Source: Hoeflea sp. (GTDB lineage Bacteria > Pseudomonadota > Alphaproteobacteria > Rhizobiales > Rhizobiaceae). Taken from it: 64,000 bases of DNA. The notes beneath the pieces are model-generated. The model made no database searches. It was given only the letters and a program-made list of their open reading frames with translations, and was not told the DNA's origin. Positions 1 to 64,000 of this stretch are shown piece by piece; within the stretch, counting starts at the first letter, position 1, and the number at the start of each line of letters is the position of its first letter. Location: positions 434,001 through 498,000 of the forward strand of contig JAHRFE010000028.1 of NCBI GenBank assembly GCA_019084245.1, in the 5' to 3' direction. The translations under genes and the position numbers were made by a program.

Positions 1-390
1 ATCGTGACCGTCATCACGGTGGTGCATATGGTCATCTTCGTGAAGATCGGCGCCTGGCCGATCTTCGCCTTTTTCGGGCTCGACCTTGCGCTTCTGTTCG
101 GCGCGTTCTGGCTGAGTTACCGCTCCGGCCGGATGCGGGAGTTCATCCGCATGTCGCGCACCGACCTGAATGTGCGCAAGGTCTCGCCATCGGGCCGAAC
201 GGTGGAGCACCGGTTCAATCCGTTCTGGACGCGGTTCAATATCGCCCGGCACGAGGAAATCGGCATCACACACATGCACATCACCGGCCAGGGGCGGCAG
301 ACCGACGTGGGCGCGTTTCTCAACCCCGGCGACAAGGAAAGTTTTGCCTCGGCGTTTCAGCGGGCGCTGGCGACCGTCAAGCAACGCTGA
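1..390 (+). CDS. DUF2244 domain membrane protein, 5' end cut off by the window
   Basis: The reading frame is open from the first base, so the true start lies upstream and about 30-40 residues are probably missing. The visible part keeps the end of a membrane hairpin (GAWPIFAFFGLDLALLFGAF) and then the soluble DUF2244 core with the family-typical stretch ending in FNPFWTRF. DUF2244 proteins are usually about 160 residues. Their function is not established, although they are often found near cytochrome c oxidase or nth genes in alphaproteobacteria. It is followed after 76 bases by the Ada-like gene on the same strand. Confidence 0.8.
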   Translation: MVTVITVVHMVIFVKIGAWPIFAFFGLDLALLFGAFWLSYRSGRMREFIRMSRTDLNVRKVSPSGRTVEHRFNPFWTRFNIARHEEIGITHMHITGQGRQTDVGAFLNPGDKESFASAFQRALATVKQR

Positions 391-466
391 GGAGTCTTGT
401 CAGCCGGCGGGTTTCGGGTGGCGGCGCGGGACGTCGCGTGGTTGATTGGGCTCAAGGAGTTTCATC

Positions 467-1351
467 ATGACCGTGACCGCCCAGCTTGACCGCGACATCA
501 CGCCGAAAGGCGATGATTACGACCTCGTCCGCAGGACCATCGAAAGGATCTCGCTCGATTACCAGGCCCAGCCCTCGCTTGAGGACATCGCGTCGGATCT
601 CGGCGTGGCGCCGGGCAGGCTGCAGAAGACTTTCAGCCGCTGGGCCGGGCTGACGCCGAAGGCGTTTCTGCAGGCGGTGACTCTCGATCACGCCCGCCGG
701 CTGCTCGGCCAGGAAGGGCTGCCGCTGCTCGATGCAAGCTATGAGCTTGGCCTGTCGGGGCCGGGGCGGCTGCATGATCTGTTCGTCACCCACGAGGCGA
801 TGAGCCCGGGCGATTTCAAGACCGGCGGCGCAGGTCTTGCGATCCGCTACGGCTTTCATCCCTCGCCCTTCGGCACGGCAGTGATCATGGCGACCGAACG
901 CGGGTTGTGCGGCCTGGCCTTCGCCGATCCGGGCGAAGAGCAGGCGGCGCTCGAGGACATGACGAAGCGCTGGCCGGGCGCGCGGTTTGCCCAGGATCAG
1001 GCCATGACCGCACCCTATGTCGGACGGATCTTCTCACCCGGACAATGGCGCGCCGACCAGCCCTTGCGGATCGTCATGATCGGCACCGATTTCCAGGTGC
1101 GCGTCTGGGAAGCGCTGCTCAGGATCCCGCTTGGCGCCGCCTCGACCTACCAGGACGTGGCCCGCGCCATCGGCAAGCCGTCGGCCTCGCGCGCCGTGGG
1201 TGCGGCCGTCGGGCGCAATCCGATCTCGTTCGTGGTGCCGTGCCATCGCGCGCTCGGCAAATCCGGCGCGCTGACCGGCTATCACTGGGGCATCACCCGC
1301 AAGCGGGCGATGCTGGGCTGGGAGACCGGTTGTGTGCAGTCGGGTATCTGA
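467..1351 (+). CDS. AraC-type regulator fused to O6-methylguanine-DNA methyltransferase (Ada-like)
   Basis: This is a predicted 294-residue protein with an AraC-type helix-turn-helix region at about residues 15-105 and a C-terminal methyltransferase domain. The suicide cysteine lies in the motif VVPCHRALG (cysteine about residue 259), followed by the family-typical LTGYHWG. Such enzymes move the methyl group from O6-methylguanine to their own cysteine and control the adaptive response. The N-terminal zinc domain of E. coli Ada, which accepts phosphotriester methyls, is absent. The start at 467 is chosen over an upstream TTG at 446 because AAGGAG lies 7 bases before it. Confidence 0.9.
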   Translation: MTVTAQLDRDITPKGDDYDLVRRTIERISLDYQAQPSLEDIASDLGVAPGRLQKTFSRWAGLTPKAFLQAVTLDHARRLLGQEGLPLLDASYELGLSGPGRLHDLFVTHEAMSPGDFKTGGAGLAIRYGFHPSPFGTAVIMATERGLCGLAFADPGEEQAALEDMTKRWPGARFAQDQAMTAPYVGRIFSPGQWRADQPLRIVMIGTDFQVRVWEALLRIPLGAASTYQDVARAIGKPSASRAVGAAVGRNPISFVVPCHRALGKSGALTGYHWGITRKRAMLGWETGCVQSGI

Positions 1352-1360
1352 TTGCCGGCT

Positions 1361-1996
1361 TCAATGCGCCCCAGACATATCGCCCAGCACCTCTTTCGAG
1401 GCAACGGTGGAATCGGCGTTGAGCTTGTAGACCATCGGTACGCCGGTGGCGAGATTGACCGAGAGGATTGCTTCGCGGTCGAGCCGGTCGAGGATCATCA
1501 GCAGCGAGCGCAGGGAATTTCCATGGGCCGCGACCAGAACGGTCTCGCCGCGCAGCACGCGGGGCAGGATCTCGATCATGTAATAGGGCCAGACGCGGGC
1601 GCCGGTGTCCTTCAGGCTTTCACCGCCGGGCGGCGGCACGTCATAGGAGCGGCGCCAGATATGGACCTGCTCCTCGCCCCATTTCTTGCGGGCGTCATCC
1701 TTGTTGAGGCCGGCCAGATCGCCGTAATCGCGTTCATTCAGCGCCTGGTCGCGGATCACCTCGAGATCAGTCTGGCCGATGCCTTCCAGGATCAGATCGA
1801 GCGTGTGCTGCGCGCGAATCAGCACCGAAGTGAAAGCCACGTCGAACTTGAGGCCAGTTGCCTTCAGGGCCTGAGCCCCGGTCTTGGCCTCTTCGATGCC
1901 GAGGTCTGTCAGGCCCGGATCCTTCCAGCCGGTGAACAGGTTCTTGAGGTTCCATTCGCTTTGGCCGTGGCGGACGAGGACGAGCGTTCCGGACAT
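1361..1996 (-). CDS. gpmA: 2,3-bisphosphoglycerate-dependent phosphoglycerate mutase
   Basis: The 211-residue product interconverts 3- and 2-phosphoglycerate in cytosolic glycolysis and gluconeogenesis. The phosphohistidine motif [10 protein letters not shown] is at residues 6-15. The substrate-binding stretch [10 protein letters not shown] and the second catalytic histidine in [10 protein letters not shown] are intact. It is the last gene of a minus-strand run with dapB (28 bases away) and the ABC exporter. An AAGGAA motif sits just before the ATG. The length is normal for bacterial dPGM; rhizobial forms are shorter than the E. coli 250-residue enzyme. Confidence 0.96.
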
Positions 1997-2024
1997 GATG
2001 ATTTCCTTCTTTCAGGCGGTTTGA

Positions 2025-2855
2025 TTATTGACCGGCAAGGCCGAGCACGTCGAGCATGGAATAATAGCCCGGCTTCTGATGGCGTGCCCAGAGGGCAGCG
2101 CGGACCGCGCCGCGGGCGAAGATCGAGCGGTCGGTGGCCTTGTGGCTGAGCTCAACGGTTTCGCCTTCGCCGGCAAGGATGACCGAATGCTCCCCCACCA
2201 CCGAACCGCCGCGCAAGGTGGCGAATCCGATCGACCCCTCGTCGCGCGCACCGGTGTGGCCGTCGCGGACCTTGACCGAATTCTGCGCAAGATCAATGCC
2301 GCGGCCGTCGGCGGCCGCCTGTCCCAGCAGAAGCGCCGTGCCCGACGGCGCATCCACCTTGTGGCGATGGTGCATTTCGAGCACCTCGATGTCCCAGTCT
2401 CCGGCTTCCAGCGCACGCGCTGCCTGGCGCACCAGCACCGAAAGCAGATTGACGCCGAGGCTCATGTTGCCTGACTTGACGATGCGGGCGTGACGCGAGG
2501 CGGCATGAAGCCGGGCCTCGTGACTCTCATCCATGCCGGTAGTGCCGATGACGTGGACAATCCGCGCCTGGGCTGCGAGATCGGCAAATTCCAGGGTCGC
2601 TGCGGGCGCGGTGAAATCCAGCACGCCTTCAGCCTGGGCGAAGGCCGGCAGGGCGTCTTCCGTGATCAGCACCCCGTTCGGTCCGAGGCCGGCCAGTTCG
2701 CCGGCGTCGCGGCCAAGCGCTTCGGACCCGGGGCGTTCAATGGCGCCGGCCAGATGCACCCCCTCAATGGAAGAGATCGTGCGGATCAGCGACTGGCCCA
2801 TCCGGCCAGCGGCGCCCACGACGATAAGACCCATGCTCCCCGTAGGTGCGATCAT
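2025..2855 (-). CDS. dapB: 4-hydroxy-tetrahydrodipicolinate reductase
   Basis: DapB makes tetrahydrodipicolinate in the lysine/diaminopimelate pathway using NAD(P)H. The N-terminal nucleotide-binding motif is [10 protein letters not shown] and the catalytic and substrate region is [17 protein letters not shown], both complete. The chosen ATG overlaps the stop of the upstream ABC exporter by 4 bases (ATGA), which suggests translational coupling. A second in-frame ATG at 2834, seven codons later, is an alternative start. The 276-residue length is usual. Confidence 0.96.
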
Positions 2856-4681
2856 GCCTTGCCTCCTTGACCTTCCGCGCCTGCATCCATGCCCATCATC
2901 GGCTCAGCCCCGCCGCTCATGTCGCTGAAAGCCTGCAGGCGCGCATAGAGCCCGCCCTTCGATGCGCTCAAATCGGCATGGCTGCCAGTTTCCACAACCT
3001 GGCCGCCCTGCATGACGACAATGCGATCGGCCCGGGCGATGGTTGACAGCCGGTGCGCGATGACCAGCACCGTACGGTTGCGCATGGCGCCCTCGAGCGC
3101 CTTCTGCACGGCGGCTTCGGACTCATTGTCGAGCGCCGATGTAGCCTCGTCGAGAAGCAGGATCGGTGCGTCACGGACAAGCGCGCGGGCAATGGAAATG
3201 CGCTGGCGCTGGCCGCCGGACAGATTGACGCCGTTCTCCCCGAGCGGCGTGTCATAGCCCATGGGCTGCGCCAGAATGAACTCATGGGCATTGGCGAGCC
3301 GCGCTGCGTCCTCGATTTCGGCATCTGTCGCATCGGGCCGCGCAAAGCGCAGATTGTCGCGGATCGTACCTTCAAACAGCCAGGGCTGTTGCGAGACATA
3401 GGCTATCTGCTGGCGCAGCGCCTTCTTGGTGACGGTGGCGATGTCGACGCCATCGATCAGCACCTGTCCCGAGGAGGGATCATAAAACCGCGGCACCAAA
3501 GAGATCAACGTGGACTTGCCGGCTCCCGAGGGGCCGACAATCGCCGTGGTCTTTCCGGCCTCGGCTGTGAAGCTCACATCGTGGAGCACCGGCACACCCT
3601 GACCGTAGCCAAAGCTGACATTGCGGAACTCGATCCGGGCGCGCTCGAAGACGGTGTCGCGTGCGCCGGGCCGGTCGCCCTGGGTCGGCTCCTCGTCAAG
3701 GATCTCATAGATCATCCTGGCGTTGACAACAGCGCGTTCGAGGCTGATCTGCAGCCTCGCCAGCCGCCGCGCCGGATCATAGGCGAGCAGCAGCGCGGTG
3801 ATGAAGGAGAAAAACGCGCCGGGTAGCACGTCATTGTAGATCGAGCGGAACGCCGCATAGGCGATCACCCCGGAGATCGCCAGCCCGGCCACCATTTCCG
3901 TCAGCGGCGAGGTGCGTTCGGTAAGCCGGGCGATGCGGTTGGCCCGCTCCTCTGCGGCCTTGATCAGGGCCGCGGAGCGGGCGCTGACCTGCTCCTCCAT
4001 GGTGAAGGCCTTGACGATGGTGATGCCCTGGACCATCTCCTGCATGGCGCTCAGCACGCGGCTGTTGAGAATGATCGAATCGCGCGTCACGCTGCGAAGC
4101 CGCTTCGAGATGTAGCGAAGAGCCAGCAGAACCGGCGGCGCACCGACAAAGACGATGAGGCTGAGGATTGGGTCCTTGGTCACCATCACGATCACGAGCG
4201 CAACGAGCGTCAGCAGATCGCGGGAGAGCGAGGTGACCGTCAGGTTCATCACATCGCGGATGCCGGCAACATTCTGGCTCACCTGGGCTGCGATCTGCGC
4301 CGAGCGGGTGTCACCGAAATAGCTCACGCCGAGAGTCATCAGATGATCGACCAGGCGCTGCTGATAGCGGGCGACCATGTTGTTGCCGACTTTGGCGAGC
4401 GCTACCGCCTGGCCGTAGGTGGCTGCGCCGCGGATGATGAATGACGCGAGAATCGACGCGCAGATAAGCCAGATCACATCTGCGTTCTTCTTGGCGAAGG
4501 CCTCGTTGATCACGGACTCCATGATCCAGGCCATGAAGGCCGTGGTGGCTGCAACGAGGATCAGGCAGAATGCGGCGAACAGGTAGGTCTTGACATAGTT
4601 GCGGCCGTTCTCACGGATGATCCGGCGGATCACCATGGTGAGCGATTCTACATCCTGCTTGATGTTCCTGTCGCGCGCCAA
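2852..4681 (-). CDS. ABC exporter half-transporter, MsbA/multidrug type (membrane and ATPase domains fused)
   Basis: This 609-residue half-transporter has a six-helix exporter membrane domain at about residues 30-320 and a C-terminal ATPase with Walker [10 protein letters not shown], signature LSGGQRQR, Walker [13 protein letters not shown] and an H-loop in VIAHRLSTI. It should work as a homodimer in the inner membrane. The substrate cannot be read from sequence; lipid (MsbA-like) or drug export are the usual guesses. It sits between glk (105 bases upstream) and dapB (4-base overlap), so its role may be housekeeping. Confidence 0.9.
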
Positions 4682-4786
4682 GTTCCATCACCCTGTTGAG
4701 CGCTCCGAAAAGACCGCCATGCCTCGATTTCGCAGGATACCCTGCCCCGATTTGTGCGGCTCTATAGCGGGTTCAAGCCGGTTTGC

Positions 4787-5812
4787 CTATGCTTTCCAGC
4801 GGCGTCCTTCGGTGGAAACGCCAAATCGCACCGGCGTGCGTGCATAGGCTGCAAGCCCCGACAGCGCCGCCAGCGGGTGGGTGATGACGAAAGTCGGGAT
4901 CATCTTGAGGATGCCCGAATGCGGGGCCTTGTCCTCAAACGCCTGACGAAACCGCGGATGATTGAGCGCCGGAATGATCTTCTGGGCGATACCGCCGGCC
5001 AGGAACACGCCGCCGCGCGCCATGAAAATCATCGCCAGGTCACCGGCCACCCGGCCCAGATAGGTCACGAACAGTTCGATCGCCTCGACCGCGGCCGGAT
5101 CCGACCCATCGGACCAGGACGAGGTCACCTCGGCAGGATTGGCGGCAACAGGCTCGACGCCGTTGGCCTTGGACACGGCACGGTAGATATTCATCAGGCC
5201 GCGTCCACACAGCAACTGTTCAGCCGAAATCCGGCCTTCGATCGGCTCATAAAGCGGGAAAAGCTGGTAATCGCGCGCCGTGCGCGGACCCATGTCGACA
5301 TGGCCGCCTTCGCCCGGCACGGGGAACCAGGTGTGGCGCGCATGAACCAGGCCGGCGACACCGAGACCGGTGCCAGGCCCGACCACGACGCGCGAGGACG
5401 ACGCCCGAATTTCGCCGCCGCCGATCTTGTCGAGATATTCGGGCCCGAGCGAGGCCGCGGCCAGCGCCTGGGCTTCGAAATCATTGATCACCACGACATT
5501 TTCAAACCCCAGATCCCGGATCATGACCTTGGGCTGGATCACCCAGTCACAATTGGTGAGATCAATCTCGTCGCCCTTGATCGGACCAGCCACCGCAAGA
5601 ATGGCCGAGCGCGGCTGCAGCGATGTCTTGTCGAGCACCCCGGCCTGGATCGCCTCGTCGATGGTCGGATAATCCGCTGTCGCCAGAATCGGAAATTCCC
5701 GTGGCTCGGCATTGGCATCCATCAGGATGGCAAAGCGCGCATTGGTGCCGCCGATATCGCCGATCAGGATCGGAAACGCGATGGTATGGTCGGAATCGTT
5801 TAAAGTCGGCAT
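4787..5812 (-). CDS. glk: glucokinase (ROK-unrelated Glk family)
   Basis: Glucokinase phosphorylates glucose with ATP to give glucose 6-phosphate. The phosphate-binding motif [15 protein letters not shown] is at the N-terminus, followed by [11 protein letters not shown] and [10 protein letters not shown], all typical of the E. coli Glk family. The start at 5812 gives 341 residues. An upstream ATG at 5869 would add 19 low-complexity residues without homology, and a weak AGGGA precedes 5812. It is co-directional with mgsA (77 bases upstream), so the entry step of glycolysis is next to the methylglyoxal bypass. Confidence 0.94.
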
Positions 5813-5889
5813 GGTCGGGTCCCTGTCAGGCCTGAACTGGTTGCGGCCCGGCCCGGCGGGCCTTGCCATCTCGAAACTGTCGCGGCGAT

Positions 5890-6267
5890 CTATGCAAGCG
5901 CCTTGAGCAAGGTCTCAGCCGTGGCGCGATTGAGCGCCATCGGAATATCGTAGACGATGGCGAGCCGCATCAACGCCTTGACATCGACATCATGCGGCAT
6001 GGCGGTCAGCGGATCGACAAAAAAGATCACCAGTCCAATATCGCCGGTGGCGATCAGCGCGCCGATCTGCTGATCTCCGCCCAGCGGCCCGCTCTTGAGC
6101 CGCTTCACCACAAGCCCTGGACAGGCCTCCGCAATCCTCCCACCGGTGGTTCCGGTCGCGACAACGGGAAACCGCGACAGGGCCTGCTGGTGGGATCTGG
6201 CGAACTCTGCCAGGTCATCCTTTTTCTGGTCATGCGCAATCAAGGCAATGGCTTTGTGATCAGTCAT
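5890..6267 (-). CDS. mgsA: methylglyoxal synthase
   Basis: MgsA turns dihydroxyacetone phosphate into methylglyoxal and phosphate, which relieves sugar-phosphate stress. The sequence keeps VATGTTGGR, the phosphate-binding [12 protein letters not shown] and the catalytic region [17 protein letters not shown]. The start at 6267 gives 125 residues and begins [13 protein letters not shown] as in rhizobial homologues. A longer start at 6300 is open but unlikely. There is no clear Shine-Dalgarno sequence. E. coli MgsA is 152 residues; the short form is usual in this group. Confidence 0.94.
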
Positions 6268-6409
6268 GACGGCCCGTGGTCTGCCCAACTCCGGCGCCAC
6301 GCGCCGAATTTATACTTTCAATCGATTTGAGAAACCATTCTATAACGACCCGGTCCTGCAAGTGAAAGACAGATGATGATGAATTTTGAGTGACGGCAGC
6401 CATCACAGA

Positions 6410-7474
6410 TCAGTTGACCGGCCGGGGCACCGGAATCGGAATTCGCGCGGGCAGCCCGACCGGGGCAAACGCGGAGGCCGCATTGCCCAGCGTCAGGGCC
6501 TTCGCCCCGTCCGGGCTCGCGATCGACCCTGATCCAAAGGTCACGTCCGCTTCAGACGCAGGGCCCGGCGCCTGAACCACCTGGGCGCAGGCAGCGGGAA
6601 GATCGGACAACCGCATGTCCCGCTTCTGAGGCTTGGGCTTGTCCGTCTTTTCCGGCTTGGCCGGCGCCCAGGGTTCAGCGGTGAACCACCAGGCAAGGGA
6701 ATCGTCGCATCCGGTGCCCTGCGGCGGAGGGGCCTGGCTCTTGCATCCGCTGGCTCCGGGCGGACACTTGATGCGGATATGGAAATGATAATGGTGACCG
6801 TAGTAGGGACGCAGCTTTCCCATTGCCGAGCGGTCGCCTGTCCAGGTGTCACAGAGCTTTTTCTTGATCCCGGGATGGATGAAAATCCGATCGACCTCGG
6901 GATAGCTTGCCGCGCGCATCAGCACCCGTGCATGCGCCGGGGTCCAGATCCGGTCATCGACATAGAGCGTGTCCTTCTTCAGCATCGAGGTCGCCGAGAT
7001 GTCTTCGCGTTCGCTGGCGGACAAGGTGCGGTCCGGCATCGGCGTCAGCCAGATGTCCGCGTCAAGGCCGACCTGGTGCGAGGCGTGGCCCGAGAGCATC
7101 GGACCGCCGCGTGGCTGCGCAAGATCGCCAATGAGAAGCCCGGGCCAGCCATCCCTGGCCGCCGCATCGCGCGACAACCGCTCGACGAGTGCAACCAGAT
7201 CGGGATGGCCCCAGCGCCGGTTGCGCGACAGCCGCATCGCCTGCCAGGCCGGACCATCGGTGGCGATCGCCACGCCGCCGGCAAGGCAGCCCTTGGAGTA
7301 GAACCCGATGGCGCGGGCGGGAAGAACGGCCGGGAGCTCCGCCGCGCCAAAAATTTCCTTGGCGGGTCGATCCGCCCTTGCGCCTGCAAGCGGGACAGCG
7401 CTTGCCGTCAATGCGATCAGGGCGGCTATCACAATCCGGCGCAGGACGGCATGAACTTTGCGGGGGATGCTCAT
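6410..7474 (-). CDS. mepA: penicillin-insensitive murein endopeptidase
   Basis: MepA is a periplasmic zinc endopeptidase that cuts D-Ala-mDAP cross-links in peptidoglycan. A signal peptide ends near residue 34 (hydrophobic core after KVHAVLRR, cut near AGARA). The zinc and catalytic motifs are present: SGHASHQVGLDADI and HYHFHIRIKCP. The 354 residues exceed the E. coli length (274) because of a C-terminal tail of about 80 residues, rich in Pro, Lys and Ala, that begins after the last zinc ligands. The upstream gene on the same strand is the large membrane protein, 124 bases away. Confidence 0.92.
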   Translation of the reverse strand: MSIPRKVHAVLRRIVIAALIALTASAVPLAGARADRPAKEIFGAAELPAVLPARAIGFYSKGCLAGGVAIATDGPAWQAMRLSRNRRWGHPDLVALVERLSRDAAARDGWPGLLIGDLAQPRGGPMLSGHASHQVGLDADIWLTPMPDRTLSASEREDISATSMLKKDTLYVDDRIWTPAHARVLMRAASYPEVDRIFIHPGIKKKLCDTWTGDRSAMGKLRPYYGHHYHFHIRIKCPPGASGCKSQAPPPQGTGCDDSLAWWFTAEPWAPAKPEKTDKPKPQKRDMRLSDLPAACAQVVQAPGPASEADVTFGSGSIASPDGAKALTLGNAASAFAPVGLPARIPIPVPRPVN

Positions 7475-7598
7475 CTCAATCGACCTCCAGGGGCTTGCGT
7501 AACCGCAGCGGCGCGCAAATCACCTGAGAGGACTCTACCGCGAGGACGGCTGCAAGAAAACCGTTGCGCTCAAACGCCGAAAGTCTCCGCAAGACGCC

Positions 7599-9467
7599 CT
7601 ACGGCATGACCCGATAGAGCTGGAGATCCGCGTCCCGGGTTCCCGGCACCGGTTCCAGCCAATCCGGGACGATCCCCTTGCGCAGTTGCGCGTAAAGTCC
7701 ATCGGGCGCGGCGCGCGCGACATTGCCCACCTGCAGGTCGCTGTCGCAGAAGGCGAGCACCGTGACGCCGGCGCCGCGGAGGAACTTGACCGCATCCGCC
7801 GGCGGCGCCATCGCCGCGTGCAGCTCGGTCAGCATGCCGCCCTGGTTGCGGTGATAGGGGGCCGCCAGGACGCGGTGTGGTGTGAAGCGCAGGATCGGCG
7901 CACCGAGATTGGAGGGGCCGGCGACAACGCCCGCGGGTTCGCGCGCCAGGGGCTGCATTGCGGCGGCATCGGTGCAGATCTTCTCCTCCTGAGTCGGCAG
8001 GCTTCCCGCCTCCTCGCCCATCACCGCGTTGACGCCCATGGACAGCAATGCGCCGGTCAAGGCCCAGACAAAGGGCACGGCGGCGAAGGAAGCCCCGGCA
8101 AAGGCGAGCCCCTTGCGCAGGTTCTTCGGATCGGCATTGGAGCGCTCCCGCAAGCTGGCGACCAGCGCCGCAAACGGGATTGCCGAAAGCATGTTGGAAA
8201 ACACCGCGCCGCGAACCTGGACGAGGGCAATGGCCCAGGACACCGCGATCAGCGCCAGCAGCACGCCGTGGGCATGGACATTGCGGCCCTGGCGTATCGC
8301 GCGCACGCACAGGATCATCGCCAGCACCGGGACAAGGTAGAAGCCGCCCGCGGTCCATGGCTCGGCACGCAGCTGCGAGAAGATCGACTGGGCTTCGGTG
8401 ACGCTGTTGAGCCACATGGCGACCAGCAGCGGGTCGAGCGAGGCGAGCGGATTGCCGAGGCATTGCGGCGCCGTCAGCAGGGTGAACCCCAACGTGGCCG
8501 CGCCCACGCCCCCCAGAGCCGCGAGGCGAGCACCGAATCCGCGCCCGGACGTGCTTGCGACGGCGAGAAAGAACATGCCCGCGCCGACCACGCCCAGGGA
8601 ATAGAATGCGGTCGACAAGGCGTCGCAGGCCACCATTCCGTAGTACGCGGGGGGCACGGTGAGGAAGAACACGGCGGTCAGGGTTGCAGCCATTGCCAGC
8701 GCAAAGGCGGAGGCTGCCGCCTTCATGTCCTTGCCAAGCCACACCCATTGCACCGCCACGATGGTTGCGACAATGACGATGTGCGGCGTGGTTTCCGCTC
8801 CGATGGCAATGGCCAGCGCGGAGGCTGCGCCGGCCAGCGCATGGGCCGCCGGCGGACGTCCTGGCAGGATGAGACAGGCCGCGATGGCGGCAATCAGGGC
8901 CAGTTGCACATTGTGATGATCGATGGCGCCCGGCTGGAACCGGTTGATGGAGAGCACGAACAGGAACGCCAGGGCAAGGCCGATCACCCGTCCGGACGGA
9001 CCACCGACAACGCCACCGCCAAGGCTCAGCGCATAGAACAGCGGCAGCGCGGTGATCAACGGCCAGGCAAACAGCGCCGACGCCTCGGCCATGGCCGGGC
9101 TCAGAAACAGCGAGAACAGCATGATCAGATTGGCGATGGGCAGGTCGATCAACCGCGACCAGTGCATCAGGGTGCCGCCCTCCAGGCCAAGCCGGTACTG
9201 GGTGAGGTCGAACCAGCCTTGTCCGCCCATCAGATCGCGCACCTGGACCAGGCGCATGACGTCGTCATTGTCGGCGCCGACATAATCGACGTAGGAGCTG
9301 AAATGCAACACCACGGTCAGGACGATGAACATGGCAAAGGACAGCAGGACCGGGCGGTGCAGCGGGGCCAGCGGACTGGCCCGAAGAGGGAGGCCTGACG
9401 ACACGGCGGGTGCAAGACGGGCATCGCCGGCGGCCGGGTTGCTCTTGGGCACGGGGAACTCCAACAC
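7599..9467 (-). CDS. large polytopic membrane protein, GT-C glycosyltransferase-like
   Basis: The 622-residue protein has about 11-13 predicted membrane helices and a soluble C-terminal part of about 130 residues. Just after the first helix is an acidic loop (VGADNDDVMRLVQVRDL) and then WFDLTQYRL. The position and pattern resemble the first periplasmic loop of GT-C glycosyltransferases that use polyprenyl-phosphate sugars, so this is a fold-level guess. It is divergent from a GT2/GtrA pair that could make and flip such a lipid-linked sugar, which supports the idea. The acceptor is unknown. Confidence 0.55.
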   Translation of the reverse strand: MLEFPVPKSNPAAGDARLAPAVSSGLPLRASPLAPLHRPVLLSFAMFIVLTVVLHFSSYVDYVGADNDDVMRLVQVRDLMGGQGWFDLTQYRLGLEGGTLMHWSRLIDLPIANLIMLFSLFLSPAMAEASALFAWPLITALPLFYALSLGGGVVGGPSGRVIGLALAFLFVLSINRFQPGAIDHHNVQLALIAAIAACLILPGRPPAAHALAGAASALAIAIGAETTPHIVIVATIVAVQWVWLGKDMKAAASAFALAMAATLTAVFFLTVPPAYYGMVACDALSTAFYSLGVVGAGMFFLAVASTSGRGFGARLAALGGVGAATLGFTLLTAPQCLGNPLASLDPLLVAMWLNSVTEAQSIFSQLRAEPWTAGGFYLVPVLAMILCVRAIRQGRNVHAHGVLLALIAVSWAIALVQVRGAVFSNMLSAIPFAALVASLRERSNADPKNLRKGLAFAGASFAAVPFVWALTGALLSMGVNAVMGEEAGSLPTQEEKICTDAAAMQPLAREPAGVVAGPSNLGAPILRFTPHRVLAAPYHRNQGGMLTELHAAMAPPADAVKFLRGAGVTVLAFCDSDLQVGNVARAAPDGLYAQLRKGIVPDWLEPVPGTRDADLQLYRVMP

Positions 9468-9557
9468 ACTTTATCTCTTTGGTTCAACCTAGCCTTAACC
9501 TTCTCAAGAAATAGTAAAGCCATGGGCGGAGACCGCCTGCAGCCAACGGGGACTCCC

Positions 9558-10589
9558 ATGACAGACGGTATGTTCGATGACCTCGAAATCGCGGTGCTCC
9601 TGCCTTGCTACAATGAAGCAGCGACCATCGGCGATGTCGTCGCCGGCTTCCGGGCAGCGATCCCCTGCGCCAGGATCTATGTCTACGACAACAACTCCAG
9701 CGACCAGACGGCCCTGCGCGCGGCGCTTGCCGGCGCCATCGTCGTGCGCGAGCCGCGCCAGGGCAAGGGCCATGTGGTGCGCCGGATGTTCTCCGACATC
9801 GAGGCCGACATCTTCCTGATGGCCGATGGTGACGGGACCTATTCGCCGGCCGACGGCCCGGAGTTGATCCGCACGCTGGTCAGCGAACGGTGCGACATGG
9901 TGGTCGGCACCCGCCGCGGCGTCACCGATGACGCCGGCCGCCGCGGGCACGCGTTCGGCAACTCGATCTTCAACACGCTCTACAAGGCGATTTTCGGCAA
10001 TGATTTCTCCGATATCTTTTCCGGCTACCGCGCCTTTTCCCGTCGCTTCGCCAAGAGCTTCCCGGCGGTGTCGGGTGGGTTCGAAATCGAGACGGAAATG
10101 AGCGTGCATGCATCTCAGCTCAAGCTGCCGGTCGCAGAACTGGCGCTCGATTACGGCCGGCGGCCGGAGGGATCGCACTCAAAGCTTTCCACTTTCAAGG
10201 ATGGTGCTAAGATCCTGTGGATGTTCGCCATGCTGATGAAGGAAACCCGGCCGTTCACGTTTTTCGGCTATCTGAGCGTTTTCACGCTTGCGGTGTCCAT
10301 GCTCTTCATGGTCCCTGTGCTGAATGAATATTTCCTCACCGGCCTGGTTACCCGGATGCCGACCTGGATGCTGGCGATGGCGCTGATGATGATGTCCCTG
10401 ATGATCTTTACCGGCGGCGTCATTCTCGATTCGGTGGCGCGCGGACGGGCAGAGCAGAAACGCTTTCATTACATGTCGGTTGCGCCCTCGCGCAGCGAAC
10501 GGCGCAGCATAGGCGGACCGGGTCTGCGTGCCACCGATCAGGCCGAAACCCCGCCTTTGGCACCCGAAGGGCAAAAACTGGCTTCATGA
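9558..10589 (+). CDS. family 2 glycosyltransferase, polyprenyl-phosphate type
   Basis: The N-terminal GT-A domain begins IAVLLPCYNEAATIGDVV and has the metal-binding acidic motif in MADGDGTYSP, typical of dolichyl/undecaprenyl-phosphate sugar synthases. It is followed by two C-terminal membrane helices (about residues 225-300). The start at 9558 gives 343 residues; an in-frame ATG at 9522 would add 12 residues that do not look like family sequence. The stop overlaps the start of the GtrA gene by 4 bases, so the two are probably translated together. It should charge undecaprenyl phosphate with a sugar on the cytoplasmic side. Confidence 0.87.
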   Translation: MTDGMFDDLEIAVLLPCYNEAATIGDVVAGFRAAIPCARIYVYDNNSSDQTALRAALAGAIVVREPRQGKGHVVRRMFSDIEADIFLMADGDGTYSPADGPELIRTLVSERCDMVVGTRRGVTDDAGRRGHAFGNSIFNTLYKAIFGNDFSDIFSGYRAFSRRFAKSFPAVSGGFEIETEMSVHASQLKLPVAELALDYGRRPEGSHSKLSTFKDGAKILWMFAMLMKETRPFTFFGYLSVFTLAVSMLFMVPVLNEYFLTGLVTRMPTWMLAMALMMMSLMIFTGGVILDSVARGRAEQKRFHYMSVAPSRSERRSIGGPGLRATDQAETPPLAPEGQKLAS

Positions 10590-10969
10590 AGAGAAAAATC
10601 AGTTTCTTCCTGTTCGCAGGCGCCATCGGCTTCGCGGTCGATATGGGCGTGCTGTCGCTGTTGCTGGAGTTCAGAGTGCTGGACCCGTTCAGCGGCCGCG
10701 TGCTGGCAATCGGCGCCGCCATGCTGTGCACCTACATGATCAACCGCACCTTCACTTTCGGCCGCTCGCATCGCCGGGTCGCCGTCGAGGGCGCGCGCTA
10801 TGGCAGTGTCGGCATCGCGTCGGCGCTGATCAATTACGCTGTCTATTCGGGAATCCTGATCGCGCTGCCCTCGATCTCGCCCTATCTGGCGCTGATCTTC
10901 GGGTCGGGATCGGCGACCGTGTTTTCCTATCTCGGCTATGACCGATTCGTCTTCGGCGCCAAGAAATAG
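10586..10969 (+). CDS. GtrA-like flippase
   Basis: A 127-residue protein with four membrane helices and the GtrA family signatures FLFAGAIGFAVDMGVL near the N-terminus and INRTFTF in the middle, ending YDRFVFG. GtrA proteins are thought to move polyprenyl-phosphate-linked sugars across the inner membrane. Coupling to the preceding GT2 gene by an ATGA overlap fits this role. The next gene is convergent, 6 bases downstream. Confidence 0.9.
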   Translation: MKRKISFFLFAGAIGFAVDMGVLSLLLEFRVLDPFSGRVLAIGAAMLCTYMINRTFTFGRSHRRVAVEGARYGSVGIASALINYAVYSGILIALPSISPYLALIFGSGSATVFSYLGYDRFVFGAKK

Positions 10970-10975
10970 GCCCGG

Positions 10976-11962
10976 CTACACGGTCTCCCAGCCATCATGC
11001 GCGGCTGCGCGGTACACCGCGTCGATGAAGGCCTGGTTGAGAACCGACTGCTCCAGGGGGAACACCTCTTCGTCACCGCCGCGCGCCTTGCGGACAAAGG
11101 CCTCCGCCTGAAGCCGGTACTGCCTGACGCAGGGGAACCGGAAGACCCGGGCTTCCTCGTGGTTTTGATTGTGCAGAGTGATCGCCGCGTGGCCATAGTC
11201 GCCCGCATTGAACGGCGCCGTCACCTCGATATAGCCTTCCTCGCCGTGAAACACCATCAACTGGCGCAGCGCCATCTGGGTCGAGCAGTAGAAGCTCATT
11301 TCGAAATCGCCGAAATCGGCCTTGACGCTGGCGTAGCTGTCGGTGCCGAATTCCGGATGACGCTCAACCGTGGCCTGGACCCGGAGAGGTTCGCGGCCGG
11401 TTGAAAACCGGGTCGAGACCGTCGGGTAGACGCCGATATCCGGCAAACCGCCGCCGCCCAGTTCCGGCTTGTTGCGCATATTGGACGGATCGGCGTTGAA
11501 ATAGGAAAACGCGCCCTGGACATGGCGCAGGCGGCCGATGGCGCCGTCGGCAAGAAGCTCGCGAACCTTGCGCCATTGCGGGTGATAGGTGACCATGAAG
11601 GCTTCGCAGACCAGCACCTTGTTGGCGTCGCGGGCTGCAATCAGCGGCGCAATTTCATTTGCGTGAAGCGCAATCGGCTTTTCGCACAGGACATGCTTGC
11701 CTGCGTTGGCAGCCTTGATCGCCCATTCGATATGCTGCGACGTGGGCAGCGGAATGTAGACGCCATCGACCTCATCGGAAGCGAGCAGCTCTTCGTAGGA
11801 GGAATATGCCAGCGGCACGCTGAAGCGATCGGCCACCGCGCGGGCGCGGGCATGATCGCGGCTGGCAATGGCTGTGACCACACCGTTCTCGGAGTCCTGC
11901 AATTGCGGGATCACCTGTTCGCGTCCGATCTTGGCGGTCGATAAAATTCCCCATCGAAACAT
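10976..11962 (-). CDS. Gfo/Idh/MocA family NAD(P)-dependent oxidoreductase
   Basis: The 328-residue product has an N-terminal Rossmann domain ([12 protein letters not shown]) and the family motif CEKPIA at about residue 94, where the lysine is catalytic. The C-terminal half is the usual mixed sheet of sugar or inositol dehydrogenases. The substrate cannot be told. The start at 11962 is preferred over 12031 because GGAGG lies a few bases upstream and homologues begin at MFRWGI. It is convergent with the GtrA gene. Confidence 0.88.
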
Positions 11963-12123
11963 GCTGCTTCCTCCCCTTTGTCCGGCTCCGCACCCTGTTT
12001 GAGTCAGAATTGCGGATTGGTGTGCATTCAATCCCGTTTGCGGCCTGATCTGTCAACTCCCCGACTTGCGCCGTCTGCAGGTTTGGGATCATAACGGCCG
12101 CGTGATTCACGGAGAATGCGAGC

Positions 12124-12414
12124 ATGCGCGGTTTGACTTTGCTTGGCGCCCTTACCCTGCCCCTGATGCTCGCGGCGACAGTCGCATGCGCGGATCCCGT
12201 CCGCGACTTCAAGTCCGCCGACACGGACGGCGATGGCATCCTTGAGGTCAGCGAGTTCAGAAGGTTCGTCGACCTAAGGGCCGACAGCGGCAGCAAGATC
12301 GCCCAAAGGGTACGGACGTTCCGCGCCTATGGCCTCGCGCTTTCAGCGGTCGATTATGATGGCGACGGCAAGGTGTCCGGCGCCGAACTCATCCGCTACG
12401 ACAAGAATTCCTGA
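12124..12414 (+). CDS. small exported EF-hand calcium-binding protein
   Basis: The 96-residue protein has a signal peptide (hydrophobic stretch to about residue 22, cut near ATVACA) and two EF-hand loops, DTDGDGILEVSEF and DYDGDGKVSGAEL. Both loops have acidic residues at calcium-ligand positions 1, 3, 5 and 12. It is probably a periplasmic calcium-binding protein of unknown role. The stop lies 5 bases from the convergent nadV stop. Confidence 0.8.
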   Translation: MRGLTLLGALTLPLMLAATVACADPVRDFKSADTDGDGILEVSEFRRFVDLRADSGSKIAQRVRTFRAYGLALSAVDYDGDGKVSGAELIRYDKNS

Positions 12415-12419
12415 TCGGA

Positions 12420-13808
12420 TTATTGCTGGCTCGACGCAGCACGCTCGCGGATTTGCGCGAGCGTCCAGTCGACCAGCAACTCGCCGTCGCGCCAGACCGG
12501 CTGCAGCAGGTTTTCGCGGTCGCCCAGATCCTTGAGCGCCACGGCGAAGGGCCTGCCCTTGTCGCGCACCACCGCCTGGCGGTAGCGTTTCGACGCCTTG
12601 CCCGGATCGGTCTTGGGATTCTTGTTGATGCCGTGCCAGACGCCGTCATCATCCTGGCGGGCATTGGCCTTCATGGCGAAGCGCAGCGTGTCGCGGTTGA
12701 CCTTCTGCAAAAGCCCGGCGCCCATGCCGAAGGCAATGTTCTCGGCCGACCAGCCACGGTCTTCCAGACGCCCCAGGATGATGCGGATGGTCTCGGTGGT
12801 GACGCCGTCGCCCTGGATGACGCGGACGGCCGGGTTGAGCACCTTGTAGCCCTTGCCGTTCAATGAAAACCCGAAGATTTCGCCCAGCATCTGGACCGTG
12901 TCGACCGGCACCCGCGTGGCGTCGCCTGAATCGGGCCGCACCACCAGCGTGCCGCCGGAGGCCTCGACCTCGGCCTTCAATTCCTCGCCCCAGATGTTTT
13001 TCACCGCGCGGTAAAGATCGTAGGAATCCGAGACGACGGCCACGAGTTTGCCGGGACCGGAGAACTGCTTGAGCATGTTGCGGTAGGCCTCGGTCTCGCG
13101 GTCCTCGCCCCAGCTGGTCATGGTCGAATGCTCGGCAGCGGGAATCGAGAATCCCGCCATCGGCTCGTGGTAGAATTTTCGCGCGGTAACCAGCGCGCTC
13201 ACCGTGTCGGTGCCGAGGAAGTTGACGAGGTGCGCAACGCCGCCTATGCCCGCCTGTTCGAGCGAGGTGGTGCCGCGGGCGCCGAAATCATGCAGCCGGA
13301 ACGGCAGCACCTCGGCGGGCGTGTCGCAGGTCCGCTCGAGCGAGGCCGCGATGATGGTGCGGGCGCCGTGCGACACGGTGGCCACCGTCGACGGATACCA
13401 GACGGCGCGCAGGAGTGCTGTCTCCATGAAGGTCGGCAGCCAGAAGAAATCCGGATCGGTGTTCCTGACCTGCACCACCGGCGTGCCGGTGGGCACGATC
13501 ATGCCCTCGGGCAGCGCCTCGATCAGCAGAGGCAGATGGCCGTCATGCCGGGTGACGATCTTCTCAAAACCTTCGCGGTGGAACGGCAGGCCGTGGGCCA
13601 GGATCATCTCCTCGGCCTCATCGACATCGCCCATGGTGATCCTGCGGGAGAGATAGTCCTTGAGGAACATCTGCAGGCCGAAAAACAGCACGTGATCATG
13701 GGCGCCGCCGGGCCGGGCCTCGATATAGGCCGAGATCGCCGCGGTTTCGGGCGGATATTGCGCGAAATGCGAATATTTGTAGCTGTCGGAATTGAGAATG
13801 AGGTTCAT
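12420..13808 (-). CDS. nadV: nicotinamide phosphoribosyltransferase (NAMPT-type)
   Basis: This 462-residue enzyme joins nicotinamide and PRPP into NMN, a one-step salvage route to NAD. The sequence carries the NAMPT set of motifs: LNSDSYKYSH at the N-terminus, LHDFGARG, NFLGTDT, IPAAEHSTM, VVSDSYD, VVRPDSGD and VIQGDGV. These separate it from bacterial PncB nicotinate enzymes. No NMN adenylyltransferase gene is nearby. It is divergent from the AT-rich orphan gene, with only 56 bases between the two starts. Confidence 0.92.
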   Translation of the reverse strand: MNLILNSDSYKYSHFAQYPPETAAISAYIEARPGGAHDHVLFFGLQMFLKDYLSRRITMGDVDEAEEMILAHGLPFHREGFEKIVTRHDGHLPLLIEALPEGMIVPTGTPVVQVRNTDPDFFWLPTFMETALLRAVWYPSTVATVSHGARTIIAASLERTCDTPAEVLPFRLHDFGARGTTSLEQAGIGGVAHLVNFLGTDTVSALVTARKFYHEPMAGFSIPAAEHSTMTSWGEDRETEAYRNMLKQFSGPGKLVAVVSDSYDLYRAVKNIWGEELKAEVEASGGTLVVRPDSGDATRVPVDTVQMLGEIFGFSLNGKGYKVLNPAVRVIQGDGVTTETIRIILGRLEDRGWSAENIAFGMGAGLLQKVNRDTLRFAMKANARQDDDGVWHGINKNPKTDPGKASKRYRQAVVRDKGRPFAVALKDLGDRENLLQPVWRDGELLVDWTLAQIRERAASSQQ

Positions 13809-13864
13809 TGATTGTAGCTTGCCGTTGTGCAGAATCGTCTGTGAAACTAGGGCGGGATATTTGT

Positions 13865-14872
13865 ATGGCTACCGAGCTTATAACGACTTCTAACTCTGAT
13901 GATGGTTCGTTATCAATCGTAATCCCAAAAGCGCAGGTACACGACTTTATTGAAAAATTGGTGAAGTCCAGAAGAATTATTTCGAAGAACTTCGACTATA
14001 ATTTTGTTTGTGGAAAGAATGAAATAAACGACATATGCAGCTCCATACTATATAGAATAAAAGAGCAAAATAATGTCTCAAATCATTCATCAGAGGTCTC
14101 TGTATATTACGATGACGGTTCACGACGAACATATCCCGACCTAAAATCTTTCTTAGTTTTTGAAGACACATTTAATATGATTGCAAATCAAGTCAGCATA
14201 GATTTTATTTTCTTTATGTCATTTCCTGAGTTTTCTGGAGATGCTCCCGCCCCTGAAAAGCAAAATGTGAAATTATCATTTAGAACTAAGAGTCAATCAT
14301 TCGATGATGAAAGCTACTCGCCCGGAATCACAATAGACATATCCACAAACAGATTTACTTGGGCAGATGATATTATCAATGTCGCATCGAATAAAATAAA
14401 CACAATTTTTACAAAAATAAAGCTTTACCAAAGAATTTTTGATTCAAAGTATATATACATGTATGTTATAATGACCGTGTCATTAATAACTTCAAGTGCC
14501 TTTTCGATCCTTATAAGAAATAAGACTATTAGCCATGAGACAATAGAACAGCTTCTGAAGCTAAAATCTACAAGTATATCCGACATTGATACTAAAATTA
14601 ACGCCATACTCGGAACCTATAGGCCGAGAGAAACGAGTCATTTTGAAATTATCGCGATAGTTTTCTTAATATTTGTTATAACTTCAATTTTTGCTGGCAG
14701 AATTTACTTGCGTCCAATAAGGGTTCTCACAGTAAATGATTACTCAATGAATGAATTTAAAAGAACTGAAAGGCGCAGAAAGATTTTTTTCTATCCATTC
14801 CTTATTGGGACTGCCTCTAGCCTTGTCGTTGCAATTGCGTTTTCAGCAAGTAAAATTCTGTCATACATTTAG
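13865..14872 (+). CDS. AT-rich orphan membrane protein, function unknown
   Basis: I do not recognise this 335-residue protein. An N-terminal soluble part of about 205 residues contains YYDDGSRRTYPDLKSFLVFED and is followed by three membrane helices at about residues 217-237, 277-297 and 318-335, with a helical loop between the first two. Base use is very different from the flanks: one sampled 60-base line has 19 G+C, and codons such as ATA and AGA are common. An in-frame ATG at 13808 could extend it by 19 residues. The sharp change between nadV and pheT suggests recent transfer. Confidence 0.75.
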   Translation: MATELITTSNSDDGSLSIVIPKAQVHDFIEKLVKSRRIISKNFDYNFVCGKNEINDICSSILYRIKEQNNVSNHSSEVSVYYDDGSRRTYPDLKSFLVFEDTFNMIANQVSIDFIFFMSFPEFSGDAPAPEKQNVKLSFRTKSQSFDDESYSPGITIDISTNRFTWADDIINVASNKINTIFTKIKLYQRIFDSKYIYMYVIMTVSLITSSAFSILIRNKTISHETIEQLLKLKSTSISDIDTKINAILGTYRPRETSHFEIIAIVFLIFVITSIFAGRIYLRPIRVLTVNDYSMNEFKRTERRRKIFFYPFLIGTASSLVVAIAFSASKILSYI

Positions 14873-14882
14873 TTATTACTAT

Positions 14883-17294
14883 TTACCCCCTCAGCACACC
14901 GCCCGTCGATTTCTCGACATTGGCGATCACCGATTTCGCCAGCCGGTCGAGGTCCTCGTCGGTGAGCGTGCGCTCGCGCGGCTGGATGGTGATCTCGATG
15001 GCGACCGACTTCTTGCCTTCGCCCAGCGACGCGCCTTCGAACAGGTCGAAGACATTGACGCCGGTGACCAGCGCCTTGTCGGCGCCCTGGGCCGCGCGGA
15101 CCAGCGTGGCGGCGGGCACGGCCTTGTCGACCACGAAGGCGAAGTCGCGGCGCAGCGCCTGGAACGCCGAGAGGCTCAACACCGGCTTGGTGCGGGTCGC
15201 CTTGCGCTTGGCTTCGGGAATCGCATCGATGAACACCTCGAAGCCTGCAAGCGGGCCGGTGACATCGAGCGCGTCGAGCGTGGACGGATGAAACTCGCCG
15301 AAATGGCCGAGCACGACCTTGGGCCCAAGCTTGATCAGGCCCGAGCGGCCGGGATGGTACCAGGCGGGGCCGCCCTGCTCGATCTGCAAATTGGCCATCG
15401 GCAGGCCGCAGGCTTCCAGCACCGCCAGCGCATCGGCCTTGGCGTCGAACACACCGACCGGCTTTGCCGCGCCGTCCCAGTGACGGCCAGATCCGGTGAG
15501 ACCGGCGGTGCCGCGGCGGATGCCGCCGGCCACGCGGCGCTGACCTTCGGGCCGGTCGCTCTCATAGGTGCCTGAGACTTCGAACAACGCCACATCGCCA
15601 TAGCCCCGGGCGGCATTGCGGCCGGCCGCCGCAATCAGCCCCGGCAGCAGCGAGGGGCGCATGTCGGACATGTCGGCGGCGATCGGATTGGCGAGCTTGA
15701 GCTCGGGCTTGCCACCCCCGAACAGTTTTGCCTGGGTTTCGGGGATGAAGGACCAGGTGACCGCCTCAAGCATGCCGCGCGAGGCCAGCGCGCGCTTGGC
15801 GGCGCGGGTGCGGATCTGCTGCGTGGTGAGGATCTTGCCATTGACCGAGGCCATCGGGGCCAATGGCTCGGGCTTGATGAAGTCGACGCCATGAATGCGC
15901 ATGACCTCCTCGACCAGATCGGCCTTGCCGTCAATATCCGGACGCCACGAGGGGACGCTGACCGAAACGCGGTCGCCGCTACCCGAGACCTCGAAGCCGA
16001 GGCCGGTCAGGATGTCCACGGACTCGTCATTGGACACGGTGAGTCCGGTTAGGCGCTTGACTTCCGAGAACGGGAATTCGACGATCTTCTTCTGATGACC
16101 CTTGTAGCCCGTGACCCGGGCTTGAGCCGCGGTGCCGCCGCACATCTCAAGCACCAGCTCGGTGGTGCGTTCGAGGCCCGGGATCATGTATTCGGGATCG
16201 ACGCCGCGCTCGAAACGGTAGCGGGCATCGGTGATGATGCCGTGGCTGCGGCCGGTCTTGGCGATGTTGATCGGATCCCAGAGCGCAGATTCGATCAGCA
16301 CATTCACGGTGTTTTCATCACAGCCGGAATGCTCCCCGCCCATGATGCCGCCGATGGATTCGGGGCCATTGTCATCGGCAATCACCACATTGGCCGGGTT
16401 GAGCCTGTAGGTGCGGGTATCGAGCGCAAGAATTTCCTCACCCTCATGGGCGCGGCGCACCACCAGATCGCCCTTGACCTTGTCGGCGTCAAAGACGTGC
16501 ATCGGCCGGCCCTGGTCGAAGGTCATGAAATTGGTGACATCGACCAGAGCGGAGATCGGGCGAAGGCCGATGGCCAGCAGACGCTTCTGCATCCATTTCG
16601 GGCTCGGGCCGTTCTTGACGCCACGCACCAGCCGCCAGGCAAAGCCGGGGCAGAGGCTTTCGTCGTCGAGCACGATCCTGACGTCTTGCGGCGTGTCGCC
16701 CTCGACTTCAAAGGTCGGCGTCTTCGGCGCTTTAAGCGTGCCGAGACCGGACGCCGCCAGATCGCGGGCGATGCCGTAGATCGAGGTGCAATCGGGGCGG
16801 TTCGGCGTCAGGTTGATCTCGATCACCGGATCGTCGAGGCCCGCATAGGACGCGAACGAGGTTCCGACCGGCGCATCCTCGGGCAGGTCGATGATGCCGT
16901 CGTGATCGTCGGACATGTCGAGCTCTTTTTCCGAGCACATCATGCCATGGCTTTCGACGCCGCGGATATTGCCGACGGCAAGCGTCACATCGATGCCCGG
17001 CACATAGGTGCCCGGCTCGGCCAGCGCACCGATCAGACCGGCGCGCGCATTGGGCGCGCCACAGACGATCTGCACCGGCGGGCCCACGCCCTTGTCCACC
17101 ATCAGCACCCGTAGCTTGTCGGCATTCGGATGCTGCTCGGCGGAGACCACGCGCGCAATGGTGAAGGGCCGGTAGGCCGCCTTGTCATCGACATCCTCGA
17201 CCTCGAGCCCGATCGCGGTCAAGCGCTCGCAGATCTGATCCAGAGTGGCGTCGGTCTCAAGATGATCCTTGAGCCAGGAGAGGGTGAATTTCAT
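14883..17294 (-). CDS. pheT: phenylalanine-tRNA ligase beta subunit
   Basis: PheT pairs with PheS as an alpha2beta2 enzyme that charges tRNA-Phe. At 803 residues it has the usual layout: an N-terminal tRNA-binding (EMAP-like) domain at about residues 40-150 ([11 protein letters not shown]), B3/B4 editing domain, B5 domain, synthetase-like core and a C-terminal anticodon-binding FDX-ACB domain from about residue 710 ([16 protein letters not shown]). It is separated from pheS by five small genes on the same strand, which is unusual because the two are normally adjacent. Confidence 0.97.
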
Positions 17295-17295
17295 G

Positions 17296-17724
17296 TCACT
17301 GTCCGGTCTGTGTGTGTATCAGGATGGTCTTATCGTAGCGTGGCAGGTCATCGGCAAGCTGCAACCAATCAAGCTGTTGTATCGCAAATGTGTGGGCGGT
17401 GGGCGGAAAGGCTGACGGATCGTCCATGAAGCCGGTGTTGAAAAAGGTCCGGTCGGTTGCACTGTCATGTTCGTGCGCGACCGGCGATCCGCATTTCAGG
17501 CAAAACAGGCGGGTGGCCGTGCCGTTGCGATAGCGCGCCAATGTTGCGGCCGTCTCCCAGACAATCGCGTCCTTGGGGAAAGCGACCGACGCAGTGACCG
17601 GCGCGCCGGACGACCTGCGGCAATCATCGCAATGACAATAAACCGAGAAATTGGGTTCGGCATGGGCCTGCATGATCACGGAGCCGCAACGGCAATGGCC
17701 ACGATGGGAGATTTGCGCCGTCAT
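17296..17724 (-). CDS. GFA family (Mss4-like fold) zinc protein, copy 1
   Basis: A predicted 142-residue protein with the cysteine set of the GFA family: HCRCGS near the N-terminus, [11 protein letters not shown] in the middle and CLKCGSP. The family is named after glutathione-dependent formaldehyde-activating enzyme, but most members have no proven reaction. It ends one base before the pheT start. The start could also be 17739, five codons earlier; neither has a strong Shine-Dalgarno sequence. It is related to the next upstream gene, so the two may be a tandem duplication. Confidence 0.85.
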
Positions 17725-17788
17725 TGCGGGCTCATCCAATGAGTTAACATGCCAGCATCTCGACTACGCCGCCTTTTCCGGGGGATTT

Positions 17789-18226
17789 TCATTGATCTTT
17801 TCCCGTCTTCACGATTGGGCGTTCCACGGAAAACCCGTCGAAACGCGGAAGGTCGTCGGTCATATGCAGGAAGGGCAATTGCCGTTCCACAAAGGCATGG
17901 GATGCCGGCGGATAGGAGTCAGGCTCGTCCATGAAGCCGAGCGCCAGATAGATTTCACCCGGCAGGCGCTCGTCGGTGTAGCCGATCTGGCTGCCGCAAT
18001 GGCCGCAGAACATGCGCGTCACGCCGCCCGCGCCGCGCCAGCTGTTGGGTTCGCCGAACCAGGCGATACTGTCTGCCCGGAAGCCGACAAAGGCCATCAC
18101 CGGCGCGCCGGTCTGCTTGCGGCAGTCGCGGCAATGGCAATAGGACTGCCAGATCGGCGCAGCACTTGCCTCCGCCGAGATCAGGCCGCAGCGGCAGGAG
18201 CCGTGATGGAGCGCAGATGCGGTCAT
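17789..18226 (-). CDS. GFA family (Mss4-like fold) zinc protein, copy 2
   Basis: The 145-residue product has the same cysteine pattern as copy 1 (SCRCGL, CHCRDCRKQTG, CGHCGSQ) and a matching C-terminal stretch (YLALGFMDEPDSYPPASHAF). The reaction is unknown. The ATG at 18226 overlaps the stop of the exonuclease gene by 4 bases (ATGA), which fixes the start and argues for coupling; the frame stays open for 225 bases upstream but is only antisense-like sequence there. A 64-base gap separates it from copy 1. Confidence 0.87.
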   Translation of the reverse strand: MTASALHHGSCRCGLISAEASAAPIWQSYCHCRDCRKQTGAPVMAFVGFRADSIAWFGEPNSWRGAGGVTRMFCGHCGSQIGYTDERLPGEIYLALGFMDEPDSYPPASHAFVERQLPFLHMTDDLPRFDGFSVERPIVKTGKDQ

Positions 18227-18834
18227 TGTGGGTCCTCCCGTTCGCGGCCATGGCGGACCTTTCCAAGCAGCGTCGCCAGCAGCGAGGCGTAGCCGCGCGC
18301 ATCGTCGATGGCGCGATGGGTATGGGGGTGATGTCCCATCCAGTCCGCCGGCAGAACCGTATCGAGCGTCTGCATCTTCGTCTGGCCGAGCACAGCGCAC
18401 ATGTAGGCGCCGATGTCGAGCGCGCCGGCGGTGAAGATGTTGCGGCCCCAATAGGGAATGTCGAGCAGGTAGGAGCCGGCGAAATCGCGAAGGTAGCGGT
18501 CAATCCAGAGGCCGTCGAATGCGACGGGCCGCGCCGCAAAGGACCTGACCTGCGGGTAGGTTTCCACCCAGGCGACGAAGCGTTGCATGGCATCGGCCGG
18601 ATCGACGGGATCGAGGGTTGCCGCCCCCCACGCCTCGGGCTGGCCGGCCCACCATTTCATGGTCTGCGGGTCGGGAGACCGGTCAGGGCGCGGGCTCATC
18701 ACGGCCTCGAATTCACCGCACATCTCGCCGTCCTCGCGCACCACCACGGTGGCGAAGCTGAGCATCGAATTACGCGCCGGATCTGGTCCGTCAGTCTCGA
18801 TGTCGGTGACGAAATAGTGGGCAGGGGAAGTCAC
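18223..18834 (-). CDS. DnaQ-like 3'-5' exonuclease
   Basis: A 203-residue protein of the RNase H-like DEDD exonuclease superfamily. Exo I is TDIETDGPD (D11, E13). A conserved internal aspartate probably lies in ALDIGAYMC. The C-terminal Exo III motif HRAIDDARG contains the general-base histidine and last metal aspartate, so it is the DEDDh subtype. Size and lack of other domains suit an orphan exonuclease rather than the polymerase III epsilon subunit. The substrate is unknown. Confidence 0.82.
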   Translation of the reverse strand: MTSPAHYFVTDIETDGPDPARNSMLSFATVVVREDGEMCGEFEAVMSPRPDRSPDPQTMKWWAGQPEAWGAATLDPVDPADAMQRFVAWVETYPQVRSFAARPVAFDGLWIDRYLRDFAGSYLLDIPYWGRNIFTAGALDIGAYMCAVLGQTKMQTLDTVLPADWMGHHPHTHRAIDDARGYASLLATLLGKVRHGREREDPQ

Positions 18835-18892
18835 GCACTCATTCCTTGGATCGAATTTCTTTTACGCGATGCCATAAAGGGACATCCGGCGT

Positions 18893-19171
18893 TCACGCAG
18901 CCTTCTCCGGCGCCTTGGCGCCCGGCGCTTTCCAGCCTGCCAGCATGCCGCGAACCGACAGGTCCTCATCGACATCCGGCCAGTGGACGCCGGCAAGCAT
19001 CAGGTGCACATTGTTGCGCTGCGAAGGCGTTGCCTCCAGAAGCCGCGGATACCACCACAGCGGCGTGGAGACTCGGCGTCCATCGGCGAGCCGAACGTGA
19101 ACCTCATGCAGATCGCACCACGCCTCGATCGGACGCTCAGCTTCCGGATAAGTGTCATGCGAAATAGTCAT
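18893..19171 (-). CDS. DUF2442 domain protein
   Basis: The 92-residue protein matches DUF2442 in its core: VHVRLADGRRVSTPLWWYPRLLEAT followed by a HWPDVDEDLSVRGML segment is the family pattern. The function is not known. It overlaps the 3' end of the upstream DUF4160 gene by 17 bases, and such pairs recur in bacterial genomes, which has led to toxin-antitoxin suggestions without firm proof known to me. The last 12 residues are a low-complexity Ala/Lys/Pro tail. Confidence 0.82.
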   Translation of the reverse strand: MTISHDTYPEAERPIEAWCDLHEVHVRLADGRRVSTPLWWYPRLLEATPSQRNNVHLMLAGVHWPDVDEDLSVRGMLAGWKAPGAKAPEKAA

Positions 19172-19388
19172 GCCATGCCTCCAGCATCTGCTGTCTGTGT
19201 TCCTCGATCACGGCCAATATACGTGCAAGGTCTCTTTGGCTAAAGCCCCCGGACTCCGCCATTCTGATCTCCGTCAACCAGACCTTCGCTTCGCCGCCAT
19301 TTCCTTCGACATGAATATGAGGTGGCTCATATCGATCGCCGGAATAGAAATGAAACCGGAAGCCATATTTGCGAAGGACGGTCGGCAT
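19155..19388 (-). CDS. DUF4160 domain protein
   Basis: The 77-residue protein fits DUF4160: MPTVLRKYGFRFHFYSGD, then EPPHIHVEG and a helical C-terminus ending AWHDYFA. The motif EPPHIHV is the family hallmark. Function is unknown; the domain pairs with DUF2442, as it does here. The start lies 4 bases after the pheS stop, so the pair is embedded in the pheS-pheT transcription unit. Its small size and 17-base overlap with the partner resemble a toxin-antitoxin layout, but nothing in the sequence proves that. Confidence 0.85.
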   Translation of the reverse strand: MPTVLRKYGFRFHFYSGDRYEPPHIHVEGNGGEAKVWLTEIRMAESGGFSQRDLARILAVIEEHRQQMLEAWHDYFA

Positions 19389-19392
19389 TGCT

Positions 19393-20478
19393 TTACGTGC
19401 TCAGCCCCCCGAACAATGTCGGCATGTCGAGCGGACGGAAGCCGTAGTGGCTGAGCCAGCGGACATCGGCGTTGAAGAAGTCCCTGAGATCCGGCATGCC
19501 GTATTTGAGCATGGCGATGCGGTCGAGACCCATGCCCCAGGCAAAGCCCTGGTACTCGTCGGGATCGAGCCCGCCGGCGCGCAGCACGTTGGGATGCACC
19601 ATGCCGCAGCCGAGGATCTCCATCCAGTCGGTGCCCTCGCCGAACTTGACGATCGGGCCCGAGGTGCGGTCGCACTGGATGTCGACCTCGAAGGACGGCT
19701 CGGTGAAGGGGAAGAAGGACGGGCGGAAGCGCATCACGACGTTGTCGACCTCGAAGAACGCCTTGCAGAACTCCTCCAGCACCCAGCGCAGATGGCCGAC
19801 AGTGGCGGTCTTGTCGATCACCAGGCCCTCGACCTGATGAAACATCGGCGAGTGGGTGGCGTCACTGTCCTGCCGGTAGGTCTTGCCGGGAATAACGATG
19901 CGGATCGGCGGCTTTTGGCCTTCCATGGTGCGGATCTGGACCGGCGAGGTGTGGGTGCGCAGAACCTTGCGCTCGCCGGTCTCGTCGGGCTGCAGGAAGA
20001 AGGTGTCGTGCATCTCGCGCGCCGGGTGGCCGTCGGGGAAATTCAGCGCGGTGAAATTGTAGTAGTCGGTCTCGATGTCCGGGCCTTCGGCGATGGAAAA
20101 ACCCATATCGGCAAAGATCGCGGTAATTTCGTCGACGATCTGGCTGATCGGATGAATGCGGCCGCGCTCGGCGGGAGACGAGCGCACAGGCAGGCTGACA
20201 TCGACGCTCTCGCGCGCCAGGCGCTCGGTGATCGCCGCATCATGCAGTTCGGCCTTGCGGGCGGCGATGGCGTCGGCCACGCGGGTCTTGAGTCCGTTGA
20301 TGGCGGGGCCTGCATCCTGGCGTTCCTCGGCGGACATCTTGCCAAGGCCCTTGAGCAGTTCGGAGACCGAGCCCTTCTTGCCGAGCGCCGCCACCCGCAC
20401 GGCTTCGATGGACGCCTCGTCCGTGCTTGCCGCGATGTCGGCCATGATGGAGGTTTCAAGCGTCTGGTACTGGCTCAT
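19393..20478 (-). CDS. pheS: phenylalanine-tRNA ligase alpha subunit
   Basis: The catalytic subunit of PheRS, 361 residues. An N-terminal coiled coil of about 100 residues is followed by the class II core: motif 2 lies near [13 protein letters not shown], the dimer motif 1 near [17 protein letters not shown], and motif 3 is [17 protein letters not shown]. The gene follows rplT in the classical infC-rpmI-rplT-pheS order, but a terminator-like hairpin lies in the 162-base gap. Downstream, DUF4160 begins after only 4 bases. Confidence 0.97.
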
Positions 20479-20569
20479 GGTGTCTGACTGTCCGTATCTG
20501 GCGGGGCGGGTCGCCCGTGCTTAAACGAATTGGCGCTGTCAAGGAACAGGAAGGTCCTGTCCCGAAACG

Positions 20570-20602
20570 AAAAATCCCGCGCCAGCCGTGCCAGCGCGGG
20601 AT
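20570..20602 (-). terminator. intrinsic terminator between rplT and pheS
   Basis: On the minus strand a 9-base stem (ATCCCGCGC with GCGCGGGAT) encloses an 11-base loop and is followed by a run of T. It could end the infC-rpmI-rplT transcript or act as an attenuator before pheS. No leader peptide with its own start codon was found upstream of it. Confidence 0.7.
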
Positions 20603-20640
20603 CCCGGAATTCAAACTCACTAGTTCGGGAAAACGCTGGC

Positions 20641-21042
20641 TTAGGCGACAGCGCTTTCAAACTCGTTCGGCGTGGAGTCCTTGAGGTAATCAAGCGCCTT
20701 CTTGGAGGCGGCAACCAGAACGCCAAAGGCTTCCGCGTCATGGATCGCCATGTCGGAGAGAACCTTGCGGTCAACCTCGATACCCGACTTGGTCAGGCCA
20801 TCAATGAAGCGGCCGTAGGTCAGGCCGTGCTCGCGGACAGCGGCGTTGATGCGCTGGATCCACAGAGCGCGGAAATTGCGCTTGCGCACCTTGCGGTCGC
20901 GATAGGCGTACTGCATCGACTTGTCGACGGCAGCCTTCGCGGCGCGGATGGTATTCTTGCGGCGTCCGTAAAAGCCCTTGGCTTTTTTCAGGACTTTCTT
21001 GTGTTTTGCGTGGGCTGTAACGCCCCGTTTTACGCGTGCCAT
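20641..21042 (-). CDS. rplT: 50S ribosomal protein L20
   Basis: The 133-residue product begins [19 protein letters not shown] and carries the L20 signature ([32 protein letters not shown]). It binds 23S rRNA early in 50S assembly and in many bacteria represses its own operon. It is slightly longer than the E. coli protein (118) at the C-terminus, as is usual in alphaproteobacteria. It lies 37 bases downstream of rpmI. Confidence 0.98.
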
Positions 21043-21079
21043 GTCATGGTCTCCTTAAAATCTCGGGTCCGGGCTCGTC

Positions 21080-21280
21080 TCAGAGGCCGTTGGGCAGGAA
21101 CTTCTTGACGATCTTGGCGTCAGGATCCGAAAGGACCATGGTGCCGCGCGCATCGCGAATGAACTTGTTGGACCGTTTGATCATGCCATGACGCTTGCCT
21201 GCGGCGGCTGCGAGCACCTTGCCGGTGGCCGTGATCTTGAACCGCTTCTTGGCAGACGACTTCGTCTTCATCTTGGGCAT
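21080..21280 (-). CDS. rpmI: 50S ribosomal protein L35
   Basis: The 66-residue protein begins [20 protein letters not shown], the hallmark of L35, and is strongly basic. A GTG or ATG further upstream (21313) is open but would add an unrelated tail, so 21280 is the start; an AAGGAG-like motif precedes it. It is co-directional with rplT. The gap to the upstream gene is 199 bases, larger than the usual infC-rpmI spacing because another gene lies between them. Confidence 0.97.
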
Positions 21281-21479
21281 TTCGCTACTCCTTGTCAGGC
21301 CTTTGGGCACCATGCCGGCGCCGCGCAGCCATCTTCTTGTTGGGTGAACGCAAAGGGTGAAGACCCGTTTGCTTCAAGCGTTGAAAACCGCCTCGGCATG
21401 CCCTGCCGGCCGGTTTGAACGAGGCCTTATAGTGTGAAGGCGTTCAAGATGCAAGACCCGAAGGTCGATGCAATGCTTC

Positions 21480-22115
21480 TCAATAGGCGTTGAACAACAC
21501 CGGCAGGAGACCCTGCTCCTGAAAGACCTCGACAAGCTCGAGGAGCGGAAAGGCAAGGAAGAAGAAAGCGCCGTCGAAAAGGGTCGAATAGAGCCTGCGC
21601 GGCAGGATCTGGAGCGTCTCGGGCTCGACATAAAGCGAGGGCCGGGGAAAGAACATCGGAACGCGCTTCTCGTATTCCTCGAATTCAGCGCCAAATTTGG
21701 ACCGCAGGAAGTCCGCCTCCTGACGGGCGGTGAGTATGAGGACAAGGGCGGTGATCAGTGCCGCCAGAGCGCCGATGAGAAGGCTTCCTGTCTGCATCCC
21801 CACGCCGAAGGCGCCGATGGTGGAGAAGACATAAAGCGGATTGCGGGTAACGGAATAGGGACCGTCCTGCACGAGCTCAATGGACTTACGCCCGCCGACA
21901 TAGAGCGTCGCCCACAGCCGGCCTGTGACGGCGATGCCGATCAGCCCGAGGCCCAGGAGTTCTATGACGTCCTCGATCCCGATGCCGAAGGGCGCGGTAT
22001 CCTCCCAACCCGAGCGAACGAACAGCAGGGACGAGCCGAGCGTCAGAGCGATGATCCAGAAGGCGGCAATGCGGATTTTCTGAACGCGACCGAGATCTAT
22101 CCTGGCTGCCAGCAT
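21480..22115 (-). CDS. ICMT/PEMT-like membrane methyltransferase
   Basis: A predicted 211-residue membrane protein with four or five helices and the conserved C-terminal core of isoprenylcysteine carboxyl methyltransferase-like enzymes: GPYSVTRNPLYVFSTIGAFG, then EADFLRSKFGAEFEEYEKRVP. These residues bind S-adenosylmethionine in the family. The substrate in bacteria is unknown because protein prenylation is absent; lipids are possible. The start at 22115 is preferred to 22187 because a GGGGGG stretch precedes it and upstream residues lack family likeness. It interrupts the infC-rpmI linkage. Confidence 0.82.
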   Translation of the reverse strand: MLAARIDLGRVQKIRIAAFWIIALTLGSSLLFVRSGWEDTAPFGIGIEDVIELLGLGLIGIAVTGRLWATLYVGGRKSIELVQDGPYSVTRNPLYVFSTIGAFGVGMQTGSLLIGALAALITALVLILTARQEADFLRSKFGAEFEEYEKRVPMFFPRPSLYVEPETLQILPRRLYSTLFDGAFFFLAFPLLELVEVFQEQGLLPVLFNAY

Positions 22116-22228
22116 GTTTGCCCCCCTACCCGCTATGAATGCGCCAACTGCGCACGAAAAAGACCGCGAAAACTCGCGGTCTTCCATGAGCTTGAAATTG
22201 CGGCCATTTCAGGGAACGGCAGGCGTAA

Positions 22229-22765
22229 TCAGCGCGGCGCCAGCACCATCATCATCTGACGGCCTTCGAGCTTCGGCTCGGCCTCGACCTTGGCGATGGT
22301 GACGGTGTCGTCCTTGACCTTCTGAAGCAGCTTCATGCCGAGCTCCATATGCGCCATTTCGCGGCCGCGGAACCTGAGCGTGACCTTGACCTTGTCGCCC
22401 TCGTCAAAGAACCGGTTCATGGCGCGCATCTTCACCTCATAATCATGGGTGTCGATGTTGGGGCGCATCTTGATTTCCTTGACCTCGACGGTCTTCTGCT
22501 TCTTGCGCGCTTCGGAGGCTTTCTTCTGCGAGGCATATTTCAGCTTGCCCAGATCGACGATCTTGCACACCGGCACGTCGCCCGCGGAATTGATCTCGAC
22601 CAGATCGAGGCCAACCTCTTCCGCCATGGCCAGGGCCTGGTCTGTCGGCACGACGCCATGGTTGTGGCCTTCGGAGTCAATGAGCTGGACCGTCGGGGTC
22701 CTGATATTCTGGTTTGCGCGGGGGCCTTCGTTGGCGGTTGGCGGCGCTCTAAATGGTCTGCGAAT
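22229..22765 (-). CDS. infC: translation initiation factor IF-3, ATT start codon
   Basis: IF-3 binds the 30S subunit and checks start-codon choice. The sequence contains the N-domain ([20 protein letters not shown]), the basic linker ([16 protein letters not shown]) and the C-domain ([16 protein letters not shown]). No ATG, GTG or TTG lies near the expected N-terminus. An ATT at 22765 follows AGGAG by 9 bases and gives 178 residues beginning (M)RRPF, as in rhizobial IF-3. ATT is the classical infC start through which IF-3 represses its own translation. The frame is open to 23035 but that part is not IF-3-like. Confidence 0.95.
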
Positions 22766-22780
22766 GGCTTTGGTCTCCTG
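22763..22780 (-). promoter_or_regulatory. infC: Shine-Dalgarno and ATT start of infC
   Basis: Reading the minus strand, CAGGAG is followed by ACCAAAGCC (9 bases) and then ATT CGC AGA CCA. The non-standard start is what IF-3 discriminates against, so this site is the likely point of feedback control. Confidence 0.8.
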
Positions 22781-22958
22781 ATTAACTCGTCCAAATCCGC
22801 CGGTTGCGGCATGCGAGCATTTGGTTCTGGCGCGCAATGTCGTTATCGGCTGGCCGGTGTCAATAGCATGGCTCTGCGAAAAAATCACCACTTGGACGTT
22901 AGAGCGCCGGCGAATCTTGTAATAGGGTCCAAACCGGACAAACAGGAGAGCCAGAAGC

Positions 22959-23756
22959 ATGACGCAACCGGACGCCAGCAGGCTGGATGTAGGCAAGGGC
23001 GAGGACAAGCGCTCGATCGCGGTTCTCAGCCGCAAGGCGGATGAAGCCGGCGCCGGATTGCCGGGCGTCGTCTGGCTTGGCGGCTACCGTTCAGACATGA
23101 CCGGATCCAAGGCCGAGGCGCTGTGCCGTCAGGCCGGACTGAAGGGTCAAGCCTGCCTGCGCTTCGATTATTCAGGCCACGGGGCATCCGGCGGCGACTT
23201 CCGTCAGGGAACCATCTCGCGATGGCTGGAGGAAAGCCTGGCAGCATTCGAGCACTGCACGACGGGGCCACAAATCCTGGTCGGTTCTTCCATGGGCGGG
23301 TGGATCGCGCTCAGGATGGTGCAGGTGCTCAAGGCCCGCGGCATGGGCGGCCTTGTGGCGGGGCTGGTGCTGATCGCACCGGCGCCCGATTTCACCCTGG
23401 AACTTATGGAGCCGGAACTCACGGATGCGCAGCGCGCGAGCCTTGAGCGCGACGGGTTTTATGAGGAGCCGACACCTTACGGCCCCGATCCGAACGTCTT
23501 TACCAGGGCCTTGTTCGAGGATGGCCGCAAGAACAGGGTTCTGGATGGCCTGATTGATACAGGCGCCCCGGTTCACATCATCCAGGGCATGGCTGACCCG
23601 GATGTGCCCTGGCGTCATGCGCTCAGGCTGGTCGAGCATCTGCCATCCGACAATGTCACTCTGACCCTGATCCGCGATGGCGACCACCGGCTTTCCCGCG
23701 ATGAAGATATCGCCCGGATTCTTGGCGCCGTGGACACGATCGCGGCAAACAGCTGA
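22959..23756 (+). CDS. alpha/beta hydrolase
   Basis: The 265-residue serine hydrolase has the nucleophile elbow VGSSMGGW (serine about residue 110), an oxyanion region WLGGYRSDM, the acid in [11 protein letters not shown] and the catalytic histidine in RDGDHRLSR. The overall pattern resembles ABHD10-like thioesterases, but the substrate is not known. It is divergent from infC, with 193 bases between the two starts. Confidence 0.85.
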
Positions 23757-23943
23757 ATGTCCGGACGGCACGAGCCGTGGAACGCTCCTGAAGAGATCAG
23801 GCCGCCGAAGCATGCGATGTGTGTTCAAAATGTCCCGGCCGGTAACCATGTCGCCAGAAGGTCCCGGCTCCGCAATTGACTCTTTGCGCCATACATTCTT
23901 AACTCTTTGTTAACGAATTCGGGATGTGTGGGGTGAACCGGCA

Positions 23944-24552
23944 ATGTTTTGCGGACCGGGACTGACAAAGCGGGCTTTGATCGCCTTGATTGCATCCATT
24001 GCAATCCCGGCAGGAGCCATGGCGTCCGGTCTGTCCATGGAAACGGGCCGGATCACGTCGCAACCCATCGGTCATTATGAATTCTGCAAGCAATACGCAT
24101 CCGAGTGCAAGCCGGTCAAAGGCTCCGGAGCGGCGCCCAAGGTGACGGATTACGGCTGGGACGTGATCAAGGAGATCAACCGGGCGGTCAACATGTCGGT
24201 GATGCCGAAGACCGATATGGAAATATACGGCAGGGAAGAGGTCTGGGCCTATCCCGACGTCGCCGGTGATTGCGAGGATTATGTTCTGCTCAAGCGGCAC
24301 ATGCTGATCGAACGGGGGTTCTCGGCCGCAGATGCGCTGATCACGGTGGTGCGCAAGCCGGATGGTGAAGGTCACGCCGTGCTGACGCTCAGGACCTCCG
24401 AGGGCGATTTCGTGCTCGACAATCTCGTCGATGAAGTCAAGAGCTGGCGGGACACGCCCTACAGCTATCTCAAGCGGCAGGCATCGAACAATTCGGGCCG
24501 GTGGGTCACCATCGAGAATGGCTCGGATGTCCTGGTCGGCGCGGTGAAGTAA
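23944..24552 (+). CDS. bacterial transglutaminase-like cysteine proteinase (BTLCP, peptidase C93)
   Basis: The 202-residue protein has an N-terminal signal peptide or anchor (LIALIASIAIPAGAMA) and the catalytic triad of the family: cysteine in AGDCEDYVLLK, histidine in GHAVLTLR and aspartate in FVLDNLVDEV. Some family members act in the periplasm on surface adhesins (LapG-like), but the short rhizobial form seen here is not assigned a target. A GTG-like start at 23926 is possible; ATG at 23944 fits the signal peptide. No LapD-like partner is nearby. Confidence 0.87.
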   Translation: MFCGPGLTKRALIALIASIAIPAGAMASGLSMETGRITSQPIGHYEFCKQYASECKPVKGSGAAPKVTDYGWDVIKEINRAVNMSVMPKTDMEIYGREEVWAYPDVAGDCEDYVLLKRHMLIERGFSAADALITVVRKPDGEGHAVLTLRTSEGDFVLDNLVDEVKSWRDTPYSYLKRQASNNSGRWVTIENGSDVLVGAVK

Positions 24553-24577
24553 CCGGCCCCTACGGTATCCCATCCGG

Positions 24578-25774
24578 TCAGTCGGGCTTCGGCGCTTCCA
24601 TGAAGCGCACCAGCGCCAACAGCGAAATCATGGAAAGCAGCGACAGCGCCACGAGACAGCCTATCGCGGTTGCCGTGCCCAGGCGCTCATTGAGGAAGAT
24701 GATGGTGAAGGGCGCCGCCGCCGACAGCACCATGCGGAAGCCCGAAAGGGTGCCGGTGCGGCGGCCATAGCCTTCAGGACCGAAATAGTGCAGCGGCAGC
24801 ATGCCGCGCACGATCGATGTCAGGCCCTGGCCGACACCGTACATCACGGCGAAGGCAAAGAGGAAGGCGGGCACCAGCGCCACCAGCGTCACCCCCAGCA
24901 GCGCCAGTCCGAGCACCATGGCGGATGCGGCTATGATCGCGGTCGTGGGCGGGGAAAAATGGCTGCGGCGCGCATATTCGAACAAGCGCGCCGCCACCTG
25001 CGATGGACCGATGCAGCTTGCTGCAATGGTCGCAGTCGCCGTGGCAAAGCCGATGTCGTCCAGAAGGATGAGCAATGACGCCCCTATGGCCGACAGCACA
25101 AAACCGCCGCTCGCCAGGCTGACGCCCAGGAGAATCATCGGGCGGCTGCCGGTCACGTGCCGGTAGGACTGGACGAAGGGGATTGCAGCCGTATCGGTCG
25201 CAAGCTCCGGCGGCGTCTGCCGTCCCTTCGGCATTGTCAGGTGGATCGGCAAGGCGATCAGAAGATTCATGGCGGCCAGAACCAGATAGACCTCCCGCCA
25301 GGTCATCTGGGTCAGGAGCCACTGGATCAACGGCCAGAACACCGTGGAGGCGAAACCGGCGATCAGCGTGACGAGCGTGATTTCGGCGCGGGCATTGCGG
25401 CCATAGCGCTGGGCAAGGGCGGCAAAGCCGGCATCGTACTGAACTGCGATCGCCACGAACTCCGCCATCAGCGCGAGAACGGTGAATTGCCAGGCATTCT
25501 GCATGACGGCGATCAAGGCGAGCGTGGCGGCGGCGAACAGCGATCCGGCGCTCATGACCCACCGCGCGCCGAAGCGGTCAATCATCCGGCCGACGATCGG
25601 CGCCGAAACGGCTCCGGCCAGCAGGCCGATCGAAAAGATGGCAAAGACGAAGCTCTCCTCCCAGCCAAATTCCCGGGCGATCTCGGGAGCGAGCACTGCG
25701 AACGAGTAGTACAGTGTCCCGTAACCGATGGTCATGGTGACACCCAGACCGATGGTCGAGGGAAAGATTTTCAT
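24578..25774 (-). CDS. MFS transporter
   Basis: The 398-residue protein has twelve predicted helices and the MFS loop motif GRMIDRFGARW between helices 2 and 3. It resembles the monocarboxylate/oxalate-formate type of transporter in length and loop pattern, but the substrate is not evident. The stop is 25 bases from the convergent proteinase gene. An ATG at 25774 is the only plausible start. Confidence 0.82.
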   Translation of the reverse strand: MKIFPSTIGLGVTMTIGYGTLYYSFAVLAPEIAREFGWEESFVFAIFSIGLLAGAVSAPIVGRMIDRFGARWVMSAGSLFAAATLALIAVMQNAWQFTVLALMAEFVAIAVQYDAGFAALAQRYGRNARAEITLVTLIAGFASTVFWPLIQWLLTQMTWREVYLVLAAMNLLIALPIHLTMPKGRQTPPELATDTAAIPFVQSYRHVTGSRPMILLGVSLASGGFVLSAIGASLLILLDDIGFATATATIAASCIGPSQVAARLFEYARRSHFSPPTTAIIAASAMVLGLALLGVTLVALVPAFLFAFAVMYGVGQGLTSIVRGMLPLHYFGPEGYGRRTGTLSGFRMVLSAAAPFTIIFLNERLGTATAIGCLVALSLLSMISLLALVRFMEAPKPD

Positions 25775-25879
25775 GGGGCCGCGGATAGGTGATTTGAATG
25801 TCTTCTGGATGACACTTCAGCTATCGGCAAAAATCAAGTCTCCCCAGAGCGATAGGCAGAAGTCCGGGCAAGACCGCGG

Positions 25880-27796
25880 TCAGCTCTTCGCCGGCTCGAC
25901 CTGCCTGTTCCGGGCAGTGACCGAGGCGAGCAAGTCCATCAGCCTATCGTGATCCTGAGCGGCAATGACGGAGTCCAGGTCGCGATACAGTTGCTCGAGG
26001 TCGAGCTGCTCCGGGGGCGGTTCGAGGGCCACCGATATTTTCGGATGAATGGTCGGATGAGGTGGCTCCACGGATTCGAGCAGAACTTCATGGAGCTTCT
26101 CTCCCGGCCGCAGGCCGATCTCCTTGATGGCAATGTCTCCATCGGGATTGTCCTCGTCACACACGGTAAGGTTTGAGAGCTCGATCAGCTTGACCGCCAT
26201 ATCCATGATGCGGACCGGTTCGCCCATGTCGAGAATGAAGATGTTGCCCCGATTTTCCTGCGTCTGGTTTTCCGGCCGCGCGATGCTGCCGGCCTGGATG
26301 ACCAATTGCGCGGCTTCCTCGATGGACATGAAGTAACGGGTGGCCTGCGGGTGGGTTATCGTCAAGGGTCCGCCGTTGCGGATCTGCCGACGGAAGAGCG
26401 GTATCACCGAACCGCTGGAACCGATCACATTGCCAAAACGGACCGCACAGAATGTCTTCTCCGGCTTGTCGAGCTTCGCCCGGGCTGCAAAGTCCTGGAC
26501 AATCAACTCGGCTATGCGTTTGGACGCCCCCATGACGCTTGATGGACAAACCGCCTTGTCGGTGGAGATCAGAACCAGAACTTCGGCATCTGTGTCATAA
26601 ACGGCTGACGCAACGGAGAGAGTTCCCAGCGCATTGTTTCTGACACCTTCAAAGCTGTTGGCTTGGACCAGTGTGACATGTTTGTAGGCGGCCGCATGGA
26701 AAACAGTCTGGACCTTGTGTTCACGGATGACGCGGCGCACCAGTGAACTGTCATTGACCGATCCCAGCACCGGGACGATCTCCATTTCGGCCTGAAGTCC
26801 GAGTTCATTGATGACCTGGTAGAGCGCAAACTCACTTGTCTCCATCAGCACCAGCTTGGCTGCTCCCAAAGACGCCGCCTGCCGGCACAGCTCGGAGCCG
26901 ATGGTCCCGCCGCCGCCGGTGACCATAACGACCTTGCCGCTGGTATTGGCTGCCATCAGCTGCTTGTCGGGGGTCACCATCTCACGGCCCAGCAAATCCC
27001 CGATTTCGACTTCGCGGATCATGTTGACCGCATGCTTGCCATCGGCAATATCGGCAAACGCCGGGAGGATCCGGACCTTGACCCCCTGTTTCCTGAGGGT
27101 TTCCACCACTTTCACGCGCTTGATGTTGCTGGCGGTTCGCAGCGTGACGATGGCATCCTTGATATCGTAGCGTTTGATAAGCTCGGTCACATCGTCGGCA
27201 AGGTAAACCGCGTCGCCGCCCATCAGGCTGCCCTGCAGATTGGGGTCTTCGACCACATGCAGCACTGAGAGCCGGGGATTGTCGCTCTTGAGAGACGCCG
27301 AGATTTGCCGTGCGGCTTCTCCCGCGCCATAGATAATGATGTGACGTTGAGGGCGGGGGGAATCCGTCTGCAGCAACAGGAACCAGCGCGCCAGAAACCG
27401 CGAACTGATCACCATGATAAGCGTCAGCAGCCAAAACAGGACCAACACCGATCGTGGCAAACCTTCCACGCCATAGGCCCTGATCATGAAGGCCAGCACT
27501 CCCCACAGCAGGGCAGTCAGGCCGACCGCCTTGAAAGCGGACCAGATCGCATGTTCGCCCACATAGCGGATCAGCGACCGATACAGCCCAAATCCGTAAA
27601 ACAACGGGATAGCGATAACCGGACCAGCGAGAATCATCACAAGCTGCGGGAAATTGGGCTCGTGGATCGAGCTCAAGCGGATGCTGAAGGCAAGCCAGGC
27701 CGCAAAGATAACGATGAAGCTGTCCGCCACCATCATGGTAAGCTGTTTTGTCCGCCGATTGCGCGCCAGCAACCAGACAACCAGATCATTCACCAT
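25880..27796 (-). CDS. membrane-bound nucleoside-diphosphate-sugar 4,6-dehydratase, CapD/WbpM type
   Basis: The 638-residue protein has four N-terminal membrane helices (about residues 15-125), a CoA-binding-like domain (IIYGAGEAARQIS) and a C-terminal Rossmann dehydratase with VMVTGGGGTIGSELC and active-site STDKAVCPSSVMGASKR. The Met-x-x-x-Lys pair in place of Tyr-x-x-x-Lys is typical of FlaA1/WbpM enzymes that make UDP-4-keto-6-deoxy sugars for surface polysaccharide. A start at 27838 is also open. It lies in a region with other polysaccharide genes (30-33 kb). Confidence 0.9.
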   Translation of the reverse strand: MVNDLVVWLLARNRRTKQLTMMVADSFIVIFAAWLAFSIRLSSIHEPNFPQLVMILAGPVIAIPLFYGFGLYRSLIRYVGEHAIWSAFKAVGLTALLWGVLAFMIRAYGVEGLPRSVLVLFWLLTLIMVISSRFLARWFLLLQTDSPRPQRHIIIYGAGEAARQISASLKSDNPRLSVLHVVEDPNLQGSLMGGDAVYLADDVTELIKRYDIKDAIVTLRTASNIKRVKVVETLRKQGVKVRILPAFADIADGKHAVNMIREVEIGDLLGREMVTPDKQLMAANTSGKVVMVTGGGGTIGSELCRQAASLGAAKLVLMETSEFALYQVINELGLQAEMEIVPVLGSVNDSSLVRRVIREHKVQTVFHAAAYKHVTLVQANSFEGVRNNALGTLSVASAVYDTDAEVLVLISTDKAVCPSSVMGASKRIAELIVQDFAARAKLDKPEKTFCAVRFGNVIGSSGSVIPLFRRQIRNGGPLTITHPQATRYFMSIEEAAQLVIQAGSIARPENQTQENRGNIFILDMGEPVRIMDMAVKLIELSNLTVCDEDNPDGDIAIKEIGLRPGEKLHEVLLESVEPPHPTIHPKISVALEPPPEQLDLEQLYRDLDSVIAAQDHDRLMDLLASVTARNRQVEPAKS

Positions 27797-28036
27797 CGCT
27801 ACGCCTTCACGCCCATCATATTTGCAGATGACGGGCAACTACCAGTGTGAGAGGGCACATATCTTTCACGAGGCCGCAAATAGCAATAGTCCGGGTGGCT
27901 TGGGATGAGTCAAACGCGCCGGGTAATTATCTGTTTATTAATATCGCGCGCGCCCTTCATTGCATCGCGACCACCGCCAGGATCCATAGCGGGGGTCAGG
28001 CAATGCGGTTGCTCAGCGGCCGCCTAATGCCTGTCG

Positions 28037-28130
28037 CGTTCAAACGGATTCGTTTGAACGATAACGACATGCATTCATTCAAGGCGTTACAGCGACCTTT
28101 GCGCATCCAGTTGGATGCGCGACGCTGTAA
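28037..28130. repeat. rhizobial-type composite intergenic palindrome
   Basis: Two adjacent inverted repeats fill the 463-base gap between the CapD gene and mbfA. The first is CGTTCAAACG/CGTTTGAACG around GATT (28037-28060). The second has nested arms, TTACAGCG/CGCTGTAA outside and TGCGCATCCA/TGGATGCGC inside (28087-28130). The layout resembles the RIME-like intergenic elements seen many times in rhizobial genomes; I judge this from memory of such sequences. No gene was found in the rest of the gap. Confidence 0.6.
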
Positions 28131-28259
28131 GCTCCGCCTGCCATCTCAAGACATTGATTTTCTAATTCTTCAGCTTGACGTCTGTTGTCTGTTGGACGGG
28201 AGTATCGAATGAGGGAGAGCCCTCGAACCACAACGGTTCGAAACGATGCAGGCCGGGTC

Positions 28260-29243
28260 TCACGCATTGCCGATGAGAATGCCTGCAGCGAAAACCAGTG
28301 CGCCGCCCAGGACCACTTGAAAAATAGCCCGGCTCCATGGGGTTTCCATCCAGTGGTTCTGAATCCAGGCGATGGCCCAGAGTTCGACAAAGACCACGGC
28401 AATAGCGACCGTGGTGGCAAGGGTGAAGTCCGGGATCAAATACGGAAGCGCGTGACCCAGGCCGCCGACTGCGGTCATTATTCCAGATGCGAGACCACGC
28501 TTGAGCGGCGATCCACGGCCGGAGATCACCCCGTCATCATGAGCAGCTTCGGTAAAGCCCATCGAAATCCCGGCTCCGATGGAAGCTGACAGTCCCACCA
28601 GGAAGGTTGTCCAGGTATCGCCGGTGGCAAAGGCGGTGGCGAAAATCGGCGCCAGTGTCGAGACCGAGCCATCCATCAGGCCCGCCAGCCCGGGCTGGAC
28701 ATAGGTCAGGATGAATTTTCGCCGCGAGGTTTCAGCCTCTTGCGTCTTTACGTCCTCGGGCGCGTGCTCAAGACCGAGCCGCCGGGCGAGCGATTCGTGT
28801 CCCTTTTCCGCCAGAGCCAGGTCGCCCAATAATTTCCGCGTGTCAGCATCCGAGGTGCGGCGCGCCGCAGCGAGATAGAAGTTGTGTGCCTGGGCCTCCA
28901 TATCTTCCGCGATCTGCCGGATCTTGTCGATCGAGAGGTTCTTGACGAGCCAATCCGGCTTGCGTTCGTAATAGCCGCGCACATGCTCGCGGCGAATGAG
29001 CGGAATGCGATCGCCGAAGCGGGCCTTGTGACGCTCGATCAGCCGGGCGCGATGTTCCCCCTCTTCCTCCGCCATGTCCTCGAACACCCTGGCCGACCGA
29101 GGGTAATCCTCACGCAGATGATCGGCGTAGGCGAGGTAGATGCGGGCGTCGTCCTCTTCCGAGGAAATGGCGAGCGCGAGGATTTCCTGTTCACTTAACG
29201 AATCGAACGGTCTGCGGTTGAAACCGGTAAGGCGCGACAGCAT
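28260..29243 (-). CDS. mbfA: ferritin-like/CCC1-VIT1 fusion iron exporter
   Basis: MbfA joins an N-terminal ferritin-like (rubrerythrin/erythrin) domain, about residues 15-165, with a C-terminal CCC1/VIT1 transporter of five helices. The iron-binding motifs EEDDARIYLAYADHLRE and AEEEGEHRARL are present, as are the VIT1 signatures GLMDGSVSTLAP and GISMGFTEAAHDD. In rhizobia MbfA exports iron from the inner membrane and guards against peroxide and iron overload. It is Irr-repressed there; the palindrome 15 bases upstream supports that here. Confidence 0.92.
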   Translation of the reverse strand: MLSRLTGFNRRPFDSLSEQEILALAISSEEDDARIYLAYADHLREDYPRSARVFEDMAEEEGEHRARLIERHKARFGDRIPLIRREHVRGYYERKPDWLVKNLSIDKIRQIAEDMEAQAHNFYLAAARRTSDADTRKLLGDLALAEKGHESLARRLGLEHAPEDVKTQEAETSRRKFILTYVQPGLAGLMDGSVSTLAPIFATAFATGDTWTTFLVGLSASIGAGISMGFTEAAHDDGVISGRGSPLKRGLASGIMTAVGGLGHALPYLIPDFTLATTVAIAVVFVELWAIAWIQNHWMETPWSRAIFQVVLGGALVFAAGILIGNA

Positions 29244-29257
29244 GGGGACTTCCCTTG

Positions 29258-29274
29258 TTTAGAATTATTCTAAA
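29258..29274 (-). promoter_or_regulatory. Irr/ICE-type iron control palindrome before mbfA
   Basis: TTTAGAATTATTCTAAA is a perfect 17-base palindrome (8-base arms around one base). It matches the iron control element bound by Irr in rhizobia. It overlaps a possible -10 hexamer TAGAAT and lies 14 bases before the mbfA ATG. The divergent YiiX-like gene begins 94 bases away, so it could be affected too. Confidence 0.82.
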
Positions 29275-29367
29275 CTACTCCTGGCCGCAGGGAATTTCAA
29301 GCCGGAAAACGGAAAGTTGAAGAGGGACGGGTTGATCCGGCAGGACGGCCGGGTCAAGTGTTGCGTC

Positions 29368-30201
29368 ATGACCGAAGCGCAGGACATGACAGAGACACTG
29401 CTTGATCGCCTGGGGCGTTTTCTGGCGCGCAGGCTGCATACAACCAATCCAGGCTATGAGCCCTACACGCCGTCGGATCCGGAAACGCTGTCGCGCACGC
29501 TTCGGCCCGGCGATATCCTGCTGGTGGAGGGGAATCAGAAGATTTCCGCGGCGATCAAGTATCTCACCCAATCGACCTGGTCCCATTCTGCAATGTATGT
29601 CGGCGAGGCTTTGAAGCCCGGCGACGAGGCGGCCGGGGAATATCCGCAGCTTATCGAAGTAAATCTCGGCGAAGGCTGCGTTGCAGTGCCATTGTCCAAA
29701 TACACGCGCTTCAACACGCGGATCTGCCGTCCGGTTGGGCTGACGCCGGAGGACCGGGCGACGGTTGTCAGCTACATGGTCGATCGGCTCGGCATTCGCT
29801 ATGACATGAAGAACATCTTCGACCTGTTGCGCTACTTCTTCCCCACCCCACCGGTTCCAGTGCGGTGGCGGCGGCGGATGATCGCCTTCGGCTCAGGCGA
29901 TCCGACCCGGGCCATCTGTTCGTCCATGATCGCTCAGGCCTTTCAATCGGTGAAATACCCGATCCTTCCCGAGGTCACCCGGGCGCCGGGAAGGCAACGC
30001 GCGGATTCCGATTATTCCCGCCGCGAGATCCTGCATATCCGCCATCACTCGCTCTATGCGCCGCGGGATTTCGACCTGTCGCCCTATTTTCGCATCGTCA
30101 AGCCGACGCTGGAATACGGGTTTGACTACAAGCGGCTTGAATGGGGGCCGATGACGGCGCCAGAGCTCCAGGAAACTGCAACTCAACCGGCAACGGATTG
30201 A
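29368..30201 (+). CDS. YiiX-like permuted NlpC/P60 cysteine hydrolase
   Basis: The 277-residue protein belongs to the circularly permuted papain-like group: the histidine is in QSTWSHSAMYVG (N-terminal) and the cysteine in RAICSSMIAQAF (C-terminal), preceded by RPGDILLVEG. Members hydrolyse lipid or peptide amide or ester bonds; the substrate here is unknown. No signal peptide is visible. A start at 29386 (six codons later) or 29317 would also be possible. It is divergent from mbfA and shares its promoter region. Confidence 0.82.
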   Translation: MTEAQDMTETLLDRLGRFLARRLHTTNPGYEPYTPSDPETLSRTLRPGDILLVEGNQKISAAIKYLTQSTWSHSAMYVGEALKPGDEAAGEYPQLIEVNLGEGCVAVPLSKYTRFNTRICRPVGLTPEDRATVVSYMVDRLGIRYDMKNIFDLLRYFFPTPPVPVRWRRRMIAFGSGDPTRAICSSMIAQAFQSVKYPILPEVTRAPGRQRADSDYSRREILHIRHHSLYAPRDFDLSPYFRIVKPTLEYGFDYKRLEWGPMTAPELQETATQPATD

Positions 30202-30296
30202 GTACCCGGCTCGGGAAGCGGCAGGGTCGGTCCCATAAAGCGCGGCTCACACCCCGAGGGGCCTGACGATCACCCAAAGCCGATCTGCGCCGGGGA

Positions 30297-31526
30297 CTAC
30301 GTCTTTACCTTGTCGCCCTGCCCCCTGCCCATCACGGTCAAGAGGGCGATCCGGGCATCGAGCGCCAGGGATCTCATGGCGATATAGTGGGCATCCCAGC
30401 TTGCCAGCCGCCAGGGCGTGCTCATGTCGATGCCATTGACCTGCGCCAGGCCGCTGATGCCTGGCTTGACCTCCAGGACGCCAAGCCGCCGCCGGGCCTC
30501 AATCAGGTCCGTCTGGCCGGGCAGGCACGGACGGGGTCCAATCAGGCTCATGTCGTTGCGAAGAATGTTGACGATCTGCGGCAGCTCATCGAGTTTCGTC
30601 CGGCGCAGAAACCGTCCGAGCGGTGTTACCGCACTGGCGGAGATTTCATGCGTGCCGGCCTGGGGCGTGCCCATTTTCATTGTGCGGAACTTGTAACTGG
30701 TGAACTCGCGGCCATCTCTTCCGATACGGGTCTGGGCGAACAATCCCGGTCCGCTTGATGTCACGCGGATGGTCGCCCAGACCACAAGCAGCGCCCACCA
30801 GAAAACCAAAAGAATGCCGAGCGCGACGGCCAGATCGGCGGTCCGTTTTATGGCTGCGTACCAGGGGTTTTGCATCTGCCCATCCGACAGCACCAGTTCG
30901 GTCAGAATGCCATTGTCGATCTCACCCGGCGGAAAGGGCCGAGGATGAGGAGTTGACAGAACGAAGTCAGCCAGTCGCCGCACATCGACAGTCGGTCTGA
31001 AAGCGGCTGCCAGTCCGAAAATCGGGCGCGCCAGGACTTTCGGCAGCCGGTTCAGCCATTCAAGACGTCCCGCCCAAGCCTCACCATGGACCATAGGCAG
31101 ATAGACGGTCACGATTTCGATATCCGCAAGTGCCGCCAGGCGGCTCACGGCCTGGCGCTTGGTCACCGCGTAAGGGTGCTGATGGGCAGAATCGAGAGCG
31201 TGGACCGAGGACACATTCACGAACCGCTTGATGCCGATCCGCTGCGCGGTCGCGGCGACATCCATCAGGAGATCAACGTTCACACGCTCGAATTCTTCCG
31301 CAACAGCATCCGAGTTGGTGTTGACGACGGCCAGGTGAAGGAGTTGATCCCAGGCCTTCGCATAGGTCCCCAACTCCGCGTAGCCACAGGTTTGCTGGCC
31401 GGGAAACATTCTGGACAATTGCTCGGGGTCTCGGCCAACCAGCAGCAACTCGACTTCCGGGCGAATCAGAAACGGCACCAGATTTCGGCCGACAAAGCCC
31501 GATGCGCCGGTGACGACTATTTTCAT
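30297..31526 (-). CDS. fusion of NAD-dependent sugar epimerase and undecaprenyl-phosphate sugar transferase
   Basis: The 409-residue protein has two parts. The N-terminal half is a short-chain epimerase-like Rossmann domain (MKIVVTGASGFVGRN). The C-terminal half, from about residue 205, is a bacterial sugar transferase with one membrane helix, the FRTM motif in YKFRTMKMG and LPQIVNILRNDMSLIGPRPC. It probably modifies and then loads the first sugar-phosphate on undecaprenyl phosphate for a surface polymer. GGAGG before 31526 supports the start. Such hybrids are known in rhizobia. It lies 13 bases after the ligase-like gene. Confidence 0.87.
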   Translation of the reverse strand: MKIVVTGASGFVGRNLVPFLIRPEVELLLVGRDPEQLSRMFPGQQTCGYAELGTYAKAWDQLLHLAVVNTNSDAVAEEFERVNVDLLMDVAATAQRIGIKRFVNVSSVHALDSAHQHPYAVTKRQAVSRLAALADIEIVTVYLPMVHGEAWAGRLEWLNRLPKVLARPIFGLAAAFRPTVDVRRLADFVLSTPHPRPFPPGEIDNGILTELVLSDGQMQNPWYAAIKRTADLAVALGILLVFWWALLVVWATIRVTSSGPGLFAQTRIGRDGREFTSYKFRTMKMGTPQAGTHEISASAVTPLGRFLRRTKLDELPQIVNILRNDMSLIGPRPCLPGQTDLIEARRRLGVLEVKPGISGLAQVNGIDMSTPWRLASWDAHYIAMRSLALDARIALLTVMGRGQGDKVKT

Positions 31527-31539
31527 GCCGCCCTCCAGC

Positions 31540-32805
31540 CTAGAAATGCGTTCGGTCTTGCTTTCCCAAGGCTGGCCGTTCGGCACGTCCGAACACCAGA
31601 TAGAGAGAGAAGCACATAGCCGCGATGAAGACGGTGTCATGGATATCGTGGCCTAACATGAGGCCGACCGTTCCCGAGCAGATATACACAATCATGATGC
31701 CATTCAAGACAAAGCACCCGGCCTTTCCGACCTGATCCTTGCGCGCGCGGAAAGCCACGATCACCGGAACGATGACGAGTGCAGCAAGCGCCATAAGACC
31801 CAACAGTCCTGAACGCAGCATCGTGGTCAAGACGGCATTATGGGCGTGGCTGAAGGCGATGCTCTCTCCACTCAGGTCGAGCGTTCTTTCAGCAATTTCC
31901 TGACGCTCATTGCCCGGGCCATATCCGAAGACCGGCCTTTCAAGCACCAGGGAATATCCAGCCTCATAAATCCGAACCCGCTGGCCCAAGGATCCCGACA
32001 GGTCGCCCGAAGCGATGGCGTCAAAATCGCTGACGACAGCCTCGACGCGCGTTTCAAATGACTGCGAATAGATCGTAAGCAAACCGGCCAATCCCCCGAA
32101 CAGCAAAAGCAGGATGGGAAGCCCTACCAGAATCCGGTTCAGGGAGTGGTGGAAAAACAGGCTGAGCAAGGGAATCAGGATCAACGCCAGCCACATGGCG
32201 CGGGTGCCGGTCAATATCACGAGATAGGCGACACATGCAGCGGCGGCCAAATGCACCAGCGAGGACAGGTTCCAGCGGCGGCCGGCCGCACCAATGTTGA
32301 GCACATAAAGAATGCCGGCGACCAGGGCCAGCACACTTGGATTTCCTGTCGCCAGCTCCGCACGCACGTGATGGCCGAAAGCAAGAAAGGCGGTCGGAAT
32401 TGACAGCAACGAGGCGGCCGCTGCAACCTTTTCCACTGTGTCGAGTAATTTCGCGCGATCGACGAAGGTAATCGAATAAATTCCTGCAAAACCAAGAAAC
32501 AAGAGATTCTCGAAGACCTCACCCAATGCCATGGAAGAAGGACTGATAATTGCGGCAATCACATCAGCCGCAAACACACCGACGAACGCAAAATAGACCA
32601 GTATGACGGGCCGGGGCAAAGCCCATTTCAGCCGGCCGGTCACAAGATGCAAGGTTGCATAAACGCCGCCCGAAATGACGATGACGGACACCGCACTGCC
32701 GATGAAGGGGGCCAGGCAAAGGCTGACGCTGTAGAATACCAGATTGACCCAACTATAATTGGTGAAGCCGGGCCGGATCCAGAAGTCGACAACTGTCCGG
32801 AGCAT
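31540..32805 (-). CDS. O-antigen ligase/polymerase-like membrane protein (Wzy/WaaL family)
   Basis: The 421-residue protein has about 11-12 helices with a large loop near residues 250-310 that contains GYGPGNERQEIAERT and AFSHAHNAVLTTMLRSGLLG. This loop pattern, with the conserved H-x-x-N region, is typical of the Wzy_C/O-antigen ligase family in the inner membrane. It should polymerise or ligate surface polysaccharide. It is the first gene of a two-gene unit with the epimerase/transferase fusion, 13 bases downstream. Confidence 0.85.
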   Translation of the reverse strand: MLRTVVDFWIRPGFTNYSWVNLVFYSVSLCLAPFIGSAVSVIVISGGVYATLHLVTGRLKWALPRPVILVYFAFVGVFAADVIAAIISPSSMALGEVFENLLFLGFAGIYSITFVDRAKLLDTVEKVAAAASLLSIPTAFLAFGHHVRAELATGNPSVLALVAGILYVLNIGAAGRRWNLSSLVHLAAAACVAYLVILTGTRAMWLALILIPLLSLFFHHSLNRILVGLPILLLLFGGLAGLLTIYSQSFETRVEAVVSDFDAIASGDLSGSLGQRVRIYEAGYSLVLERPVFGYGPGNERQEIAERTLDLSGESIAFSHAHNAVLTTMLRSGLLGLMALAALVIVPVIVAFRARKDQVGKAGCFVLNGIMIVYICSGTVGLMLGHDIHDTVFIAAMCFSLYLVFGRAERPALGKQDRTHF

Positions 32806-33155
32806 CAGGATTTGTTGCCGAAAGTCTGAGTTCCAAATGGATGATAGCTGCCTTGGGCGAGCTCCGGTTCACAAATCAATGCAGAATACTTTCATGAACT
32901 GACGACTATGATCGGATTTCCCGTGGTCAACCCGGGATCAATTCAAACACGATGCAGACCGCACTGCACTCGCTTATAGCCACGCGTGAAGAACAGCTCA
33001 AGCGCGGATTGGTCGGGTTTCCCGTGCCCGGCGGGGCGACGGGTCCCGAGGATCCTCCCGAAATGCGGCCAAATCAGGGGCGAATGCATCGTCGCATCCG
33101 GCATGCCCCCGGTTTGAGTGATTGCCTTTTTCTGCGGTCCTGCTAAATCGCGGCT
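32806..33155. other. intergenic region before lepA, no gene seen
   Basis: The gap separates the divergent polymerase-like gene and lepA. Open frames across it on the minus strand continue into lepA antisense and are not credible. It must hold both promoters, but I cannot place -35/-10 boxes with confidence. Confidence 0.5.
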
Positions 33156-34964
33156 ATGACACACACGCCACTCTCCCATATCCGGAACTTTTCCATTGTC
33201 GCGCATATCGATCACGGCAAGTCGACGCTTGCCGACCGGTTGATCCAGACCTGCGGCGGCCTGGCCGACCGGGAGATGAGCCAGCAGGTTCTCGATTCCA
33301 TGGATATCGAGAAGGAGCGTGGCATCACCATCAAGGCCCAGACGGTCAGGCTGCACTACACTGCCAAGGATGGCGAGGTGTATGTGCTCAACCTGATCGA
33401 CACGCCGGGCCATGTCGACTTCGCCTACGAGGTGTCGCGCTCGCTCAGGGCCTGCGAGGGCTCGCTGCTGGTGGTGGACGCCAGCCAGGGCGTCGAGGCG
33501 CAGACACTGGCCAATGTCTATGCGGCGCTCGACGCCGGCCACGAGATCGTGCCGGTGCTCAACAAGATCGACCTGCCGGCGGCGGAGCCCGACCGCATCA
33601 AGGAGCAGATCGAGGAAGTGATCGGGCTCGACGCGTCGGACGCGGTGATGATCTCGGCCAAGACCGGACTTGGCATTCCCGATGTGCTGGAAGCCATTGT
33701 CACAAGATTGCCCGCGCCCAAGGGCGGCACGGTCAAGGATCCCCTCAAGGCCATGCTGGTCGACAGCTGGTACGACACCTATCTCGGCGTCATCGTGCTG
33801 GTGCGGATCATCGACGGCGAAATGAAGAAGGGCCAGCAGATCCGGCTGATCGGCACCGACGCCCGCTACACGGTCGAGCGGATCGGCGTGATCACGCCCA
33901 AGCTCGTGGCCGTGGACACGCTCGGCCCCGGCGAGATCGGCTTCATCACCGCCTCGATCAAGGAAGTGGCCGACACTCGCGTCGGCGACACGATCACCGA
34001 GGACAAGCGTCCGACGGCGGAGGCGCTGCCGGGCTTCAAGCCGGCGCAGCCGGTGGTGTTCTGCGGTCTGTTTCCCGTCGACGCTGCGGATTTCGAGGAT
34101 CTGCGCGCCGCCATGGGCAAGTTGCGGCTCAATGACGCCTCGTTCTCGTTCGAGATGGAAACCTCCGCCGCGCTCGGCTTCGGCTTCCGCTGCGGCTTCC
34201 TCGGACTGCTACATCTGGAAATCATCCAGGAACGTCTCGAGCGCGAATTCAATCTCGACCTGATCGCCACCGCGCCGTCGGTGGTCTACCGCATGAACAT
34301 GACCGACGGCAATGTCCTTGAGTTGCACAATCCCGCCGACATGCCGGATGTGGTGCGAATCAAGAGCATCGAGGAACCATGGATCAAGGCGACCATCCTG
34401 ACCCCGGACGACTATCTCGGCGCCATCCTGAAGCTGTGCCAGGATCGCCGCGGCATCCAGACCGACTTGAGCTATGTCGGCAAGCGGGCGATGGTGACCT
34501 ATGCGCTGCCCTTGAACGAGGTGGTGTTCGATTTCTACGACCGGCTGAAATCGATCTCCAAGGGCTATGCGAGCTTTGACTACCAGATCACCGGCTACCA
34601 GGAAGGTGACCTGGTCCGCATGTCGATCCTGGTCAATGACGAGCCGGTGGATGCGCTGTCGATGCTGGTGCACCGCTCGGCGGCGGAAAAACGCGGCCGC
34701 GCCATGTGCGAGAAGCTCAAGGAACTCATCCCCCGGCACATGTTCAAGATCCCGATCCAGGCCGCCATCGGCGGCAAGGTGGTGGCGCGCGAGACGATCT
34801 CGGCGATGCGCAAGGACGTGACCGCCAAATGCTATGGCGGCGACGCCACGCGCAAGCGCAAGTTGCTCGACAAGCAGAAGGCCGGCAAGAAGCGCATGCG
34901 CCAGTTCGGCAAGGTCGACATCCCGCAGGAAGCCTTCATCGAGGCGCTGAAGATCGGCGAATAG
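33156..34964 (+). CDS. lepA: elongation factor 4 (LepA)
   Basis: LepA is a ribosome-binding GTPase linked to 30S assembly and back-translocation. The 602-residue protein has the G-domain motifs AHIDHGKST (P-loop), DTPGHVD and NKIDLP. The EF-G-like domains and the LepA-specific C-terminal domain ending with [17 protein letters not shown] follow. No strong Shine-Dalgarno sequence is visible, but the start agrees with homologues ([12 protein letters not shown]-like). It is monocistronic; the next gene is convergent. Confidence 0.98.
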
Positions 34965-35001
34965 GCAGCCTTTCGGCCGAGTCCCCTCATTCTGCGACTG
35001 A

Positions 35002-35943
35002 TCAGCTCGGGATCGGCAGCGCCGTGCGGCGGTTGAGACGCCATTGCCAGAGAATGTGCGCGATCAGCGCCAGGAACACGACCCCGCCGCCCATGAGCGT
35101 TCTGGGCGCAGGCACCTCGGCGTGGATCAACCAGACCCAGACCGGCCCCAGCACCGGCTCCATGGTCGAGATCAGCGCCGCAAGCGCCGACGGGATCAAC
35201 CGTGCGCCGGTGGCAAACATCGCCATGCCGAGCCCCAAATTGAAGGCGCCAAACAGGAACAACAGGCCGAAGTCGGTCGCGCTGACAATCAGTCCGGAAG
35301 ACAGGATCACCCCGACAACAGTGCCGATCATCACGCCGAGACAGACTGCAGGTGTCATCCGCACGCTGGAATAGCGCCGGGTAATCACCGTGGCTGCGGC
35401 AAACACCACCGCGATCAGCAGAGCCAGCCCGTCGCCGATGAAGGACACGCTGGCGGCAAAGGAATCGGACACCATCACGGCAATGCCGCCGATCACCGCC
35501 AGGATCGCCGCCCAGGTGACCCGGTCGACCGCCTCGCGCAGGAAGACCACGCCGAGCAGCGCCGCGATCAGCGGCACGCCCGCCTGCATCAAGAGGATAT
35601 TGGCGACGGTGGTGTAGCCGAGCGCCACGACGAAGGAGATCGAGGCTGTGGCAAAGCAGAGCGCCACGCCGACGCCGGGCAGGCCCATAGTGCGAAACAG
35701 CCGCACGGTGCCCGCAGGCCCGTCGCGCCAGAGCATGAAGCCAAGCAGGAAAACGGCGGCGAAAAACGAGCGCCAGGCGATGATCGTCCACGGGTCGGCC
35801 ACCACCAGCCCGCGGGCGATGGCGCCGCCAAAACTCCAGGCCAGCGCCGCGCCAAAAACCAGAAGCGCGCCCTGCCTCAGGTCAGATCCATCTGACGGGG
35901 CTGAGACGGATTTTCCAATAGGGTCGGCAGCAACTGGGTCCAT
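35002..35943 (-). CDS. EamA/DMT family transporter
   Basis: The 313-residue membrane protein has ten predicted helices made of two repeated EamA halves, with the first starting LLVFGAALAWSFGGAIARGL and the second ending in LALIAHILWQWRLNRR. The family covers exporters of amino acids and metabolites; the substrate is not readable. The gene ends 37 bases from the convergent lepA. Confidence 0.83.
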   Translation of the reverse strand: MDPVAADPIGKSVSAPSDGSDLRQGALLVFGAALAWSFGGAIARGLVVADPWTIIAWRSFFAAVFLLGFMLWRDGPAGTVRLFRTMGLPGVGVALCFATASISFVVALGYTTVANILLMQAGVPLIAALLGVVFLREAVDRVTWAAILAVIGGIAVMVSDSFAASVSFIGDGLALLIAVVFAAATVITRRYSSVRMTPAVCLGVMIGTVVGVILSSGLIVSATDFGLLFLFGAFNLGLGMAMFATGARLIPSALAALISTMEPVLGPVWVWLIHAEVPAPRTLMGGGVVFLALIAHILWQWRLNRRTALPIPS

Positions 35944-36307
35944 CGCAAACTCATAATCCCGGCGCTGTCATATGCAAGTGGGCGGACGCGACATTTCGCG
36001 ACGCGAACGGACCGCCGTACCTCGCGGGCGCACCGGACGGGTTGGAAAATCCTTACCGCTGCGGACACCAATTCCGTACGGTCGGCAAGGACTTGCGCGA
36101 CAAACGCCAGTTCAAACCACATCCGTTGGCGCATCCTCAGCGACACGGCCATGCGCCCATCGACACTGCGGAGCACCCGTTTCGTGGTCAGTTCACCTTG
36201 AAGGGCACTGCGAGTCTTCCACAGGTCCTGCCGATGCCGAGATAAATGAGTCGGCTGTGCATTCTGCCGTTGACAGAGCGCCGCGCAACGCCTAAATCCG
36301 CCCGCAT
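35944..36307. other. intergenic region before tRNA-Leu, no gene seen
   Basis: No reading frame here has a start with a ribosome site or recognisable family sequence. An open minus-strand frame that crosses the tRNA gene is not credible as protein coding. The tRNA promoter must lie near its right edge. Confidence 0.5.
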
Positions 36308-36394
36308 GCCCAGATGGCGGAATTGGTAGACGCGCCAGCTTCAGGTGCTGGTACTGGAAACGGTGTGGAGGTTCGAGTCCTCTTCTGGGCACCA
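36308..36394 (+). tRNA. tRNA-Leu (anticodon CAG)
   Basis: The acceptor stem GCCCAGA pairs with TCTGGGC. The D-loop, a long variable arm (GTACTGGAAACGGTGTGG region) and the T-loop GTTCGAGTCC are present. The anticodon loop TTCAGGT lies between CCAGC and GCTGG, giving anticodon CAG, which reads CUG. An encoded ACCA is at the 3' end. The long variable arm fits a class II tRNA. Confidence 0.96.
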
Positions 36395-36416
36395 TCATTT
36401 CATCTCACAGATGCTC

Positions 36417-36456
36417 AAAGCCCTTGTTCTGCAAGGGCTTTGGCTGTTTTTGGACA
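36417..36456 (+). terminator. intrinsic terminator after tRNA-Leu
   Basis: A perfect 10-base stem (AAAGCCCTTG with CAAGGGCTTT, loop TTCTG) is followed by a T-rich run. It starts 23 bases after the tRNA. Confidence 0.75.
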
Positions 36457-36659
36457 TAGTGTCCATCGGATATCCCCAAGCCACACGGTTCCGGGGGTGG
36501 ACATGGGGTAGTCCCGGACCGGCCAGATGAAGAGATCCGGCGACACACATGCACTTTTTTCGATCTGCGGGTCACAAAGGCAAAACAAGGGGACTGACCT
36601 ACGGGACGGCTCACGGTCCCGGTGCATTTGCGAAGCTCGACCCGAGCCGGTCGAATGGG

Positions 36660-38090
36660 CTATCCCGGCACGCCCGAAACGCGGCCGGAGGCGACGCCGA
36701 TCTCCCCCTGGGCCACCGATGCAAACACCGAGCCGATGCCCACAAGCACAGGTTCATCGCAGCCGATGAGCGCCATGCCGCCGGCAAGATCCCTGAGTGG
36801 CCCCGTCCAGCGTTCAAAGCCCTGGCGTGCGACGGATTTTGATATGACAACCGGCGTGGATCGATCCATTCCGCGCGCCATGAGCTGGGTCGCGATCTGG
36901 TCCGCGGTCCGTCCGCCCATGTAGAATATGGTGGTGGTTTTCGGGTCTGCGATCCCTGACCAATCCAGATCCGACGGCAGCTTGCCATTGCGGCCGTGGC
37001 CGGTGACAAAGCGGACAGACTGGGCATGATCGCGATGCGTCAGCGAAACGCCGAACTGCGCGGCCATGGCCAATGCCGAGGTGATGCCGGGGACTACAGA
37101 GACTGCGATCCCCTCTGCCTCAAGCCGGGCGATCTCCTCGCCGGCGCGGCCGAAGATCATCGGGTCGCCGCCTTTCAGCCGAACGACATGCTTGCCGGCC
37201 CTGGCAAGCCTGACCATCGTAGCGTTGATGTCGTCCTGCCTGCAGCTCTCGCGGCCGCCGCGCTTGCCAACCAGCATGCGCCTGGCCTCGCGGCGCGCCA
37301 GTTCGAGCACCTCGTCCGAGACCAGATCATCATACAGGATCACATCGGCGGCCTGCAGCGCCCGCACCGCTTTCAACGTCAGGAACTCGGCGTCGCCGGG
37401 CCCCGCGCCGACCAGGGTGACCCTGCCATGGGTTGCGCCGGGCGCCGCCTTGATGGCGCCCGCTTTTGCCAGAAGATCCGCAATCATGTCGCCGGCCGGG
37501 GCGGCGCCGAAGGCCCGGTCAACGAACGCCTCCCAGAATGCGCGACGCTCGGCCCCCGGAGACAGGCGCTCATTGACCATCATGCGGATGGATCCCGCCA
37601 GGTGCGCCCATTGGGCCACCTGCGGCGCGATCAGGGTTTCGATGCGGCGGCGGATGGCCTGGCCGAGAATCGGCGCCGCGCCGTCGGTCGAAATGGCGAT
37701 CACGGCCGGCGACCGGTTGACGATGGCGCCGAACTGGAATTCGCAGAATTCCGGCTTGTCGATCACATTGACGGCGACGCCGACAGCGCGGGCGGCGTCA
37801 TAAAACGCACGGGCCTCAGCTTCCGTGTCCGCGTCGCAGATCGCCATCTGCATGCCGGAGAAGCTCTCGCCGGACCAGGTCCGCTGACGCCAGACGTAGG
37901 ACCCCGCTGCGCCCGGTGTGGCGATCAGGCCGGAAAACACCGGGTCGAGCGTTTCGGCATCGACATGGACTTCGGCGCCGGCCGCGGCCAGCAATTCGGC
38001 CTTCCAGGCTGCCGCCTCGGAGCCGCCCGCGACCAGGACTTTCCGGCCCTCAAGCTTGTAGAACACCGGCAATGTCGCCAGCGGCCCCAT
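36660..38090 (-). CDS. cysG: siroheme synthase (uroporphyrinogen-III methyltransferase/dehydrogenase/ferrochelatase)
   Basis: The 476-residue protein is the trifunctional CysG: an N-terminal precorrin-2 dehydrogenase/chelatase domain (FYKLEGRKVLVAGG; NVIDKPEFCEFQFGAIV; STDGAAPILGQAIRRR) and a C-terminal methyltransferase (VTLVGAGPGDAEFLTLKA; VRLKGGDPMIFGRAGEE). It makes siroheme, the cofactor of the nitrite reductase NirB, which explains its place at the end of the nitrate operon. A start at 38135, inside nasA, is also preceded by AAGGTGAT; 38090 is chosen since it follows GGAG and matches homologues. Confidence 0.93.
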   Translation of the reverse strand: MGPLATLPVFYKLEGRKVLVAGGSEAAAWKAELLAAAGAEVHVDAETLDPVFSGLIATPGAAGSYVWRQRTWSGESFSGMQMAICDADTEAEARAFYDAARAVGVAVNVIDKPEFCEFQFGAIVNRSPAVIAISTDGAAPILGQAIRRRIETLIAPQVAQWAHLAGSIRMMVNERLSPGAERRAFWEAFVDRAFGAAPAGDMIADLLAKAGAIKAAPGATHGRVTLVGAGPGDAEFLTLKAVRALQAADVILYDDLVSDEVLELARREARRMLVGKRGGRESCRQDDINATMVRLARAGKHVVRLKGGDPMIFGRAGEEIARLEAEGIAVSVVPGITSALAMAAQFGVSLTHRDHAQSVRFVTGHGRNGKLPSDLDWSGIADPKTTTIFYMGGRTADQIATQLMARGMDRSTPVVISKSVARQGFERWTGPLRDLAGGMALIGCDEPVLVGIGSVFASVAQGEIGVASGRVSGVPG

Positions 38091-38106
38091 GCGCTCCGCG
38101 CGCGGC

Positions 38107-40776
38107 CTATTCGGCGGCAAGGATCTGATTGTCATCGAGTATCACCTTGATTTCCGATTTGCAGGACCCGCAATTGGTGCCGGCGCCGGTGGCCTTGCCG
38201 ATCGCGCCGACGCTGCATGAGCCGGCGCGGACAGCGCCGATGATGTCGTTCACGCCGACATTCATGCAGGCGCAGACAATGGCGCCCTTGTCCGGCATGT
38301 CATTGGCGGGTCGCCCGGCAATGATCCGCCAGCGCGACGGCAGGCTGGCGAAGTCCTGCTGCAGTTGATCTGCGGCCCAGCTGCGCGACAGGTGCACCGG
38401 CGCACTGGAAAGAAAGACCGCGCCCAACAGATGGCCGCCATCGAAGGCGGCGTAGCGGACAACTCCGCTGGAGGGGTCGGAAAAGGACAACAGTGGCGTC
38501 GCGGCGTCAATCGACAGCATGGCGCAGATGAATGCCCCGGCATCCTCAAGCGGCTCCGACAGTGCAAATTCGGCGCGCCAGCCGCCATCCGCCCTGGCCA
38601 TCGCCCAATAGGCCGCGGTGTCGAGCGCGGGTCTGTCGGCGCTGACGACAAACCCGTAGTGACTGGCTTCAAAGCGGGTCAGGCCGACATGGCTCGTCTT
38701 CAATGCCGGCTGGCCGGAGACCGGATCGACGACAGGCGCGACAAGCCGGTCGACCCGGGCGCTGGACGCCCATTGGTCGGTCCAGTGCATCGGCACGAAG
38801 ATGCTGCCCAGTTGCTGTCTGTCGGTGATCATCGCCCGCACGACAATCTCGCAGCCCTCATTGCCCACCCGCGCCAGATCGGCGGGCGCTATGCCCAAGG
38901 CGGTGGCATCGTCAGGATGGATTTCGGCGTAGGGTTCGGCGACATGGGCGGACAGGCGGGGGCTTTTCCCGGTTCGGGTCATGGTGTGCCAATGATCCCG
39001 GATGCGGCCGGTGTTAAGGGTGAAGCGCCGGTTGGCGTCGGCCTCGACGCGCGCGGGCGGAGCGACCGGAACGAACCGCGCCAGCCGGTCTTCGGTGAAA
39101 AAGCCGCCATTGGCAAAGAACCGGGTGCCGCGCGCCATCGAGGTGTCGTGTGCAGGCCTCGGCCATTGAACCGGGGTCAGGCCGGCATAGGCTTTGTCAT
39201 CAAGGCCAGCCAGGCCGCCCAGATCCAGATCGCGGGTTCCTTCGTTCTCGAACGCCGTCTGCGCTGCATATTCCCGCAGGATCGCGGCGGGACCCTCGAA
39301 ATCGAAAGCTCCGGCATGGCCCATGCGGCTGGCCACCTGCGCCATCTGCCACCAGTCGGCGCGGGCCTCGCCCGGCGGCGGCAGAAATGCCCGCTGCCGG
39401 GAAATGCGGCGCTCGGAATTGGTCACCGTGCCTTGTTTTTCGCCCCATCCGAGCGACGGCAGTTTCACATGCGCATGCCTTATCGTGTCGGTCTCGGCCA
39501 TGATGTCGGACACCACCACGAAGGGGCAGGCCTTCAGCGCCGCCTCGACCGCGTCCGCATCAGGCATCGAATCGACCGGATTGGTGGCCATGATCCAGAT
39601 CGCCTTGATCCGCCCGTCGCCCACCGCCTGAAACATGTCGACCGCCTTCAGGCCAGGCTTGCTGGCGATGACCGGCGACTTCCAGAACCGCTGCACAAGG
39701 TCGCGATGCCCGGGATTGTCGATGTCCATGTGGGCCGCCAGCATGGTGGCCAGCCCGCCGACCTCGCGTCCGCCCATGGCGTTGGGCTGGCCGGTCACGG
39801 AAAACGGTCCCATTCCCGGCTTGCCGATGCGACCGGTGGCCAGATGGCAGTTGATGATGGCGTTGACCTTGTCGGTGCCGCTCGACGACTGATTGACGCC
39901 CTGGCTGTAGACCGTGACCACTTTTTCGCTTGCTGCCCACAGGGCGAAAAACGCCTCAAGCTCAGCGGCGAGCAACCCGGTCTGCGAAACCAGTTCAGCC
40001 AGACCCTGCGCACGCGCTTTGGCCACGGCGTCCTCAAGGCCGGTGGTAAAGGCGCCGACATAGGCCGCGTCGATATAGCCATTGTCCGCAATGTGGGCCA
40101 GCAGCCCGAGAAACAGGCTGACATCGCCGTCGGGCGCGATCGCCAGATGCAGATCGGCAATGTCGGCGGTCATGGTGCGGCGCGGATCGATCAGCACGAT
40201 CTTCATCTCCGGGCGCGCGGCCTTGGCGGCGGCAATGCGCTGATAGAGAACCGGATGGCACCAGGCCAGATTGGATCCTGTCAGCACGACCAGATCGGCA
40301 AGCTCGAGGTCCTCATAGGTGCCCGGCACCGTGTCGCTGCCAAAGGCGCGGCGGTGGCCTGCGACCGACGACGCCATGCAGAGCCGCGAATTGGTGTCGA
40401 TGTTGGCCGAGCCGATGAACCCCTTCATCAGCTTGTTGGCGACGTAATAATCCTCGGTCAGCAACTGGCCGGAGACATAGAAGGCGACGCTGTCGGGGCC
40501 ATGCTCGACAATCGCCTGCGAAAAACGTGACGCCACCAGATCCAGCGCCTCATCCCAGGCAGCGCGTTCGCCCGCAATCTCCGGATAGAGCAGACGGCCA
40601 TCGAGATCGATGGTCTCGCCCAGCGCCGATCCCTTGGAACACAACCGGCCCTGGTTTGCGGGGTGGTCCGGGTCGCCCTTGATGGTGACGGCGCCGCCCT
40701 CCTCCAGGGTCGCCAGAACGCCACAGCCCACCCCGCAATAGGGACATGTTGTCTTGACCGCGCAGGCCGCGGTCAT
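38107..40776 (-). CDS. nasA: assimilatory nitrate reductase, large molybdopterin subunit
   Basis: This 889-residue cytosolic enzyme reduces nitrate to nitrite. The N-terminal [4Fe-4S] ligands lie in CPYCGVGCG and, further on, LCSKG. The Mo-bisMGD domains follow (INCHLATGRIGKPGMGPFS; GQPNAMGGREVGG; IMATNPVDS). The C-terminus (about residues 830-889) is a Bfd-like [2Fe-2S] domain, VCACMNVGV plus TNCGSCKSEI, which would receive electrons. The ATG overlaps the nirD stop by 4 bases. An earlier in-frame start at 40890 is not likely. Confidence 0.95.
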   Translation of the reverse strand: MTAACAVKTTCPYCGVGCGVLATLEEGGAVTIKGDPDHPANQGRLCSKGSALGETIDLDGRLLYPEIAGERAAWDEALDLVASRFSQAIVEHGPDSVAFYVSGQLLTEDYYVANKLMKGFIGSANIDTNSRLCMASSVAGHRRAFGSDTVPGTYEDLELADLVVLTGSNLAWCHPVLYQRIAAAKAARPEMKIVLIDPRRTMTADIADLHLAIAPDGDVSLFLGLLAHIADNGYIDAAYVGAFTTGLEDAVAKARAQGLAELVSQTGLLAAELEAFFALWAASEKVVTVYSQGVNQSSSGTDKVNAIINCHLATGRIGKPGMGPFSVTGQPNAMGGREVGGLATMLAAHMDIDNPGHRDLVQRFWKSPVIASKPGLKAVDMFQAVGDGRIKAIWIMATNPVDSMPDADAVEAALKACPFVVVSDIMAETDTIRHAHVKLPSLGWGEKQGTVTNSERRISRQRAFLPPPGEARADWWQMAQVASRMGHAGAFDFEGPAAILREYAAQTAFENEGTRDLDLGGLAGLDDKAYAGLTPVQWPRPAHDTSMARGTRFFANGGFFTEDRLARFVPVAPPARVEADANRRFTLNTGRIRDHWHTMTRTGKSPRLSAHVAEPYAEIHPDDATALGIAPADLARVGNEGCEIVVRAMITDRQQLGSIFVPMHWTDQWASSARVDRLVAPVVDPVSGQPALKTSHVGLTRFEASHYGFVVSADRPALDTAAYWAMARADGGWRAEFALSEPLEDAGAFICAMLSIDAATPLLSFSDPSSGVVRYAAFDGGHLLGAVFLSSAPVHLSRSWAADQLQQDFASLPSRWRIIAGRPANDMPDKGAIVCACMNVGVNDIIGAVRAGSCSVGAIGKATGAGTNCGSCKSEIKVILDDNQILAAE

Positions 40777-41105
40777 GACGGGACGCCGAGGCCGAGCACG
40801 ATCTCGTCGCCTTCGAGCCGGACCGGGAACGACAGCGTCTGGCCCTCGTCCGCCCCTTGGGCAGCCCCGGTCTCCAGGCTGATCACCCAATTGTGCAAGG
40901 GACAGGTGACGCAGCCGTCATGGACGATACCCTGGCTCAGAGGTCCGTTCTTGTGCGGGCATTTGTCCTCCAGCGCGAACACCCGGTCGTCAGCGGTGCG
41001 GAAGATGGCGATGTTCATGTCGCCGTTCCTGACGCAGCGCGCGCCGCGCGGCGGGATGTCGCTGATCTTGCCGATCCTGACCCAGGTTTGCGTGAGCGCG
41101 TTCAT
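40773..41105 (-). CDS. nirD: nitrite reductase small subunit
   Basis: The 110-residue protein has a Rieske fold with a full ligand set: CPH in DKCPHKNGPLSQG and CPLH in VTCPLHNW. NirD of E. coli lacks these ligands, so this one may bind a [2Fe-2S] cluster. It pairs with NirB in NADH-dependent nitrite reduction to ammonium. Both ends overlap neighbours by 4 bases (nirB upstream, nasA downstream). Confidence 0.93.
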   Translation of the reverse strand: MNALTQTWVRIGKISDIPPRGARCVRNGDMNIAIFRTADDRVFALEDKCPHKNGPLSQGIVHDGCVTCPLHNWVISLETGAAQGADEGQTLSFPVRLEGDEIVLGLGVPS

Positions 41106-43555
41106 TCCGCAGCCTCCAGGGTAAGCGTCGCCATCGGGTTGAATTCATGCTTGTCCTTGCCCGAGACGCGTTCCGACCAGGGATCGACCTGGGCGAATTT
41201 CTGGCTGAAGACGAAACGATCGTAGTAACCCTTGCGCTTGTCCGGCTCGTCCATGATCTGGCGGCGGATCTCTTCGAGGCCGATGCGTTTGGCCCATTTG
41301 TAGATGCGCTCGAGATAGCGGCCCTGCTCGCGGTACATCTGCGCCAGCGCCACCACGTGTTCCATCACCTCGTCTTCGGTCTTTACATGGCCGAGAACTT
41401 CCGTGCCCTTGATGTCGAGACCGGCGGCGCCGGCGAAATGGATGTCATAGCCGCTGTCGACACAGATGATTCCGATGTCCTTGCAGGTGGCTTCGGAACA
41501 ATTGCGCGGGCAGCCGGAGACCGCCATTTTCAGCTTCGCCGGGGTCCACGAGCCCCACATGAATTTCTCCAACTTGATGCCGAGACCGGTGGAATCCTGG
41601 GTGCCGAAGCGGCACCAGTCGGTGCCGACGCAGGTCTTCACAGTCCTGAGCCCTTTGGCATAGGCCTGGCCCGAGACGAAGCCAGCCTTGCCGAGGTCGG
41701 CCCAGACCGCGGGCAGATCCTCTTTCCTGATGCCGAGCATGTCGATGCGCTGACCGCCGGTGCATTTGACCGCCGGAATGTTGAACTTGTCGACGACATC
41801 GGCGATGGCGCGCAACTCTTTCGACGAGGTCATGCCGCCCCACATCCTGGGCACCACCGAATAGGTGCCGTCCTTCTGGATGTTGGCGTGGACGCGCTCG
41901 TTGATGAATCGCGACTGGTAGTCGTCGGCATATTCATCCGGCCAGTCACAGACCAGGTAATAATTGAGCGCCGGACGGCATTTGGCGCAGCCGCAGGAGG
42001 TCTTCCATTCCAGCTCCTGCATCACCGCCGGAATGGTCTTGAGCCCCTTCGCCTTGATCAGCCGGCGCACATCATCATGACCGAGCCCGGTGCAGCCGCA
42101 CATCGGCGTGACCGCGGCCGGATTGTAGGCGTCCCCCAATGTCAGCGAGAGCAGCTGCTCGACCAGGCCGGTGCAGGTTCCGCAGGAAGCCGACGCCTTG
42201 GTGTGGGCGCGTACATCGTCAAGCCCTTTCAGGCCCTTGGAGGTGATGGCTCCGGTGATCTTTCCCTTGCACACGCCGTTGCAGCCGCAGATTTCCGCAT
42301 CATCCGGCAAGGCTGCAACGGCCGCCATAGGGTCCAGTTGGGACCCTCCCTGATAGGCCTGGCCGAAGATCAGGGTTTCGCGCATCTCGGAGATGTCGGT
42401 CTGCTTTTTCAGGAGATCGAAGAACCAGGCGCCGTCTGCGGTTTCGCCATAGAGCACCACGCCGAGGATGCGGTTGTCCTTGAGCACCAGTCGCTTGTAG
42501 ACGCCGGCCGTGGCGTCGCGCAGCACGATTTCCTCGCGATCCTCAGCCTCAGCGAAATCGCCGACCGAATAGAGATTGATGCCGGTAACCTTCAGCTTGG
42601 TTGCGGTCGAGGTCTCGACGAAACGCTTGGCCATATCCCCGATGAGATGGGAGGCAGCGACCTCCGCCATCTGGTAGAGCGGCGCGACCAGGCCGTAGAC
42701 ATTGCCGTTGATCTCGACGCATTCTCCGACGGCGAAAATACCGGGATCGCTGGTCTGCATGCTGTCTGTGACGACAATGCCGCGATTGACGGAAAGTCCG
42801 GCATCCCTGGCCAGCGCGGCACTCGGTCGAATGCCGACGGCCATGACCACCAGCGTCGCCGGGATGATCGTGCCGTCCTCGAGCTCGATGCCTTCGACGC
42901 GGGTCTCGCCGATGATCCTCTTGGTGCTGGCCTTGGTGATGATTTTGATGCCGCGGCCTTCGAGTTCACGCTCGAGCAGATAGCCGGCGGCGGGATCGAG
43001 CTGGCGCTCCATCAGCGTCGGCATCAGATGGATCACGGTGACATCCATGCCGCGCTCCTTGAGGCCAGCTGCGGCTTCAAGACCCAGCAGTCCGCCACCG
43101 ATGACAACAGCCTTGCCGCGCGATTGCGCTGCAAGCAGCATCGCATCGACATCGTCGAGATCGCGGTAGGTCAGAACGCCAGGCAGATCATGGCCCGGAA
43201 CGGGAATGATGAACGGCGCGGAGCCGGTGGCGATGACCAGCTTGTCGTAGCTTGCCACTTCGCCATGCTCCGACCTGACCGTTTTGGCCTGCCGGTCGAT
43301 CTCCACCACCTTGTGGCCCTTGTAGAGCATCACACCGTGCCGGATGTACCAGCCATCGCCATGGATGATGATGTCTTCAAAGCTCTTTTCGCCCGACAGC
43401 ACCGGCGACAGCATGATGCGGTCATAATTGACGCGAGGCTCGGCGTTGAAGATGGTGACGTCGAAGGCATCCGGCGCCGATTCGAACAAATGTTCAAGCA
43501 TTCGTCCCGGCGCCATGCCATTGCCGATGACAACGAGTTTTTGCTTCTCAGTCAT
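41102..43555 (-). CDS. nirB: NAD(P)H-dependent nitrite reductase large subunit
   Basis: The 817-residue enzyme reduces nitrite to ammonium. It has an N-terminal FAD/NAD(P) reductase domain (VVIGNGMAPGRML; VIGGGLLGLEAA), a Bfd-like [2Fe-2S] domain (CGCNGVCKG; ASCGTCTGLV), a second cysteine-rich stretch (TSCGCAKCRP) and the siroheme/[4Fe-4S] domain with TCVGTDWCRFG and SGCPRNCSEATCKDIG. It follows the nitrate ABC genes by 4 bases and is coupled to nirD. Confidence 0.96.
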   Translation of the reverse strand: MTEKQKLVVIGNGMAPGRMLEHLFESAPDAFDVTIFNAEPRVNYDRIMLSPVLSGEKSFEDIIIHGDGWYIRHGVMLYKGHKVVEIDRQAKTVRSEHGEVASYDKLVIATGSAPFIIPVPGHDLPGVLTYRDLDDVDAMLLAAQSRGKAVVIGGGLLGLEAAAGLKERGMDVTVIHLMPTLMERQLDPAAGYLLERELEGRGIKIITKASTKRIIGETRVEGIELEDGTIIPATLVVMAVGIRPSAALARDAGLSVNRGIVVTDSMQTSDPGIFAVGECVEINGNVYGLVAPLYQMAEVAASHLIGDMAKRFVETSTATKLKVTGINLYSVGDFAEAEDREEIVLRDATAGVYKRLVLKDNRILGVVLYGETADGAWFFDLLKKQTDISEMRETLIFGQAYQGGSQLDPMAAVAALPDDAEICGCNGVCKGKITGAITSKGLKGLDDVRAHTKASASCGTCTGLVEQLLSLTLGDAYNPAAVTPMCGCTGLGHDDVRRLIKAKGLKTIPAVMQELEWKTSCGCAKCRPALNYYLVCDWPDEYADDYQSRFINERVHANIQKDGTYSVVPRMWGGMTSSKELRAIADVVDKFNIPAVKCTGGQRIDMLGIRKEDLPAVWADLGKAGFVSGQAYAKGLRTVKTCVGTDWCRFGTQDSTGLGIKLEKFMWGSWTPAKLKMAVSGCPRNCSEATCKDIGIICVDSGYDIHFAGAAGLDIKGTEVLGHVKTEDEVMEHVVALAQMYREQGRYLERIYKWAKRIGLEEIRRQIMDEPDKRKGYYDRFVFSQKFAQVDPWSERVSGKDKHEFNPMATLTLEAAE

Positions 43556-43559
43556 GGGA

Positions 43560-45320
43560 TTACTCCGCTGCGGTCAGACGGGCGGCCGCGCTTTTCTGGC
43601 GGGCGACCCGTGCGGACCGTTTTTCTGAAATGGACTGCAACTGGATTTCGGACGGGTTCGCGCCGCCTTCATAGGCGGAGAGGAATTCGAGCAGCTCTTC
43701 CCGGTAGGCGTAGTAATCGGGATGGTTGAGCAGCGCCTTGCGCGAGCGCGGGCGCTCCAGATCCACCGCCATGATGTTGCCGATGCGGGCATTGGGACCG
43801 TTCGACATCATCACCACCCGGTCGGCGAGCAGGATCGCCTCGTCGACATCGTGGGTGACGCAGATGGCTGTGACCTGGGTTCGCTTCCAGACATCCATCA
43901 GCACGTCCTGCAATTCCCAGCGGGTCAGGCTGTCGAGCATGCCGAACGGCTCATCGAGCAGCAGCAGTTTTGGCGAGAGCGCAAAGGCGCGGGCAATGCC
44001 GACCCGCTGCTTCATGCCGTTGGACAGGTCCAGCGCCGGACGGTGCATCGAGTCCAGCAGGCCAACGCGCTGCAGGTAGTATTCCACCACATCGTTGCGC
44101 TCGGCCTTCGACGCGTTCGGGTAAACCCGGTCGACGCCGAGCGCCACATTCTCGTAGGCCGTCAGCCACGGCATCAACGACGGCGCCTGGAACACCACGG
44201 CGCGGTCAGGACCGGCCTGGGTGATGTGGCGGCCATCGAGAATGATCGCGCCTTCGGTGATCGGGTTGAGACCTGCGACCATCGACAGCACGGTGGACTT
44301 GCCGCAGCCGGAATGGCCGATGAGGGTTGTGAATTCGCCCTTCCTCATCTTCATCTCGAAACCGTCGACGACCGTCAGCGGGCCTTTCGGCGTCGGATAG
44401 ACCTTCTTGAGCTGGCTGAATTCCAGGAAACTCTCGGCCCTCACCGCGGTTGACGCCGCGACATAGGCCCTGGGGAGCCGGTCCCTGCCAAGCGAAATCG
44501 GCACGATGTTGGGCAGTATGATCGTGCGTTCGGCCTCTGTGCCGCGCTCGGCGCCCACCTCCATCAGATAGCTGGTGATCTCGCGGCGAAGCCGGATGAA
44601 ATCCTCATCCGAATTCATTCCGGCGCGGTTGCGCGGCCGGGCGATATCGACCGGAAAATCCGGGCCCAGCGTGGCGTTCGGACCGGGCTTGAGCGGAATG
44701 ATCCGGTCGGCCAGAAGGATCGCTTCATCCACATCATTGGTGATGAGAATGATGGTCTTCTTCTCTTTCTGGCAGATGTCGGCCAGCTCATCCTGCAATT
44801 TGGCGCGGGTGAGCGCGTCGAGCGCCGAGAGCGGTTCATCCAGCAACAGCACTTCAGGTTGCATGGCCAGCGCACGGGCCACGGCTACCCGCTGGCGCAT
44901 GCCGCCGGACAATTCGGCCGGCTTGCGATCGCGCGCATGGCCGAGACCGACCATGTCGATGTATTTGTCGACAATCGCCGCCCGCTCGGTGCGGGATCTT
45001 GTCTTGAACACGCTGTCGACCGCGAGGCTCACATTGCCCGCGACCGTCATCCACGGCATCAGCGAGTAGGACTGGAACACGACGCCGCGCTCGGGTCCGG
45101 GGCTGTCAACTTCGCGACCGCGGAAGATCACCCCACCCAGATCCGGCTTGATCAGGCCGGCCAGCAGCGAAATCAGCGTGGTTTTGCCCGATCCCGAGAA
45201 GCCGACAATGGCGATGAATTCGCCGTCAGCCACCTTCAGGTTGATGTCGCTGAGCACTTCGGTGCGGTCGGCGCCTTCGCCGTAGGATTTCGACAGGGCG
45301 GAAATTTCGAGAACAGTCAT
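43560..45320 (-). CDS. nrtC: nitrate ABC transporter, two ATPase domains fused
   Basis: The 586-residue protein holds two complete ABC ATPase domains of the NrtD/SsuB type. Domain 1 (about 1-255) has [17 protein letters not shown] and [11 protein letters not shown], but the H-loop histidine is replaced by asparagine (LITNDVDEA). Domain 2 (about 285-545) has [28 protein letters not shown] and an intact CVTHDVDEA. The unit may be an asymmetric ATPase in which one site is weak. It sits 9 bases after nrtB and 4 bases before nirB. The symbol is by analogy to the cyanobacterial system. Confidence 0.9.
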
Positions 45321-45329
45321 CCCATCCCC

Positions 45330-46397
45330 CTAGCGGTTGGCCGAGAAGGTGAAGGCGCGCTGCAGTGCGAACATCAGGCGGTCGAGCATGAAGCCGATGA
45401 TGCCGATGGTCAGCACCGCAACCATGATCCTGGCCAGCGACTGCGACGAGCCGTTCTGGAACTCGTCCCAGACGAATTTTCCAAGGCCGGGATTCTGCGC
45501 CAGCATTTCAGCCGCGATCAGCACCATCCAGCCCACACCCAGCGACAGCCTGAGGCCGGTGAAGATCAGCGGCAGTGCGGACGGCAGCACCACGCGGGTG
45601 ATGGTCCGGGAGGTCGGCAGTTGCAGAACCCGGCTGACATTCATCAGGTCCTTGTCTACCGAGGCCACGCCGAGCGCCGTGTTGATCAGCGTCGGCCACA
45701 TCGAGCACAGCGTCACGGTCACCGCCGAGATCAGGAGCGATTTCGGCATCCAGTCATAGGGGGTGGCGTAAGTCGCCGAAATGATCATGGTGACGATCGG
45801 CAGCCAGGCCAAGGGCGACACCGGCTTGAAGATCTGGATCAGCGGATTGATGGCGCCGTTGAAGGTGCGCGACAATCCCGAGCCGATCCCAAGCGGAACC
45901 GCGATCAGCGTGGCGATGCCGAAGCCGAGGCCGACGGTGAACAGCGAGGTGACGATCTGGTCGCCATAGGTCGGCTTGCCGGTATAGGTGCGGAACTTTT
46001 GCTCCTTACCTTCGGCCGCCAGCTTTGCGTTGCGTTCGTCCTGGCGGTCATAGAAAGCCGTTGCTTTCTCGCGCTCGCGGACATGGTCCTCCCACAGATT
46101 GCCCGCCTGTTCCCAGACTTCCACCGGCCCGGGAACCGCGCCGAGCGAAGTCTGAACCTTCGGCGCCAGCGCGCCCCAGGCGAGCAGGAATGCGAGTATC
46201 CCGATCAGCGGAATGAGCAGCACGCGCTTGAGTTCGTTCATCTGGGTGCGCGGGCTGTCTCCGGCCAGCATGCGCAGGATCGGCACAAGCCAGGAAAATC
46301 CCAAGGCATCGAGCCAGCCACTGGCCCTGGTGATGGCGGAAAAGACCTTCTCGCGACCGGTCAGGTCGATGGGTGTGGTGTCGGTGGCGTTGGCCAT
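45330..46397 (-). CDS. nrtB: nitrate ABC transporter permease
   Basis: The 355-residue inner-membrane protein carries a long N-terminal extension with a first helix, then the BPD permease domain with the EAA-like loop (SALPLIFTGLRLSLGVGWMVLIAAEML region, about 270-300). It should form the membrane channel with the dual ATPase and NrtA. The ATG at 46397 is chosen because AAGGA lies 9 bases upstream; an in-frame ATG at 46427 would add ten residues. Confidence 0.92.
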   Translation of the reverse strand: MANATDTTPIDLTGREKVFSAITRASGWLDALGFSWLVPILRMLAGDSPRTQMNELKRVLLIPLIGILAFLLAWGALAPKVQTSLGAVPGPVEVWEQAGNLWEDHVREREKATAFYDRQDERNAKLAAEGKEQKFRTYTGKPTYGDQIVTSLFTVGLGFGIATLIAVPLGIGSGLSRTFNGAINPLIQIFKPVSPLAWLPIVTMIISATYATPYDWMPKSLLISAVTVTLCSMWPTLINTALGVASVDKDLMNVSRVLQLPTSRTITRVVLPSALPLIFTGLRLSLGVGWMVLIAAEMLAQNPGLGKFVWDEFQNGSSQSLARIMVAVLTIGIIGFMLDRLMFALQRAFTFSANR

Positions 46398-46474
46398 CGT
46401 TTCAAATCCTTGGATAAAGACAATCATCGGGGCGGAGCGCCAGATCCGGCGCTCCGCACGAATAGCGTCGCCGC

Positions 46475-47854
46475 TCAGCCGCCGGCGACCTCGTCGCCCT
46501 TGAGGCCGATGCTCAGGCTGTCGAGATAGTCGTTGGGCTTCCTGCCGTCGTAGGCGATGCCGTCGATGATGTCGGCGGCGGGCGTCGGCGCGCGATAGCC
46601 GTCAGAGTCCCAGGGGAAGTCGGCCTCGTCGGCATGGCCTTCCTCGACCAGCATCTTCGCGGCCTCGAGATAGACGTCCGGCAGGTAGACCGACCTGGCG
46701 GCTTCATCGAACCACTCGTCCGACCTGGCTTCGGAAATCTGTCCCCAGCGGCGCATCTGCGAGAGATACCAGACGGCGTCGGAGTAATAGGGGTAGGTCG
46801 CGTAGTACCGGTAGAACACGTTGAAGTCCGGCACCTCGCGCTTGTCGCCCTTCTCGTACTCGAAGGTTCCGGTCATCGAATTGGCGATGACCTCGGCGTC
46901 GGCGCCGACATATTCGGGCCGCGCTAGGATCTCGACGGCTTCGGCCCGGTTGGCGTTGTCATTCTCGTCGAGCCATTTCGCCGCCCGGATCAGCGCCTTG
47001 GTCAGCGCCAGCGTGGTGTTGGGATACGCTTCCGTGAATTCCTTGGTCAGGCCGAAGACCTTTTCCGGATTGTTCTTCCAGATCTCGTAGTCAGTAATGA
47101 CCGGCACGCCGATGCCCTTGAACACGGCGGCCTGGTTCCAGGGTTCGCCAACGCTGTAGCCATCGATCGTGCCGGCTTCCAGCGTTGCCGGCATCTGCGG
47201 GGGCGGCGTCACCGACAGCAGCGCCTCGGCGCCGATCTGGCCGGACGAATCCGAGGGAGAGTAGAAGCCCGGATGAATGCCGCCGGATGCGAGCCAGTAA
47301 CGCAGTTCGTAATTGTGGGTGGAGACCGGGAACACCATGCCCATGTTGAACGCCCTGCCTTCGGCCTTGAACTTTTCGATGACCTTCTTCAGGGAATCCG
47401 CCTTGATCGGATGCAGCGGCTTGCCGTCCGGACCATTTTCCAGATGCGGCTTCATCAGGTCCCAGACCTCATTGGACACCGTGATGGCGTTGCCGTTGAG
47501 ATCCATCGAGAACGGAGTGACGATATGCGCCTTGGTGCCAAAGCCGATGGTGGCGGCCAGCGGCTGCCCGGCCAGCATATGGGCGCCGTCGAGCTCGCCG
47601 GTGATCACCCGGTCGAGCAGCACCTTCCAGTTGGCCTGCGGCTCGAGCGTGACAAACAGGCCCTCGTCCTCGAAGTAGCCCTTCTCATAGGCGATCGCCA
47701 AAGGCGCCATGTCGGTCAGTTTGATGAAGCCGAGTTTCAACTCGTCCTTCTCGACGTCCAGCATGTCGGCATGGGCTTGGGTCAGCATGGTTGAGCAGGC
47801 CAGGGCCAGTGCGCTGACTGCGAGAGCGGTACGCCGTGTGAACTTCATGGTCAT
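46475..47854 (-). CDS. nrtA: nitrate-binding periplasmic protein
   Basis: The 459-residue CmpA/NrtA-family protein binds nitrate for the ABC importer. An N-terminal twin-arginine-like signal ([17 protein letters not shown]) is followed by mature sequence. The ligand-pocket stretches [20 protein letters not shown] and [14 protein letters not shown] are typical. The start at 47854 follows AAAGGAG by 7 bases; an ATG two codons later is also possible. It is the first structural gene of the nitrate operon, after a 320-base leader. Confidence 0.94.
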
Positions 47855-47883
47855 TCCCTGTCTCCTTTGGCGGTGCATTGACC

Positions 47884-47946
47884 GCAATAAAAAAGCCGCC
47901 AAACCGGAAGCGCCGCGGGAGGATGCGGGAACTTCGGTTTGGCGGC
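47884..47946 (-). terminator. attenuator terminator in the nrtA leader
   Basis: The minus-strand stem GCCGCCAAACCG pairs with CGGTTTGGCGGC (12 base pairs, extended by three after a one-base bulge) and is followed by TTTTTTATT. It lies 30 bases before the nrtA start, inside the leader, so it should stop transcription unless NasT prevents it. Confidence 0.87.
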
Positions 47947-47957
47947 GTTGCCTGGTA

Positions 47958-48000
47958 CGGGCCCGTCATTGGACCCGGATGTCAGCCTTGGAAAGCTGAC
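47958..48000 (-). promoter_or_regulatory. ANTAR-type RNA hairpins for NasT
   Basis: Two hairpins lie upstream of the attenuator on the minus strand. The second (47958-47977) has the stem CGGGTCC/GGGCCCG and hexaloop AATGAC, with A at position 1 and G at position 4, as ANTAR proteins require. The first (47981-48000) has the stem GTCAGC/GCTGAC and, with one T-G pair, hexaloop TTCCAA, which does not fit the rule. The 5' arm of the first is close to the predicted transcript start. Confidence 0.72.
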
Positions 48001-48009
48001 TTAAACGAA

Positions 48010-48024
48010 GCAAACAGCGTGCCA
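48010..48024 (-). promoter_or_regulatory. sigma-54 promoter of the nrtA operon
   Basis: TGGCACGCTGTTTGC on the minus strand matches the consensus TGGCAC-N5-TTGC exactly. Transcription should begin about 12 bases downstream, near 47998, at the edge of the first leader hairpin. This implies nitrogen control by NtrC. Confidence 0.87.
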
Positions 48025-48100
48025 GTTCAGATCAAAGGGAAATTATCGTGTTTTTTCAACGCAGCCTGGACCTGTTCACCCGGTCCCGCGATTTTTGCGC

Positions 48101-48117
48101 TGCGCAGCGATTGTGCA
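48101..48117 (-). promoter_or_regulatory. NtrC-like enhancer site
   Basis: TGCACAATCGCTGCGCA is a 17-base imperfect dyad with one mismatch to the NtrC half-site pair TGCAC/GTGCA. It lies about 110 bases upstream of the predicted start, the usual distance for NtrC. Confidence 0.5.
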
Positions 48118-48175
48118 AAGCAGCAAAAACCGGCGGCTAAAAAATATCCAGTCCGCAGCAATGGCGAACAATCAG

Positions 48176-49390
48176 TCAGGCTTTCTGGCTCTCGATATAG
48201 GCATCCAGCTTGTCCGGATCGAAGATCGCGCCGTCGAAGAATCCGTCCGGCCCGAGATAGAGAAACCGAGAGGATGCGCCGACCGCGATGGTGCGGCTGA
48301 GGGCGCCTTCCACCTTGGAGTTGGCCGAGGGCACCGGAACGTCGATTGCCGAGAGAACGCTTCGATAGATGTCGGGCCGGAAAGTCTGGCGCGCGATGCC
48401 GGCATGGTGGGCGGTGTGCTCGACATAGCCCCAGCGGACCATCTGCGAATAGAACCAGAGCGCGTGGCTCTGCCACGGGAATGTCGCCACCCGGCTGTGG
48501 GGCTGGAAGAAATCCGGCGTCGCCGCCGGTCCTGACCGGCCGAGAATGGAGCCATCGAGCGCGGGCAGGATGACGCTTGCGGGTTGTCCGAGATAGGTGG
48601 GCTGGCTCAACAGCTCGGCAAGATCCGAATGGTTCTCGGGCTGGCCGCACCACTCGGCGGAGCGGTAGAGCGCGCGCAACAGGGCATGCAGCGTCTGCGG
48701 ATCGCGGTCCGCCCATTCCTCTCGAACCGCCAGCACTTTTTCCGGGCTCGACGCCCAGATCGAGGATTTCGTCGTCACGATCCGCCCTGCCCCGCGGGCG
48801 ACACCGACGGTGTTCCACGGCTCGCCGACGCAATAGCCGTCGATCTGGCCCGACGCCAGCGCATCTGCCATCAGCGACGGCGGCAGGATGACGATCTCGA
48901 TATCCGCCTCCGGCGTCACGCCGGAGGCGCTGAGCCAATAGCGCAGCTCGAAATTATGCCCGGAGAAGGGATGCACCACGCCGAACTGCAGCGGCTTACG
49001 GCGCTCCGACTTTCCGGCGAACACGACTTTCGCCAGCGCTTCGCCCGCTCTCCTGGCGTCCAGCAGCTCAAAATCCTGCTGGCGCTGCATCTCGCCCAGC
49101 AGCCTGTTGCTGACGGTGATGGCGTTGCCGCCGAGCCCCAATGCCATCGGCGCGATCAGCCGTGTGTCAAACGGAGTAAGGCCCAGATTGGCGGCGATCG
49201 GCATCGGCGCGAGAGCGTGGGAGATCTCGAACTGGCCCACGGCCAGCTTGTCACGGACATTTGCCCAGGAGGTTTCGCGCACAAGATTGAGCGCAAGGCC
49301 TTCGGCTTCGGCAAAACCCCGCTCCCTTGCAGCAATCAGGATAGCGCTGTCGGTCAAGGGCAGGAATCCGGCGGTGAGCTCTGTCATCAT
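48176..49390 (-). CDS. nasS: nitrate sensor NasS
   Basis: The 404-residue protein is related to NrtA but has no signal peptide (it begins MMTELTAGFLPLTDSAILIAA), which marks it as the cytoplasmic nitrate/nitrite sensor. The NrtA-like pocket (VGQFEISHALAPMPIAANLG; SGQIDGYCVGEPWN) is kept. In known systems NasS holds the antiterminator NasT until nitrate binds. The stop of nasT (49391) is directly adjacent, so the two are co-transcribed. Confidence 0.92.
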   Translation of the reverse strand: MMTELTAGFLPLTDSAILIAARERGFAEAEGLALNLVRETSWANVRDKLAVGQFEISHALAPMPIAANLGLTPFDTRLIAPMALGLGGNAITVSNRLLGEMQRQQDFELLDARRAGEALAKVVFAGKSERRKPLQFGVVHPFSGHNFELRYWLSASGVTPEADIEIVILPPSLMADALASGQIDGYCVGEPWNTVGVARGAGRIVTTKSSIWASSPEKVLAVREEWADRDPQTLHALLRALYRSAEWCGQPENHSDLAELLSQPTYLGQPASVILPALDGSILGRSGPAATPDFFQPHSRVATFPWQSHALWFYSQMVRWGYVEHTAHHAGIARQTFRPDIYRSVLSAIDVPVPSANSKVEGALSRTIAVGASSRFLYLGPDGFFDGAIFDPDKLDAYIESQKA

Positions 49391-49990
49391 CTATTTGCCC
49401 TCATCCCCAAGCAACCGCGCCGACATCACGAGGCTTTCGGCGACATCGGTGATTTTCCTGTTTCCGTTCATCGCCGCCTTGCGCAGCAGCTTGTAGGCGG
49501 TCTCTTCGTCGACGCCGCGCGACTTCATGATCAGTCCCTTGGCCTTGTCGACCACCTTGCGCTCTTCAAGCGCGCCGCGCGCCTCCTCGAGCTCCCGCTC
49601 CAGCCTGGAGAATGCATTGAACCGGCTGATCGCCATGTCGAGAATGCTCTTGACCCGTTCCTGACGCAGGCCGTCAACGACATAGGCCGATACCCCTGCA
49701 TCGATCGCCGACTGCATGGCCTCCTTGTCGGAACGGTCGACAAACATGGCGATCGGCCGTTTCACAGCGCGGGAAAGCTGAAACATGTTTTCCAGCATGT
49801 CGCGATTGGGGTTTTCCAGATCAATGACGATCACGTCGGGTTCATGCAGCGCGATCTTGGCGGCAATGCCGTGCATTTCATTGATGACGGTGACCCTGGT
49901 GTGCCCGGCAGCCGAAAGGCCCGCCTCGATGATGGAAGCGCGGGTTGTATTCTCATCAATGATCAGCACAGACGGCAGCCGGTCGGTCAT
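49391..49990 (-). CDS. nasT: ANTAR-domain antiterminator NasT
   Basis: The 199-residue protein has an N-terminal pseudo-receiver domain (SVLIIDENTTRASII; PDVIVIDLENPN) and a C-terminal ANTAR RNA-binding helix bundle (about residues 135-190: KAKGLIMKSRGVDEETAYKL). NasT binds leader hairpins and lets transcription pass a terminator when NasS releases it. The start at 49990 matches homologues; a GTG at 50029 lies within a palindrome. The downstream leader hairpin with loop AATGAC is a plausible target. Confidence 0.93.
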   Translation of the reverse strand: MTDRLPSVLIIDENTTRASIIEAGLSAAGHTRVTVINEMHGIAAKIALHEPDVIVIDLENPNRDMLENMFQLSRAVKRPIAMFVDRSDKEAMQSAIDAGVSAYVVDGLRQERVKSILDMAISRFNAFSRLERELEEARGALEERKVVDKAKGLIMKSRGVDEETAYKLLRKAAMNGNRKITDVAESLVMSARLLGDEGK

Positions 49991-50016
49991 GACCACATTG
50001 TGCGCAGTTTGCAGAA

Positions 50017-50031
50017 TTGTGCAATGCACAA
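50017..50031. promoter_or_regulatory. palindrome in the nasT upstream region
   Basis: TTGTGCAATGCACAA is a perfect 15-base palindrome 27 bases before the nasT ATG. A third related half, ATTGTGCG, lies at about 49997-50004. It may be an operator or part of an RNA hairpin; I cannot assign a factor. Confidence 0.4.
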
Positions 50032-50174
50032 TACAGCGGGATGGTCCGGCCCGGGATCAGGCGCAGTCTCGCCGCAGGGATTCAGGACATATTCGATGCC
50101 CGGGAGCGTGTCAGTCGTCGGAGGCGTGCTTCAGGACGGCTCTGCCGGCGCACGTTGCCTCACCCCCCTCATAG

Positions 50175-50202
50175 CAAAAAACCTCCGGCTTGCGCCAGAG
50201 GT
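50175..50202 (-). terminator. intrinsic terminator after trcR
   Basis: On the minus strand ACCTCTGGC pairs with GCCGGAGGT (one G-T pair) around GCAA and is followed by TTTTTTG. It lies 62 bases beyond the trcR stop. Confidence 0.8.
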
Positions 50203-50263
50203 CTTGCATGAAGTCCCGCACCCGACATTGCCGGGCCGATGACCGGGCCGGGTCGAGAACCGC

Positions 50264-50962
50264 TCAGCGGTCGTCGTCCTCGTCTTCCGGTTCGGCGCGC
50301 TTCATCGACGAGAGCTTGGCGAAGACCGCATCGGCGTCGATTTCCTTCTCGCCGCCATCCTCTGCAGCCAGATTGGCGGCCTCAGTTTCGCGGACCGAAA
50401 CCAGGACGCTGCCGTGATCGGCTTCAGGCGCCGCACCGCGGTTCTTCGACGCGCGTTCCACTTCCAGATCGAGATCGATCTGCGTGCACAGACCCAGCGT
50501 CACCGGATCCATCGGCGTCAGGTTCGCCGCGTTCCAGTGGGTGCGTCCGCGAATCTGCTCGATGGTGGACTTGGTGGTGCCGACCAGGCGGGAGATCTGC
50601 GCGTCCTTGAGTTCGGGATGATTGCGCACCAGCCACAGAATCGCGTTGGGACGGTCCTGGCGCTTGGACACCGGCGTGTAGCGCGGACCCTTGCGCTTGT
50701 TTTCGGGCACATGAACCTTCGGGTCGGAAAGCTTCAGTCTGTGCTCGGGATTGGCTTCGGCGACCGAAATCTCGTCGCGCGAAAGCTGACCGGTCGCCAC
50801 CGGATCCAGACCCTTGATGCCTTGCGAGGCTTCGCCATCGGCGATCGCCTTGACCTCAAGCGGGTGAAGCTTGCAGAATTGCGCGATCTGATCGAAGCTC
50901 AGTGCGGTGTTGTCGACAAGCCAGACGGCGGTCGCCTTTGGCATGAGAAGCTGCTGTGCCAT
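50264..50962 (-). CDS. trcR: DUF1013 cell-cycle transcriptional regulator TrcR
   Basis: The 232-residue protein begins MAQQLLMPKATAVWLVDNTA, the conserved start of the alphaproteobacterial DUF1013 family named TrcR in Caulobacter. A helix-turn-helix-like segment lies near residues 115-150 (RLVGTTKSTIEQIRGRTHW). The C-terminal tail is acidic (EPEDEDDD). AGGAGG lies 9 bases before the ATG at 50962, which rules out the open upstream extension. It is divergent from acs. Confidence 0.9.
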   Translation of the reverse strand: MAQQLLMPKATAVWLVDNTALSFDQIAQFCKLHPLEVKAIADGEASQGIKGLDPVATGQLSRDEISVAEANPEHRLKLSDPKVHVPENKRKGPRYTPVSKRQDRPNAILWLVRNHPELKDAQISRLVGTTKSTIEQIRGRTHWNAANLTPMDPVTLGLCTQIDLDLEVERASKNRGAAPEADHGSVLVSVRETEAANLAAEDGGEKEIDADAVFAKLSSMKRAEPEDEDDDR

Positions 50963-51204
50963 GAATACAATCCTCCTGTCCGTCCGCTCCGGGGGCGCGG
51001 GCCGTGGATGAAACCACCATTTCCGGGAAATCGGCGTCGTTATAACCGCAAGCCCGGTCAATTGCAATTGTTGCGTTGGGGTTTCGCGGAACCGGCCCAA
51101 GGTCTAATTGCCGCGACACGCTGCGCTGGTATTAATGATCGCCATGGAAGCCGGGTTGGGCTTATTATGACAGCAAGCGCATGCCCGTTAGTGAGGAGGT
51201 TCCA

Positions 51205-53160
<1,956 letters not shown>

Positions 53161-53231
53161 TGCCCGGCATGCAGGCGAAAGCCTGATCTTGAAATTCGTA
53201 TGCCGGCGGAAGAACCGCCTTGAAACCATGG

Positions 53232-53263
53232 AGCCCGCCAGATCATTCCGGCGGGCTTTTTTC
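53232..53263 (+). terminator. intrinsic terminator after acsA
   Basis: GCCCGCC pairs with GGCGGGC around a ten-base loop and is followed by TTTTTTC. It lies 72 bases after the acsA stop. Confidence 0.83.
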
Positions 53264-53355
53264 ATGAATGCGAGATGAAGAGCCTGTTTCGGGACGGTTC
53301 AGAGAGGGCAGTGCATGATCAGGGCATCACATTCGGGAAACAAGGAACCACCGCC

Positions 53356-53778
53356 ATGAAAACCACCATGATCTTGACCGCTGCAGCCATGTTGATCTCA
53401 GTCCCGGCATTTGCCGGACAAAAGCTGGCCGCGCCGCAGGATGGACCGATGCTGGTCAAGTCCGCGCAATTCGCCATCAAGTCGCCAGCATCCAACACCT
53501 GTCCGGCGCCAGCCAAATCGACCGGCTGGATTTTCACCAGCAAGCCCGGAACGGTGTCTTACATGATTGTCCGCAAGGGCGGCGGCGTTGCCGGGCCTTT
53601 CAAGGCCGAAGCCGTGAAGGCCGCCTCGGGTGCGGGCGCAATGGCCACGATCAAGCGCGATTTCGAGGTCAATTCCGCCATTGATGCCGAATACCGCATC
53701 CTCGTTGCCGGCTCGGGCGGAATCGCCTCCAACTGGGCGCCCTTGCGGGCGAGCTGCAAGATCCAGCTGGGCGGCTGA
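53356..53778 (+). CDS. small exported protein, function unknown
   Basis: The 140-residue protein has a signal peptide (MKTTMILTAAAMLISVPAFA, cut before GQKLAAP). The mature part is about 120 residues with one cysteine near the middle (NTCPAP) and one near the C-terminus (ASCKIQLG), which could form a disulfide. Nothing else is recognisable. AAGGA 9 bases before the ATG supports the start. It is plausible as a periplasmic protein; it lies between acsA and the 21-codon ORF. Confidence 0.7.
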   Translation: MKTTMILTAAAMLISVPAFAGQKLAAPQDGPMLVKSAQFAIKSPASNTCPAPAKSTGWIFTSKPGTVSYMIVRKGGGVAGPFKAEAVKAASGAGAMATIKRDFEVNSAIDAEYRILVAGSGGIASNWAPLRASCKIQLGG

Positions 53779-53863
53779 AAATTGGATGAAGCTTTTGCCC
53801 TTGCAATCGGTCAAAACCCGATACAGACTGACGTGTCTTCAACAATTGAAAGGAGGTGATCCG

Positions 53864-53929
53864 ATGTCGAGTGATTCCCAAAAGCCGGTTCGTACGATAC
53901 GGATTGCCGGTCTTCGGAGCAGCCTCTGA
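53864..53929 (+). CDS. 21-codon ORF with full-length Shine-Dalgarno match
   Basis: The sequence AAAGGAGGTGATCC directly precedes ATG with only one spacer base after it. It complements the whole anti-Shine-Dalgarno tail of 16S rRNA. The ORF encodes MSSDSQKPVRTIRIAGLRSS and one more leucine, then TGA. The peptide is basic and has no repeated rare codon that would mark an amino-acid attenuator. A strong terminator follows at 54006, so it may form a small transcript on its own. The function is unknown; it could be a leader, an sRNA with a peptide or a real microprotein. Confidence 0.55.
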   Translation: MSSDSQKPVRTIRIAGLRSSL

Positions 53930-54241
53930 AGAGCCGGTGATACTGGCAAGTCCCGGTCCTTCGCGAAGCGATCGGGCAGGCGTCCAACCGGCGCTGGAAT
54001 TCACGAAGGCCACCCCTCGCGGGTGGCCTTTTTGATGTGTGCCTCCTGCGGCATCGCCCCCGAGAGCCCAGCCTCCTTGATCCGCGGGCGGCGCGACCTG
54101 GGGGTTGATGACCGGGGCATTTTCATGTTTGCTTGGGCTCATGGAAGGTGTGACGTGGTTCAGCGACACCGCTCCACCTGGCGCAACGACCGCCATCTGA
54201 TCGGCCGAGGCCGATCGCAAAAACAATGATCGCTTTGTTAG
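53930..54241. other. intergenic region with terminator and small dyad
   Basis: Besides the terminator at 54006-54033, a short dyad GATCGGC/GCCGATC around CGAG lies at 54199-54216, close to the regulator gene. No other coding sequence is supported. Confidence 0.4.
54006..54033 (+). terminator. intrinsic terminator after the 21-codon ORF
   Basis: AAGGCCACCC pairs with GGGTGGCCTT (10 perfect pairs, loop CTCGC) and ends in TTTTTG. The hairpin starts 76 bases after the ORF stop. Confidence 0.85.
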
Positions 54242-54439
54242 TCGCGCACAACGAATGGAGAAGTTCCGATCGAAGTCCCGCAAGAGGCGCATGACATTGC
54301 CTTCATCACGGAAGTCTACCAGTCGATCCTGCGCGGAGACGGTATCGAGACCCCGCTCAGGGTCTACACCAGCCACTTTCCCGATATCCGATTCAGTTGG
54401 CAGGCCATTTGCGTTCGCCCGGTCGCCTATCACATCGCG

Positions 54440-55438
54440 GTGGGATTCAATTACGACGCGGATTTTTGGAGAGACTATCTTCCCGTCGCCCACCTCAACG
54501 CCATTCCAGCCCTCTCCGCACCCTTCGCCCATCGCGGACTGGTCGATACGCGCGACTTCATCTCGTCGCATGACTATGAGCATCTCGACATCTACAACCT
54601 GTTTTTCCGTCCACGCGACGAACTGAACTCATCGATGGGATTGTGGGTCTACCGGGACGGCGAGGACGTGGCGATGCTGACGGTCGACATCCCGCGCCGC
54701 TACTCAGAACAGGATCGCCAGAAGCTCGAACGCTCGCTCCGGGTGATATTTCCGCATCTCAAGAGCGCTTTCGCCTTGATGATGGATCTGGAACTGAAGC
54801 GCGACCGGCCGGAGACCGCTGTCTTCTGGCTGGAGACCATCCCCACCGCCGCCTACCTGGTCAACCGCAACTGCAAGGTGCTGGAAATGAACGAGGCCGG
54901 CATGCGGCTGGCTGGCAGCGAAGACTGCTCGCTGGCGATTGGCCGCAACCGAATGGTGCGGAGCGGCGCCGCGGCGGTGACGAAGGCGATCGAAGCCAGG
55001 GTGCGGCGCGTAGCGATGAGCCTGGTGCCCGAAGGCCCCTTCGCCATTCCCGACGGGGATCGTCCGCGGCTGTCCGGCTACTGCATTCCCGTCGGCACCG
55101 GCTCCCAGCGCGATTCGGTCTTGCGCCATTTCCGGGACCGCAATCGCGAGGTTCTGCTGGTTGTCGCCGATGCCGACGAAGTGCTGTCCAACCCTCCTGA
55201 AATCATCGAGACGGCGCTCGGACTGACTCCGGCCGAGGCCCGCATCGTGTCCGCTCTCTCCAACGGAGGCGGCTTGCGCGAGGCCGCCGACGCGGCAGGC
55301 ATCGGCTACAATACCGCCCGCTCGCAGGTCGCCTCGGCTTCGGCGAAACTGGGCGTCGGGCGCCAGACCGAGCTCGTGGCCCGAGCCGTGCGCGCTGTCG
55401 GCGCCGTGTATCCTGCGCGGCGATTCACACGAAAATAG
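54440..55438 (+). CDS. LuxR-type transcriptional regulator, start uncertain
   Basis: The visible 332 residues (GTG start at 54440) end with a LuxR-type helix-turn-helix: LGLTPAEARIVSALSNGGGL and YNTARSQVASASAKLGVGRQ. Upstream is a sensor-like region with no named domain. Coding-like sequence in the same frame goes back to a TAG at 54239 (it includes YQSILRGDGIETPLRVYTSH) but has no ATG, GTG or TTG. The nearest ATG, at 54255, is in another frame. So the real N-terminus may be lost to a frameshift, use a rare start, or reflect a sequence error. Confidence 0.72.
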   Translation: MGFNYDADFWRDYLPVAHLNAIPALSAPFAHRGLVDTRDFISSHDYEHLDIYNLFFRPRDELNSSMGLWVYRDGEDVAMLTVDIPRRYSEQDRQKLERSLRVIFPHLKSAFALMMDLELKRDRPETAVFWLETIPTAAYLVNRNCKVLEMNEAGMRLAGSEDCSLAIGRNRMVRSGAAAVTKAIEARVRRVAMSLVPEGPFAIPDGDRPRLSGYCIPVGTGSQRDSVLRHFRDRNREVLLVVADADEVLSNPPEIIETALGLTPAEARIVSALSNGGGLREAADAAGIGYNTARSQVASASAKLGVGRQTELVARAVRAVGAVYPARRFTRK

Positions 55439-55537
55439 CCCCATCGAAAACACCCGCTGTCTGGTGCAATTGCATGATGCGCGCTCGGAACCGATCGCCA
55501 GAATGCGTCAAATCACACCAGAAGAGGAGACGCAAAC

Positions 55538-55900
55538 ATGAACACCATCGCACGCATCGCCAGCCGGTTCAGGCTGCTTGTCCTGGCAGGCGCCATCGCC
55601 ACTCTCGCCGCCTGCCAGTCGGGATCGAGCGGATCGACTGCGGCATCGAGCTCCGAACGCCCGGCGACGGTCGCGGAGATCGAGGCCGTGGCTGTCGGCA
55701 ACACCATCAACAATGCCATGACCTATAATACCGACGGCACCTACCTGTTCCGCGGCGGCAATCCGGGCCGCTACACGATCAGCAGAGGACGCATCTGCGT
55801 CACCTTCAACAGCGGTGGCCGCCGGTGTGACCGCATCGTCCATGATGGCGGCAGTCTGGTCATGATCAACCGCGACGGCAAACGCTTTCCGTTCGGCTGA
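55538..55900 (+). CDS. small lipoprotein, function unknown
   Basis: The 120-residue protein has a lipoprotein signal with lipobox LAAC (ATLAAC, cysteine about residue 26), then a Ser/Ala-rich linker and a conserved-looking C-terminal half with GTYLFRGGNPGRYTISRGRI and two cysteines (ICVTF, RRCDR). It should be attached to a membrane by lipid. The GAAGAGGAG stretch before the ATG is a good ribosome site. No function is known to me. Confidence 0.75.
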   Translation: MNTIARIASRFRLLVLAGAIATLAACQSGSSGSTAASSSERPATVAEIEAVAVGNTINNAMTYNTDGTYLFRGGNPGRYTISRGRICVTFNSGGRRCDRIVHDGGSLVMINRDGKRFPFG

Positions 55901-56202
55901 GCCCTCGGGGCTTGTGGGTCTGGGGGCCTGGGAGGGATCCCGGCCCCGCTTGCCCGCCAGGAACGGAAAGGATGGGAGATGGCTTCGCGTCCTTCGGCTC
56001 CGAGCCGCACTTTGCCAGTCACGGCTCTCATTTCGATGTCCCGGCTGTGGGCTTGATCCTACAGGTCAACACCGTTTTAGTCAGGCAAAGCCCCGCTGCT
56101 GAGCCCCCATGCTTCAGCCCAGTCCGGCTGGCAGAAAGGCGGCTTAACGCATGGACTGCGACGATGATGATTTCCGAAGGATCCTGGGGTGCCCCGAGGG
56201 GC
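55901..56202. other. intergenic region, no gene seen
   Basis: I see no supported gene, repeat or clear signal between the lipoprotein gene and tRNA-Ser. Confidence 0.4.
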
Positions 56203-56292
56203 TGGCGGAGAGAGAGGGATTCGAACCCTCGAGACGGTTCCCCGCCTACACACTTTCCAGGCGTGCGCCTTCGACCACTCGGCCACCTCTCC
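56203..56292 (-). tRNA. tRNA-Ser (anticodon GGA)
   Basis: On the minus strand the acceptor GGAGAGG pairs with TCTCTCC (one G-T pair) and is followed by G and CCA. The anticodon stem CACGC/GTGTG encloses CTGGAAA, giving anticodon GGA (reads UCC and UCU). The long variable arm and the T-loop GGTTCGAATCC are present. The class II shape fits serine. Confidence 0.96.
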
Positions 56293-56558
56293 GCATATCC
56301 GTCTGACGGGCAAGTACCCGGACATGCCGGCCGCTGTCAAGGCGGTCGCCCTGACGGAAAAGCCGGCATTGTATCGCCGCAAATCTCCGGTCCGGATCGG
56401 GCGGCACTATAGCCAAGACGCTTCTCTTGGCAACTGCTATCTGGCGGTTTGGAGAGACAATGTTCGGTTTGAGGGACTGGGGATCAGATCGCATGCGCAA
56501 TGAAGGCCAGGACGACGCCTTCCGGGCTCCATTTCGCCATAACCGGTTCTTGCCCTGC

Positions 56559-56652
56559 TGCATGATTCCCCAGGTCGAAATTGATCCGGGGAATCATGCA
56601 GTCGTTCAAAGTGCTCCTGCATGATTCCTTAAATCGGTATCGATTCAAGGAA
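56559..56652. repeat. pair of palindromic elements, rhizobial type
   Basis: The first palindrome has perfect 13-base arms TGCATGATTCCCC and GGGGAATCATGCA (56559-56600). The second has arms TTCCTTAAATCG and CGATTCAAGGAA with one mismatch around GTAT (56625-56652). Both begin with the same TGCATGATTCC word, so they look like two diverged copies of one element. The rest of the gap 56293-56872 has no supported gene. Confidence 0.65.
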
Positions 56653-56872
56653 AAATCTTTGCAGCAGCCTTAAATTCGACTGCGGCCTCTGTGGGCTTCA
56701 TTCAACGCACGGCCAACGCCCGGCGCGGCGGCCGTTTTGGACCTGCCGCCGCCAGTGGCAATTCCTGCCGGCCATTGCATGAATGTTTTCCGGGCTTTAT
56801 GTCAGGGGCGCGGGTGCCATGGGCACGGCTATGATGCCCGGCCTTGGGCCTTGAGCGTACCGGAGGTTTTGC

Positions 56873-57190
56873 ATGCGGTTTGTGGCACGGGTGGTGAGCA
56901 TGATTTTTCTGGTGTTCGCGGTGATCGCCGGGCTGGTCGACGCCATTCAATCCGTCGCGGCAGGGCAGCCGGTCCTGACCCCGCTGATGGACGCCTGGTC
57001 GAGCAACAGTCCCGAGACGCTGGCGCTGTTTCAGGGTCTGTTTGCCAGCTATCTGCCGGCCTGGGTCTGGGATCCGGGCGCCCTGTGGGTCCTGGCGCAG
57101 CCGGCCTTTGCCGTCTTCCTGGTCTTGTCGCTGATCTTCTATCTGGCAGGGCATCGCCGGACCAGACCGGCAGGCCGGTTCGCGGCCTGA
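56873..57190 (+). CDS. small membrane protein, two helices
   Basis: The 105-residue protein has a first helix at about residues 5-30 (VVSMIFLVFAVIAGLVDAI) and a second near residues 74-93 (QPAFAVFLVLSLIFYLAG), with a basic C-terminus (HRRTRPAGRF). I recognise the general pattern of a conserved rhizobial membrane protein but no function. It is upstream of the MsrA-like gene on the same strand, with 89 bases between them. Confidence 0.7.
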   Translation: MRFVARVVSMIFLVFAVIAGLVDAIQSVAAGQPVLTPLMDAWSSNSPETLALFQGLFASYLPAWVWDPGALWVLAQPAFAVFLVLSLIFYLAGHRRTRPAGRFAA

Positions 57191-57279
57191 CCATTTGACT
57201 TTGGTGACGGCCTTGATCCGCCGCCGGTCGGATCAAGGTCGATGCGGGATGCCTTATCGCGGCGGCAGAAGGAGTTGCC

Positions 57280-57933
57280 ATGTTTCTGGTCGAGATGTTT
57301 CAACGCAAGACCACCATGCCGACCGCAGCAGAAGCGCTTGCGGGCCGCGCCGATCCGGTCGAAACCGCTTCCACCCATTTCGTCAATGGCCGGCCGCTGA
57401 AGGGGCCTTTCCCGCAAGGGTCGGAGATCGCCTGTTTCGCCATGGGGCGGTTCTCGGCTGCCGAGAGACTGTTCTGGCCGCTCCACGGGGTCCATGTCAC
57501 CGCAGCCGGCTATGCTGGCGGCTTCACCCCCAATCCGACCTATCAGGAACTGATGACAAGCCTCACAGGGCACGCCCAGACAGTCATGGTGGTCTTCGAC
57601 CCGGACGTGATCACTTACCGCGCCTTGCTCAGGATCTTCTTTGAAGGCCATGACCCGACCCAGGCGATGCGGCAGGGCAATGACATCGGCACTTTCTTCC
57701 GCTCGGCGATCTTCACGACGAGTCCCTTGCAGCTCGAACAGGCCGGAGCGGCCCGCCAGACCTATCAGGAAGCCCTGACGGCAGCCGGGCACGGCGGACG
57801 GATTGTCACCGCGATCGCACCGCTCACCGAGTTCCATTATGCGGAGACCAACCACCAGCAGCATGCAGCCAGAAATCCCGGCGCCCGAACCGGCCTGAAG
57901 GGGACCGGGGTTGGGTTGCCCGACCTGGCGTAA
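57280..57933 (+). CDS. MsrA-like protein lacking catalytic and resolving cysteines
   Basis: The fold is clearly peptide-methionine (S)-sulfoxide reductase: YAGGFTPNPTYQELMTSLTG, then HDPTQAMRQGNDIGTFFRS and HYAETNHQQHAARNP. The active-site motif GCFWGAE reads GRFSAAE, so the nucleophilic cysteine is arginine (residue 57) and the tryptophan is serine. The C-terminal GYCGL..GTGVSCP region reads GARTGLKGTGVGLP, so the resolving cysteines are lost as well. The only cysteine left is residue 52. The 217-residue frame is intact and AGAAGGAG precedes the ATG, so it is probably expressed as a pseudoenzyme or binding protein. Confidence 0.88.
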   Translation: MFLVEMFQRKTTMPTAAEALAGRADPVETASTHFVNGRPLKGPFPQGSEIACFAMGRFSAAERLFWPLHGVHVTAAGYAGGFTPNPTYQELMTSLTGHAQTVMVVFDPDVITYRALLRIFFEGHDPTQAMRQGNDIGTFFRSAIFTTSPLQLEQAGAARQTYQEALTAAGHGGRIVTAIAPLTEFHYAETNHQQHAARNPGARTGLKGTGVGLPDLA

Positions 57934-58139
57934 AGCCTGACCGGATTGAGGCTCGTCCGATGACGCGAACGCCGGCGGTTTCTCCGTGCGGGCTCAAAAA
58001 TCGGCGTTGGCTTCTGCCCAAAGCCATGCAAGGATATGCGCTTCCGGTCTCGCTCGGCCGGCACATTCCGCAGGTCTGCCCATCCGGGCATGCGGGAGGA
58101 CCCATAAAGATCAACAGATAACCTACAGGGCTGCACATC

Positions 58140-59132
58140 ATGAAACGCACGCTTTTGAGCTTCCTCGCTATGGCCGCCATGTCGGCGACCGCCATGGCCG
58201 CCGACATCAAGCCGGCAATCATCTATGACCTCGGCGGCAAGTTCGACAAATCCTTCAACGAGGCTGCCTTCAACGGCGCCGAGAAGTTCAAGACCGAGAC
58301 CGGGATCGAGTACCGCGATTTCGAAATCGCCAATGACGCCCAGCGCGAGCAGGCGCTGCGCCGCTTCGCCAAGGACGGCAACAACCCGATCGTCATGGCC
58401 GGTTTCTCCTGGGCCTCGGCGCTCGAGAAGATCGCCGCAGAATATCCGGACACCAATTTCGCCATCATCGACATGGTGGTCGACAAGCCCAACGTGCGGT
58501 CCGTGGTCTACAAGGAACAGGAAGGCTCCTATCTGGTCGGCGTGATGGCCGCCAAGGCGTCGCAGACCGGTACAGTGAGCTTCATCGGCGGCATGGACAT
58601 CCCGCTGATCCGCAAGTTCGCCTGCGGCTACAAGGGCGGCGTGCTGGCCACCAATCCCGACGCCAAGGTGCTTGAAGCCATGACCGGCACGACGCCGGAC
58701 GCGTGGAACGACCCGGTCAAGGGCGGTGAGATCACCAAGTCGCAGATCGACCAGGGCTCCGACGTGATCTATGCGGCCGCCGGCGGCACCGGCATCGGCG
58801 TGCTGCAGACAGCGGCCGACGCCGGCAAGCTCGGCATCGGCGTCGATTCCAACCAGAACGGCCTGCAGCCGGGCAAGGTGCTGACCTCGATGGTCAAGCG
58901 CGTCGATGTGGCCGTCTACAATGCCTTCATGGACGCCAAGAATGACACGTTCTCCTACGGCTTCAGCTCGCTGGGCCTCGCCGAGGACGGCGTCGACTAC
59001 GCCATGGACGACAACAATGCGCCGCTGGTCAATGACGAGATGAAGGCCGCCGTGGAAGCCGCCAAGGCCGACATCATCGCCGGCAAGATCACCGTGCACG
59101 ACTACATGTCGGACAACGCCTGCCCCTATTGA
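58140..59132 (+). CDS. BMP family ABC transporter substrate-binding protein
   Basis: The 330-residue protein has a signal peptide (LLSFLAMAAMSATAMA) and the BMP/PnrA fold: LGGKFDKSFNEAAFNG at the N-terminus, FIGGMDIPLIRKF and DVIYAAAGGTGIGVL in the second half, and GVDSNQNGL. Many members bind purine nucleosides, some other ligands. No lipobox is seen, so it is probably a soluble periplasmic form. The permease and ATPase partners are not in the neighbourhood. Confidence 0.9.
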   Translation: MKRTLLSFLAMAAMSATAMAADIKPAIIYDLGGKFDKSFNEAAFNGAEKFKTETGIEYRDFEIANDAQREQALRRFAKDGNNPIVMAGFSWASALEKIAAEYPDTNFAIIDMVVDKPNVRSVVYKEQEGSYLVGVMAAKASQTGTVSFIGGMDIPLIRKFACGYKGGVLATNPDAKVLEAMTGTTPDAWNDPVKGGEITKSQIDQGSDVIYAAAGGTGIGVLQTAADAGKLGIGVDSNQNGLQPGKVLTSMVKRVDVAVYNAFMDAKNDTFSYGFSSLGLAEDGVDYAMDDNNAPLVNDEMKAAVEAAKADIIAGKITVHDYMSDNACPY

Positions 59133-59260
59133 TGGGTCGGCGGCCTGCGGGCCGGATGAAGGATCGGGACGGCCGGGCAAGAGATTGCCCGGCCGTTTCC
59201 TTGCGCGACACCGCGTCCCCGGTCTATAGCCGGCAGGACGTCGAAACAGGACACAGCACA

Positions 59261-59884
59261 ATGGCCGAGATCCGGACCCACAGGGGCGACATTTCCGATC
59301 AAGCAATGGCGCGCTATACAGGCGATATCGCCATCGACACGGAGACATTGGGCCTGGTGCCGCGACGCGACCGGCTGTGCGTGGTGCAGCTGTCGCCCGG
59401 CGACGGATCGGCCGATGTGATCCAGATCGCCAAGGGCCAGACAAGTGCGCCCAATCTTGTCGCCCTGCTTGAGGACCCGGAAAAGCGCAAGCTGTTCCAT
59501 TTCGGCCGGTTCGACATCGCCGTGCTCTACAATGCCTTCGGCGTCACCGCCACGCCGGTGTTCTGCACCAAGATCGCCTCGCGGCTCTGCCGCACCTACA
59601 CCGATCGCCACGGGCTCAAGGATGTGACCAAGGAGCTTCTCGACATCGATCTGTCCAAGCAGCAGCAATCCTCGGACTGGGCCGCCGAGACACTCACACA
59701 GGCCCAGCTTGAGTATGCCGCCTCCGATGTGCTGCACCTGCATGCGCTCACCCGCAAGCTCACCGAACGGCTGGTGCGCGACGGCCGCGAGGCTCATGCG
59801 GAAGCCTGCTTCGAATTCCTGCCGACCCGCGCCAAGCTCGACCTGCTGGGCTGGGAAGAAACCGACATTTTTGCGCACAGCTGA
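59261..59884 (+). CDS. rnd: ribonuclease D-like 3'-5' exoribonuclease
   Basis: The 207-residue protein has the DEDDy exonuclease domain: IAIDTETLGL, LFHFGRFDIAVL and LEYAASDVLHLH with the tyrosine type Exo III motif. It lacks the HRDC domains of full-size RNase D, as is common for the alphaproteobacterial short form. It should trim the 3' ends of stable RNA. The start at 59261 follows AGGA; an earlier ATG at 59129 overlaps the BMP stop and would add 44 unrelated residues. Confidence 0.9.
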   Translation: MAEIRTHRGDISDQAMARYTGDIAIDTETLGLVPRRDRLCVVQLSPGDGSADVIQIAKGQTSAPNLVALLEDPEKRKLFHFGRFDIAVLYNAFGVTATPVFCTKIASRLCRTYTDRHGLKDVTKELLDIDLSKQQQSSDWAAETLTQAQLEYAASDVLHLHALTRKLTERLVRDGREAHAEACFEFLPTRAKLDLLGWEETDIFAHS

Positions 59885-60103
59885 TGCGGGCGCGCGTCGT
59901 CGCCTTGGCCGGCCGGATCAGTCGGAATGGTCCTGTTGGCGACCTGATTTTCCGGAACGCAAGATGAGCGCGGTCGAAGCGCTCAGGCGGCAATTGCAAA
60001 AGCTCGCCGAATAAATCCCGTGAATCTGAAACTTTCTGCCTGCGGTCTTCGTCTCTTGGAATGTCGGTGCCTCAGCGCCGTTCGATTTTCAAAGGAGATT
60101 GAT

Positions 60104-60526
60104 ATGAAAAAGACACTTCTCGCAGCTTCGGCCAGCTTCGCCATCGGCCTGAGCGGGTCCTACGCGTTAGCCGCAAGCCATGCCGGCATGGGCGTGATGG
60201 GCGAAGATCAGGACGTATCAGGTGGTACGGTCACCGCCTCCTCGGTCACGGCGCCCGCCAATGGCTGGCTCGTGGTCCACCGCACCGACGATGAGATGAA
60301 GCCCGGTCCGGTGGTTGGCTATGCGCCGCTCAAGGCCGGTGAGAACATGGACGCGGCTGCCATCCTGACCGAGCCGGTCGCAAGCGGCGACAAGCTGATG
60401 CTGATGCTTCATGGCGAGGAAGGCGGCACGCGGACGGGTATTTTCGAATACACGCTCGGCGCCACGGAAGACGGCCCGGTCCGCATGGACGGCAAGCTGG
60501 TCATGGTCGTCATCACGGCGAAATAG
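60104..60526 (+). CDS. exported DUF7282-type protein
   Basis: The 140-residue protein has a signal peptide (MKKTLLAASASFAIGLSGSY, cut near ALAASHA). The mature part carries the DUF7282 pattern: VTAPANGWLVVHRTDDEMKPG, then GYAPLKAGENMD and MLMLHGEEGGTRTGIFEY. The function is unknown; the domain is secreted or periplasmic. AAGGAG lies 7 bases before the ATG, which fixes the start; an earlier in-frame start at 60020 has none. Confidence 0.83.
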   Translation: MKKTLLAASASFAIGLSGSYALAASHAGMGVMGEDQDVSGGTVTASSVTAPANGWLVVHRTDDEMKPGPVVGYAPLKAGENMDAAAILTEPVASGDKLMLMLHGEEGGTRTGIFEYTLGATEDGPVRMDGKLVMVVITAK

Positions 60527-61331
60527 GCTGCCACAGCCATTGCAGCGTCCGGACAAGGGTCCGGGCGCTCGCAACCGGTTGGTTCAGAGCGCGTTCGCAA
60601 CGCCGCGGGCAATTTCGGATCGAGACCGGCTGCTTCAAACGAGACCTTCCACCGCCGGCACGCGACTGCGATCCCGCGCGGGCAACCCGCCGGGGTGATG
60701 GGGAGGATTTCAGTCCGGAGGGCCGCACGCGGGCTTTGCCTTCGGAATTGGGTTTGGGTGGTGCATGGTTTGCATGCACCGGGGTGGCGCAACGCGCGCG
60801 CGGCCCGAGATTTGCCGGATGATGTCCGCATCCGACAGGCGTCTGCCTTGCCCTTGAGCTTCGGCCCGGACGAGGCCTTGGCTTTTGGGCGTGGAGCGCG
60901 TCCGGCACGAATCCCGGGGTCAATCACCCCACAATCCGCCACAGGCCCGTCCCGCCGTCCCTACGCTGATCTCGCCTGACGACGAGCTCCGTAGGCGAGG
61001 GCGAGTCCGGTGGCTGGCTTGGCCCGGTCCTCCCGTGAGGGACGACCCGCTGCCAGCGGAGCACGCCGGCCTCCGCCTCCCCCTGGATCCCGCCGCACGT
61101 TACGACGAGGCCAGGAGGCCTTCCTCCCGCCCGGACCGCACCGTCTGCGATCCATCCGGCGGCGGGAGTGACAGGAGTATGGCATGGGTGCGGAAGGCGG
61201 GGATAAAACGAGAGGGATTTTTGGGTAAGGGATTGGAATGGTTGAGGATGGGGTGGGATTTTGTCCACGTTTTGGGGACTGTTGGGTCGTCCAGGAAGGC
61301 TGTTGAAACTGCATTGTGCTCCCCCTCCGCC

Positions 61332-61438
61332 GTCATCCTCGGGCCTGTCCCGAGGATCTACGGGACTATCGGGTTTCCCACTGGACCGGCAGTTGCGGGT
61401 GGCCATCTGTAGATCCTCGGGACGAGCCCGAGGATGAC
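61332..61438. repeat. 30-base inverted repeat, alphaproteobacterial intergenic type
   Basis: Arms at 61332-61361 and 61409-61438 are reverse complements with two mismatches and 47 bases between. Each arm itself contains CATCCTCGGG and CCCGAGGATC, so it is a nested palindrome. Sequences of this kind (TCATCCTCGGG... ) occur as dispersed repeats in alphaproteobacteria. Confidence 0.7.
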
Positions 61439-61618
61439 GAAAACGATGGTCCGGACCCAGCCGAGTCTTCCTCCCTAGGGCCAGCCCCGCGGATCCACGG
61501 GACGCTCGGGTTTCCCGCTGGAGCGGTGGTTACGGGGCGGCCGTCAGTAGACCCTCGCCACAAGGGCGAGGGTGACGGAACGAGGGGGGCGCCCCCAACG
61601 GGACGTCCTCCCAGGCGA

Positions 61619-61657
61619 GTCATCCTCCCTTCTCCCAGAGGGAGAAGGGAGGATGAC
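61619..61657. repeat. perfect 18-base hairpin repeat
   Basis: GTCATCCTCCCTTCTCCC (61619-61636) and its exact complement (61640-61657) surround AGA. It has the same ends (GTCATCCTC...GATGAC) as the repeat at 61332, so it is probably another member of the same family. Confidence 0.65.
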
Positions 61658-61699
61658 GCAAGCGACGAGACCCTAGCAATCATCGGCGCCGCGGCCATC

Positions 61700-61728
61700 A
61701 AAAAACCCGCCGGATCGCTCCGGCGGGG
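61700..61728 (-). terminator. intrinsic terminator after rpsA
   Basis: CCCGCCGGA pairs with TCCGGCGGG around GCGA, followed on the minus strand by TTTTTT. It lies 33 bases beyond the rpsA stop. Confidence 0.85.
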
Positions 61729-61760
61729 TGATGTGTTGGGGCTCCTGAAGAGAGGGCTGA

Positions 61761-63467
61761 CTATTCGTCGCCGCTCTGCTTCTTCAGCGCGGCGCCCAGG
61801 ATGTCGCCGAGCGAGGCGCCCGAGTCGGACGAGCCGAACTGTGCGACGGCCTGCTTCTCTTCGGCGATTTCCAGGGCCTTGATCGACAGGCCGACCTTGC
61901 GGTCCTTCTTGGAGAAGTTGGTCACGCGGGCGTCGAGAACCTGGCCGACCGAGAAGCGCTCGGGGCGCTGCTCGTCGCGGTCACGCGACAGGTCGGAGCG
62001 GCGGATGAACGAAGACAGGTCCTCGTGATCAACCAGGGCCACTTCGATGCCGCCGTCATTCACCGCGGTCACCTTGACCGAGACAACGGAGTTCTTGCGC
62101 AGGTCGCCCGAAGCGGCTGCATCGCCGATCGAATCCTTGCCAAGCTGCTTGATGCCGAGCGAGATGCGTTCCTTGTCGACATCGACGTCAAGCACGACGG
62201 CCTTGACCATGTCGCCCTTGTTGAACTCCTCGATGACCTGCTCGCCCGGACGGTTCCAGTCGAGGTCGGAGAGGTGGACCATGCCGTCGACATCGCCTTC
62301 GAGGCCGATGAACAGGCCGAACTCGGTCTTGTTCTTGACTTCGCCTTCGACTTCGGTGCCGGCAGGGTGGGTCTGGGCGAACACTTCCCACGGATTCTCG
62401 AGTGTCTGCTTGAGGCCGAGGGAAATACGACGCTTGTTCGGGTCGACTTCAAGAACGACCACGTCAACTTCCTGCGTTGTCGACAGGATCTTGCCGGGGT
62501 GCACGTTCTTCTTGGTCCAGGACATTTCCGAAACGTGGATCAGGCCTTCGATGCCCGGCTCCAGCTCGACGAATGCGCCGTAGTCGGTGATGTTGGTCAC
62601 GGTGCCGGTGATGCGCTTGCCGGCCGGGTACTTGACGCCGATGCCATCCCACGGATCGCTTTCCAGCTGCTTCATGCCCAGCGAGATGCGGTGCGTGTCC
62701 TGGTTGATGCGGATGATCTGGACCTTGACGGTCTGGCCGATCGACAGGATTTCCGACGGGTGGTTGACGCGGCGCCAGGCCATGTCGGTGACGTGCAGCA
62801 GGCCGTCAATGCCGCCGAGATCAACGAACGCACCGTAATCGGTGATGTTCTTGACCATGCCTTCAACGGTCTGGCCTTCTTCGAGGTTCTGCACGATTTC
62901 CGAACGCTGTTCGGCGCGGCTTTCCTCGAGCACGGTGCGGCGCGAAACCACGATGTTGCCGCGGCGCTTGTCCATCTTGAGGATTTCAAACGGCTGCGTG
63001 ATGTGCATCAGCGGCGAGACGTCGCGGATCGGGCGGATGTCGACCTGGCTGCGCGGCAGGAAGGCCACGGCGCCATCGAGATCGACGGTGAAGCCGCCCT
63101 TGACCTGGTTGAAGATAACGCCTTCGACGCGCTCCTGCGCATTGAACTTCTCTTCGAGACGGACCCAGCTTTCCTCGCGGCGAGCCTTCTCGCGCGACAG
63201 CATGGCTTCGCCCAGCGCGTTTTCGATCCGCTCGACATAGACTTCGACTTCATCGCCGACCTTCAGCGTGCCGTCCTTGGCCTTGGCGCCGAATTCCTTC
63301 AGCGGCACGCGGCCCTCGACCTTGAGGCCGACGTCGATGATGGCGACGTCCTTCTCGATGGCGATGACGATGCCCTTGGCGACATAGCCTTCGGCGAGGT
63401 CCTGCGTGGCAAGGGATTCAGCAAACAGAGATGCGAATTCCTCTGTCATGTTGGCAGTTTGTGACAT
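61761..63467 (-). CDS. rpsA: 30S ribosomal protein S1
   Basis: The 568-residue protein has six S1 RNA-binding repeats, with clear copies at GYVAKGIVIAIEKDVAIIDVG, VEGVIFNQVKGGFTVDL, VEGMVKNITDYGAFVDLGG, ITGTVTNITDYGAFVELEPG and VEGEVKNKTEFGLFIGLEG. S1 brings mRNA to the 30S subunit. AGGAGA before the ATG at 63467 fixes the start; a start at 63494 is not supported. It follows cmk, its usual partner, with a 139-base gap. Confidence 0.97.
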   Translation of the reverse strand: MSQTANMTEEFASLFAESLATQDLAEGYVAKGIVIAIEKDVAIIDVGLKVEGRVPLKEFGAKAKDGTLKVGDEVEVYVERIENALGEAMLSREKARREESWVRLEEKFNAQERVEGVIFNQVKGGFTVDLDGAVAFLPRSQVDIRPIRDVSPLMHITQPFEILKMDKRRGNIVVSRRTVLEESRAEQRSEIVQNLEEGQTVEGMVKNITDYGAFVDLGGIDGLLHVTDMAWRRVNHPSEILSIGQTVKVQIIRINQDTHRISLGMKQLESDPWDGIGVKYPAGKRITGTVTNITDYGAFVELEPGIEGLIHVSEMSWTKKNVHPGKILSTTQEVDVVVLEVDPNKRRISLGLKQTLENPWEVFAQTHPAGTEVEGEVKNKTEFGLFIGLEGDVDGMVHLSDLDWNRPGEQVIEEFNKGDMVKAVVLDVDVDKERISLGIKQLGKDSIGDAAASGDLRKNSVVSVKVTAVNDGGIEVALVDHEDLSSFIRRSDLSRDRDEQRPERFSVGQVLDARVTNFSKKDRKVGLSIKALEIAEEKQAVAQFGSSDSGASLGDILGAALKKQSGDE

Positions 63468-63606
63468 GAATTCTCCTGGCGACCGCGTAATCATCGTGCG
63501 GTCGGATGCGCCTGGTTGGTGTTGGTCGGACCGGCGATGCCTGTCTGTCCCTGACCTTCATCGAGGCGGGACACATACGGCGCGGGACAGGCTCGCTGGC
63601 GTTCGT

Positions 63607-64000
63607 TCAATGTTCGAGCGCAGTATCCACAAGGTTACGCGCAGCTTCGAACGCGGCTTCTATACCCATTTCGGTTGTATCTAGCAAGTGCGCATCGGAC
63701 GCGGGGCGCAGCGGCGAATCGGTGCGGCCCGTGTCGCGCGCATCGCGCCTTTCGATGTCGGCCAGGATTGCCGCCAGATCGGCGTGCCCACCATTGCCGA
63801 CGATTTCATCATGACGGCGGCGTGCGCGGGTCTGAGGGCTCGCCGTCACATAGAATTTGACAAGGGCATCGGGACAGACAACCGTTCCGATATCGCGGCC
63901 ATCGAGCACCGCACCGGGCGGCATCGCGGCAAAGCCGCGTTGCGCTTCGACCAGGGCCTTGCGAACCTTGGGCATGACCGCGACCTTCGACGCTGCCTCG
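63607..64000 (-). CDS. cmk: cytidylate kinase, N-terminal part beyond the window
   Basis: Only the C-terminal part (about 131 residues) lies in the window; the frame is open across the right edge. The motifs [17 protein letters not shown] and [18 protein letters not shown] are typical of Cmk, which phosphorylates CMP and dCMP. The P-loop is outside. The order cmk-rpsA is usual in proteobacteria. The region near 63975 ([15 protein letters not shown]) is internal, not a start. Confidence 0.92.

Follow-up and report, generated by a model that had tools for sequence, protein, structure and literature searches.

Gene content and gene order of the locus

The window is a stretch of 64,000 nucleotides of Hoeflea sp. 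DNA that carries, on its forward strand, a gene for a 217-aa long-form MsrA protein of the PMSR family (Table 1). The ORF starts with ATG, and an AAGGAG ends 6 nt before the start codon, which bears out the intact frame and ribosome site described in the initial annotation. The gene directly upstream encodes a 105-aa protein, for which no Pfam match was found, and the gene directly downstream a Bmp/PnrA-like protein. Farther downstream lies a gene for a DUF7282 protein (PF23951, 72 bits), which accompanies the locus in 7/13 long-form contexts of the genus, some of them short. Between tRNA-Ser and the 105-aa gene, a palindrome, TGCATGATTCC...GGAATCATGCA, is accompanied by a third, diverged half; this is the single copy of the exact two-arm pattern in the whole genome.

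Table 1. Features of the msrA locus and replaced residues of the window protein (residue numbers on the left of the arrow follow E. coli MsrA)
Feature	Position in the window	Strand	Basis
MsrA pseudoenzyme gene, PMSR family, long form, 217 aa	57280..57933	+	ORF, profiles, residue table, codon ML, model
Cys51 (nucleophile) → Arg57, codon CGG	57448..57450	+	alignment
Trp53 (methyl pocket) → Ser59	57454..57456	+	alignment
Glu94 (general acid) → Gln100	57577..57579	+	alignment
Tyr134 → Phe140	57697..57699	+	alignment
Cys198 (recycling) → Thr204	57889..57891	+	alignment
Cys206 (recycling) → Leu213	57916..57918	+	alignment
105-aa probable membrane protein gene	56873..57190	+	no Pfam family; membrane nature judged by eye
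Bmp/PnrA-like ABC transporter substrate-binding protein gene	58140..59132	+	conserved neighbour
DUF7282 protein gene	60107..60526		PF23951
Palindrome with third, diverged half	56558..56643		

The gene order is conserved. Long-form msrA lies between the 105-aa gene and the Bmp/PnrA-like gene in 18/18 contexts, pseudoenzyme and active-type alike, and 17 of these contexts also have tRNA-Ser(GGA), the exception being a 5.1-kb contig. Because the neighbours are the same in all 18 contexts, the window gene is an orthologue of active-type msrA that has been disarmed in place; an extra paralogue is ruled out by the active-type msrA neighbours in 18/18 loci. The 105-aa gene was seen near long-form msrA in 47/67 loci scanned across the order, including 22/30 family loci and 18/30 order loci (one at a distance of 1.35 kb; some loci are short). 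The remaining seven are the 7/7 loci of the G381 genus, of which one (G381) holds a pseudoenzyme. The 105-aa gene thus has the look of a partner that is conserved alongside long MsrA.

The msrA gene itself can be missing from this arrangement. No msrA was found between the adjoining neighbour genes in four genomes of the genus (G009, G010, G014 and G017) and in G147. Since four genomes of the genus have deleted it, this long-form gene is dispensable and not essential. The neighbour-gene tree, whose backbone is weak, implies more than one deletion. Two incomplete genomes, G013 (75% complete) and G266 (85%), yielded no close orthologue of the Bmp gene and are not counted either way. G147, which is without the long form, has at G147:C15:144517-145035 an MsrA-family match with one internal TGA.

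Active-site residues and predicted fold

By profile, the window protein belongs among MsrA enzymes. It scores 152.7 bits with PF01625 (cut-off 23.7) and 155.1 bits with NCBIfam TIGR00401 (cut-off 108.1), above the curated cut-off in each case, and its alignment with E. coli MsrA covers almost the whole length at about 50% identity. Mechanistic residues are numbered after E. coli MsrA, their replacements and Cys52 after the window protein, and the window protein was compared with that enzyme and 53 active-type homologues. In the published mechanism, Cys51 is the nucleophile, Cys198 and Cys206 serve recycling, and Tyr82, Glu94 and Tyr134 surround the sulfoxide oxygen (PMC6316033, PMC6210582; both cited from excerpts). 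The Trp of MsrA forms the methyl pocket (PMC6210582, excerpt).

The initial annotation had described a full-length MsrA whose nucleophile is changed from Cys to Arg, and the profiles and the alignment agree: Arg57 stands in place of the nucleophilic Cys of GCFW. The resolving Cys positions, also given there as changed, are Thr204 and Leu213. The replacement of Trp by Ser holds as well (Ser59), but the description of this residue as adjacent is not strictly right, since it lies two positions after the lost Cys. Missing from that list were Glu94 to Gln and Tyr134 to Phe, so that Tyr82 is the one member of the sulfoxide-binding trio that is kept. Further changes in the alignment are Gly54 to Ala60 and Cys86 to Met92. 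Phe52 and Asp129, which we take to be among the mechanistic MsrA residues, are retained together with Tyr82. With Cys51, both recycling Cys, Trp53, Glu94 and Tyr134 all changed, the view that this protein cannot be a normal reductase is supported; the known MsrA reaction should be impossible because the residues required by the published mechanism have been replaced. The same genome holds two other MsrA copies, both with GCFW, and three MsrB-family genes, and repair need therefore not depend on the window gene.

The AlphaFold2 model of the window protein has a mean pLDDT of 94.2. Its input alignment comprised 58 related sequences, of which 43 rows were active-type MsrA; it supersedes a model from a smaller input of 12 rows (pLDDT 76.3). 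The closest PDB match is E. coli MsrA 1ff3, with a TM score of 0.94 (query) and 0.97 (target), and the window protein is thus predicted to retain the MsrA fold. In the model, the newly gained basic residue, Arg57, stands where the catalytic helix (H58-62) begins, and the sole Cys of the protein, Cys52, sits in a predicted strand (49-55) ahead of that helix.

Nucleophile-less MsrA in the genus

The named genomes closest to that of the window belong to Hoeflea, which NCBI taxonomy assigns to Rhizobiaceae, Hyphomicrobiales. The genus was sampled with 18 genomes including that of the window, some of them MAGs. The long form is present in 13 of them, and the nucleophile is absent in 12 of these 13, with Arg at position 51 in nine (GRF[ST]xAE) and Lys in three (GKFWGAE). 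The search of relatives proposed in the initial annotation finds the same Arg in nine genomes, that of the window among them. One of the 13 genomes, G005, has an active-type long form; G012 (9% contamination) has an additional active-type copy, L022, which is placed outside the genus in the tree.

Other catalytic residues are affected too. Among the 12 nucleophile-less members, Cys198 is absent in all and Cys206 in 11. Trp53 is lost in 9/9 Arg members; Tyr134 is Phe in 9/9 Arg and 2/3 Lys members, and Glu94 is Gln in 6/9 Arg and 3/3 Lys members. Frames are full-length and open in all 15 pseudoenzyme genes (the 12 of the genus and three of other Rhizobiaceae), and protein length is 216-219 aa in 11/12 members of the genus.

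The codons at position 51 are CGG in 8/9 and CGT in 1/9 Arg members, AAG for Lys, AAT for Asn and CCG for Pro. Apart from CGT, each of these codons is separated from a Cys codon by at least two base changes, and most of the replacements are therefore not recent single hits. A sequencing error at Arg57 is unlikely, since Arg is found in eight further assemblies of the genus and Lys in three.

That the protein is still a working MsrA through Cys52 can hardly be the case. Cys52 does lie five residues before the lost site, as had been noted, but it is found in 5/12 pseudoenzymes of the genus, zero Cys remain in another 5/12 (6/15 overall), and its predicted place is in the strand before the catalytic helix. 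The earlier suggestion that this Cys is either a relic or a new site fits neither way.

A changed enzyme, with new chemistry built on Lys or Arg (or Pro or Asn) at the catalytic position, would accommodate the basic residue found at position 51 in 12/12 members of the genus. It is nonetheless very unlikely, as four different residues (Arg, Lys, Pro and Asn) occupy the site, the general acid and the tyrosines vary among members, and no cofactor motif was seen with Pfam and NCBIfam.

The Cys206 position is Phe in 12/15 pseudoenzymes of both origins (L003-L016, L054-L057), and Leu in the window protein. L064, an active-type homologue with one recycling Cys, likewise has Phe at position 206, so this residue may reflect tail packing and be no novelty.

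A second origin and wider sampling

Beyond the genus, genomes were scanned with exact DNA patterns, from which members altered elsewhere in the motif escape. The family scan covered 394 genomes with a motif whose position-51 codon does not start with T. It matched 19 genomes, of which nine were confirmed as MsrA by translation: six of the genus (eight of the genus being in the sample), G381 with Pro, and G050 and G211 with Asn. The other ten matches arose by chance and are not MsrA by translation. A Cys motif, in a slightly stricter pattern, is present in 165 of the same 394 genomes. The order scan, which allowed any codon, matched 63 of 397 genomes, with a Cys codon in 62 and the window genome as the exception.

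Class and phylum scans demanded a Trp codon, so that Arg-type members would escape there: 18 of 367 genomes matched in the class, all 18 with a Cys codon, and 60 of 378 in the phylum, 59 with a Cys codon. The sixtieth phylum match (G1204, Ser codon) arose by chance within a frame of 31 aa. There is overlap among the order, class and phylum samples. Matches with a Cys codon were counted as MsrA, and tblastn confirmed 30/30 fetched order loci and 30/30 fetched family loci. Since the pattern used to pick the 30 family loci (L120-L149) included a Cys codon, the 53/53 Cys of the residue table is partly a product of selection.

The residue tree was built from 68 of 81 long-form proteins with active-site columns masked; 13 near-copies or cut rows were omitted. 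Arg and Lys forms make one clade (99/86) whose sister is the active-type protein of G005 (99/98). The Pro and Asn forms are nested in active-type Rhizobiaceae (99/93 for the 23-row clade), and may or may not share one loss (58/91). They lack both recycling Cys and keep Trp53, Glu94 and Tyr134. The same three cysteines have thus been lost a second, separate time in other Rhizobiaceae. In L056 (G050), residues 58-61 belong to a GNFWC motif with Asn for the catalytic Cys and a Cys three residues on, an arrangement found in 1/15 pseudoenzymes.

Selection on the probable pseudoenzyme genes

Selection was estimated with a codon ML model (own script, not PAML) on 24 of the 81 long-form sequences and 216 codons, using a tree taken from the 68-protein tree with weak forks resolved by hand. 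The dN/dS ratio (w) is 0.121 in the Arg crown, 0.097 in the Lys clade, 0.166 in the Pro/Asn forms and 0.088 on active-type branches; on the stems of the Hoeflea dead clades it is 0.28. Compared with the full model (lnL -10179.48), fixing w at 1 costs 319.5 lnL units for Arg (lnL -10498.96), 129.1 for Lys (-10308.60) and 81.6 for Pro/Asn (-10261.07). Stems evolved faster than active-type branches (equality rejected, 2dlnL 10.5, p 0.001), and constraint in the Arg and Lys crowns is slightly below that of the active type (2dlnL 6.8, 2 df, p 0.03); both equal-w fits come from a run in which some fixed-w fits were unconverged, and the fixed-w values were refitted. For the stems, w = 1 is weakly rejected (2dlnL 5.0, p 0.025).

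Pairwise NG86 estimates for 11 pairs gave 0.12-0.23 in seven pseudoenzyme pairs of the genus, 0.32 in the Asn pair and 0.06, 0.11 and 0.30 in three active-type pairs. For the pseudoenzymes these ratios exceed the ML ratios, and absolute dN/dS values accordingly depend on the method.

Active-type MsrA has 93 conserved columns, of which 63 are unchanged in 9/9 Arg rows and 15 are absent from 9/9. Counted by the majority of rows, Arg forms have lost 6/9 mechanistic positions versus 13/84 other conserved columns (Fisher p = 0.002), and Lys forms 5/9 versus 10/84 (p 0.005). For the Pro/Asn forms the enrichment is not significant (3/9 mechanistic versus 10/84 other columns, p 0.11). The active-type sister L013 has lost 0/9 mechanistic positions and 2/84 other columns.

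These data bear directly on the idea of a decaying relic, in which a redundant gene lost catalysis and is decaying slowly before deletion. The in-place deletions, found in G147 as well as in four genomes of the genus, speak for it, as does the raised stem w, for which equality with active-type branches is rejected. Set against this are the 15/15 open, full-length frames, crown w values of 0.10-0.17 with w = 1 strongly rejected, the near-constant length in 11/12 members of the genus and the concentration of Arg and Lys losses on mechanistic residues. Neither sign of a pseudogene, a disrupted frame or a dN/dS near 1, was found in any of the 15 genes, and decay is unlikely. The early decay considered in the initial annotation finds no support in the open frames and the dN/dS of 0.10-0.12 in the 12 genus members, and the Ka/Ks comparison proposed there favours a pseudoenzyme (Arg-clade dN/dS 0.12).

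In the genus, a burst of change when catalysis was lost appears to have been followed by purifying selection. MsrA-type redox chemistry should be absent from the window protein, and constraint at the protein level is present. The combination expected of a pseudoenzyme is found: the catalytic residue is lost, the fold is predicted to be kept, the loss is common to relatives and purifying selection acts.

Possible function

The window protein is probably a pseudoenzyme derived from a long-form Rhizobiaceae MsrA, disarmed in place, that now works as a binding protein and uses no redox chemistry. On this proposal, the preserved MsrA cleft and surface would serve binding, and the genome's two other MsrA copies, which keep Cys, would take care of catalytic repair. 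The ligand proposed for these pseudoenzymes is a guess. The Lys, Pro and Asn forms would most likely grip exposed stretches of peptide or methionine sulfoxide. With Arg57, Ser59 and Phe140, the pocket of the Arg form has been rebuilt; it is probably unsuited to methionine sulfoxide and would recognise another ligand or a fixed partner.

The Cys51Ser (C51S) MsrA of Neisseria was crystallised with substrate (3bqf; PMC6210582, excerpt), and since the Trp pocket is intact in the Pro, Asn and Lys forms, methionine sulfoxide could still be held by these. The Arg form, in which Trp and Tyr134 are gone and a basic residue has been gained, is likelier to have another ligand or partner. Judged from these residues, the Lys, Pro and Asn forms could plausibly bind methionine sulfoxide, while for the Arg form this is doubtful. 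The methionine-sulfoxide sensor suggested in the initial annotation would accordingly suit the Lys, Pro and Asn forms better than the Arg form.

A more specific role, that of a holdase or reader of oxidation damage whose cleft binds methionine sulfoxide in unfolded proteins much as the C51S mutant does, can be entertained tentatively. Phe52, Trp53 and Asp129 are kept in the Lys, Pro and Asn forms, and Glu94 and Tyr134 in the Pro and Asn forms, which together with the crystallised Neisseria mutant (3bqf; PMC6210582, excerpt) would suit such a role. The Arg form fits it poorly, having lost Trp53 and Tyr134 in 9/9 members and Glu94 in 6/9, and the lost Trp is the residue of the methyl pocket (PMC6210582, excerpt). 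A chaperone-like role for the window protein itself is possible.

A further variant, in which the cleft has been rebuilt round the fixed Arg or Lys as a ligand or partner site, would make the protein a non-redox accessory of the 105-aa protein and/or the Bmp-type transporter, with disarmament reached at least twice in Rhizobiaceae; it is rather unlikely.

The presence of MsrA is taken to mark oxidative repair, and TIGR00401 names the window protein an MsrA enzyme; as the hit is above the cut-off, genomes would be annotated with a reductase unable to use the known mechanism. Selection has kept a non-catalytic MsrA in many Hoeflea species, which suggests, from the sequences compared, a non-enzyme protein. 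One locus presents a series of states: the active Cys form, Pro or Asn forms that keep the pocket, a Lys form that keeps Trp, an Arg form whose pocket has been rebuilt, and deletion of the gene. A natural series at one conserved locus makes a selectable MsrA role apart from reduction directly testable.

Comparison with known systems

Pseudoenzymes are known as a kind, and none was found for the MsrA family in the literature searched. That search, whose coverage left out most subscription journals, found no MsrA pseudoenzyme, inactive homologue or Hoeflea MsrA. For MsrA, GCFWG is called conserved in all organisms studied (PMC6316033, a review cited from an excerpt).

The closest known system is long-form MsrA itself (E. 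coli, 1ff3; PF01625, TIGR00401), with which the window protein shares about 50% identity and the predicted fold, as well as the locus of active-type Rhizobiaceae msrA. It differs from these enzymes in lacking the nucleophile, both recycling Cys, Trp53, Glu94 and Tyr134.

An archaeal MsrA with ubiquitin-like modification activity shows that MsrA may have a second function (PMC5587910, excerpt). This function needs the catalytic Cys and Glu, and the window protein has neither, so it is rejected as a model here (PMC5587910, excerpt).

Among ciliates, MsrB-like proteins have the catalytic Cys replaced, by Thr in Euplotes and by Ser in others, and so resemble the window protein (PMC5371997, excerpt). 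They are, however, MsrB proteins of eukaryotes, reported in that excerpt as sequences, those of the other ciliates being of unknown function (PMC5371997). The structure of MsrB is unlike that of MsrA (PMC6316033, excerpt).

E. coli CnoX, an SXXC chaperedoxin, offers a parallel of another kind: a thiol-redox fold in which the catalytic Cys was lost in one lineage and another role is served, while orthologues elsewhere retain that Cys (PMC6282202, excerpt). CnoX differs in its thioredoxin and TPR fold and its measured holdase activity (PMC6282202, excerpt). The SXXC forms of CnoX also keep another conserved Cys, which the MsrA pseudoenzymes do not (PMC6282202, excerpt). CnoX is not a relative, but it is the closest precedent for the way in which a protein of this sort may work.
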